A stretch of DNA of 41,711 bases from contig JACOTM010000081.1 of assembly GCA_016178305.1 (NCBI GenBank), positions 1 through 41,711 of the forward strand. Reading direction: 5' to 3'. Position 1 is the first letter of the stretch, and each line of letters starts with the position of its first letter. The notes beneath the pieces were generated by a model. That model worked only from the letters and a program-made list of their open reading frames with translations. It had not been told where the DNA came from and made no database searches. Positions 1 to 41,711 of this stretch are shown in pieces. This stretch comes from Flavobacteriia bacterium (GTDB lineage: Bacteria > Bacteroidota > Bacteroidia > Flavobacteriales_D > Crocinitomicaceae). Position numbers and translations under genes: made by a program.

Positions 1-112
1 AACGAATGCTATAGCCGAAAGTGTTAATGCTAAAATTAAAGATGCTATTAGACAAAATAAAGGATCAAGAGATTTGGACTTTTTTCATTATAGGATTGCA
101 ATAATTATTTAA
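1..112 (+). pseudogene. C-terminal end of an ISL3-type transposase, cut by the window edge
   Basis: Reading from base 2, an open frame of 36 codons ends in TAA at 110-112. It begins T-N-A-I-A-E-S-V-N-A-K-I-K and ends with F-F-H-Y-R-I-A. This matches the tail of DDE transposases of the IS204/IS1001/IS1096/IS1165 (ISL3) group, whose C-terminus typically has S/T-N-x-x-A-E-S-x-N-A-K-I-K followed by a phenylalanine-rich F-x-x-R-L/I segment. Only the tail is inside the window, so it cannot be told whether the full element is intact. I could not identify a terminal inverted repeat with confidence in the 79 bases before the next gene. Confidence 0.6.
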
Positions 113-191
113 GCTCAGCACCTCAAAATAATTTTAACCCTATTTAAGTTCAATCGTTTCTTAGAAAAATTAATTTTAGACCAATATTTTA

Positions 192-1463
192 ATGAAAATA
201 AAACTTTCAACACACGTAATCATTTTCTTTTTTACATTTACAAGCATCTCTTTTTATGCGCAAATCGAAGAAGTCAGAAGAATAACCCAAACGCTTTGCT
301 CACCTGAATTTCATGGTCGGGGTTACGTTAATCAAGGTGATTCAAAAGCGGCAGATTTTATTGCTTCTGAATTCAAAAAAATAGGTTTAAAACCATATAA
401 AAAATCATATTTTCAAAAATTTAGTTTCAATGTAAATACATTTCCAGGAAAAATGGAAGTGTTAGAAGGTTCTAAAAAATTAATTCCTGGTGTCCATTTT
501 TTAGTAGATCCTGCTTGTGCTTCCAGTCAAATGACTTGGCAACCTAAGTTGATTTCGATTGAAACAGCTTTAAATTCAGAAAAATTAAAAAAAGAAATAA
601 GCTTTATCAAGCAAAGTCCTGATTACAATGCCATTGCGTTAAATTTTAGTAAATATTCAAAAGACACGTTGAAATTGGTTGCTGGACTCGCAGCACAACT
701 GGCTGAAATAATGCCTGTTATTGAAGTTACAAATCAAAAATTTACATGGTCTGTCGCTCAAAATCAATTAAAATATCCATTTATACAAGTGCAAGATTCT
801 ATTTTTAAGGATAAAATGTCTTGGGATATTCACATTGAAGCCAAATTTTTAGAAAATTATACTTCAAGAAATGTAATTGCTTGTAAAAAAGGAAAAAAAG
901 GAGCGAAAACAATTATTTTTTCAGCGCATTATGATCATTTAGGACAAATGGGGTCAGAAACCTATTTCCCTGGAGCAAATGATAATGCAAGTGGAACGGC
1001 CATGTTGTTAAGTATGGCGAAATATTTTAAAGAAAACCCCAACGATTACACAATTATTTTCATTGCATTTGCTGGAGAAGAAGCTGGATTATTAGGATCT
1101 CATTACTTTGTAGAACACCCACTTATTCCACTAGAAAAAATCAATTTTCTGATTAATTTAGATATTATGGGAAGTGGTGAAGAGGGAATTACAGTTGTTA
1201 ATGCTACCAAACATGAAAAAGAATATGAACAATTAGTAAAAATTAATGAAGATTTAAAACTATTAACGCAAGTAAAAAAACGTGGACCAGCGGCCAATTC
1301 TGATCATTATTGGTTTGCAGAAAAAGAAGTTCCCGCAATTTTCATATATACTCAAGGACCAAATAAAAATTATCACGACATTTTTGATAAATACGAAGCA
1401 TTAAGTTTTCAAGAATATGAAGACATAAAAACCTTACTGGTAAAATTTGTATTAAATTTTTAG
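192..1463 (+). CDS. Secreted M28-family zinc aminopeptidase-like protein
   Basis: The 423-residue product starts with a signal peptide (basic start, a phenylalanine-rich hydrophobic stretch, cleavage near S-F-Y-A-Q at residue 24), so it is exported. The C-terminal half carries the M28 (aminopeptidase Y/PSMA-like) zinc site in order: S-A-H-Y-D-H near residue 245, G-A-N-D-N-A-S-G, A-G-E-E-A-G-L-L-G-S with the catalytic glutamate, L-D-I-M-G, and S-D-H-Y-W-F near the end. All five metal-ligand positions appear present, so it should bind two zinc ions and be active. The N-terminal ~220 residues are divergent and probably include the inserted domain seen in many secreted Bacteroidota M28 proteins. 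There is no T9SS tail, so a periplasmic location is likely. The natural substrate (peptide N-termini in general, or a specific peptide) cannot be told. Confidence 0.88.
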   Translation: MKIKLSTHVIIFFFTFTSISFYAQIEEVRRITQTLCSPEFHGRGYVNQGDSKAADFIASEFKKIGLKPYKKSYFQKFSFNVNTFPGKMEVLEGSKKLIPGVHFLVDPACASSQMTWQPKLISIETALNSEKLKKEISFIKQSPDYNAIALNFSKYSKDTLKLVAGLAAQLAEIMPVIEVTNQKFTWSVAQNQLKYPFIQVQDSIFKDKMSWDIHIEAKFLENYTSRNVIACKKGKKGAKTIIFSAHYDHLGQMGSETYFPGANDNASGTAMLLSMAKYFKENPNDYTIIFIAFAGEEAGLLGSHYFVEHPLIPLEKINFLINLDIMGSGEEGITVVNATKHEKEYEQLVKINEDLKLLTQVKKRGPAANSDHYWFAEKEVPAIFIYTQGPNKNYHDIFDKYEALSFQEYEDIKTLLVKFVLNF

Positions 1464-1483
1464 CCTTTATAATTTACAAATTC

Positions 1484-1491
1484 TATTTTTG
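1484..1491 (+). promoter_or_regulatory. Candidate -7 promoter element for the 1352-residue T9SS protein
   Basis: TATTTTTG matches the Bacteroidota housekeeping -7 consensus TAnnTTTG and lies 44 bases before the ATG at 1536. No clear TTG -33 element is seen at the expected distance, so this rests on the -7 match and position only. Confidence 0.35.
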
Positions 1492-1535
1492 TAACTCCTT
1501 GAACTAAAACGGTTACATTAAAAGATTTTTTATCA

Positions 1536-4500
1536 ATGAAAAAAGGACTCTTCTTTTTAATTACATTTTTGACATTTACCGCTTTGGCTCAACCGTATGC
1601 TGGAAGTTCGGGCAAACTTAAACCTTTAACGACAATTTCAAAAGCTGCGGGTTGCATACCTCCTTCCACTACCACACTGTTGGAACTTAATAATGTCAGA
1701 GCAATGATCCATACAGCGGGAAATTTATGGCAGATTCCAGCTCAAAATTATTCGCAATACGAAGTGCCAAAAAATTCTGGAATAATGTGTCTGTTTACTG
1801 CTGCATTATGGTTGGGAGGAACAGATGTAAATAATCAATTGAAGCTCGCTGCTTTACGCTATAGAGAAGGACAAGATTATTGGACAGGTCCATTATCCAT
1901 TGGTGCTGCAGAAGCTACAGTTGACGATTGCTTTAAATATGATAAACATTTTGTAAGTGCAAAAGACCAAGTAACTGAATTTAATGCTTGGTATGAAACT
2001 GGAATATTAGACCAACAAAACGGTACAAGTAATCAAGCATCATTGTTTCCAAATTATATTGTACCCAAAATAATAAAAGAATGGCCAGCTCACGGAGATG
2101 TATCCAAAGGGCAAGATTATTATTTAGCACCATTTTTCGATTATAATAATGATGGCAAGTATGATTACAAAGACGGTGATTATCCTTGGTATGATATTAC
2201 AAATTCTAAAAATTGTAAAGCAGATAGACGCGTATCATTGTATGGAGATCAAAATTTTTGGTGGATAATGAATGACAAGGGGAATTTACATACAGAAACG
2301 ACCGCAGATCCAATAGGAATGGAAATAAGAGCCCAAGCATTTGCCTTCACTTCCGGAGATGAAATAAATAATATGACCTTTTATAATTACGAATTAATCA
2401 ATAGAGGAACACAAACATTATTCAATACTTATTTTGGATTTTTTACAGATGGCGCTTTAGGTAATCCTACGGATGATTATGTAGGTTGTGATGTTAATAG
2501 AGGTTTAGGTTATTATTATAATGGAAATAGTTATGATGCAACTTATTCAGGTTACAAAGGCTATGGTGAAAATCCTCCGGCTGTTGGAGTAGATTTTTTT
2601 GAAGGTCCTTATCAAGATATTGACAGCATCGATAATGCTTTTGGAATTGGAACTGGTGAGGCGTTAAATGGAATAGGTTATGGGGATGGAATCATAGATA
2701 ATGAGCGTTACGGAATGAGGCGTTTTTTATATTATAGTAATACAACGAACGGTGCAAATCCGAATCAAACAGACCCTATTGCTGCTTATGATTATTATAA
2801 TTATTTAAGAGGTCATTGGAAAGATGGAACTCCTTTCGTTTATGGTGGAAGTGGTCACGTTTCAGACCCTGATGCTAATCCAAACATTCAATGTGATTTT
2901 ATGTTCCCGGGAGACACAGACCCTTTAGGTTGGGGTACAGGAGGACAGCCACAACCACTTTGGACAGAAGAAACAGCTGGGAATGTTCCGAATGACCGAA
3001 GATTTTTAGAATCAGCAGGTCCTTTTATTTTAAAACCTGGAGCTGTTAACAATATTACAGTTGGTGTTGCTTGGGCTAGAGCTGTTTCAGGTGATCCATT
3101 TGAGTCCGTAAAAGTATTACAAGTTGCGGATGATAAAGCACAAGCTTTGTTTGAAAATTGCTTTAAAGTATTAGAAGGCCCACATGCACCAGATTTATCT
3201 TTTCAAGAATTAGAAAACAAAGTTGTTCTATACCTCAATAATCCGATTGGATCTAATAATTACAACGAAAAATATATTGAAACTGATCCATTTATTATTT
3301 CTTCCATACCAAATATTGATAAGAATTATCGTTTTCAGGGATATCAAATTTATCAATTAAAATCCAGTTCTGTTAGTATTTCAGATCTTGAAAATAGTGA
3401 CAAAGCTCGTTTGGTAGCACAATGCGATATTGAAGATGATTTTCAACGAATCATAAATTTTGAATTTGATGAAAATTTAGACGCTTGTATTCCTGTTGAA
3501 AAAGTTAAAGGTGAAAACAAAGGAATTAAACACTCCTTCTTAATTAATGACGATATGTTTGCTAGTGGCACTAAAACATTGGTTAATTTTAAAACTTATT
3601 ATTATATGGCTGTTTCTTACGCTGTGAATAATTATAAAACATATAATCCAAATGATCCTTTAGCAATAGATGGTCAAAAGAAAATTTACATAAAGAGTAG
3701 AAAAGCTGCTTATGGACAGGTGAAAGTTATGACTGTTACTCCTCACAACCCGAAACCGGAACAGGAAGGAACTTATCAAAATTCGAATTATGGGGATTCT
3801 CCAGAAGTAACGAGATTAGACGGCTTTGGAAATGGTGATAATGCTATTGATTTAACCGAAAAATCTAAAAATGATATTTTGAAAAATGGATTTATTACAA
3901 ATCCAACCTACCAATTAAATCATGCTCCAATAGGTATCAAAGTCATCGACCCATTAAATGTTGTTGATGGTTATTTTGAATGTACATTTAAAGATTATAC
4001 TGCTTCTTCTACGAATAGTACTGATACTGCTAGATGGACAATATACAGATATTCAAATAATTACGACACAAAACAATTATTAGATTCTGTTACTTCTACA
4101 CAAACCATTGAAAATGTTAATGAACAACTTATTCCAAAATGGGGCGTTTCAGTCTATATCTATCAAAAAAAATATAAAACAATAAACAATCAAAAATTTG
4201 CAAATCCAATTGAATCTACAATTGAATTTGATGATTCGACCAAAAGATGGTTGTCTTTTGTGCCAGATAATGAAACTTACTACCCTTCGAATTGGATTCG
4301 TTCAGGCTCTTATGGAGCCCCAAATTCAGATAGTAATGAAATATTAAAATGGCGAAATCCTTGGTGTTATAAAGATGAATTGAATATTGATCCTTTCAAA
4401 GTTTATTCTAAAATTGTTGATGGTGGATTTGCCCCACACAGAATCACGGGTTTCCAATGTGATTATATGCCGTTAGCGTATTTTAACATGCCTACTTCAG

Positions 4501-5594
4501 GCGCAATCCCAATTCCTTCTTATTCCAGAACAAATGCATCTATTAGTTATTTACCAAGCGTTGACATTGTATTTACGACTGATAAATCAAAATGGACTAG
4601 ATGTCCCGTAATTGAAATTGGAAGAGATCCAAATTTAACACTAGGCGGAGCAAAAGCTGGTGCTATGAGAAAAAGTCCAAGTGTTGACAAAAATGGAATT
4701 CCCTTTGGACAAAGCAATTGTAATACAGAAGAAGCTGCTTTGGTTTCAACTAGTGGAATGGGTTGGTTTCCTGGCTATGCCATTGATGTAGAGTCTGGTG
4801 CACGCTTATTTATGGCTTTTGGAGAAAATTCATTCCTAAGTGCTGACAATGGTTCAGATATGCAATGGAATCCGACCTCTAAAATGATGGATAATAATGG
4901 AGAGCCAATCATAGGAGGAGGACATTCTATTTATATTTTCAGTTACAAATTACCTTCTATTAACAATTTAATTGGAATTTCTGATTTAAATGAATATCAA
5001 GAATCTAACAATGAAATCTTTAATTTATTAACAGCTATAGAAACAACAAACTCAAGTACAGATAAAAGAAATTTATATAGTAATTTAACATGGATAGGAA
5101 ATCCTATTTTAGCTCCCAATCAAAAATTATTAACTTCAAATGTTGTTATTAGAATAAGAATACATAAAGAGTATAAAAATTATTTAGCTACTGGCAAAAA
5201 CAATGGAAAACCTATGTATTCTTGGAATATGTCTGGAAACAAAGTATTAACACGAGATAAATCTGCATTGATTGAAGCATTGAAATTAATAAATGTAGTC
5301 CCTAATCCTTATTACGGATATTCTGGTTATGAACGTAGTAAGATTGATTCAAGAGTAAAAATAATAAATCTCCCGACCAAATGTAATGTGAATATTTACA
5401 ATGTTAATGGAAAACTCGTGAGGTCTTTTAAAAAGGATAATGAGATTTCTTTTATTGAGTGGGATTTGAATAACAGTATTGGAATTCAACTTTCAAGCGG
5501 TGTTTATTTAATTCATGTTGAAGTCCCTGGAGCAGGTGAAAGAGTTGTTAAATTTTTTGCAGGAATGCGGCAAGTAGATTTAGAGAATTTCTAA
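1536..5594 (+). CDS. Very large secreted protein with a C-terminal T9SS sorting domain, function unknown
   Basis: The 1352-residue product has a short signal peptide ending near A-L-A-Q (residue 19). Its ~100-residue C-terminus is of the type IX sorting/FlgD-like kind: V-V-P-N-P-Y-Y-G-Y-S, then V-N-I-Y-N-V-N-G-K-L-V-R-S-F, S-S-G-V-Y-L-I-H and a final R-V-V-K-F-F. This indicates export by T9SS and probable surface attachment or release. The body is rich in aromatic, Gly, Asn and Asp residues. Around residues 203-222 it has an acidic D-Y-N-N-D-G-K-Y-D-Y-K-D-G-D run resembling EF-hand/TSP3-type calcium loops, and another G-D-G-I-I-D-N-E near residue 385. I recognise no catalytic domain. Proteins with this PNPYY...MRQ-x-D-L-x-N-F ending occur as a conserved large family in Bacteroidota, but I know of no established role. 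It stands alone between the M28 peptidase and asnS. Confidence 0.85.
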   Translation: MKKGLFFLITFLTFTALAQPYAGSSGKLKPLTTISKAAGCIPPSTTTLLELNNVRAMIHTAGNLWQIPAQNYSQYEVPKNSGIMCLFTAALWLGGTDVNNQLKLAALRYREGQDYWTGPLSIGAAEATVDDCFKYDKHFVSAKDQVTEFNAWYETGILDQQNGTSNQASLFPNYIVPKIIKEWPAHGDVSKGQDYYLAPFFDYNNDGKYDYKDGDYPWYDITNSKNCKADRRVSLYGDQNFWWIMNDKGNLHTETTADPIGMEIRAQAFAFTSGDEINNMTFYNYELINRGTQTLFNTYFGFFTDGALGNPTDDYVGCDVNRGLGYYYNGNSYDATYSGYKGYGENPPAVGVDFFEGPYQDIDSIDNAFGIGTGEALNGIGYGDGIIDNERYGMRRFLYYSNTTNGANPNQTDPIAAYDYYNYLRGHWKDGTPFVYGGSGHVSDPDANPNIQCDFMFPGDTDPLGWGTGGQPQPLWTEETAGNVPNDRRFLESAGPFILKPGAVNNITVGVAWARAVSGDPFESVKVLQVADDKAQALFENCFKVLEGPHAPDLSFQELENKVVLYLNNPIGSNNYNEKYIETDPFIISSIPNIDKNYRFQGYQIYQLKSSSVSISDLENSDKARLVAQCDIEDDFQRIINFEFDENLDACIPVEKVKGENKGIKHSFLINDDMFASGTKTLVNFKTYYYMAVSYAVNNYKTYNPNDPLAIDGQKKIYIKSRKAAYGQVKVMTVTPHNPKPEQEGTYQNSNYGDSPEVTRLDGFGNGDNAIDLTEKSKNDILKNGFITNPTYQLNHAPIGIKVIDPLNVVDGYFECTFKDYTASSTNSTDTARWTIYRYSNNYDTKQLLDSVTSTQTIENVNEQLIPKWGVSVYIYQKKYKTINNQKFANPIESTIEFDDSTKRWLSFVPDNETYYPSNWIRSGSYGAPNSDSNEILKWRNPWCYKDELNIDPFKVYSKIVDGGFAPHRITGFQCDYMPLAYFNMPTSGAIPIPSYSRTNASISYLPSVDIVFTTDKSKWTRCPVIEIGRDPNLTLGGAKAGAMRKSPSVDKNGIPFGQSNCNTEEAALVSTSGMGWFPGYAIDVESGARLFMAFGENSFLSADNGSDMQWNPTSKMMDNNGEPIIGGGHSIYIFSYKLPSINNLIGISDLNEYQESNNEIFNLLTAIETTNSSTDKRNLYSNLTWIGNPILAPNQKLLTSNVVIRIRIHKEYKNYLATGKNNGKPMYSWNMSGNKVLTRDKSALIEALKLINVVPNPYYGYSGYERSKIDSRVKIINLPTKCNVNIYNVNGKLVRSFKKDNEISFIEWDLNNSIGIQLSSGVYLIHVEVPGAGERVVKFFAGMRQVDLENF

Positions 5595-5693
5595 AAAAAT
5601 CTTTCCAAGTTAAAGTTTGAGTAAAATTCTTTGACGACTTGTTTCTGAAAGCATATTATTTGTTTATTTTTACCTTTCAATTAATAGATAAAA

Positions 5694-7133
5694 ATGAAAA
5701 GAGTAAAAATTGCAAGTATTTTCGAAAAACCGGAAATTGGAAAAGAGATTTTAGTAAAAGGATGGGTTCGTTCTTTTAGAAGTAATCGTTTTATACAATT
5801 AACGGATGGATCAACGATAAATACATTGCAAGCAGTAGTTGAATTTGAAAATTTTGAAGAACAAATATTAAAAAAAATCACAACGGCTTCTGCAGTAAGT
5901 TTACAAGGAACTTTGGTCGAATCTCAAGGTTCTGGACAAGCATTTGAATTACAAGTAAAAACAATCGAAATATTAGGTGAAGCGAATCCCGATGATGTGC
6001 AAAAAACGGTTATGCAACCGAAAAAACACAGTTTGGATTATTTGAGAGAACAAGCACATTTACGTTTTAGAACAAACACTTTTGGTGCTGTTTTTAGAAT
6101 TCGTCACGCTGTTTCCTATGCAATACATAATTTCTTTAATGACCGAGGATTTTTCTATTTACACACCCCTATCATTACAGGTTCAGATGCTGAAGGTGCA
6201 GGTGAAATGTTTCGTGTAACAAATCTTGATCCTCAAAATCCTCCATTGAATGAAGATGGAACTATCAATTACAAAGAAGATTTTTTTGGAAAAGCAGTAA
6301 ACTTAACCGTTTCTGGTCAATTAGAAGCTGAATTAGCGGCATTGGCTTTGGGACAGGTTTATACATTTGGTCCAACTTTTAGAGCTGAAAACTCAAATAC
6401 TTCAAGGCATTTAGCTGAATTCTGGATGATTGAGCCGGAAGTTGCTTTCAATGATTTGAACGATAACATGAATTTGACAGAAGAATTTTTGAAACACATT
6501 TGTAAATATGTTTTAGAAAATTGCAAAGACGATTTGAAATTCTTACACGATAGAGATGCGCAAGAGCAAACTCAAAAACCTCAAAATGAACGTAATGAAT
6601 TAGGATTAATCGAACGTTTAGAATTTGTTGTAAACAATGATTTCAAACGTATGACTTATACCGAAGCAATTGAAGTTTTACGTAATTCAAATCATTACAA
6701 AAAGAAAAAATTCCAATACGAAGTAGAATGGGGAACAGATTTACAATCAGAACACGAACGTTACTTGGTAGAAAAAGAATATAAATGTCCCGTTATTTTA
6801 ACGGATTATCCAGCAGCTTTCAAGGCATTTTACATGCGTCAAAATGATGATGGAAAAACAGTAGCAGCAATGGATGTTTTATTCCCAGGGATTGGAGAAA
6901 TTGTTGGTGGTTCTCAACGTGAAGAGCGATTGGATGTTTTAAAGAAAAAATGTGCTGATTTTAATATTCATGAAGAAGAATTATGGTGGTATATGGATAC
7001 ACGTAAATTTGGTTCAGTACCACATGCAGGATTTGGTTTAGGATTTGAAAGAATGGTCATGTTTGTTACAGGTATGACAAATATACGCGACGTAATTCCT
7101 TTCCCTAGAACACCTCAAAATGCAGAGTTTTAA
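5694..7133 (+). CDS. asnS: Asparagine--tRNA ligase
   Basis: This class IIb aminoacyl-tRNA synthetase charges tRNA-Asn with asparagine in the cytoplasm. Its 479 residues compare with about 466 in E. coli. The N-terminal OB-fold that binds the anticodon is visible at residues ~18-100 ([15 protein letters not shown]). The catalytic core follows, with Q-L-E-A-E, motif 2 [16 protein letters not shown] and motif 3 G-L-G-F-E-R near the C-terminus, ending [11 protein letters not shown]. The asparagine-type sequence after motif 2 (E-F-W-M-I-E-P-E) separates it from AspRS. rpoN follows after 43 bases on the same strand, so co-transcription is possible. A near match to the -7 consensus (TACCTTTC) lies just upstream. 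Confidence 0.97.
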
Positions 7134-7176
7134 TTCGTGATTGTAATTCAAAATTCATAATTTAAAATTATTAAGT

Positions 7177-8619
7177 ATGGCATTAAAACAATATTTAGCA
7201 CAGAAACTAGAACAGCGTTTATCGCCACAGCAAATTCAATTGATGAAGCTGTTGCAAGTGCCTACGATGGAATTAGATCAGAGAATCAAACAAGAAATTG
7301 AAGAAAATCCAGCTTTAGAAGAAGGATCCGACGAAGAATTCGATGATGAATATGAAGGAGAAGATGATTTTGATGACAACGATTCAGATGATTTTGATAT
7401 TTCAGATTATTTTGACGAAGATTCAGCAGATTATAAAACACAAGCAAACAATACGAGTAAAGATGATGAAGAACGTGTCATTCCATTATCAGGAGAACAA
7501 TCGTTTCAACAAAGTTTAACAGAGCAATTGCATTTATTGGATTTGACAGACGACCAATTTATGATTGCCGATACGATTATTGGAAATCTGGACGAATCAG
7601 GATATTTAAATCGTGAAATCGAAGCTATTGTTGATGATTTAGCATTTTCAGCTAATATCATGGTGACCGAAGATGAAGTTGAAAAAGTATTGACTTTAGT
7701 ACAAGAACTCGATCCAGCTGGAATTGGAGCGCGCGACTTAAGAGAATGCTTATTATTACAATTACAACGTAATCATGATGGTGATATTACCCGTTTCACC
7801 GCAAAAAAAATTGTAGAAGATCATTTCGAAGAATTTATAAAAAAGCATTACGATAAAATTCAAAAGAAATTAGAAATATCAGATGAAGATTTGAAAGAAG
7901 CAATAGATGAAATTGTTCGTTTGAATCCAAAACCTGGAGGATCAATGAAAGAAAGCACTAAAAACTTTCAACAAATAATCCCAGATTTTGTTATTACAGA
8001 AACAGATGGGAAATTAGATTTGACATTGAACGGTCGAAATGCTCCTGAATTAAAAGTAAATAAAGATTATGAAATGATGCTTCGGACTTATGCTGAAGGT
8101 GCTAAAACATCAAAAGCTGATAAAGACGCTGTCATGTTTGTCAAGCAAAAATTAGACGGTGCAAAATGGTTTATAGATGCAATCAAACAACGTCAGAATA
8201 CCTTGTTAGGAACAATGCAAGCAATAATGATGTATCAATTTGAATATTTTTTATCTGGAGATGAAACTTCTTTGAGACCAATGATTTTGAAAGATATTGC
8301 TGAAATTGTTGGATTAGATATTTCAACTGTTTCAAGAGTTGCAAATAGTAAATATGTTCAAACAACCCACGGAACGTTTGCCTTAAAATATTTTTTCTCT
8401 GAGTCCTTATCAACAGATTCAGGAGAAGAAGTTTCAACCAGAGAAGTGAAAAAAATATTATCTGAAGCCATTGAAGGAGAAGAAAAATTGAAGCCATTAA
8501 CAGATGAGAAACTAACTGAATTGTTGAAAGAAAAAGGCTATAACATTGCAAGGAGAACAGTTGCAAAATATAGAGAACAATTGAATATTCCTGTTGCTAG
8601 ATTAAGAAAAGAACTTTAA
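7177..8619 (+). CDS. rpoN: RNA polymerase sigma-54 factor
   Basis: The 480-residue product has the full sigma-54 layout. The glutamine- and leucine-rich region I at the N-terminus (Q-Q-I-Q-L-M-K-L-L-Q) receives activator signals. An unusually acidic region II follows at ~residues 50-95 (D-D-E-Y-E-G-E-D-D-F-D-D-N-D). Next come the core-binding region, a helix-turn-helix, and the RpoN box A-R-R-T-V-A-K-Y-R-E-Q-L at ~residue 457, which contacts the -24 promoter element. It would direct transcription only together with AAA+ enhancer-binding activators, none of which is encoded in this window. The TAA stop overlaps the next ATG by one base, implying translational coupling to the membrane protein gene downstream. 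Confidence 0.97.
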   Translation: MALKQYLAQKLEQRLSPQQIQLMKLLQVPTMELDQRIKQEIEENPALEEGSDEEFDDEYEGEDDFDDNDSDDFDISDYFDEDSADYKTQANNTSKDDEERVIPLSGEQSFQQSLTEQLHLLDLTDDQFMIADTIIGNLDESGYLNREIEAIVDDLAFSANIMVTEDEVEKVLTLVQELDPAGIGARDLRECLLLQLQRNHDGDITRFTAKKIVEDHFEEFIKKHYDKIQKKLEISDEDLKEAIDEIVRLNPKPGGSMKESTKNFQQIIPDFVITETDGKLDLTLNGRNAPELKVNKDYEMMLRTYAEGAKTSKADKDAVMFVKQKLDGAKWFIDAIKQRQNTLLGTMQAIMMYQFEYFLSGDETSLRPMILKDIAEIVGLDISTVSRVANSKYVQTTHGTFALKYFFSESLSTDSGEEVSTREVKKILSEAIEGEEKLKPLTDEKLTELLKEKGYNIARRTVAKYREQLNIPVARLRKEL

Positions 8620-9266
8620 TGAAATTTTTTTTTAATATCATTTCATGGGTATTTATGCCTTTGCTATTGCCTTTGTATTTATTGCTGATTTTATTGTATG
8701 TTCCATCATATCAACTTGAAAATGATACAAATGCTTCTCAAATATTTTTGTATCCTTCAGAATTGAAGGAAATAATTTTATTCACATTTGCAATTTTTAT
8801 TTTGGCTACTTTATTCTCATTTATTATCATGAAAAAAAGTAATTTGATCGATTCAATACAAATGAATTTACAAAAAGACAGAACCATTCCATTAATTGTA
8901 ACATTAGTTTATAACTTGCTATTATTTACAGGATTACACTCTAAGATTCCTTTTATATCATATTACTTTTTTGCTTTAGTGGCAAGTGGCATTTTGATAA
9001 CAATTGGCATGTTAATTGGAAATCGATTTTTTAAAATAAGTTTACATGCAGCCGGTGTTGGATTATTTTCTGGCTTTATATTTGCTTTTTGTAAAGAACA
9101 AGTATCTTATCAATTTTGGATTTTAGTTGTAGCTGTATTAATTTCAGGATTAGTTATAACGGCAAGATTATATTTAGAAAAACATGAGCCAAAAGAAGTA
9201 ATTTCTGGATTCTTAATTGGCTTTTTGATTACTTTTTTAGTTACTTTAGTATATCCATTTATATAA
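8619..9266 (+). CDS. Integral membrane protein with a degenerate PAP2-phosphatase-like signature
   Basis: The 215-residue protein is mostly hydrophobic with about six or seven membrane segments (roughly residues 8-28, 50-70, 90-107, 112-132, 139-160, 165-184, 193-213). Its second half recalls the PAP2 (lipid phosphatase) signature: K-D-R-T-I-P resembles motif 1, I-S-L-H-A-A-G resembles P-S-G-H, and A-R-L-Y-L-E-K-H-E-P-K-E-V-I-S-G resembles S-R-x5-H-x3-D-V-x-x-G, with the arginine-histidine spacing preserved. The usual P-S-G of motif 2 is missing and the final Asp is Glu, so enzymatic activity is uncertain. Related small membrane proteins are widespread in Bacteroidota. It overlaps the rpoN stop by one base (TAATG) and is therefore probably translated from the rpoN message. 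The family assignment is inference. Confidence 0.7.
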   Translation: MKFFFNIISWVFMPLLLPLYLLLILLYVPSYQLENDTNASQIFLYPSELKEIILFTFAIFILATLFSFIIMKKSNLIDSIQMNLQKDRTIPLIVTLVYNLLLFTGLHSKIPFISYYFFALVASGILITIGMLIGNRFFKISLHAAGVGLFSGFIFAFCKEQVSYQFWILVVAVLISGLVITARLYLEKHEPKEVISGFLIGFLITFLVTLVYPFI

Positions 9267-9363
9267 AAATATGAAATAAGCCATAACGAAAATGTCAAAA
9301 GCACAAATGATTTTTAATCATGGCGATTGCATATTACAATTAAAGAACAAATAATATATACAT

Positions 9364-10173
9364 ATGAAATCGAGAAAATTAATTTTTTTAATTGCAACAC
9401 TTATATTCATAATTGGTTGTGGAACAATGAATAAAAAAAATAAAGGTAAAGGATTTAATTTATTTACAATTCAACAAGACAAAGATTTGGGTGCTCAAGT
9501 TGCTGCTGAAATTGATGGAAACCCAAAGCAATATCCATTGTTAGATTCTATACGATATAAAGAAGTTTATCAATATTTATATAAAGTTCGAGATAATATT
9601 TTGAATTCCGGAAAAGTCGATTTAAAAGATAAATTTCAATGGAGGTTAAGAATTATTCATGATGACAGTACATTGAATGCTTTTTGTACACCTGGAGGAT
9701 ATATCTATGTTTATACAGGAATTTTGAAATTTCTAGATTCAGAAGATCAATTGGCTGGAGTTTTAGGTCATGAAATTGGTCATGCAGACATGCGTCATTC
9801 AACAAGACAAATGACAACTATGTTTGGAATTCAAGTGATGGAACAAGTATTATTAGGAAATAGAGCTGCTTTACAACAAGTTACATCAGCATTAATTGGT
9901 TTGAAATTTTCTAGAAAACATGAAACAGAGGCAGATGAAAGATCAGTGATTTATTTGTGTCCAACCCAATACAATGCCGCTGGTGCAGCTGGATTTTTTA
10001 AAAAAATAGAATCTTTAAGCAAAGGAGCTAAACAACCGGAATTTTTAAGTACACACCCCAATCCAGAGAATAGGATAGACCATTTTATTAATTCAAAAAC
10101 GGTGATGGGATGTACAGGAACTTCAGAATTTAAAGAGGAATACAAGCGAATTATCTCATTATTACCGAAGTAA
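9364..10173 (+). CDS. M48-family metalloprotease, lipoprotein
   Basis: The 269-residue product starts with a lipoprotein signal peptide (hydrophobic stretch, then I-I-G-C with the acylated Cys near residue 19). It carries the zincin motif G-H-E-I-G-H-A-D near residue 136 and a downstream E-T-E-A-D-E that provides the third zinc ligand, as in M48 (BepA/LoiP/Oma1-like) peptidases. The fold also shows L-N-A-F-C-T-P-G-G-Y-I-Y-V-Y-T-G, a very typical M48 stretch. It probably sits in the periplasm anchored to a membrane and degrades or assists misfolded envelope proteins. There is no TPR extension, so it is the short LoiP-like type. A 97-base gap separates it from the gene upstream, and the lacI-type gene follows after 27 bases. 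Confidence 0.93.
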   Translation: MKSRKLIFLIATLIFIIGCGTMNKKNKGKGFNLFTIQQDKDLGAQVAAEIDGNPKQYPLLDSIRYKEVYQYLYKVRDNILNSGKVDLKDKFQWRLRIIHDDSTLNAFCTPGGYIYVYTGILKFLDSEDQLAGVLGHEIGHADMRHSTRQMTTMFGIQVMEQVLLGNRAALQQVTSALIGLKFSRKHETEADERSVIYLCPTQYNAAGAAGFFKKIESLSKGAKQPEFLSTHPNPENRIDHFINSKTVMGCTGTSEFKEEYKRIISLLPK

Positions 10174-10176
10174 TCC

Positions 10177-10184
10177 TATATTTG
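10177..10184 (+). promoter_or_regulatory. Candidate -7 promoter element for the LacI-type regulator
   Basis: TATATTTG is a perfect TAnnTTTG match lying between the M48 stop codon and the regulator's ATG at 10201. The 16 bases between them would give a leader of roughly 10 bases. It suggests the regulator has its own promoter despite the short 27-base gap. Confidence 0.4.
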
Positions 10185-10200
10185 TAAAAATTCTACTACG

Positions 10201-11193
10201 ATGAAACCGAAAAAAACGTCATTAGCTGATTTAGCTACAAGTTTAGGAGTCTCAAAAGCAACCGTGTCTTTTGTTTTAAATGGTAAAGGTGATGAATACC
10301 ATATCAGCAAAGGAATGCAAGAAAAGATTCATAAAAAAGCAAAGGAAATGTCTTATGTTCCCAATTTTTTTGCAAAAAGTTTACGTCAAGGAAAAACAAA
10401 AACAATTGGTCTAGTCGTAGCAGATATTTCTAATGCATTTTATGCGGAGTTATGTAAAACTATTCAAGAAGAATTATACAAACATGGCTACAACGTCTTA
10501 ATTGTAAGTTCAAATGACAATTTAGAAGTCGAACAATCATTAATGAATGAATTAATTCAACGATCAATAGATGGGATGATTATTTCGCCTTGTAACCCCA
10601 TTGAGAATTTAATCCCGATATTAAGAAGTACGCATATACCTGTTGTTTTTACAGATAGACCTGGCGACAGTGATGCCGATTTTGTAGGTATTAACAATGT
10701 AAAAGAAGCTGAAAAATTAGTTAAGCTTTTTTCTAAAAAACCAAAAAGATTAGCCATATTAACACAACATAACTCAACGATCATAACAATTCAACAACGG
10801 ATTGAAGGAATTGTAAAAGCTTGTGATAATGAAAAAATAAAATACGACATCGTTAATTTATCTTCAGACGAATTAGAGATCAATGCTTCAATGAATGAAC
10901 TAATCAAAAAAGGAGTAGATTCATTTATTCCCTTGAATAATAAAGTTGCTTTAAAAACTTTAAAATCACTGAAACAATTGAATATTCATATTCCAAAAGA
11001 TGCCCGAATTATTTCTTTTGACGATAGTGAATTCTTTTCGTATTTAACTCCCCCAATTTCAGCTTTGTTTCAACCCATTGAATTGATAGGCTCAGAAACA
11101 TCTTTAAGAATGTTAGAACGATTAAAAGAAACAGATCGTCCAGGCAAACACTTAATGTTGGGATGTTCTTTTATTGAAAGAGGATCTAATTAA
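10201..11193 (+). CDS. LacI-family transcriptional regulator
   Basis: The 330-residue product has the classic LacI N-terminal helix-turn-helix (L-A-D-L-A-T-S-L-G-V-S-K-A-T-V-S-F-V-L-N-G). The hinge segment Y-V-P-N-F-F-A-K-S-L-R follows, then T-I-G-L-V-V-A-D-I-S-N, which starts the periplasmic-binding-protein-like sensor domain. It should bind an operator as a dimer and respond to a small ligand, often a sugar. No sugar transport or catabolic genes are next to it, so the target and ligand cannot be inferred. It converges on the lectin gene, whose end overlaps its last 8 bases. Upstream it has its own candidate promoter. Confidence 0.93.
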   Translation: MKPKKTSLADLATSLGVSKATVSFVLNGKGDEYHISKGMQEKIHKKAKEMSYVPNFFAKSLRQGKTKTIGLVVADISNAFYAELCKTIQEELYKHGYNVLIVSSNDNLEVEQSLMNELIQRSIDGMIISPCNPIENLIPILRSTHIPVVFTDRPGDSDADFVGINNVKEAEKLVKLFSKKPKRLAILTQHNSTIITIQQRIEGIVKACDNEKIKYDIVNLSSDELEINASMNELIKKGVDSFIPLNNKVALKTLKSLKQLNIHIPKDARIISFDDSEFFSYLTPPISALFQPIELIGSETSLRMLERLKETDRPGKHLMLGCSFIERGSN

Positions 11194-12814
11194 TGGTATG
11201 AAATATTCGTTTTACCTCTTGGATTGAATTTTCTTCATCAATCAATTGAAGTAAATACATTCCTTGCGTTATTTCAGGAATTATAAATGATTCTTCATAT
11301 TGAGGAATTTTATCAAAATCGATTATTATTTGTCCTGTCATTGAGATTAATTGACATTTAATGTTTTTTGAATTTAAGGAAAGATTCAATTTGTTATTTG
11401 AAAAAATGTAATTTTCTAAAATATTTTCTGAATTATTTTTACATCGTTCGTTAATAATTAAATCAGAATTTTTAATATTCCCATCATTATCAACCATTTT
11501 TAAGCGATAGTAATACATTTTATTATCGTTAATAGTGACAGAATAATTCATTATAGATTTCGAATTACCTGATGTTTGAATTATTTTTTCAGTAGTATAT
11601 ACTTGACCATCTAATGTTTTTTCCAATACAAAATAATCTAAATTATTTTCAGTCGCTGTTGTCCAGTTAATTGTGCTTTGATTATTTTCACATTTAGAAT
11701 CAAATTGTACTAATTCAATTGGTAAAACAATAGGAATATCCGGACAAAAGTATTGTTGATTATTTAATCCACCAGTTGATGCTGTTGCCCCCCAATTTAC
11801 AGTATTATCTCCTCCAAAAAGAGTAGTTACAAAATCTTCCGAAACACTCAACCTTAACACAGCATCAAAATAAACTTTTAATGTGTTGGAAGCATCTATC
11901 CAATCTATTTCTACATGATGCATATTCCCATCATCTATGTTTGAACCTCCTGCAATGGCAGCTATAGGACCTGCTTTATGCGTTGAATTTTGTAAACTTC
12001 CATCCGTATCAATAGCAATATGATCCGCAGCAATATCTACCGCATGTGTTGGATTGTCATTATCATAAGTATCAAATTCAACGACTAATGCATTGGACAA
12101 ACCTCCAGTACCCAATTCCCCTCCTGCTGTTCCGCAAATATTTGTCCCATTTGGTTGGAAAACAATCGTTGAACCATCTGCTCCATTAATATTATTTCCA
12201 AAATAAAAATTCATTCCAACTGAAAAATCGGTGTTAAAATTAACTTGAGTATCATTCCAAGCACATCCTTTCTGATTATTAACTTCTGGTGTGAGCTGAA
12301 CACAAGTTGCTCCAGAAACAGTGATATAACTCGCATTATCAGTTAAACAATATGACCCTAATTTAGGTGTGTAATTATAAGCTAATGTTGCCGAAGAAGA
12401 TAAATCGTGATCACAATTGTATTTTGAAATCAATATTCTTGCTGTTCCTGTGTAGGTTGCTGTCCAAGTAATTGAAGATTGAAGTCCGCAATTATCATCA
12501 GAATAAGCTAATTCTGTTGCTCCAGTACCATCTAAAATTGATAGTTGTGTATCATAACTCGCAGAACCACCATTAGAACAAAATGTAAAGGTATATGAAC
12601 TGCATGAACTAACATTAAAAGTATAATATTGACCATTCAACACGTTTTGCGTTTGATAAGAAACAGAAGGACTTAAAGTCCCGTTTGATGTTCCTCCTGT
12701 ACAAGCCATCGTTATATTTTTAAGCAGGAACAAAATGATAATACTTACGTTGATTTTTAGATTAAAGAAATTACTTATTTTTTCTTTAAAAGGCATTATT
12801 GTAGTAGTGTGCAT
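11186..12814 (-). CDS. Secreted L-type lectin-domain protein with T9SS sorting tail
   Basis: The 542-residue product has a signal peptide whose hydrophobic core is at about residues 18-32, so the mature protein likely starts near A-C-T-G-G. Residues ~40-150 form a cysteine-containing beta-rich domain like pre-peptidase C-terminal or CUB-like modules. Residues ~155-370 look like a legume (L-type) lectin fold: W-N-D-T-Q-V-N-F, S-T-I-V-F-Q-P-N-G, V-V-E-F-D-T-Y-D-N-D, D-H-I-A-I-D-T-D-G-S, and H-H-V-E-I-D-W. A fibronectin-like linker (L-V-Q-F-D-S-K-C...W-T-T-A-T-E-N-N) and a T9SS-type tail (M-T-G-Q-I-I, Q-G-M-Y-L-L-Q-L) complete it. It probably binds glycans on the cell surface or outside. A second ATG at 12796 (M-P-F-K-E-K) would give a more usual signal peptide length and is a good alternative start. 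Confidence 0.85.
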   Translation of the reverse strand: MHTTTIMPFKEKISNFFNLKINVSIIILFLLKNITMACTGGTSNGTLSPSVSYQTQNVLNGQYYTFNVSSCSSYTFTFCSNGGSASYDTQLSILDGTGATELAYSDDNCGLQSSITWTATYTGTARILISKYNCDHDLSSSATLAYNYTPKLGSYCLTDNASYITVSGATCVQLTPEVNNQKGCAWNDTQVNFNTDFSVGMNFYFGNNINGADGSTIVFQPNGTNICGTAGGELGTGGLSNALVVEFDTYDNDNPTHAVDIAADHIAIDTDGSLQNSTHKAGPIAAIAGGSNIDDGNMHHVEIDWIDASNTLKVYFDAVLRLSVSEDFVTTLFGGDNTVNWGATASTGGLNNQQYFCPDIPIVLPIELVQFDSKCENNQSTINWTTATENNLDYFVLEKTLDGQVYTTEKIIQTSGNSKSIMNYSVTINDNKMYYYRLKMVDNDGNIKNSDLIINERCKNNSENILENYIFSNNKLNLSLNSKNIKCQLISMTGQIIIDFDKIPQYEESFIIPEITQGMYLLQLIDEENSIQEVKRIFHTIN

Positions 12815-12841
12815 GTAATAGTTGTATTGTAATAGTTGTAT
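12814..12841. repeat. Perfect tandem duplication of a 14-base unit
   Basis: The unit tgtaatagttgtat occurs twice in a row (12814-12827 and 12828-12841). It lies directly in front of the first possible ATG of the minus-strand lectin gene, so it is in that gene's leader. Confidence 0.9.
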
Positions 12842-13155
12842 AGTCTCGTTGTTTGCAAAAACGATTTAGTCACAAAAATATCACAAATGTTTATAGGAAA
12901 TGAATATTATAGATATTATTTTATTTCATATTATTTCGATTCTTGAAAACTTAAGCTATTTTTATATGAAACCATTTGATTTCAGTTATTTATTAAAAAT
13001 AAAATAGAAGTATAGATTAATTTCGAAATACAAGTAAATAGGAGACTGGTAATATTTTATTTTGTAAAAAGGCTATTATTCAATGAAAAATAAAACGATT
13101 TAGCATAGGAATCCTAAAATGGTTTAGCAATGTGTTTTTAGGAAGTAAATCTAGA
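12842..13155. other. Intergenic region between the PAS kinase and the lectin gene
   Basis: The 314 bases hold no convincing gene. They contain the candidate lectin promoter near 12873. A loosely repeated phrase (gatttagca / ggtttagca) sits around an 11-base imperfect palindrome taggaatccta at about 13107. I see no strong terminator for the kinase gene. Confidence 0.6.
12873..12880 (-). promoter_or_regulatory. Candidate -7 promoter element for the lectin gene
   Basis: On the minus strand this reads TATTTTTG, matching TAnnTTTG, 58 bases before the ATG at 12814. No good -33 element was found. Confidence 0.35.
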
Positions 13156-16100
13156 CTAAACTCTGATAACCAATTTTGTTCCAAATCCAACTTTACTGGA
13201 CATATCAATAGTGACATTTGCCAATTTGGCTCTTTTTTCAATATTGTTTAATCCAAGTCCATTCGTAATTAAATCGCTATCAAAACCTATCCCATTATCA
13301 AAAACCTCAATCAATAGATATGATTTCACTTTTGAAATATGACATTCTATCGAAGTTCCTTGGCTATGTTTGATTGAATTATTTACAAATTCTTGAATTA
13401 TTCGGTACAAGTTATAATTATCAACGGAATGAAAATCTTCATTGGTAATATCCTGAGAAGAATCAAAAACAAAATTAATGTTGTTTAATGTTTTTAAACG
13501 ATCAAACATAGCCTTTAAAGCATTTAATAACCCTTGTTCTAATTCTGGAGGAGTAAGATTATAACACATTGATCGTGTTTGATTTAAACTTGTTTTAACA
13601 AGACTGAAACAGTTTTTTAGCAAGTCAGCATCAACAGGTTCATTTTCGTTAAATTGTGATAAATAAAGATTTAATACCACTAAATGTTGTGCCAATCCAT
13701 CGTGCAATTCCATTGAAAATCTTTTTCTTTCAAATTCTTGAGTTTGACCAATTAGCTTTGATTTTTCTAGTTCATAATTTTTTTGAGAAGTTATATCTCT
13801 CATCGCACCAATAACTTTAATAGCCTCTCCTTTACTTGTTCGGATGATGTAAGCACGATCGATAACATTCGCATATTCCCCATTGGCTTTTTTAAATCGA
13901 TATTCAGCACTCCAATAAGTCTCACTTGGTGTTTTTAATATGATTTCATATTCATTTTTAACATGGTGATAATCATCAGGATGAATATATTCTCCAAAAG
14001 TATCAGCTGTTGGCTTATTATCAATATAGCCAAAAGCTTCTTTAATACCATCTCCCCAATACAAATTGTTTTTTCGAATATCCCATTCCCAAATAATATC
14101 ACTTACTGCTTTAGATGCAATAGAAAAACGTTCATTACTTCGTCTTAATTCTTTTTCAATAATTAATTTATTAGTAACATCGTTGATAATAACTAAGATT
14201 GTTTCTTTTCCTGAAATGAGTATTTCATTACGAACCATTTCAATATTGATAATTTTTTGATTTTTCGTATAATGTGAATATGTTTCGTATTTGATTTCAG
14301 AATTTAATAAAATATTATTTCTGTAATTAATTTTATCATCATTTGCAATAAATAAATCCTTATCATTTTCAACAAATAAATCCAACATCGTCATTTCATT
14401 AAATTCATCTGGAGAAAAGCCATACGTTTTTTCAGCCGACTCATTCACTTCTTTGAATTTTAAAGTGGTTTTATCATAGATAAACATTGGTTGTGGGTTA
14501 CTATGAAATAAAGCACGGTATCTTTTTTCCGAATCTTGTAAATCTAATTTAGCTAATTTCCGAATCGTTGTGTCTTCTAGAATTGCAAAATATTGTGAAA
14601 TTTCACCTACTTCATCAAATAGAGGTTGTCCAGTAATCCTAGACCAATAACTCGCTGCATTTTTCTTGTGGAAAATAGTATTTAAAGAAAAAGGTAAATT
14701 TTGATTCATTTGCTCTTCAATAAAGCGAATATTTTGTTCATCACACGTGGGACCATTTAGTAATTCAATCGGGTTTTTACCCATAGATTCATCAAATGAA
14801 TATCCAGACATATCTGTAAAAGCATGATTAACCCAAGTGATTTCATGGTTTAGATTGGTGATAAAAACAGCCTTATTTGTATTTTTGGCAATTAAAGATA
14901 ATTTTGTTAATTCATCTGCTATCTTTCTTTCTTCTAAAATTTCCCTATAAATATTTTTTATCTTTTTTAAGATTGCTATTTCAGGTATTGATTCCGTGAT
15001 TTGCTTATCAAAATAAATTGTTAAAACACCTAAAATCTCACTTTGAGAATCTAATAAAGGAAAAGAAATACAAGAAATTAGCGTACTATTCTCAAAAATT
15101 TCTTTTAGAAAAGGATATTCATTTTGTTCTTTTAGATTTTCAAGTAATATCTGTTTTTTAGATTTTAAGACCGCTGTAAAAAGGCAATTTTGTTTATCTA
15201 CATCTAAGGTATTTATTTTATCTACTATTTCTTTCGAAATAGATGGCGTACAAAAATTCACCAATGATTTTCCATTTTCACTAATTCGATGAATAGAACA
15301 ATAAGTATTCGGAATAATTGATTCTATAACTCTTGCAGAATTATAAAATATTTGACTCAATGTCTTTGTTCCTTTATTGTTTTCTAATAACATGGAACGC
15401 TCTAAATCAAGTATCGTTTGTTCTGTTTTTTCTTTTGTAATATCTTGATTAAAGATAGAAAAACCTTCTTTTGATGGATAAATTTTTACGCGTAACCAAT
15501 TTTTAGTAGTCGGATAAAAGTATTCGAATTCAATTTGTTCTTCATTTCGAATAGCATTTAAATATTTTTTATAAAAATGGCTGATATTTAATTCTGGATA
15601 TTCATCCCAAAAATTTTTACCTATTAACTCTTTATAAGATCGATTAAATAGGACTTCTGCTTGTTTATTAATGTAGATTAGATTCCAATTTAAATCTAAT
15701 GCAAAAAAAGCATCCGATATACTTGAAAGAATCGTATGTTTTAAAGCTTCACTTTTATTCAATTCATTTTCAACCCGAACCCTTTCTGTAATATCATCTG
15801 TTAATGCTAATTGTACTATTTGTCCATTTGTATGTTTGAGAGGCACGGCTCTTGTTTCCATCCATTTTCGACCTCCTTTCAAGCCAATTATTTCAAAAAT
15901 AAGATGTTGTGGAATTCCCGAACATACCCTTTCATTCAATAATTTATATTGTTCAATATATTCAGGAGCGATTAAACTATAAACTGATTTCCCTATAACT
16001 AGTTCGGCATTTTCAGATTCAATCATCTCTAATCCAATGTTATTCATTGAAATTAATTTCCCATTTGAATCTACAATCTTCACACAGGCAGGAGTCGTAT

Positions 16101-16965
16101 TAATGATCGCATTTAAGAATTCCTGCTTGTTTATTAAAGATTTTTTGATTGCTTGATGCTCTGAAATATTTCGAATAATTAAACAAAAAACTTCTGTATT
16201 ATCATCGGTTGTAAAAGGTAATGTGGAAAGCTCAATAGGAAATTCTTCATTTAATTTATTAACCCCAATTGCTTCCTTAATTGAATTTAATTTGAATTCG
16301 TTTTTTGAAGTCAAATAATTCGCCTTCTCTCTATTTAAAAAATGTAAATATTCTCCTTTAAGTATTAAATCAATCTTTTTTATTCCAACTACTTCATCAT
16401 GATCCCATCCAAAATATTTTTCAGCTTGAATGTTCCAAAATAAGATATTATTCTGACGATCTATACAAACCACAGAATCAATTAAATGATTGAAAATTAT
16501 TAAATTGATTCCATTTATTAATTTTTTATCAACACATAAGAACGGTTTTTTAAATGTTAGGATAATATCATTTTCATTGACTTTTAATAGTTGAATTTTA
16601 AAGTTTCCAAGATTTAATGCAGTATTAGTTATTTCAAATTCAACAATTTCAGTTGCTTCAATGTTTTTTTTGATAGTTGATTTGATACAGATATACGTTT
16701 CTTCAGCTACTATTTCACTTAAGTGATTGGAAAAATTTGGATTACTAATGAATAAAGGGAAATTTTCTTGAAAAGTATCAATTTTGGTGATGGAAAAATC
16801 TTGATCGATATGAAAAATAACTTCTGGATTAGCTAAGTAAACTTTTGTCGTCAATTTTTCAATATGAAGCGCATTCGATATTCTTTGATTTTTTGAATAT
16901 AACTTTACTATAATTGTTAATGAAACAATGAACACTAAAATTATTAATATAGACATACCAAACAT
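13156..16965 (-). CDS. Multi-PAS/GAF sensor histidine kinase (NarL/DesK-type transmitter)
   Basis: This 1269-residue kinase has one N-terminal membrane segment (~residues 4-22). I then see a degenerate PAS (~43-145), PAS domains at about 150-275, 285-405 and 405-515, a GAF domain at ~525-690, and further PAS domains at ~690-805, 815-940 and 940-1065. The last is of the PAS-fold-3 type with W-S-A-E-Y-R-F. The transmitter is of the HisKA_3 class: E-R-K-R-F-S-M-E-L-H-D-G-L-A-Q-H holds the phosphorylated His. The ATPase follows with N-box E-F-V-N-N-S-I-K-H, D-N-G-I-G-F and G-L-G-L-N-N-I-E-K-R. Such kinases normally pair with a NarL/FixJ-type regulator, but none is encoded nearby, so it is an orphan here. 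The ligands of the sensor domains are unknown. Confidence 0.93.
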   Translation of the reverse strand: MFGMSILIILVFIVSLTIIVKLYSKNQRISNALHIEKLTTKVYLANPEVIFHIDQDFSITKIDTFQENFPLFISNPNFSNHLSEIVAEETYICIKSTIKKNIEATEIVEFEITNTALNLGNFKIQLLKVNENDIILTFKKPFLCVDKKLINGINLIIFNHLIDSVVCIDRQNNILFWNIQAEKYFGWDHDEVVGIKKIDLILKGEYLHFLNREKANYLTSKNEFKLNSIKEAIGVNKLNEEFPIELSTLPFTTDDNTEVFCLIIRNISEHQAIKKSLINKQEFLNAIINTTPACVKIVDSNGKLISMNNIGLEMIESENAELVIGKSVYSLIAPEYIEQYKLLNERVCSGIPQHLIFEIIGLKGGRKWMETRAVPLKHTNGQIVQLALTDDITERVRVENELNKSEALKHTILSSISDAFFALDLNWNLIYINKQAEVLFNRSYKELIGKNFWDEYPELNISHFYKKYLNAIRNEEQIEFEYFYPTTKNWLRVKIYPSKEGFSIFNQDITKEKTEQTILDLERSMLLENNKGTKTLSQIFYNSARVIESIIPNTYCSIHRISENGKSLVNFCTPSISKEIVDKINTLDVDKQNCLFTAVLKSKKQILLENLKEQNEYPFLKEIFENSTLISCISFPLLDSQSEILGVLTIYFDKQITESIPEIAILKKIKNIYREILEERKIADELTKLSLIAKNTNKAVFITNLNHEITWVNHAFTDMSGYSFDESMGKNPIELLNGPTCDEQNIRFIEEQMNQNLPFSLNTIFHKKNAASYWSRITGQPLFDEVGEISQYFAILEDTTIRKLAKLDLQDSEKRYRALFHSNPQPMFIYDKTTLKFKEVNESAEKTYGFSPDEFNEMTMLDLFVENDKDLFIANDDKINYRNNILLNSEIKYETYSHYTKNQKIINIEMVRNEILISGKETILVIINDVTNKLIIEKELRRSNERFSIASKAVSDIIWEWDIRKNNLYWGDGIKEAFGYIDNKPTADTFGEYIHPDDYHHVKNEYEIILKTPSETYWSAEYRFKKANGEYANVIDRAYIIRTSKGEAIKVIGAMRDITSQKNYELEKSKLIGQTQEFERKRFSMELHDGLAQHLVVLNLYLSQFNENEPVDADLLKNCFSLVKTSLNQTRSMCYNLTPPELEQGLLNALKAMFDRLKTLNNINFVFDSSQDITNEDFHSVDNYNLYRIIQEFVNNSIKHSQGTSIECHISKVKSYLLIEVFDNGIGFDSDLITNGLGLNNIEKRAKLANVTIDMSSKVGFGTKLVIRV

Positions 16966-17048
16966 TCAATTACAAATTGTGTTAGGTTGTTAAGTTAAAA
17001 AAATAATTTGAAATTTCTTATATTGAATGAATATAAATAAGGTATGGA

Positions 17049-18272
17049 TTAAAATATTATTTTTTCAAAATTTTTCTGAATCAAATATTTCACCGGCAAG
17101 TAAGAAGCAATAATACTCAATATTGTAACTAAACCAATAATTAAAAAAGCATCTAACAAAGTGATATTCATTGGAAACGGTTCGCCTCCTGAATTAGGCA
17201 TTAATAAAAGATGTCCAAAAATTTGCACCGAACAAATGGCATATCCAATCACCAGCCCCCATAAGATTCCTTTCAATGAAATCATTAAGCCTTCATAATA
17301 AAAAATACGAAAAATTAATTTTTTATTAGCTCCATAACTTATCATCGTTTTGATATTGTCCATTTTCTCTATAAACAACATTGTCAACGAAGCGACTAAA
17401 TTAAACGCTGCTAATATGAATATGAAAATTAAAATGAATAATACAATGATTTTTTCAGATTTACTCGTTTTGTAAATCAATTCATTTTTTTCATAATTGG
17501 TTTTAACTTCGAAATCTTTCCCTAAGAAATCCTGTAAACGCTCTTTAACATCATCATTGGATTCATTGGAATTAACTTGTACATATATCGCAGTAATATC
17601 GTTTTGATATTCTAATAATTCTTTTGCTAAATGCAATGGCAAAACAACGATGTCTGAATTTACTTCTCTATTATAATTGATTCGTCCAGCAATTTTAATG
17701 GTTTGAGTCGTGAATGGATTTGAACCTAAGCGCACTTTCGCATTTCTTTTTGGAATGTAAAATAACAGTGATTCATAACCCATTTTTTCAGGGATATATC
17801 CTCCTAAATTATCTAATAATGTTGCCCCGATAATACCAAATTCTTCCCCATTTTCTTTCAACATCGCAATGCCATCAACAATGTGTTTATCCATTTCAGA
17901 CATTGTCAAAAATGTAGAATCAATTCCTATCAAATGTGCATTCACCCATTTTTTTTCATGTTTCAATACGACAACTTCTTCAACAGCTTTTGAAAATCGT
18001 TCTATTCCTTCTATTTTTTCTAATTGCTTAAAATTGATTTGATTTTCATTGAATGTTTTTCCTTTACTAGAGCGAATGGTAATGTCAGAATCAAATTCAG
18101 AATATAATTTCTCAACCATGGATTCTATTCCGTTAAAAGCAGATAATAAAATAACCAAAGCCGCTGTAATTACAGCAATTCCGACAACAGAAATACGTGT
18201 TATTAGATGAATAACATTTTTCTTCTTTTTAGAAGAAAGGTACCTTTTCGCTATGAAATAGGAGACGTTGAT
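17049..18272 (-). CDS. LolC/LolE-type lipoprotein-releasing ABC transporter permease (start codon unusual)
   Basis: The product is an FtsX-like permease: an N-terminal membrane helix (I-S-V-V-G-I-A-V-I-T-A-A-L-V-I-L-L-S), a ~220-residue periplasmic domain, and three C-terminal helices (L-F-I-L-I-F-I-F-I-L-A-A-F-N-L-V-A-S-L, then two more). The family moves lipoproteins out of the inner membrane with the LolD ATPase, which is not in the window. The first conventional start (TTG at 18158) would remove 38 residues that are clearly conserved family sequence, including Y-F-I-A-K-R-Y-L and K-K-K-N-V-I-H-L-I. That frame is open back to a TAA at 18293-18291 but has no ATG, GTG or TTG. I therefore place the start at ATC 18272, where relatives usually have ATG, giving 407 residues, the normal family length. 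rbfA ends 7 bases upstream, so coupling is likely. Confidence 0.85.
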   Translation of the reverse strand: MNVSYFIAKRYLSSKKKKNVIHLITRISVVGIAVITAALVILLSAFNGIESMVEKLYSEFDSDITIRSSKGKTFNENQINFKQLEKIEGIERFSKAVEEVVVLKHEKKWVNAHLIGIDSTFLTMSEMDKHIVDGIAMLKENGEEFGIIGATLLDNLGGYIPEKMGYESLLFYIPKRNAKVRLGSNPFTTQTIKIAGRINYNREVNSDIVVLPLHLAKELLEYQNDITAIYVQVNSNESNDDVKERLQDFLGKDFEVKTNYEKNELIYKTSKSEKIIVLFILIFIFILAAFNLVASLTMLFIEKMDNIKTMISYGANKKLIFRIFYYEGLMISLKGILWGLVIGYAICSVQIFGHLLLMPNSGGEPFPMNITLLDAFLIIGLVTILSIIASYLPVKYLIQKNFEKIIF

Positions 18273-18279
18273 AAAAAAA

Positions 18280-18618
18280 TTATTTCTTTTTTAATAATGC
18301 ATCTATTTGACTAGCATAATCAATCGAATCATCAATGTAAAATAATAATTCAGGTATTTTACGCATATTTTTTAATCGCTTTCCAACTTCCCCTCTTATT
18401 TTTTTAGTGAAAACTTGAATATTTTCAAGTACTTCTTTTTTTTCTGGTCCAGCGAAAATACTGATATAACACTTTGCTAAGGATAAGTCTGAAGTAACAC
18501 GAACAACTGTAACAGAAACCATTGCTCCTAAACATACCTCCCGTGCATTTCTTTGAAAATAAGTAGATAATTCCTCCAAAATCACACCTTCGATTTTATT
18601 TTGTCTTATTGAACTCAT
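18280..18618 (-). CDS. rbfA: Ribosome-binding factor A
   Basis: The 112-residue product fits RbfA, the small KH-fold factor that binds the 30S subunit during late maturation of 16S rRNA and in cold adaptation. Recognisable features are the start S-S-I-R-Q-N-K-I-E-G-V-I-L-E-E-L-S, the V-T-V-V-R-V-T-S-D-L-S-L-A-K-C-Y-I-S-I-F core, and the end R-K-I-P-E-L-L-F-Y-I-D-D-S-I-D-Y-A-S-Q-I-D. It ends 7 bases before the assigned start of the permease gene, a common pairing in Bacteroidota as far as I recall. The ATG at 18618 lies only four bases after a candidate promoter -7 element. Confidence 0.95.
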   Translation of the reverse strand: MSSIRQNKIEGVILEELSTYFQRNAREVCLGAMVSVTVVRVTSDLSLAKCYISIFAGPEKKEVLENIQVFTKKIRGEVGKRLKNMRKIPELLFYIDDSIDYASQIDALLKKK

Positions 18619-18622
18619 ACTA

Positions 18623-18630
18623 CAAAAATA
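18623..18630 (-). promoter_or_regulatory. Candidate -7 promoter element for rbfA, almost touching the start codon
   Basis: Minus strand reads TATTTTTG (TAnnTTTG), followed by only TAGT before the ATG. If used, the transcript would be nearly leaderless. Confidence 0.35.
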
Positions 18631-19037
18631 AGAATAATAACCTTAGTTCTATTAATATTTTATAAATGAGTTTGTATTTATATCCTTCAAAAAATTAAGC
18701 AACAAAAGAATGTTCATTTTTATTAATCTAATCTGTCTAAAATTATTTGACAAACAGATTTTATTGAATTTTTCGTTCAAAAAAGATGTTTTTTCAGTAA
18801 TAACCTCAGATTCGATTAATAATAGACGTTTATTTAACTTCGCTGAAACTTCGTATTCTTAAAAATTTAAAGGATTTTGAGCTGAAAAGACTTAAAATAG
18901 AGAACTCATAGTAAATTTTGGAGATTCTAATCTTTCCGTCAAAACGCATTCTTAATTCCTGTAAATCTGACCTTTTGGAAGCACAAAATCAAATAAAAAT
19001 AATTTTAGCCCGTTGCAAATACTATTTGGTTTTTTTA

Positions 19038-19045
19038 TACTTTTG
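19038..19045 (+). promoter_or_regulatory. Candidate -7 promoter element for the small lipoprotein gene
   Basis: TACTTTTG matches TAnnTTTG. A TTG near the expected -33 distance is present in cccgttgcaaat. The ATG follows 51 bases after the element. Confidence 0.4.
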
Positions 19046-19096
19046 TTTTCCTATAATACAAAAATTAGTTGTAAATTCATTTAAACTTTAACCATC

Positions 19097-19543
19097 ATGC
19101 AATCAAAATTTTTCTTATTGTTTTTAACATCTGTACTTTTATTCAATGCTTGTCAAAAGTCAAAATTCATTCACGCCAAAACAATTGATGAATTAAATAA
19201 TTATACGAATGTTTCTTCGACTGAAATGGGGCAAAAAGTTACACATGAAGAGGAAGAAGTTTTTGTTCAAGGTTATATTTTTAAAGTAAATGAATTTAGA
19301 AACGAAAACAGATTTTTAATCTTTAACACAGATATATTAAGCAATATGTCTTCTAGTATTCAAATAAACATCATTAAAAATCAAAAAGAAATTTTTGATA
19401 AAATCGATAAATATATTGGTAGTCAAGAAAAATGCAAAATTTATATTAAAGGAAAAATTATTAGTGAAGACTTAACGATTAACAATGAATCTGTAAAAAG
19501 TATTTCACTAGAAATTGATAAAAAATCAGACATTCGATTTTAA
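19097..19543 (+). CDS. Small lipoprotein, possibly OB-fold
   Basis: The 148-residue product begins with a lipoprotein signal peptide (F-L-L-F-L-T-S-V-L-L-F-N-A-C, Cys at about residue 19). The mature part alternates short beta-like stretches: E-E-V-F-V-Q-G-Y-I-F-K-V-N-E, N-R-F-L-I-F-N, S-I-Q-I-N-I-I, C-K-I-Y-I-K-G-K-I-I-S-E-D and K-S-I-S-L-E-I. This order resembles OB-fold proteins of the tRNA_anti-like/BOF type, but that is inference from pattern alone. It is monocistronic, with its own candidate promoter and a strong terminator immediately after the stop. I do not recognise the family and assign no function. Confidence 0.75.
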   Translation: MQSKFFLLFLTSVLLFNACQKSKFIHAKTIDELNNYTNVSSTEMGQKVTHEEEEVFVQGYIFKVNEFRNENRFLIFNTDILSNMSSSIQINIIKNQKEIFDKIDKYIGSQEKCKIYIKGKIISEDLTINNESVKSISLEIDKKSDIRF

Positions 19544-19546
19544 TCA

Positions 19547-19584
19547 AAAACGAGGCTAATTCCAATAAAAATTAGCCTCGTTTT
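19547..19584. terminator. Strong bidirectional intrinsic terminator
   Basis: A 15-base perfect stem (aaaacgaggctaatt at 19547-19561 paired with aattagcctcgtttt at 19570-19584) with an 8-base loop is flanked by A and T runs. It lies 3 bases after the lipoprotein stop and can also serve the kbl transcript from the other strand. Confidence 0.9.
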
Positions 19585-19687
19585 ATAACCTTTACGTTGA
19601 ATTTCCCTATATATTTTTCTGGTATAATGCCGATATTACTTTAGTTAAACTGTAATATATTTCCGTATTATCAAAGATCAATCAATA

Positions 19688-20875
19688 TTAGATAACTTTT
19701 AATGCTTTACCTACTTTAATGAAAGCTGCAATTGCTTTGTCTAAATCTGCGATTGAATGAGCTGCGGAAATTTGTGTACGAATACGTGCTGCTCCTTTTG
19801 CTACTACTGGATAAAAGAATCCTATTGCATAAACGCCTTCTTGAAGCAACATGTCTGCGAATTTTTGAGACAATGCAGCATCATAAAGCATAATTGGAAC
19901 AATTGGAGAATCTCCTGGTTTAATATCAAAACCTGCTTCAATAATTGCTTTTTTGAAATATTTTGTATTTTCTTCTAACTTATCTCTTAATGCTGTATTT
20001 GAACTTAGAATGTCAAACACTTTATTTGAAGCACCAACAATTGCAGGAGACAATGAATTTGAAAACAAATAAGGACGTGAACGTTGACGTAACATATCGA
20101 TTATTTCTTTTTTACCTGTCGTATAACCACCCATTGCACCACCTAAAGCTTTTCCAAGTGTTCCCGTAATAATATCAACACGATTCATGACATTGCAATA
20201 TTCAGGAACACCACGACCTGTTTTACCGATAAATCCAGCAGAGTGACACTCATCCGTCATGACTAAAGCATCATATTTGTCAGCTAAATCACAGATTTGA
20301 TCCATTTTTGCAATGTCACCATCCATTGAAAACACACCATCAGTAACGATAATTCTGAAACGATTTGATTGAGAGGCTTGCAATTGTGCTTCCAAATCTG
20401 CCATGTCTGAATGTTTGTATCTGAATCGTTGAGCTTTGCACAGACGAACACCATCAATAATCGAAGCATGGTTCAATTCATCTGAAATAATGGCGTCTTC
20501 TTCTCCAAATAATGGTTCAAAAACACCTCCATTTGCATCAAATGCAGCTGCATACAAAATAGTATCTTCTGTTCCATAAAACTTCGCAATTTTAGCTTCT
20601 AATTCTTTATGAATATCTTGTGTACCACAAATAAAACGAACAGATGACATTCCATAACCATGAGAATCTAAGGCATCTTTTGCAGCTTGTACAACTTCTG
20701 GATGAGAAGACAAACCCAAATAATTATTGGCACACATGATGACTACATTTTCGCCTGATTGAACAGTCACATTAGCTCCTTGTGGAGAAGTAATAATTCG
20801 TTCTCTTTTATAAATTCCACCTTCTTCGATTGTTTTTAACTCATTCGAAAGAAAATCTTTCATTTTTCCGTACAT
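19688..20875 (-). CDS. kbl: Glycine C-acetyltransferase (2-amino-3-ketobutyrate CoA ligase)
   Basis: This 395-residue PLP enzyme of the alpha-oxoamine synthase family converts 2-amino-3-ketobutyrate and CoA to glycine and acetyl-CoA, the second step of threonine breakdown. It follows E. coli Kbl closely along its length: [55 protein letters not shown], and the PLP lysine in [10 protein letters not shown]. The C-terminal [17 protein letters not shown] distinguishes Kbl well from BioF/HemA. Threonine dehydrogenase, the partner enzyme, is not in the window. mtnB lies 30 bases upstream on the same strand, so the two may share a message. Confidence 0.95.
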
Positions 20876-20905
20876 ATTCTCTTTTTTATTATTGTAAAGT
20901 TAAAA

Positions 20906-21508
20906 TTATTTGTTCATCATATATTCGCATTGACACAAATATTCCAATGTCTCAAGATGTCTTTTGGCTTCAAATAAATTTTTTCCCCACGCATACGTTC
21001 CATGTTTTCGCATGATAAAACAAAAATGGTTAATGGATTTCAATGAACTTCTCAATACTTCTGAAAATACATCCATATCTTGTGTGTTTTCAAATATTGG
21101 AATCTGAACAATTGCTTCATGTGTTATTTGACCTTCAAAACCTTTTTGCACTTCATATCCTTCAAATGAAATCGCTTCTTGATTGCAATTTGAAATTAAT
21201 AACGGATAAACAGAGTGGCTATGTAAGATCACTTTTGTTTCGGGAAATAGTTCATACAACACGCAATGAATCAATGTTTCTGCTGAAGGTTTAAGACCTA
21301 CTGAATTCCCAATTGGCTCACCCAACTGATTTACAGTAATAAAATCATCCGCATGAAAGTGTGCTTTATCTATTCCAGACCTTGAAACATAAATACAATC
21401 TTCGAATTTAAATGAATAATTTGTAGAAGTAGCAGGTGACCAACCTTTAAGATTATAATGGCGAATTGTAGCTGCTAATTCATTTTTTAATTGTTCCAAT
21501 TTTTCCAT
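20906..21508 (-). CDS. mtnB: Methylthioribulose-1-phosphate dehydratase
   Basis: The 200-residue product belongs to the class II aldolase/adducin fold and matches MtnB. MtnB dehydrates 5-methylthioribulose-1-phosphate in the methionine salvage pathway. Characteristic stretches are G-W-S-P-A-T-S-T-N-Y-S near residue 22, S-R-S-G-I-D-K, L-K-P-S-A-E-T-L-I-H, the zinc ligands in V-I-L-H-S-H-S, and the last histidine in M-R-K-H-G-T-Y-A-W-G. The A-T-S-T-N-Y-S signature, rather than the aldolase's usual T-x-G-N-x-S, supports MtnB over an aldolase. No mtnA, mtnC, mtnD or mtnK gene is near, so the rest of the pathway must lie elsewhere or be absent. Confidence 0.93.
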   Translation of the reverse strand: MEKLEQLKNELAATIRHYNLKGWSPATSTNYSFKFEDCIYVSRSGIDKAHFHADDFITVNQLGEPIGNSVGLKPSAETLIHCVLYELFPETKVILHSHSVYPLLISNCNQEAISFEGYEVQKGFEGQITHEAIVQIPIFENTQDMDVFSEVLRSSLKSINHFCFIMRKHGTYAWGKNLFEAKRHLETLEYLCQCEYMMNK

Positions 21509-21513
21509 GAATA

Positions 21514-21521
21514 CAAAAGTA
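21514..21521 (-). promoter_or_regulatory. Candidate -7 promoter element for mtnB, five bases before the ATG
   Basis: Minus strand reads TACTTTTG (TAnnTTTG) followed by TATTC and ATG. A transcript from it would have almost no 5' leader. Confidence 0.4.
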
Positions 21522-21612
21522 TAAAAGTTTTATTAACCTTTACTTTGTTTGATTCTCAAACTCAAGAGCTATTTTTAATCTTCAATTTTAGTATCTTCGT
21601 TTTAGAAAAATA

Positions 21613-22269
21613 ATGAATATACAAATAGCATATCTGTGTGGAACATTTAGCTGGGGAGGTTTAGAAATGAATCAGCTTCGAAATGCGGATTGGATGAACA
21701 AAAGAGGGCACCAAGTGAGTATTATTTGTTATCAGAATTCGCCCATCTATAAATTTTCAAATTTATTAAATATCCCTGTTATCATTATTGAACCTTTTAA
21801 CAAATATTATCCATTTCGAGCAGGAAAAAAATTAAGTCAATTACTAATAAAAAACCATTTCACACATTTAATTATACGTTCAAATCACGATTTAAGTATT
21901 GCTTCAAACGTCAAATGGCGATTAAAAAATAAAATGCATGTTTCCTTTTTTATGGAAATGCAATTTGGAATTACAAAAAAATCAATTTTCCATACCATTC
22001 GATATCACTTTTTTGATTTATGGTCTTGTCCGCTTATTTGGCTTAAAAAGCAAACCGAATCATTATCATACATTCCTAAAAATAAAATAAAGGTAATTCC
22101 TTCTGGCATTGATTTATCTGAATTTAAGCCCCGAAAAGATAAAATGAGTTTCAGAAATAAATTGAATTTACCCTCTGATAAAAAAATCATCGCATTAATT
22201 GGACGTTTAGATGAAAATAAAAATCAATTATTAGTTTTAAAAGCATTAAAATTAAATCAATTTTATTAA
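21613..22269 (+). pseudogene. Group-4 glycosyltransferase, N-terminal half of a broken gene
   Basis: This 218-codon frame encodes the acceptor-side Rossmann domain of a GT-B, GT4-like glycosyltransferase. It shows the N-terminal G-T-F-S-W-G-G-L-E loop, a membrane-facing basic patch and the start of the donor domain (I-P-S-G-I-D-L-S-E-F-K, then I-I-A-L-I-G-R-L-D-E-N-K-N-Q). It stops abruptly after L-V-L-K-A-L-K-L-N-Q-F-Y. The rest of the donor domain resumes eight bases later in another frame (22278-22670). About 35-40 residues expected between the halves, including the V-G-D/G strand, are missing, so this looks like a deletion with a frameshift. I treat the locus as inactive. Confidence 0.75.
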
Positions 22270-22277
22270 ATTTTGTA

Positions 22278-22670
22278 ATGGAAAACAACTTGGAATCTCA
22301 AGTGATTTTTCATTCTTTTAATAACCAGATTACGGATTATTATCATGCAATAGATGGGCTAATTAATGCTACAAATTCAGAAACGGTTGGTATGACAACT
22401 ATTGAAGCTTTAGCCTTTGGTTTACCTGTTATTGGAAGCAATTCGGGTGGAACCAAAGAAATTTTAGAAAATGGAAAATACGGCTTACTCTTTGAACCTA
22501 ATAATGAATCTGATTTAGCGCAGAAAATAAATAATATACTTTCTGAAAAAATGACTTTTAAGGCAGAATTATTAATCCAAAAAGCTGAACAATTTAGCCA
22601 TCACTTTGTTTGTGAATTGGTTGAAAAAGAATTAGTTTTAATATCAACGCATTTGAAAAAGAAGTTTTAA
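22278..22670 (+). pseudogene. Group-4 glycosyltransferase, C-terminal half of the same broken gene
   Basis: This 130-codon frame encodes the end of the nucleotide-sugar-binding domain. It begins in the segment equivalent to N-L-E-S-Q-V-I-F-H-S, then has A-T-N-S-E-T-V-G-M-T-T-I-E-A-L with the E-x7-E donor motif intact, G-L-P-V-I-G-S-N-S-G-G-T-K-E and G-L-L-F-E-P-N-N. It is in a different frame from 21613-22269. The frame is open for some codons upstream of its ATG but reads as noncoding sequence (K-S-I-L-L-N-F-V). The well-preserved motif suggests recent decay, or possibly a sequencing or assembly error at the junction. Confidence 0.7.
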
Positions 22671-22727
22671 AATAAGAATCCCTTTTTTGCGTTTTTATCA
22701 CTAATTTAGTTTGATTAATTTCTCGTA

Positions 22728-24281
22728 ATGAACTTATACAATTCAAAACAACGTTGGAAAATAACATTATTAGTTATCGCTATTGTAATGGTTGGTGCTT
22801 CTTTGTATGTATCACATTCAATTGTTAAAGGCGTCAGTCAACGCGAACGAGATAAAGCCAAACAATGGGCAGATGCTATCAAGAAAAAAGTAGAATTAGT
22901 TCAATTAACAAACAACACTTTTCAAGAAGTAAGAAATTTAGAACGTCAAAAAATAGCCGTTTGGATTGAGGCTACAAAAGAAATTTCCAAAGAAACACCC
23001 TTAGATGTAATTCCTGATTATACGTTCCCCTTTAAAATTATCAATGAAAATAAAGACATCCCTGTTATTCTTTTAGATGATGCAAACAATCTTTCAAGCT
23101 ATATCAACCTCGATTTTGACACAAGCATTTTTAGGTCTAAATTCCCAATTGCTACAAAAAAAGAAATCACCAAACATTTTGAAGATTCATTAGTTCATCT
23201 TGCATTATCCTGGAAAAAGAAAAATCTTTTTTTTAGTGTTGAAGTGTATAAAGGTTTATTAATGACTTATTATTATGATGATTCCAAGGGTTTAAAAAAA
23301 TTAGAAAATGATAGAGATGCGTTAATAACCGCTTTTAATCAAGAATTAATTGCAAATAAAAGTCTAATTCCAGTTCTACTTATTGATTCGGTTTCCCACC
23401 ATATTATAGGAACAAATTTTGACAAAAAAAAACTAAGTGTTTCCAAAATAAAAAATACTATTAAAGAATTAAAAAAAGTTAATACACCAATTGTTATTGA
23501 TTTCAATGATGGAAATAAAAACATATTGTTTTTCGATGAAAGTCCCGAATTAAAACAATTAAAATACTTTCCTTACATCCAATTTTCAATCATTGGGTTA
23601 TTTGTATTAATCGGCTATATCATTTTTAGCACATTCCGTAAAGCAGAACAAAATCAGGTTTGGGCAGGAATGGCAAAAGAAACAGCACACCAATTGGGCA
23701 CACCACTTTCTTCATTAATGGCATGGGTACAACTTTTAGAAACCTATCAAATAGATCCAATGGTTGCGGAAGAAATGTCTAAAGATGTAGAACGATTATC
23801 AAAAGTAACCGATCGATTCTCTAAAATAGGATCTATTCCTAATTTAGAAGATGAAAATATTACCTTAACTGTTAAAAATGTTCTAGATTATTTACAACGT
23901 CGTTTTTCTGATAAAGTAGAATTGGATTTTCACTCGAAAGGTACTATTACAGCAAAACATAACGGTCCTTTAATGGAATGGGTTATCGAAAATATATGTA
24001 AAAATGCCGTGGATGCTATGAGTGGAAAAGGAAAACTTACGGTTACAATGCATCAAACACCTGAGTGGGTTCATATAGACATTCAAGATACTGGAAAAGG
24101 GATTTCACCTAAACAAATAAAAACTGTATTCCAGCCTGGATTTACTACAAAAACTCGTGGTTGGGGATTAGGTTTAACATTAGTAAAACGAATTATTAAA
24201 GAATACCATAAAGGAAAAGTATATGTCTTAGATTCACAAATCAATATTGGGACAACTTTTAGAATTAGTTTGCCATTGTAA
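22728..24281 (+). CDS. Membrane sensor histidine kinase
   Basis: The 517-residue product has a membrane helix at ~residues 12-31, a ~250-residue sensor region probably outside the membrane, and a second helix at ~284-303. The transmitter begins with A-G-M-A-K-E-T-A-H-Q-L-G-T-P-L-S-S-L (phospho-His near residue 321), followed by E-N-I-C-K-N-A-V-D-A-M, D-T-G-K-G-I-S, F-Q-P-G-F-T-T-K and G-W-G-L-G-L. The H-Q-L-G-T-P-L-S-S-L H-box, with Gln after the His, is a common Bacteroidota variant. No response regulator gene is adjacent, so partner and signal are unknown. It follows the broken glycosyltransferase by 57 bases. A TonB-like gene follows after 59 bases. Confidence 0.92.
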   Translation: MNLYNSKQRWKITLLVIAIVMVGASLYVSHSIVKGVSQRERDKAKQWADAIKKKVELVQLTNNTFQEVRNLERQKIAVWIEATKEISKETPLDVIPDYTFPFKIINENKDIPVILLDDANNLSSYINLDFDTSIFRSKFPIATKKEITKHFEDSLVHLALSWKKKNLFFSVEVYKGLLMTYYYDDSKGLKKLENDRDALITAFNQELIANKSLIPVLLIDSVSHHIIGTNFDKKKLSVSKIKNTIKELKKVNTPIVIDFNDGNKNILFFDESPELKQLKYFPYIQFSIIGLFVLIGYIIFSTFRKAEQNQVWAGMAKETAHQLGTPLSSLMAWVQLLETYQIDPMVAEEMSKDVERLSKVTDRFSKIGSIPNLEDENITLTVKNVLDYLQRRFSDKVELDFHSKGTITAKHNGPLMEWVIENICKNAVDAMSGKGKLTVTMHQTPEWVHIDIQDTGKGISPKQIKTVFQPGFTTKTRGWGLGLTLVKRIIKEYHKGKVYVLDSQINIGTTFRISLPL

Positions 24282-24340
24282 ATTGAAATAACTCAAATAA
24301 TTCAACTATTTTTTCGTTATTACTTTACCAATATTATAGC

Positions 24341-25171
24341 ATGAAAATAAAAATTCAGCAACCTTGTCCTGAAGATTGGAACAATATGAAAATTGGCTTA
24401 ATCGCACGTCATTGTATAAAGTGTGATAAAAATGTCATCGATTTTACAACCAAAAGTAAATTAGAAATCATTGAATACTTGCTTAATCATCCAAACGAAA
24501 CAATTTGTGGAAGAATAAATCAAAACCGTGTAGAAATTTTTCATGAAGACATTCCGATTCTTCTTAAAGAGTTAAGAACAAAAAATAATACCAATGCTTT
24601 TTATATTATATCAATTGTTTGTATGAGTTTACTTTCTTGCAATGCAAATAACCATAAAACATCAAAAAAAACAAATACAATATTATTAGAGACAAACGAT
24701 ACCCTAAGAGGAGGTGAATTAAAAACAGTTCAACACCAAGAAAAAATCACTTCAACCATCAATACTGAGAATACATATATTTTAGGAGATATATCGTTAT
24801 TAGGTAAAATTCCCAACCCTAATAATAAACCTTTTGACCTGATTGACAGTAGCTTTCAATTGGTTGAAAAAATGCCAGAATACCCCGGAGGAATTGACGA
24901 ACTATATAATTTTTTTAAAGCTAATTTAAAATATCCTAAACAGGAAAAGAAAAAACAAATCGAAGGTACAATTTACTTGAAAATAATTATTGATGAAAGT
25001 GGTGTTGTAATTAACCCTAAAATAGTAAAAAACGATTCTCATTCTATTCATTTTGAAAATGAAGTTTTGAGAGTAACAAGCAAAATGGGATTTTGGAAAC
25101 CTGGCTCGTACAATGGCAAAAACGTACCTACCGAATATACGCTGCCTATTGAATTTTCTTTGATTCGTTAA
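24341..25171 (+). CDS. TonB-like protein with an N-terminal cysteine domain
   Basis: The 276-residue product has three parts. Residues 1-60 form a small domain with conserved-looking cysteines: C9 in Q-P-C-P-E-D-W, C25-x-x-C28 in R-H-C-I-K-C-D-K, and C56 in I-C-G-R. Similar N-termini occur in front of various Bacteroidota membrane proteins. A hydrophobic segment follows at ~85-103 (I-I-S-I-V-C-M-S-L-L-S-C), and then a low-complexity stretch. The last ~100 residues are the TonB C-terminal domain (P-E-Y-P-G-G-I-D-E-L, G-T-I-Y-L-K-I-I-I-D-E-S-G-V-V, F-W-K-P-G-S-Y-N-G-K-N-V-P). There is no proline-rich spacer. An energy-transducing role at the outer membrane is the family expectation, but no ExbB/ExbD or TonB-dependent receptor is nearby. 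It ends one base short of the convergent queG. Confidence 0.85.
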   Translation: MKIKIQQPCPEDWNNMKIGLIARHCIKCDKNVIDFTTKSKLEIIEYLLNHPNETICGRINQNRVEIFHEDIPILLKELRTKNNTNAFYIISIVCMSLLSCNANNHKTSKKTNTILLETNDTLRGGELKTVQHQEKITSTINTENTYILGDISLLGKIPNPNNKPFDLIDSSFQLVEKMPEYPGGIDELYNFFKANLKYPKQEKKKQIEGTIYLKIIIDESGVVINPKIVKNDSHSIHFENEVLRVTSKMGFWKPGSYNGKNVPTEYTLPIEFSLIR

Positions 25172-25172
25172 T

Positions 25173-26102
25173 TTATTTCAAAAACTCAATATTTCGCTTC
25201 AAACCGCTAAATTTTGTTCGTTTTACAGCACTATTCTTAAATAATTCCCTGAAAACATCTTCTGTCAAATCCATCCAATCAGCTTTAGACATGTTCAATA
25301 ATTTTTCATGTGGTGAAAATACACCTTCATTTGTTGGTGTAGCAAAACGATTCCAAGGACACACATCTTGACAAATATCACATCCAAACATCCATTTTTC
25401 CATTTTCCCTTTAAATTCATTTGGCAAAATCGCTTCTTTTAATTCAATTGTTAAATAAGAGATGCATTTTGACCCATCAATAACATAAGGTTCTACAATA
25501 GCTTCAGTTGGACAAGCATCAATACAACGTGTACAAGTTCCACAATAATCTTTTATAGGACCATCGGAAGTTAATTCAATATCTAAGATCAACTCAGCAA
25601 TAAAAAAGAAAGACCCTTGTTTTGGGTGAATTAAATTACTGTTTTTACCAATCCAACCCAAGCCACTCTTTTTAGCCCATACTTTATCCATTACTGGAGC
25701 AGAGTCAACAAAAATTCTTCCTCCTACCTCACCAATTTCATTTTGAATAAATAGATACAAATCCTTTAATTTATCTTTTATTACGAAATGATAATCTTCG
25801 CCGTATGCATATTTTGAAAGTTTAATTTCAGAAGTTGAATCTTGAATGGTGGTTGGATAATAATTCAGTAATAAAGAAACAACAGATTTAGCATCGTCAA
25901 CTAATAAACGTGGGTCTAATCGTTTATCAAAATGATTATTCATATAATCCATTTTCCCATTATAAGAATTTTTTAACCATGATTCTAATCGAAAAGCTTC
26001 CTCTTTCAAAAAATCTGCTTTTGATACGCCACAAAAGAAAAAGCCAAGTTCTTTGGCTTTCTGTTTAATCAATCTTGTATGTCGATCAATGTTATGTTGC
26101 AT
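25173..26102 (-). CDS. queG: Epoxyqueuosine reductase
   Basis: The 309-residue product is QueG, the cobalamin- and iron-sulfur-dependent enzyme that reduces epoxyqueuosine in tRNA to queuosine. Two [4Fe-4S] motifs are present: [16 protein letters not shown] and [11 protein letters not shown]. The N-terminal half shows [24 protein letters not shown], and [11 protein letters not shown]. The length is that of the short form without the C-terminal HEAT repeats of some homologues. It starts three bases after ruvB ends, so the two are almost certainly co-transcribed. It converges with the TonB-like gene with a single base between stop codons. Confidence 0.96.
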
Positions 26103-26105
26103 GAT

Positions 26106-27134
26106 TTAATCTTCAAATAAACCACCTTGTGTAAATCCAAGCGGTTTACCTAAATGTTTAAATGCTTTTTCTGTCGCTTTTCTACCTCTCGAAGTTCGTG
26201 TTAAAAAACCTTCTTGAATTAAAAATGGCTCATAAACTTCTTCCAATGTTCCCGCATTTTCACCGATTGCAGTTGCTATAGTAGATAAACCAACTGGACC
26301 ACCATTGAATTTATGAATAATAGCTCCTAAAATACGATTATCCATTTCATCTAATCCATTTTGATCAACATTCAGTGCTTTTAAACCGTAATTTGTGATG
26401 TCTAATGTAATTGTTCCATCTCCTTTAATTTGGGCAAAATCACGAATTCTTCTCAATAATGCATTTGCTATACGTGGCGTACCACGACTTCTACTCGCGA
26501 TTTGATAAGCAGCTAATTCATCAATTTTAATATTTAACAAACCTGCTGACCTCTCAACTATCGAAGTTAATACCTCAGAATTATAATATTCTAAACGTGA
26601 ATTTATACCAAAACGTGCTCTTAAAGGTGAAGTTAACAAGCCCGATCGAGTGGTAGCTCCAATGAGCGTAAAAGGATTTAAGGTAATTTGAACTGTACGA
26701 GCATTTGCACCAGTATCTAGCAAAATATCGATTACATAATCTTCCATTGCAGAATATAAATATTCCTCGACAACAGGGCTCAAGCGGTGAATCTCATCAA
26801 TAAATAACACATCACCGGTTTGAAGATTGGTCAATAAACCAGCTAAATCGCCAGCTTTATCTAAAACGGGGCCACTTGTAACTTTAAAACCAACACCCAA
26901 TTCATTCGCTATAATATTTGCCAAAGTAGTTTTACCCAATCCTGGAGGTCCGTGCAAGAGTACATGATCAAGTGGTTCATCTCTTAACTTTGCAGCTTTT
27001 ACAAAAATATCCAGATTATCAACAACTGATTGCTGACCTGCAAAATCTGATAATAACTTAGGTCTTAATACCTTGTCATAATCATTTTCATTATTAACTT
27101 CTGCCTCTTCTCTATAATCGAATGATTCTTCCAA
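26106..27134 (-). CDS. ruvB: Holliday junction branch migration ATPase RuvB
   Basis: This AAA+ motor drives branch migration with RuvA. It shows [12 protein letters not shown], Walker A G-P-P-G-L-G-K-T, Walker [12 protein letters not shown], sensor [10 protein letters not shown], the arginine finger region P-L-R-A-R-F-G-I, and the C-terminal winged helix ending R-G-R-K-A-T-E-K-A. No in-frame ATG precedes the conserved core. The frame is open to a stop at 27191-27189, with TTG codons at 27152 and 27134. The first TTG lies inside a good -7 promoter element (27150-27157), so I chose 27134. This gives 342 residues, close to the usual ~336-340. The choice between the two is uncertain. Confidence 0.93.
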
Positions 27135-27149
27135 TTGAAATATTTTTAT

Positions 27150-27157
27150 CAAAAATA
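27150..27157 (-). promoter_or_regulatory. Candidate -7 promoter element for ruvB-queG
   Basis: Minus strand reads TATTTTTG (TAnnTTTG) just after the terminator hairpin of the cox operon. It includes the TTG at 27152-27150 that would otherwise be the first start codon, which argues for translation starting further downstream. Confidence 0.4.
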
Positions 27158-27159
27158 CA

Positions 27160-27185
27160 AAAGCCTCTCCAATTGGAGAGGCTTT
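27160..27185 (-). terminator. Intrinsic terminator at the end of the act-cox operon
   Basis: A perfect 26-base palindrome has 11-base arms (aaagcctctcc / ggagaggcttt) around aatt. On the minus strand it is followed by a T-rich stretch. It lies 19 bases after the coxA stop and just upstream of ruvB. Confidence 0.92.
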
Positions 27186-27204
27186 CGCTTATATTTTTTA
27201 TTTT

Positions 27205-29028
27205 CTAATGTTCTTCTTCGCCTTCAGCTAAAGGAACAGTTTGAGGAATATAATCTTCTGATGCTCCTGGTTTAGAGTAATCATAAGGCCATCTGTGAAC
27301 AGTTGGTAATTCTCCTGGCCAGTTACCATGAACATGTTCTACTGGAGTTGTCCACTCTAATGAGTTTCCTTTCCAAGGATTTTGAACTGCTTTAGGTCCT
27401 CTAAAAATACTATAAAAGAAATTGAATAAGAATAAGCCTTGTCCAATCGCTGCAATAATCGCAAAAATTGTAATAATTACATTTAAATCTAACATCATAT
27501 CACCTGTTGGAGAATCAAATTCACCATACACAGAATAATCGTAATAACGTCTTGGCGCACCAGCTAACCCAACAAAGTGCATTGGAAAGAAAACACCATA
27601 AGCACCAACAATCGTAATCCAGAAATGTGCATATCCTAAACGAAGATTCATCATTCTACCATACATTTTAGGGAACCAGTGATAAACACCAGCAAACATT
27701 CCAAAAACAGCAGACATACCCATTACAATATGGAAGTGAGCAACAACGAAATAAGTATCGTGAACATTAATATCTAATGCTGAATCCGCCAAGATGATTC
27801 CTGTAACACCACCTGTGATGAAAGTAGAAACTAAACCTACAGCAAACATCATTCCTGGTGTAAGTACAATAGAACCTTTCCATAAAGTAGTTAAATAATT
27901 AAATACTTTTACCGCTGAAGGAATCGCGATAAGCAAAGTTGTAAATACGAATACTGAACCTAAGAAAGGATTCATACCCGTAACAAACATGTGATGTCCC
28001 CAAACGATAAAGGAAAGAAATCCAATTGCTAAAATAGAACCAATCATTGCTCTATAACCAAAAATAGGTTTTCTAGAATTGGTTGAAATAATTTCAGAAG
28101 ACAAACCTAAAGCAGGTAATAATACGATATAAACCTCTGGATGTCCTAAGAACCAAAATAAATGTTGATATAAAATTGGAGAACCCCCGTGATTTGCTAA
28201 CATTTCACCACCAACAATAATATCTGATAAATAGAAACTAGTTCCCATTAATCTATCCATCATTAACAATAATACTGCTGAGAATAATACTGGAAAAGAT
28301 AAAACTCCTAAAATTGCTGTTACAAAAAATGCCCAAATTGTTAACGGCATTCTTGTCATACTCATTCCTTTAGTTCTTAAATTTAATACTGTAACAATAT
28401 AATTCAAAGAACCCATTAATGAAGAAACAACGAACAACGTCATCGAAACTAACCACAATGTCATACCTAAACCTGAACCACTTACAGCTTGAGGTAAAAC
28501 AGATAATGGAGGGTAAATTGTCCATCCTGCCATTGCTGGTCCAGACTCAACGAACATTGAAACCAACATGATAATTGAAGAAATAAAGAAGAACCAATAA
28601 GACAACATGTTTAAGAAACCTGATGCCATGTCTCTTGCTCCAATTTGCAATGGAATTAACAAATTAGAAAACGTTCCTGATAGACCTCCTGTTAATAAGA
28701 AGAATACCATGATTGTACCATGAATTGTTACCAAACCTAAGTACATATCTTCTTTTAAAATTCCACCTGGAGCCCAAGTTTCTCCTAAAAAGAAAGATAA
28801 AAAATCTGAACTTTCACCTGGCCAAGCTAATTGGATACGGAATAAAATAGACAATAACATTGCTACAATACCCATAAATACAGCAGTTAATAAAAACTGC
28901 TTACCAATCATCTTATGATCTTGGCTAAAGATATATTTTGAAATAAAACTTTCCTCATGGTGACCATGTGCATCATGATGACCGTGTGAATCGTGACTTC
29001 CATGTGCTACGTGCGCTGCTGCCGACAT
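27205..29028 (-). CDS. coxA: Cytochrome c oxidase subunit I
   Basis: The 607-residue haem-copper oxidase subunit carries haem a and the a3-CuB centre where oxygen is reduced. Twelve or so membrane helices are visible. Key motifs are W-F-L-G-H-P-E-V-Y-I-V-L-L-P (CuB His and cross-linked Tyr), W-G-H-H-M-F-V-T-G (CuB His pair) and H-F-H-I-V-M-G (haem ligands). The H-P-E-V-Y tyrosine with the downstream S-S-E-I-I is of the A-type family. The N-terminus has an extra histidine-rich stretch (H-G-S-H-D-S-H-G-H-H-D-A-H-G-H-H). It is the last gene of the act-cox operon, 34 bases after coxB. Subunits III and IV are not in the window. Confidence 0.97.
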   Translation of the reverse strand: MSAAAHVAHGSHDSHGHHDAHGHHEESFISKYIFSQDHKMIGKQFLLTAVFMGIVAMLLSILFRIQLAWPGESSDFLSFFLGETWAPGGILKEDMYLGLVTIHGTIMVFFLLTGGLSGTFSNLLIPLQIGARDMASGFLNMLSYWFFFISSIIMLVSMFVESGPAMAGWTIYPPLSVLPQAVSGSGLGMTLWLVSMTLFVVSSLMGSLNYIVTVLNLRTKGMSMTRMPLTIWAFFVTAILGVLSFPVLFSAVLLLMMDRLMGTSFYLSDIIVGGEMLANHGGSPILYQHLFWFLGHPEVYIVLLPALGLSSEIISTNSRKPIFGYRAMIGSILAIGFLSFIVWGHHMFVTGMNPFLGSVFVFTTLLIAIPSAVKVFNYLTTLWKGSIVLTPGMMFAVGLVSTFITGGVTGIILADSALDINVHDTYFVVAHFHIVMGMSAVFGMFAGVYHWFPKMYGRMMNLRLGYAHFWITIVGAYGVFFPMHFVGLAGAPRRYYDYSVYGEFDSPTGDMMLDLNVIITIFAIIAAIGQGLFLFNFFYSIFRGPKAVQNPWKGNSLEWTTPVEHVHGNWPGELPTVHRWPYDYSKPGASEDYIPQTVPLAEGEEEH

Positions 29029-29062
29029 CTGTATATCTGTTTTAAATTAGAAATTTCAATTA

Positions 29063-30304
29063 TTAAACTGCAGGTACTGCTGTTGAATCAGTAACTGGTG
29101 TTACAGGAGCAGCTACTGGTGCTGCAACTGGAAAGTATTTATGTTTGAATGTGCTAGTAGCCATTTTACTATTCATCCAAGCGTTGTATTCATTTTTAGG
29201 TAACACAACTACTATCATTTTCATTTTATAATGCGCTCCACCACAAATTTTATTACATAATAAAACGTAATTAAATTTATCGTTTTGCTTCAATTCACGC
29301 ATTTTTTCAGTTGTAATATCAGGCGTAAATTTGAAACGAGTAGTCATTCCTGGCACTGTATTCATTTGCACTCTAAAATGAGGAAAATGAGCTGAATGGA
29401 TAACATCTTTTGCACGGAAATTTAATTCGTACTCTTGATTTTCACATAAATACAAAGTATCTTTTTGAATGATGTCATCCCAAGCTGCTGCATCAACAGA
29501 TTTATTATGACGCGCTTTCATTTGATATAATAAACGAATCAAACGTTCTTTTCTATCTAAATCAACAACCATTTTTTCTCTATCTTCAGGAACTAACATG
29601 ATTTTTTTATCATTCAATTTAGCTTCCAAAGCTTTTATTCCAGATAAACCATCCTCCATCTCAAAAATTGCTGAATCAATTGTATTGGATGTTAACAATG
29701 CCAATTCATTATTCGCAGTTGTTAATTTATAATCAAAATGACCCAATTTATTATCTTCTCCTGAGTATCTCGCAGTCCAATCAAATTGTTTTGAAAATAA
29801 CTCAATAACTTTTGCTTCTGAATTTGCTTTATCTGTAACATTATTCCATGTTTTCAATCCTAAAATAATAATCACAGCTAAAACAGAAGCTGGAACAACA
29901 GTCCAAAGCATCTCTAACTTGTTATTATGTGGATAGTAGAAAGCAGGAACACCTGGTTTACGAGTGTATTTGTATGTAAACACAAATAATAAAGTATTCG
30001 TTAAAAAGAATACAATTGTAATAATGACAAAGTTAATATCTAACAACCAATCCAATTCACGACCATGAACTGTAGCTGCAACACCTCTTCCTGTCCAACC
30101 GTAATTCAACATTAAATAAATAAATCCAATGTAAAAGAATGCCATGAAACCAAGCATCAATCTACCATTCAAACGATTGTCTTTGCTATCAACTTCGTTT
30201 TCTCCTTTGTTTCTTAATTTAGAAGATAATTCATATACTCTAACTAATTGTGCTAAAGCAACTACTCCTAAAACGATAACAATTATTGCAATTAATTTGC
30301 CCAT
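29063..30304 (-). CDS. coxB: Cytochrome c oxidase subunit II
   Basis: The 413-residue subunit has an N-terminal membrane helix (residues ~3-20), further hydrophobic segments at about 50-67 and 88-110 and another near 137-155, and a periplasmic cupredoxin domain. The CuA site appears as H-S-A-H-F-P-H-F and C-N-K-I-C-G-G-A-H-Y-K-M, the Bacteroidota form of C-S-E-x-C-G-x-x-H-x-x-M with the usual Glu replaced by Lys. A ~75-residue charged insertion lies within the cupredoxin domain, and the C-terminus is alanine/proline/valine-rich. There is no C-x-x-C-H, so this is an aa3 rather than a caa3 type. Electrons should therefore come from haem c carried by ActA or ActE. It follows actF by 31 bases. 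Confidence 0.95.
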   Translation of the reverse strand: MGKLIAIIVIVLGVVALAQLVRVYELSSKLRNKGENEVDSKDNRLNGRLMLGFMAFFYIGFIYLMLNYGWTGRGVAATVHGRELDWLLDINFVIITIVFFLTNTLLFVFTYKYTRKPGVPAFYYPHNNKLEMLWTVVPASVLAVIIILGLKTWNNVTDKANSEAKVIELFSKQFDWTARYSGEDNKLGHFDYKLTTANNELALLTSNTIDSAIFEMEDGLSGIKALEAKLNDKKIMLVPEDREKMVVDLDRKERLIRLLYQMKARHNKSVDAAAWDDIIQKDTLYLCENQEYELNFRAKDVIHSAHFPHFRVQMNTVPGMTTRFKFTPDITTEKMRELKQNDKFNYVLLCNKICGGAHYKMKMIVVVLPKNEYNAWMNSKMATSTFKHKYFPVAAPVAAPVTPVTDSTAVPAV

Positions 30305-30335
30305 CTTTTTTTATTTGACTGTTATAAAAAAATTA

Positions 30336-31538
30336 TTAAACCTCGTGGTGAATACTTTCGTCCAAGAACGGGTGATTTACCGGTGTTAAAGGTGCTTTCG
30401 TAAGATTATTCAATATTGTACGAATAAAAAATCCTGCAACCAATAACGCCATCCCTATTTCCAAAAAGCCAAGTCTTGCTTGTTCTCCCATTGAACCTGC
30501 TGATATCATAATGTAAACATCAAACCAGTGACCAATGATAATTATTACACCTACAAAAGTTAAGACTCCTGCATGTCTTTTTGCATCTCTTGACATTAAT
30601 AATATCATTGGGAAAACAAAATTAATTAAGAACATACCGAAATACATTACTTTGAAATGGTCAATTCTTGTCATATAATAAACAACCTCTTCACCTATGT
30701 TAGCATACCATATTAACATGAACTGAGAAAACCACAAATAAGACCATAAAAACGAAATTGCAAAAGTCCATTTCCCTAAATCATGGATATGATTTTCATT
30801 AACTTTTGGCAAATAACCTTGTTTTTTAAGATATAAAGTTAACAATACTAAAACAGTCATTGTAGAACACCACATTCCTGCGAAAGTGTACCAACCGAAT
30901 AACGTTGAAAACCAATGTACGTCGATTGACATAATCCAATCCCAAGATGAAGACGAGCTAAATACAGCAAAAAATACTAAAAACACAGCTGCTTTTTTGT
31001 AATTTTTAAAGTGAATTTCAGTTCCTCCAACTTTATCTTCTTCCAAAGAACGATTTCTAAATCCTCTCCAGAATAACATGTAAACTGTAAAATAAACTGC
31101 TGTTCTAATCCAGAAAAACATTGGACTTAAATATGCAGATTTATGATCAATAATTTCATCGTAATGGTGATTTCCTACCGTTGTATAAGCTTTATCCATC
31201 CATAAATAAATATGAGCACCATCAAGAAAAGTTATCACTAATAAGACTGTTCCTAATAAACCCATTCCATAAGGTAAAAAGCCTGCAACACCTTCAATCA
31301 CTCTTTTTACAGAGGCATACCAACCTGTTTCAGTTGCATATTGAAGTGCTAAGAAAAACAATGCTCCTAATCCAATTGCAAAGAAAAAGAAACCATTAAT
31401 TAAACCATTTGCCATAATTCGTTGAACTAAATTATGCTCTCCAATATTAGAAATTATTCCAATTGCTGTAAACAATACGCCCACAATCATTAAGATTAAT
31501 GTCAGACGATTTGCTTTATTTGATACTTTGAATTCCAT
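30336..31538 (-). CDS. actF: Alternative complex III subunit ActF (NrfD-like membrane protein)
   Basis: The 400-residue protein is almost entirely membrane helices (about ten) and lies in the fifth position after the ActB-type gene, as ActF does. Visible stretches include F-L-P-Y-G-M-G-L-L-G-T-V-L, F-W-I-R-T-A-V-Y, S-S-S-S-W-D-W-I-M-S-I-D-V-H-W-F-S-T-L-F-G-W-Y and W-S-Y-L-W-F-S-Q-F-M-L-I-W-Y-A-N-I, typical of the Bacteroidota quinol:cytochrome c oxidoreductase subunit. It is thought to contribute to the membrane part of complex III together with ActC. It starts 48 bases after actE and precedes coxB by 31 bases. Confidence 0.93.
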   Translation of the reverse strand: MEFKVSNKANRLTLILMIVGVLFTAIGIISNIGEHNLVQRIMANGLINGFFFFAIGLGALFFLALQYATETGWYASVKRVIEGVAGFLPYGMGLLGTVLLVITFLDGAHIYLWMDKAYTTVGNHHYDEIIDHKSAYLSPMFFWIRTAVYFTVYMLFWRGFRNRSLEEDKVGGTEIHFKNYKKAAVFLVFFAVFSSSSSWDWIMSIDVHWFSTLFGWYTFAGMWCSTMTVLVLLTLYLKKQGYLPKVNENHIHDLGKWTFAISFLWSYLWFSQFMLIWYANIGEEVVYYMTRIDHFKVMYFGMFLINFVFPMILLMSRDAKRHAGVLTFVGVIIIIGHWFDVYIMISAGSMGEQARLGFLEIGMALLVAGFFIRTILNNLTKAPLTPVNHPFLDESIHHEV

Positions 31539-31586
31539 CTTCTATTATTTTCAAATTTATTATTAAGGTTTTACTGGAACTTTTGT

Positions 31587-32306
31587 TCAATCAATACTAG
31601 CAGGAACAGCTACTGCTCCATTAGCGTCAAATTTACCATATTCAGCATTTTGGAATTTTTTCACATAGTGAACTAAAGTCCAAATTTCTTTTTTATTCAA
31701 AATTGAAGAATGAGAACCCATTGCTCCTTTTCCATAATAGATGGAATAAAACATTTGTCCCTCAGTAATCGTCAAATTTTTATAATTTGGAACACCAGCA
31801 TAAGCACCGCTAGCTACCATTGGACCATTTCCATCACCTGCATCACCATGACAATGCGCACAATTTGACGCAAATAAAGTTTTACCAGCTTTGAATATTT
31901 CTTCAGAATTTGTAGCAGTTAACTTAAAAGGATTCACATCAACTGCAGATGCAAGATATTCATCATTAGCTGATAAATCTACACCATACATTCCATGTGT
32001 TTCACGGAAAGGCAACATTGCTTTTCGATGATATGGTAGCATCATCATAACTTTTGATGAATCTGTTCCATAATAAGGAATTGTATAACTTGGAGGAGTA
32101 AAAGCTGATAATTTCATTTTCACTGCTTTATTTTCTCTTCCTCTAATTTCACCATAGTCAACGTATGGTTCAATAGCTGGTGAACGATACATATCAGGCA
32201 TAAATTCTAAACCTGAGCTATCAGCATCAGCAGTACATGATCCTAAAATCAATGTAGAAGCTGCAACTATTGTTAAACTTGCTATTGCCGTAAATTTTAA
32301 TTTCAT
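31587..32306 (-). CDS. actE: Alternative complex III subunit ActE (mono-haem cytochrome c lipoprotein)
   Basis: The 239-residue product has a lipoprotein signal peptide (T-L-I-L-G-S-C, Cys near 24). Its single haem c motif C-A-H-C-H-G-D-A-G-D-G-N-G-P-M is near residue 153. The M-G-S-H-S near the C-terminus supplies a likely Met axial ligand. The segment G-L-E-F-M-P-D-M-Y-R-S-P-A-I-E-P-Y and R-G-x-x-x-F near residue 30-60 is typical of this subunit. It should shuttle electrons between ActA and the terminal oxidase. A 55-base gap separates it from actD and 48 bases from actF. Confidence 0.94.
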   Translation of the reverse strand: MKLKFTAIASLTIVAASTLILGSCTADADSSGLEFMPDMYRSPAIEPYVDYGEIRGRENKAVKMKLSAFTPPSYTIPYYGTDSSKVMMMLPYHRKAMLPFRETHGMYGVDLSANDEYLASAVDVNPFKLTATNSEEIFKAGKTLFASNCAHCHGDAGDGNGPMVASGAYAGVPNYKNLTITEGQMFYSIYYGKGAMGSHSSILNKKEIWTLVHYVKKFQNAEYGKFDANGAVAVPASID

Positions 32307-32361
32307 CTGTCTCTATCAGTTTACTTTGTCAGACACAACATCTTTCGATGCCTATGGCAAA

Positions 32362-32898
32362 TTAATAAATTTCTTTTTGATCTATTTCTATTATTCCTGT
32401 TTGTTTCAACATTGAATTCAATTCGTCTTCAGTAAACTGAGTGTTTTCTGAAAGTCTTAATTCAATTACAAATTTATCATCCGTTGTTCTTGGATCAGGA
32501 TTTTGAGCGGGCATACCCGGTAATGTTTTATTTCTTAACAAATAAGTAATTGCCATACCGTGAGCTGCACATAATACTGTAAACTCAAATGTTACAGGAA
32601 TAAATGCTAAAATATTATCCAAATACGTTTCATTTGGTTTACCACCTACATTCATTGGCCAGTCAGTAATCATCATAAAACGCATCCCTAAGGTAGCTAA
32701 CAATGTTCCTGTAATACCATATAAAAAGGCCATAATACCTAAACGAGTATTTTTAATTCCAATAATCGGATCTATTCCATGTATTGGAAATGGTGAAAAA
32801 ACCTCTGAGACTTTCACTCCTTTAGCGACCAATAACTTTGCACCATCTTTTAGTACATCGTCATCGTCATACATTGCATAAATAACTTTCTCTGCCAT
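32362..32898 (-). CDS. actD: Alternative complex III subunit ActD (DUF3341)
   Basis: The 178-residue product matches the ActD/DUF3341 subunit. The N-terminal cytosolic part has Y-A-M-Y-D-D-D-D-V-L-K-D-G-A and V-S-E-V-F-S-P-F-P-I-H-G-I-D. Two membrane helices follow (~residues 51-75 and 95-120), with N-V-G-G-K-P between them. A short charged tail contains D-D-K-F-V-I-E-L. Its role in the complex is structural as far as known. It begins eight bases after the actC stop, indicating tight co-expression. Confidence 0.94.
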   Translation of the reverse strand: MAEKVIYAMYDDDDVLKDGAKLLVAKGVKVSEVFSPFPIHGIDPIIGIKNTRLGIMAFLYGITGTLLATLGMRFMMITDWPMNVGGKPNETYLDNILAFIPVTFEFTVLCAAHGMAITYLLRNKTLPGMPAQNPDPRTTDDKFVIELRLSENTQFTEDELNSMLKQTGIIEIDQKEIY

Positions 32899-32906
32899 GT
32901 TTCCGT

Positions 32907-34355
32907 TTATTGAATGTTTGAATTAGAATTATCTTCATGAGCATCGTGACTGTGAGCATCATTAGCATGGTGACCATGTCCGTGATCTGGTGCATTTTTA
33001 TAAGATTCACCTGAAGATTTTAATATTGTTTTAACTTCATTTAAAGCTAATACGGGAAAGAATCTTGCAAATAATAAGAAGAATACAAAAAACAATCCTA
33101 TTGTTCCGATGTAAACACCTAAATCAATATGACTTGGGAAATGCATACTCCAAGCTGCAGGTAAATAATCTCTATGAATCGAAGTTACAATAATTACATA
33201 ACGTTCAAACCACATACCTATATTTACTACAATCGAAATAACGAAAGTAAATAATAAACTTCTTCTTAATTTTCTAATCCACATTAATTGTGGAGAGATT
33301 ACGTTACAAGTCATCATTGACCAATAAGCCCACCAGTATGGTCCTGTCGCTCTATTAATAAAAGCATATTGTTCATACTCAACACCTGAATACCAAGAAA
33401 CAAATAACTCTGTTAAATAAGCAACACCCACAATAGAACCTGTAACCATAATTACAATATTCATGTATTCTACGTGTCGTGTATGAATGTATGCCTCCAA
33501 ACGCATTGCTTTACGCATTACCAACATCAAGGTTTGTACCATTGCAAATCCTGAAAATACAGCACCTGCCACAAAGTATGGAGGGAAAATTGTTGTATGC
33601 CATCCCGGTATTACTGATGTAGCAAAATCGAAAGATACAATTGAGTGAACTGAGAATACAAGAGGAGTAGCTAAACCAGCTAATACCAATGAAACTAATT
33701 CAAAACGATTCCAATGTTTTGCTCTACCTGACCAACCAAATGCCAACAAAGTGTACATTTTTTTAGGAACTGGCCTTTTCGCTCTATCTCGTATTGTTGC
33801 AAAATCAGGTATTAAGCCAATATACCAGAAAATCAAACCAACAGATAAATACGTTGATATTGCAAAAACGTCCCAAAGTAAAGGTGAATTAAAATTTACC
33901 CATAAAGATCCAAAATGATTTGGTAATGGCATTGTCCAATAAGCCATCCAAATACGTCCCATGTGAATCATCGGGAAAGTTCCTGCCATAAATACAGCGA
34001 AAATCGTCATCGCCTCAGCTGAACGGTTAATCGCCATTCTCCATTTTTGACGGAACAATAACAATACTGCGGAAATTAACGTACCAGCGTGTCCGATACC
34101 TACCCACCATACGAAGTTCGTGATATCCCACGCCCATCCAATAGTTTTGTTTAATCCCCAAACACCTATTCCGGTGCCTAATAAGTATAGAATACATCCT
34201 ACTCCATACAATCCAATGATTAAGGCTATACCAAATAGTATATACCACATTCTTGGTGCTTTGTCCTCAATTGGACGACAAACATCTTCAGTTATGTCGT
34301 GATAGGTCTTATGACCTAGTATGAGGGGTTCTCGAATTGCAGCTTCTTTATGCAT
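32907..34355 (-). CDS. actC: Alternative complex III subunit ActC (NrfD-like quinol-binding membrane subunit)
   Basis: The 482-residue subunit is an NrfD/PsrC-type membrane protein with about ten helices. It is expected to hold the menaquinol oxidation site next to the iron-sulfur subunit ActB. Typical stretches are T-Y-H-D-I-T-E-D-V, W-W-V-G-I-G-H-A-G-T-L-I-S-A-V-L-L-L-F-R, H-M-G-R-I-W and W-F-E-R-Y-V-I-I-V-T-S. Its C-terminus has a histidine-rich tail (H-G-H-G-H-H-A-N-D-A-H-S-H-D-A-H), as does the N-terminus of CoxA. It lies 20 bases after actB and 8 bases before actD. Confidence 0.95.
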   Translation of the reverse strand: MHKEAAIREPLILGHKTYHDITEDVCRPIEDKAPRMWYILFGIALIIGLYGVGCILYLLGTGIGVWGLNKTIGWAWDITNFVWWVGIGHAGTLISAVLLLFRQKWRMAINRSAEAMTIFAVFMAGTFPMIHMGRIWMAYWTMPLPNHFGSLWVNFNSPLLWDVFAISTYLSVGLIFWYIGLIPDFATIRDRAKRPVPKKMYTLLAFGWSGRAKHWNRFELVSLVLAGLATPLVFSVHSIVSFDFATSVIPGWHTTIFPPYFVAGAVFSGFAMVQTLMLVMRKAMRLEAYIHTRHVEYMNIVIMVTGSIVGVAYLTELFVSWYSGVEYEQYAFINRATGPYWWAYWSMMTCNVISPQLMWIRKLRRSLLFTFVISIVVNIGMWFERYVIIVTSIHRDYLPAAWSMHFPSHIDLGVYIGTIGLFFVFFLLFARFFPVLALNEVKTILKSSGESYKNAPDHGHGHHANDAHSHDAHEDNSNSNIQ

Positions 34356-34375
34356 GACAATTATATTAGTTCAAA

Positions 34376-37300
34376 TTAATGATGACTCTTTTTTTCTCCG
34401 TGACAAGCGTGCGCTGATTCCTCATGAGTTTCTTCTTCCTCTTGCTCTGCAGCTAACACGTCATTTTTCTCGTTTCTTACTTTCACTTTGTACCAGATGT
34501 TTGGCTTCACTCCAACTTCCTCTAAAGCTTGATATGCTCTATCGTCTTCTGAGCTCTTACGAACTATTGAGTTAACATCATTCCAGTCTCCAACAGTAAT
34601 TGCATTTGTAGGACATGCATCCGAACATGCAGTTGTTACATCTCCATCAATAACTGGACGTCCTTCTTTTTTAGCATCTAGTTTTCCAGCTTGGATTCTT
34701 TGTACACAGAAAGAACATTTTTCCATAACACCTCGTGTTCTTACTGTAACATCTGGATTTAACACCATACGTCCTAAATCATCTTGTGATGGATTTATCT
34801 CCGTGAATTTTTTATACGAAGGGTAATTAAACCAATTGAATCGACGTACTTTGTATGCACAGTTGTTTGCACAATATCTTGTACCAATACATCTGTTATA
34901 TGCCATTTGATTCAATCCTTCATTACTATGATTTGTAGCAGCTACTGGACAAACTGTTTCACAAGAAGCGTGGTTACAGTGTTGACACATCATTGGCATG
35001 TGAACAACTTTCGGATTTAAAGCAGGAATTTCAGCTTTACCAAAATCAATGTCATCAGATTTACGAGTTCCCGGTACAATTTCTTCATCTGAAGCGAAGT
35101 ATCGATCAATTCTAATCCAATGCATTTCACGACCTCTTCTTACTTCGTCTTTCCCAACAACTGGCACATTGTTTTCAGCTTGACAAGCAATCATACATGT
35201 ACCGCAACCGATACAAGATGATAAGTCAATTGCCATACCCCAACGATGACCGATATTCTCTACAGGATGAGCATCCCATAAATCAGCCTCAGCCATATCA
35301 ATTTTTTCATGTTTACCGTTTTTCAATACGGTTAACGTATGTTTTGGATTGTATGCTGTTCTATTTTTTGAAGTATAAATATCTAAAGTAGTTTCACGAA
35401 CAATAGAGTTTCGTGCCATTACTGTATGATGAATCTGTGTTGCAGCAATTAAATACATTCCTGCTTCTTTTGTTACAGAAGCAGAAGCTTCATAAGCGAA
35501 AGATCCATTTACTTTTTGAACAAATTGATAAACATTTTGACCAATAGAAACTTTTTTCCCATTTTCCATTGTGTAGCCACCATACTCTTGAGTTGTGTAT
35601 GCAGCTTTACCTATTGCTTCTCCATTTGCTCCACGACCATAACCTAAAGCGATACCTACTGTACCTGGTGCTTGTCCTGGAGATGGATATACTGGTAAAA
35701 CAACTTCGTTTGAACCAACTTTAACTTTCGCTAAGTTTAAGCCATTTTCTTGATCAAAAGTAGTCGCATAACCTTTCATCTCCGAAGGATTCATCGTTAT
35801 GTAATTATCCCAAGTTACTTTTGAAATTGGATCTGGCATCTCTTGTAACCATGGGTTATTCGCTTGATTACCTGTTCCAATTCCTGCTTTTTGGTATAAA
35901 ACAACTTCTACTCCATTCCCTTTTGTCAATTGACTTCCCAATCCACTTAATGAAGCTTCATTAAAAGTTGGTGCAGTTGCAATTGGCGCAGGCATTTCAA
36001 CACAACTGTTGTGAATAGCCATGCTCCAATATGTATGGAATGCTGTATATTTTGATTGCATTGGGAAACCATATTTTTCCCACAATTTTTGAATTTCGTT
36101 GTAAACAACTTTTGAGTCTTTACCGCCACGTTTTGCTAAACCTGCCCAAACCAATATAGATTCTGTAGCAGAAGCCGTATCAAATAATGGACGAATTGTT
36201 GGTTGTGCAATTGCGTAATGATTCATTTTTGGACTGAAATCATTCCATGATTCTAAAGCATGGTGATCCGGAGCAATCATTTTACAAACAGTTGCTGTTT
36301 CATCAGCATGAGAACTAATTGCAACTGTTAAATTAACTTTTGATAATGCTTCTCCAAATTGCTTTCCATTAGGCAAAGTATAAACTGGATTTGTTCCTAA
36401 GAAAATTATCGCTTGAGGACCTTTACCAGCAACAACATCACTGACTAATTTATTCATTTTGTCATCATCTGACTTGAATAAATTAACAGGATTATTTACA
36501 TTGATTGTCGTTGTATAGGCACCAATTACACTGTTCAATTTATTTACTAAAATTTGAATCGCTTTATTGTTTGAACCTGCAACAACTAAAGATTCTTGTT
36601 TAGATGCTTTTAAAGCTTTTATTGCTTCATCTGCAATTTTCTTAACATCTGCTTTTAATTCAGTAGAAACACTTGTACCAACACCAAAACCTTTTAAGAT
36701 ATATGCCAATACATTTGCTTGTTCTGAAGGTTTAATCATTCCTCTGTAATCTGCATTTGATCCAGTAACAGACATGATTGATTCAAATTGAAAATGTTTA
36801 GACATCCATTTATTATCTGGATTTCTAGTCATTCCATATTGAGAAGTATATTCTGTAGCTAACAACCAAGTTGACAAGAAATCTGCACCAACAGAAACAA
36901 TTGTTTTAGCTTTTGAGAAATCGTAATCAGGAATAATTGCTGTACCAAAAGAAGCTAAATTTGCTTGGCGAATTCCAGCATAAGAAACAGCATCGTACTG
37001 AATATGTTCAAATGGCCCTCCTACTTCTGTGTTTCCTAATGAAGTAGCCAAAGCTTTAATAGCCTCACCAGTTGTTGGACTGATAATCGTATTTGAAACT
37101 AAAACTACTTTACCATTTTTAGCTTTAATTGTTGCTAATTCTTTGGCAATCGATTTATCAGTTGCTTCCCAAGAACTTTTTGTTCCCTTTGATGTAGGAT
37201 ATTGTAATCTTTCTCCTTCATATAAACCTAAAACAGATGCAACAATTTGAGGATTTGTAGCGCCTTTTGTAATACCAAAGTCTTTGTTCCCTTTGATATA

Positions 37301-37651
37301 AATCGGCCTACCCTCTCTTGTTTTTACTAAAATGCTAGCATAAGAGTTTCCATCATAGTAAGTAGAAGCATACCATGTTGGCATCCCTGGAGTAACATTC
37401 TCAGGTTTGATTACATAAGGTATTGCTTTTGTTACCGGTGCTTCACAAGCAGCTACTGTTGCAGCAGCCACACTGAAACCTAAAAATTTAAGAAAATCAC
37501 GTCTAGCTGTTGAAGTTTCACTCAACTTCTCGTCGCCTAGAAATTCCTCCACAGATACTTGCTGAGGAAATTCTTGATCTCTATTTTGAAGGAAAGCAGG
37601 AGTTTCATTCAACTCATCGATTCCTTTCCAATATTTTCTTGTCGTTCCCAT
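34376..37651 (-). CDS. actB: Alternative complex III subunit ActB (molybdopterin-oxidoreductase-like iron-sulfur protein)
   Basis: The product is a fusion of an inactive molybdopterin-oxidoreductase-like domain and a ferredoxin-like domain, ~1091 residues. Near residue 50 it has a twin-arginine region (T-A-R-R-D-F-L-K-F-L-G-F-S) with V-A-A-C just after, typical of TAT-variant ActB. The C-terminal third has four cysteine groups for [3Fe-4S]/[4Fe-4S] clusters: C-I-G-C-G-T-C-M-I-A-C-Q-A-E-N, C-Q-H-C-N-H-A-S-C-E-T-V-C-P, C-I-G-T-R-Y-C-A-N-N-C, and C-S-F-C-V-Q-R with C-S-D-A-C-P-T-N-A-I. It passes electrons from quinol to the haems of ActA. I start at ATG 37651 (M-G-T-T-R-K-Y-W), 31 bases after actA. 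An upstream GTG at 37714 would overlap actA's end and add 21 atypical residues. Confidence 0.95.
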   Translation of the reverse strand: MGTTRKYWKGIDELNETPAFLQNRDQEFPQQVSVEEFLGDEKLSETSTARRDFLKFLGFSVAAATVAACEAPVTKAIPYVIKPENVTPGMPTWYASTYYDGNSYASILVKTREGRPIYIKGNKDFGITKGATNPQIVASVLGLYEGERLQYPTSKGTKSSWEATDKSIAKELATIKAKNGKVVLVSNTIISPTTGEAIKALATSLGNTEVGGPFEHIQYDAVSYAGIRQANLASFGTAIIPDYDFSKAKTIVSVGADFLSTWLLATEYTSQYGMTRNPDNKWMSKHFQFESIMSVTGSNADYRGMIKPSEQANVLAYILKGFGVGTSVSTELKADVKKIADEAIKALKASKQESLVVAGSNNKAIQILVNKLNSVIGAYTTTINVNNPVNLFKSDDDKMNKLVSDVVAGKGPQAIIFLGTNPVYTLPNGKQFGEALSKVNLTVAISSHADETATVCKMIAPDHHALESWNDFSPKMNHYAIAQPTIRPLFDTASATESILVWAGLAKRGGKDSKVVYNEIQKLWEKYGFPMQSKYTAFHTYWSMAIHNSCVEMPAPIATAPTFNEASLSGLGSQLTKGNGVEVVLYQKAGIGTGNQANNPWLQEMPDPISKVTWDNYITMNPSEMKGYATTFDQENGLNLAKVKVGSNEVVLPVYPSPGQAPGTVGIALGYGRGANGEAIGKAAYTTQEYGGYTMENGKKVSIGQNVYQFVQKVNGSFAYEASASVTKEAGMYLIAATQIHHTVMARNSIVRETTLDIYTSKNRTAYNPKHTLTVLKNGKHEKIDMAEADLWDAHPVENIGHRWGMAIDLSSCIGCGTCMIACQAENNVPVVGKDEVRRGREMHWIRIDRYFASDEEIVPGTRKSDDIDFGKAEIPALNPKVVHMPMMCQHCNHASCETVCPVAATNHSNEGLNQMAYNRCIGTRYCANNCAYKVRRFNWFNYPSYKKFTEINPSQDDLGRMVLNPDVTVRTRGVMEKCSFCVQRIQAGKLDAKKEGRPVIDGDVTTACSDACPTNAITVGDWNDVNSIVRKSSEDDRAYQALEEVGVKPNIWYKVKVRNEKNDVLAAEQEEEETHEESAHACHGEKKSHH

Positions 37652-37682
37652 ATAACTTATTTCGACTTCTTCGATTCGTTTA

Positions 37683-39032
37683 TTAATAGTGACATTTAGC
37701 GCACTCCCAACCACCTAATTCTTTCACAGTAACCTTACCATCTTCAAGGTATTTACCATATAGAGATTTACCATGTTTCAAAAGGCGTTTGTGAATTTCA
37801 TTATAGTAACCATCATTTTTAGTATCGATAGAACCTGTAGAAATTTCTTTTTCTGCATGACATTCGATACACCAACCCATAGTTAAAGTAGGTTTTGTAA
37901 GAACAATGTTTCCTTCAATTTTGTTCAATTCTTGAATTGGCCAAACTTTTTGAGTTTCCACTTGTTTGGTCATATCACCGTGACATTGTTTACAATCCAA
38001 TCCGCCAACTACAACGTGCTGAGAGTGATTAAAGTAAACATGATCTGGTAAAACGTGAACTTTATTCCAAACAATAGGTTTTGTTTTTCCCGTGTATTTA
38101 CCAGCTCCTTCTGGAATGTAACCAGCAGCTTCGTAAATTTTAGCAATTTGTTCTTGTTGCTCTGGTGTTCTACCATTCACTTGTTTATGACAGTTCATAC
38201 AAACATTCACTGAAGGAATTCCAGCTGTTCTTGATTCTGTTACTGTATTGTGACAGTATTTACAATCAATTTTGTTAGTACCAGCATGCACAGCGTGAGG
38301 GAATTGTATTGGTTGTGAAGGATGATATTCCTCAACAACACCTATACTATACAAACCTAAGAATGAAGAAACGATTAATGCGATTACAACTACTAATGAA
38401 GTCAAACCAACATATTTACGATTTTTCCATGCCCAAGTTTTAAACTCTTGAGTATAAGTTCCATTATCTGCATCACCAACTGAATCTGCCATTGCGCTTT
38501 TCAACTGGCGACGAACACCACTTACTGCACCAATAACTACGGCGAAAATCACTCCTAAAATGATCCAAACCCATCCATTTGATGATTCTTCTTCAACAGC
38601 TGTTGTGGTTGGACTTGCCGCACCTTCAGCACCACCTTCTGCGGCTGCGGCTGGATCTGGTTGCGCATCAACCCAATCTAAAATAGCATCAATATCCTCC
38701 TTTTTCAATTCTGGAAATTGTTGCATCGCTGCTCCTGAATAAGTTGTTACAGTCTGAGCATAAGGATCAGAAGCTGCAGCAGCTTGCCAGTTATTTACCC
38801 ATTGGTAAATTGAACCATCTTTTGCGCCACCATCAGCCCACTTTGTACGTACCTGAAACAATTTTGGTCCAGTTCCATCTTTATGAGTCTGGTGACAACT
38901 TGCACATTTTGCTTTGAAAAGTGCATCACCTTGAGCATTTGCATGAAAAGTTCCAGCAATAAACACTGCTGAAATCGTTCCTAAACACCACTTGCTAAAG
39001 TTTCTAAACATCTGACTACTAGATATTCTCAT
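37683..39032 (-). CDS. actA: Alternative complex III subunit ActA (multihaem cytochrome c)
   Basis: The 449-residue product has a signal peptide or membrane anchor (~residues 12-34). It then has a small cytochrome c domain with C-A-S-C-H at 43-47, a linker with a membrane helix (~155-173) and another at ~208-230. The C-terminal region has five further C-x-x-C-H sites: C-K-Y-C-H, C-M-N-C-H, C-K-Q-C-H, C-I-E-C-H, and the last C-A-K-C-H-Y at the very end. Six haem c groups are therefore predicted. It corresponds to the pentahaem ActA with an added N-terminal monohaem domain. It is the first gene of the operon and sits behind a leader with an inverted repeat. A second ATG at residue 8 (M-F-R-N) could also be the start. 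Confidence 0.94.
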   Translation of the reverse strand: MRISSSQMFRNFSKWCLGTISAVFIAGTFHANAQGDALFKAKCASCHQTHKDGTGPKLFQVRTKWADGGAKDGSIYQWVNNWQAAAASDPYAQTVTTYSGAAMQQFPELKKEDIDAILDWVDAQPDPAAAAEGGAEGAASPTTTAVEEESSNGWVWIILGVIFAVVIGAVSGVRRQLKSAMADSVGDADNGTYTQEFKTWAWKNRKYVGLTSLVVVIALIVSSFLGLYSIGVVEEYHPSQPIQFPHAVHAGTNKIDCKYCHNTVTESRTAGIPSVNVCMNCHKQVNGRTPEQQEQIAKIYEAAGYIPEGAGKYTGKTKPIVWNKVHVLPDHVYFNHSQHVVVGGLDCKQCHGDMTKQVETQKVWPIQELNKIEGNIVLTKPTLTMGWCIECHAEKEISTGSIDTKNDGYYNEIHKRLLKHGKSLYGKYLEDGKVTVKELGGWECAKCHY

Positions 39033-39053
39033 TTAAAAAACTATTAATCCACT

Positions 39054-39074
39054 GTCAAAAAAACACTTTTTGAC
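39054..39074. repeat. Inverted repeat, 8-base arms, in the act operon leader
   Basis: Perfect arms GTCAAAAA (39054-39061) and TTTTTGAC (39067-39074) are separated by 5 bases. It begins a few bases after the act -7 element, so it could be an operator or a leader hairpin. Confidence 0.6.
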
Positions 39075-39079
39075 GTCAG

Positions 39080-39087
39080 CAAATTTA
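39080..39087 (-). promoter_or_regulatory. Candidate -7 promoter element for the act-cox operon
   Basis: Minus strand reads TAAATTTG (TAnnTTTG), 47 bases before the actA ATG. The -33 position has no clear TTG, which would fit an activator-dependent promoter but does not prove it. Confidence 0.45.
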
Positions 39088-39105
39088 TAAGATTCGATGC
39101 ATTTC

Positions 39106-39127
39106 ATGACAGTTTTATGACAATTTT
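39106..39127. repeat. Tandem 11-base near-repeat upstream of the act promoter
   Basis: ATGACAGTTTT is followed directly by ATGACAATTTT (one mismatch). The 11-base period is about one helical turn, and the copies lie roughly 30-50 bases upstream of the likely act start site. Confidence 0.6.
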
Positions 39128-39439
39128 ATTCGCTTTTTTATTAATTTAAATTGATTCTAAATAAGGGTTTATTAACATTTTTTGTTTCATTGTTGATTAA
39201 CACTCGTTTATAGCCAAAAAGTGACTTTTAACATTTTTTAATATTTGGAATCTTCAAATAATAATTTTGAAAAAAAGAAAAATTCACTTTCGAATGTTTC
39301 AAATGAAAGAAATCAAACAGAGAAGTTTCTTTGAATTTTAAGAAAAAATGCCATTTAAATATTAAATAAAACCATTTAGCAAAATATTTTTTATTGTTTG
39401 ATTTTATTTTAGAAATTGAGCAAAAATTATTCAATACAA

Positions 39440-40042
39440 ATGGAAAAAATTGTTGATTCGATATATAAACTTATTCAAATAGCTAGTGGTGATGACATCG
39501 CTAACATTGTACTTTCAATTTCTGATGAAGCTAAAATAGCATTTTTTAATATTTTAGAAGAAGAAAAACAACCGAAAGGTGCAATCCTTAATTTACCAGG
39601 AAAAAGTACAAAAAATGTATATTTTATTTATGAAGGATTGCTTATTTCAACAATGCAAGTGGAAGGGAAAGAAATTGGAATGGGATTTTTTGCAGAAGGA
39701 GGAATTGGAGGTGATTTAATTAGTTTTTTATCGCAGCGAAAATCCGAACGAACTGTGAAAGTATTAGAAAATGCTCATCTCTTTAAAATTAACTTCGATG
39801 AATTGGAAAATCTTTACAAAATCTATCCAGAAATTCAACAAATTGGTCGGTTACTATACAATTATGTGTTTATAATTTTACAAGAAAGAATTGAAGGTCT
39901 TGTACTCGAATCAGCAAACATGAGGTATGAATCTTTCAAAAATAAATTCCCTACAATTCACCATCGTTTACCTCTAAACTTTACCTCTTCTTTTTTAGGT
40001 ATTACACAAGAAACGTTAAGTCGTATTCGAAATAAAAATTGA
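39440..40042 (+). CDS. Crp/Fnr-family transcriptional regulator
   Basis: The 200-residue product has a cyclic-nucleotide-binding-like beta-roll (~residues 25-110: G-A-I-L-N-L-P-G-K-S-T-K-N-V-Y-F-I-Y-E-G-L-L, F-F-A-E-G-G-I-G-G-D-L-I-S-F-L). A long dimerisation helix (~115-160) follows, and then a C-terminal winged helix ending S-S-F-L-G-I-T-Q-E-T-L-S-R-I-R. The usual cAMP phosphate-binding R-S-A-S motif is absent, and no Fnr-type N-terminal cysteine cluster is present, so effector and sensing mode are unknown. It is transcribed away from the act-cox operon and may control it; this is inference. I start at ATG 39440; an earlier in-frame TTG adds only eight atypical residues. Confidence 0.9.
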   Translation: MEKIVDSIYKLIQIASGDDIANIVLSISDEAKIAFFNILEEEKQPKGAILNLPGKSTKNVYFIYEGLLISTMQVEGKEIGMGFFAEGGIGGDLISFLSQRKSERTVKVLENAHLFKINFDELENLYKIYPEIQQIGRLLYNYVFIILQERIEGLVLESANMRYESFKNKFPTIHHRLPLNFTSSFLGITQETLSRIRNKN

Positions 40043-40088
40043 TATTGCGATTTTGATAAATGTCAAGTTATTTTGAAATTTCAATATA

Positions 40089-40096
40089 TAGATTTG
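40089..40096 (+). promoter_or_regulatory. Candidate -7 promoter element for the esterase gene
   Basis: TAGATTTG matches TAnnTTTG and ends 21 bases before the ATG at 40118. TTTG further upstream is too close to be a proper -33 element. Confidence 0.4.
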
Positions 40097-40117
40097 CTTT
40101 ACCAAAATAATAAAACT

Positions 40118-41242
40118 ATGAAACAAAAATCTACACTTACATTCTTATGTATTCTAAATTGTTTAATCACTTTTTCTCAATGGAGTAACTACAGTTTCCA
40201 ATTTGGAGGGACAAATCGACAATACCGCGTTTATGTCCCTTCAATCTACAACGTAAACAATCCGGCATCTTTAGTCTTAACCTTACATGGAATGGGAGAC
40301 AATATGACTAATTTTAGTTCAATCGGAATGAATTTAGTTGCTGATACAGCAAATATCATTGTTGTTGTTCCTCAAGCATTAAGTGATCAATACGCAGGTA
40401 CAACTTGGAATTCTGGTGCAGGAACTATGGGTTATTTCCCAAATGCTTCTGTAAATGACATTGGATTTATCAATGCCTTAATTGATACGATTCAAGCCAA
40501 TTACTCAATTAATGCACAAAGAGTTTACAGTTGTGGTTTCTCAATGGGTGGATTTATGACGCAGCGATTAGGTTGTGAGTTAACCAATCGATTTACCGCG
40601 ATAGCCTCAGTTTCAGGAACTATTGGGATTGGGATTACAAATTGCACCCCTTCTAAAGCTTTGCCTGTAGCACATTTTCATGGAACGGCAGATCAAACGG
40701 TGCCATATTCTGGCAATACTTATGGAAATGATGTTGATTCATTAATTAATCTATGGATTACCCGAGACAATTGTACATTAACACCCACACTAAATACGTT
40801 TCCAGATATTGCTAGTGATGGTTATACAATTGACCATTATATATATCCAAATGGAATCCAAGGAACAGAAGTGGAATTATTTAAAGTTAACGGTGCGGAT
40901 CATGTATGGTTAACAACTGGAAATGATATTGATTATACAATCGAAATATGGAAATTCTTTAATAAACATCAAACGATGACAACAGTGGGAATTAATGAAT
41001 TATCAAAGAATGAAACAATTGAAATTTTCCCAAATCCTGTAAGCGAATCATTTACTGTAAAAACAACAAATTCTGAAATTCAAACATTTGAGATTATTAC
41101 AATCAATGGTCAAAAAATTGTAAGTGGTAACTTTCAATTTGAAAAAACAATTGAAACCAGTAATTTATCAAAAGGTATATACATTTTTAAATCAATTGAT
41201 GAAAAAGGAAATATAAGCAAACAAAAATTTACAATTATCTAG
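40118..41242 (+). CDS. Secreted PHB-depolymerase-like esterase with T9SS sorting tail
   Basis: The 374-residue product has a signal peptide ending near L-I-T-F-S-Q. Its alpha/beta hydrolase domain is of the LpqC/PHB-depolymerase or feruloyl-esterase type. Visible features are R-Q-Y-R-V-Y-V-P, L-T-L-H-G-M-G-D-N (oxyanion loop), the nucleophile elbow G-F-S-M-G-G, the acid in H-G-T-A-D-Q-T-V-P-Y, and the catalytic His in N-G-A-D-H-V-W. A T9SS type A tail closes it (I-E-I-F-P-N-P-V-S, I-T-I-N-G-Q-K-I, L-S-K-G-I-Y-I-F-K), so it should be exported across the outer membrane. It probably cleaves ester bonds in polymers or plant-derived esters; the true substrate is unknown. The start at 40118 avoids an atypical TTG-initiated extension from 40073. 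A terminator follows. Confidence 0.92.
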   Translation: MKQKSTLTFLCILNCLITFSQWSNYSFQFGGTNRQYRVYVPSIYNVNNPASLVLTLHGMGDNMTNFSSIGMNLVADTANIIVVVPQALSDQYAGTTWNSGAGTMGYFPNASVNDIGFINALIDTIQANYSINAQRVYSCGFSMGGFMTQRLGCELTNRFTAIASVSGTIGIGITNCTPSKALPVAHFHGTADQTVPYSGNTYGNDVDSLINLWITRDNCTLTPTLNTFPDIASDGYTIDHYIYPNGIQGTEVELFKVNGADHVWLTTGNDIDYTIEIWKFFNKHQTMTTVGINELSKNETIEIFPNPVSESFTVKTTNSEIQTFEIITINGQKIVSGNFQFEKTIETSNLSKGIYIFKSIDEKGNISKQKFTII

Positions 41243-41306
41243 AATCCTGAGAAATTATTTTCACCTGATTGGATTAATAATCCTTGAATTCGATATGCAA
41301 ATAATT

Positions 41307-41348
41307 AAAAAAACGATGGAGAATTTTGATATACTTCATCGTTTTTTT
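41307..41348. terminator. Intrinsic terminator after the esterase gene
   Basis: A 12-base perfect stem (aaaaaaacgatg at 41307-41318 with catcgttttttt at 41337-41348) encloses an 18-base loop and ends in a T run. It lies 64 bases after the esterase stop and can act in both directions. Confidence 0.85.
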
Positions 41349-41627
41349 GTTTCTTAGATTTCTTACTATCAAAAACGTTTAAAAAAAAGAATCTAAAGCA
41401 TATAAATTACAGTTCAAAATCGACTAAAAACAAAAAATCACGAATAAATATGAATTTTAAATAGATGAAAATGAAAAATAATTCAAAATAAATAAATTGG
41501 ACTTAGAAGTGTGTCAATCAAAGCTTTTAATACAATTTTTGACAATTTGCCATTAAATTTATCACTGTTTATGAACACAAAAACAATACAATTCTCTAAC
41601 TTATTAGATTTCAATGAATATTATGTG

Positions 41628-41635
41628 TACATTTG
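41628..41635 (+). promoter_or_regulatory. Candidate -7 promoter element for the cold-shock gene
   Basis: TACATTTG matches TAnnTTTG and ends 17 bases before the ATG at 41653, giving a short leader. This is unlike the long cold-shock leaders known from E. coli cspA. Confidence 0.45.
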
Positions 41636-41652
41636 TGTAAATTAATTATAAT

Positions 41653-41711
41653 ATGAACAAAGGAATTGTAAAATTTTTCAACGATTCAAAAGGATTTGGA
41701 TTTATTAAAGA
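41653..41711 (+). CDS. Cold-shock domain protein, N-terminal part (cut by the window edge)
   Basis: The 19 complete codons visible read M-N-K-G-I-V-K-F-F-N-D-S-K-G-F-G-F-I-K. This is the start of a CspA-type cold-shock domain with the RNP1-like K-G-F-G-F-I motif that stacks on single-stranded RNA or DNA. The rest lies beyond the window. Cold-shock proteins act as RNA chaperones in the cytoplasm. A candidate promoter lies 17 bases upstream. Whether it is a lone CSD protein or a CSD fusion cannot be seen. Confidence 0.9.
   Translation, partial: MNKGIVKFFNDSKGFGFIK

Follow-up and report, generated by a model that had tools for sequence, protein, structure and literature searches.

A permease frame without a canonical start codon

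Where does translation begin in a gene whose conserved N-terminal coding sequence contains no ATG, GTG or TTG? This question is raised by a permease gene in the window, i.e. the whole stretch of 41,711 nucleotides that was analysed. The open frame runs on the minus strand from 18293 to 17049 and is closed on its 5' side by an in-frame TAA (18291-18293), after which it reads AAA AGA AAT AAT TTT TTT ATC AAC GTC TCC TAT TTC ATA GCG. Its first ATG, GTG or TTG is the TTG at 18158, and no canonical start fits the conserved N-terminus of the permease. The initial annotation had described the frame as open, conserved and free of canonical start codons upstream of TTG 18158, with an ATC at 18272-18270, and this description was confirmed in the sequence. 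Its count of 45 codons between the TAA and the TTG was one too many: 44 were found, 38 of which lie from the ATC on, and none of these 38 is canonical. The ATC is preceded by seven T and lies exactly 7 bases, all T, beyond the rbfA stop codon TAA (18282-18280). Read from the proposed AUC start (18270-18272), the gene (17049-18272, minus strand) would code for a LolC/E/F-like ABC transporter permease of 407 amino acids with MacB_PCD and FtsX domains.

Both PF12704 (MacB-like periplasmic domain) and PF02687 (FtsX C-terminal domain) scored over the Pfam cut-off in this protein. Profile comparison to solved structures gave matches to the lipoprotein-release permeases LolF (7.4e-31), LolE and LolC over nearly its whole length. 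It differs from these proteins in scoring only 166 bits against the NCBIfam lolCE equivalog, for which the cut-off is 362 bits; therefore the label goes no further than LolC/E/F-like, and the predicted function in lipoprotein release is putative.

The start column in related permease genes

The comparison drew on 174 rows: orthologs from 94 of the 99 genomes examined, the window's own among them, and 80 named loci, the best 80 of 207 relatives. Of the five genomes that were not used, G003 and G031 had only part of the gene, and G010 and G011 matched other permeases, and those weakly; the fifth was G070. Removal of 24 copies left 150 distinct rows, and 149 after one locus without an N-terminus (L144) had been dropped. 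The register was set by the conserved Ile-Ala (or Ile-Ser) of the motif F-I-A-K-R-Y-L, and the codon six positions before it was taken as the start column. Loci were assigned to the AUH class if the column read ATT, ATC or ATA and the stretch between the eighth codon before it and the motif was free of canonical codons.

AUH occupied the start column in 84 of the 149 loci (ATT 41, ATC 40, ATA 3). The other 65 had a canonical codon (TTG 24, GTG 23, ATG 18), which in 55 of them stood exactly at the column (GTG 21, TTG 18, ATG 16). Every locus without a canonical start showed ATT, ATC or ATA at the column and nothing else, and the same class of noncanonical codon is kept over many species. In 53 of the 84 AUH loci the frame is closed by a stop codon just 1-4 codons before AUH, so that little room is left for the start there. 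Canonical codons 11-19 codons upstream were seen in two AUH loci (L129 and L174), and a third, L126, is truncated by the end of its contig.

With the first six columns of the permease protein left out, a FastTree tree placed 83 of the 84 AUH rows in one clade of 88 and the remaining row (L042) beside it. Judged by the names of the relatives (Fluviicola, Taishania, 'Crocinitomicaceae bacterium') the clade corresponds to the Crocinitomicaceae; several of the names given to metagenome-assembled genomes are those of unrelated species. Within the clade the start column held ATT 42 times, ATC 40 times, ATA 4 times, GTG and CCA once each, and ATG never. The GTG row (L173) starts at the column. A canonical codon stands just before it in the row with CCA (L027) and in two with ATH (L024 and L045), and eight codons before it in L164.

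At least 24 interchanges between ATT, ATC and ATA were counted over the 84 AUH rows. AUG, which is one substitution away from any of these codons, thus seems to be avoided at the permease start in this clade. Third-base G reaches about 7% or more in 59 of 60 four-fold columns of the permease gene (median 18%). The absence of ATG is strong evidence but falls short of a formal proof of selection, because mutation itself favours C/T changes and Val-3, a column close by, is also without third-base G.

Weak starts across the class

In the other families of the same order (38 rows) the permease starts with TTG or GTG in 30 rows, with ATG in 8 and with AUH in none. Among other orders of Bacteroidia, 117 genomes had a match and 40 loci were fetched, of which 5 could not be read by the motif. 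The remaining 35 gave TTG 19, ATG 10 and GTG 6, with the start at the same position in 32; L249 and L250 were read in the wrong register, and L262 starts three codons earlier. The start of rbfA, whose motif was found in 120 of the 149 loci, is ATG in 117 of these 120, and of 269 ORFs sampled from the window's genome 207 have ATG as their first canonical codon. Because TTG and GTG dominate at the permease while rbfA and the sampled ORFs mostly have ATG, the permease gene appears to prefer weak starts throughout the class, and AUH to be the extreme of that trend. Compared with the GUG and UUG starts of other Bacteroidia, gene, preference for a weak start and mostly also position are the same; those codons, however, are canonical, whereas AUH was seen in one family only among the loci read.

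Coding character of the N-terminal segment

The protein segment preceding TTG 18158 aligned without gaps to 15 relatives. Codons 2-11 were compared over all pairs of the 84 AUH loci. In the permease frame 11,493 differences were synonymous and 9,413 nonsynonymous; in the two other frames the same pairs gave 2,747/19,563 and 1,381/20,257. Since the alignment is gap-free and synonymous differences prevail only in the permease frame, the segment is best read as genuine protein sequence.

The coding-like stretch ahead of the first canonical codon exceeds what chance would give: over 338 kb sampled from this genome, with the window included, 4 of 269 ORFs scored higher, in a scan that is blind to short extensions. 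On inspection the higher-scoring ORFs looked like frameshifts, fragments or an antisense frame, with one exception (L218). Coding-like extensions were noted at L218, L214, L223 and L221. The exception, L218:18774-19728 (minus strand), spans 318 codons and has a cysteine-rich C-terminus, and about 104 codons that look coding precede its first canonical start; it lies near a contig end and is perhaps a frameshift or a further noncanonical start. L223:6305-6716 (plus strand) and L221:16160-17912 (minus strand) are frames without a proper start, by eye presumably a ribosomal protein L25 and a SusC-like receptor, and are likely frameshifts or fragments in the draft assembly. In the window itself the gene at 26106-27152, which we take from its sequence to be RuvB-like, has a TTG start and seems ordinary.

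A separate peculiarity was noticed at permease codon 7 (Ile, 18252-18254), which is ATA in 133 of the 149 loci; at 19 other conserved Ile columns ATA accounts for 7-26%. ATA is frequent at codon 7 in other orders of the class as well. Among the Ile codons of the genome sample, ATA accounts for 125 of 322 in early positions and for 1,565 of 6,990 further on. The idea that the codon supplies an out-of-frame TAG to stop a frame derived from rbfA was dropped, as the frames disagree. The preference for ATA at codon 7 would be a constraint at the nucleotide level.

The junction with rbfA

The upstream gene (18280-18618, minus strand; ATG start) codes for 30S ribosome-binding factor A, with profile matches to PF02033 (E 5.7e-28) and TIGR00082 (60.5 bits, cut-off 51.15). 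For the gap counts the upstream ORF was taken as rbfA from its length and place. Its stop codon lies at most 12 bases from AUH in 65 of 82 loci, with an overlap in 6 (e.g. ATTAA, TAATC), which makes the coupling to rbfA translation suggested in the initial annotation plausible; in the other 17 the gap exceeds 12 bases and reaches up to 118. The gap between the two genes falls in all three frames (32/30/23 of 85). A short gap or overlap would suit reinitiation by ribosomes that have terminated on rbfA, the frame relation being free. Relatives with a canonical permease start show similar gaps, therefore coupling would not be special to AUH.

The three adenines at -13 to -11 from the AUC (AAA, 18283-18285, minus strand) are a possible initiation element. 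Bacteroidetes are reported to be without Shine-Dalgarno sequences, and A at -3, -6, -12 and -13 to promote initiation in Flavobacterium johnsoniae (PMC6847099). The stretch from -13 to -10 is A-rich in the AUH loci. The frequency of A at -13 to -11 is 0.72-0.87 in the 84 AUH loci, compared with 0.42-0.51 in the 55 canonical-start permease loci and 0.52-0.62 in 210 sampled genes; for -12 and -11 the values are 0.86 and 0.87, 0.42 and 0.51, and 0.54 and 0.62, respectively. With the rbfA stop as reference point the A-rich stretch is no weaker (up to 0.94), and in most loci its adenines belong to the Lys-rich last codons of rbfA. In the 22 AUH loci (not all independent) whose rbfA ends 12 or more bases away, A still amounts to 0.77-0.82 at -13 to -11 (0.77 at -12 and 0.82 at -11). 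It is these distant-stop loci that suggest an anchoring of the adenines on the start, which is partly confounded with the Lys-rich end of rbfA. A was not enriched in the AUH loci at -3 and -6 (0.40 and 0.48, versus 0.49 and 0.48 in sampled genes) and was depleted at -2 and -1 (0.17 and 0.08), so only part of the Flavobacterium adenine pattern is present. RNAalifold found 0 conserved pairs around the start in 30 of the loci, and Rfam gave no match at gathering score within the window.

Before rbfA, a predicted -7 promoter element TATTTTTG (TAHHTTTG; 18623-18630, minus strand) was recognised from the sequence, the relatives and the F. johnsoniae element, with its T at -12 and its G at -5 from the rbfA ATG. 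It was exact at -12/-13 from the ATG in 75 of 80 AUH loci and in 20 of 23 other loci on the Crocinitomicaceae side, i.e. 95 of 103 loci of that side carry it together with a predicted leaderless rbfA. It was exact in 3 of 16 loci of other families, and 208 sampled genes gave 5 matches. The same element occupies -12 to -5 relative to the transcript start in F. johnsoniae, and most transcripts there are reported to be leadered (PMC6847099). Because the spacing from the rbfA ATG equals the F. johnsoniae spacing from the transcript start, the rbfA mRNA is predicted to be leaderless, with its 5' end at or next to the ATG.

infC and IF3 in AUH genomes

IF3 is reported to repress noncanonical starts (PMC5472188), and to discriminate in vitro against AUU paired with the CAU anticodon (PMC10158994). 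Of 57 infC loci found, 50 were fetched (L177-L206 and L267-L286; L203 is from the window's genome), and 9 of the 50 could not be resolved. The infC start is ATG in all 17 resolved AUH genomes (18 examined). In genomes of the same family with a canonical permease start infC was canonical in 7, not canonical in 3 and unresolved in 3, and in other families it had no canonical codon at the expected start in 9 of 12 resolved genomes (17 examined). This apparent exchange of starts between infC and the permease may be a coincidence, because few evolutionary events are involved. Changes in IF3 were considered as a cause of the AUH start and rejected: at an 85% cut only three differences, all conservative, separated the 17 AUH genomes from 13 others.

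IF3 releases RbfA from the mature 30S subunit. A tentative and rather improbable extension is that the rbfA-permease operon of the Crocinitomicaceae acts as a double IF3 sensor, with rbfA translated from a leaderless mRNA and the permease from AUH, both disfavoured by IF3. If this were true, lipoprotein export would respond to the state of the 30S pool, and this in bacteria whose infC has a canonical start. A leaderless rbfA and a canonical infC permit an IF3-responsive operon but do not show it.

Proposed reading and its alternatives

The permease is probably translated from a selected, very weak non-AUG start (AUC in the window; AUU, AUC or rarely AUA in relatives) at the position used by the relatives sampled over Bacteroidia. 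Since dozens of species share it, the unusual start itself is almost certainly real. Initiation at AUC, as put forward in the initial annotation, is thus supported by the codon class and position that the relatives share. The sequences show directly the start position, its conservation, the lack of any other start that would fit and that AUG is missing in the clade; a regulatory role is what we infer from them, the odd start being probably a way to keep the permease scarce. Initiator fMet-tRNA would pair with only two bases of AUH, and initiation would be weak and subject to proofreading by IF3. Shine-Dalgarno pairing being unused in Bacteroidetes, the upstream adenines may help the start and compensate for its weak codon, as proposed for the extended ribosome-binding site of sigR (PMC5472188). 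Ribosomes arriving from rbfA, whose stop is mostly a few bases upstream, would aid initiation, and the outcome would be a low ratio of permease to RbfA. AUH would in this way extend the preference of the gene for UUG and GUG seen throughout the class.

The initial annotation had assumed that relatives usually have ATG here, and had offered as alternatives a lone point mutation lowering expression in this genome or a base error. ATC is indeed one base from ATG, but none of the three ideas holds, because AUH is common to dozens of related loci: it recurs at 84 distinct loci that come from many independently assembled genomes, and the isolate genome of Taishania pollutisoli CZZ-1 (L139, a copy of L023; ATC at the column) shows it as well. 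The nearest relatives have AUC or AUU and more distant ones mostly GUG or UUG, and a mutated or misread ATG in the window's genome retains virtually no probability. A shorter permease translated from TTG 18158, with the upstream frame untranslated, is what gene finders limited to ATG, GTG and TTG would pick. It is nevertheless highly improbable: the first canonical codons of the AUH loci lie at unrelated places, 11 to 56 codons (median 28) after AUH, and the TTG of the window on inspection cuts into the first hydrophobic stretch. Moreover, the upstream codons evolve as protein and are part of the gene where a canonical start sits at the same place.

Readthrough or frameshifting might also fuse the permease to RbfA, and AUH would then be an internal Ile codon. 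A classic slippery motif, A AAA AAG, closes the rbfA of the window, and L007 and L008 are examples of loci whose rbfA shares the permease frame. Against such a fusion, no single frame change fits gaps distributed over all three frames, by which it was rejected; in the window, hand reading showed that a slip back at A AAA AAG enters another frame and is soon stopped. The in-frame stops shortly before AUH in 53 of the 84 loci and the alternation of the codon with GTG, TTG and ATG in relatives, not expected of an internal Ile, leave this explanation a very small chance as well. An unlikely explanation, though one of more weight, is that AUH is the true start but neutral, near-cognate codons being tolerated (e.g. 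by a less strict IF3) without selection for low expression. The ATG start of infC in the AUH genomes is in its favour, as IF3 control may differ there. Against a neutral start stand ATG in 0 of 88 rows at the site despite frequent third-base change, the ATG kept by rbfA, the lack of another clear case among the 269 sampled ORFs (in a scan that would miss short extensions), and the few and conservative IF3 differences. Selection for a weak start at AUH is the preferred reading.

Comparison with known systems

As PMC5472188 notes, experiments have characterised very few noncanonical start codons of bacteria. In 36 genome groups, 1 of 61,358 ancestral AUG starts and 1 of 5,080 ancestral GUG starts became AUU, as judged from annotated starts (PMC5622118); because such changes are so rare, the persistence of AUH across a family is remarkable. 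In the open-licence literature no prior report of a conserved AUH start in this permease gene or in Crocinitomicaceae was found among the matches listed. If AUH is the family-wide start of a gene for envelope transport, it would demonstrate that noncanonical starts can persist beyond the genes of translation factors and sigma factors, and where Shine-Dalgarno pairing is not used. In practical terms, gene finders that accept only ATG, GTG and TTG would trim the N-terminus of the permease.

The closest parallel is infC, the IF3 gene, which starts with ATT in E. coli and ATC in Streptomyces (PMC5472188), and the likeness pointed out in the initial annotation is borne out. Both genes have an AUH start, expected to be read by the initiator tRNA and repressed by IF3 (PMC5472188). 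The product here, however, is an inner-membrane permease and not IF3, which leaves no autoregulatory loop; the AUH genomes have an infC with ATG, and the phylum is without Shine-Dalgarno pairing. In Streptomyces sigR the start is GTC in 32 of 34 cases and GTT in 2 (PMC5472188), so that there too a noncanonical start is kept across species at a gene other than infC. The sigR start is reported to set the ratio to the operon partner, with a strong upstream element suggested to aid the weak codon (PMC5472188). By analogy with infC and sigR, the permease start may be sensitive to IF3. The two systems differ in that sigR uses GTC or GTT, is the first gene of its operon and has been proven experimentally, whereas the permease uses AUH, is the second gene and is known from sequence alone. 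On that basis the permease start is a conserved noncanonical start of the infC and sigR kind, predicted at a new sort of gene.
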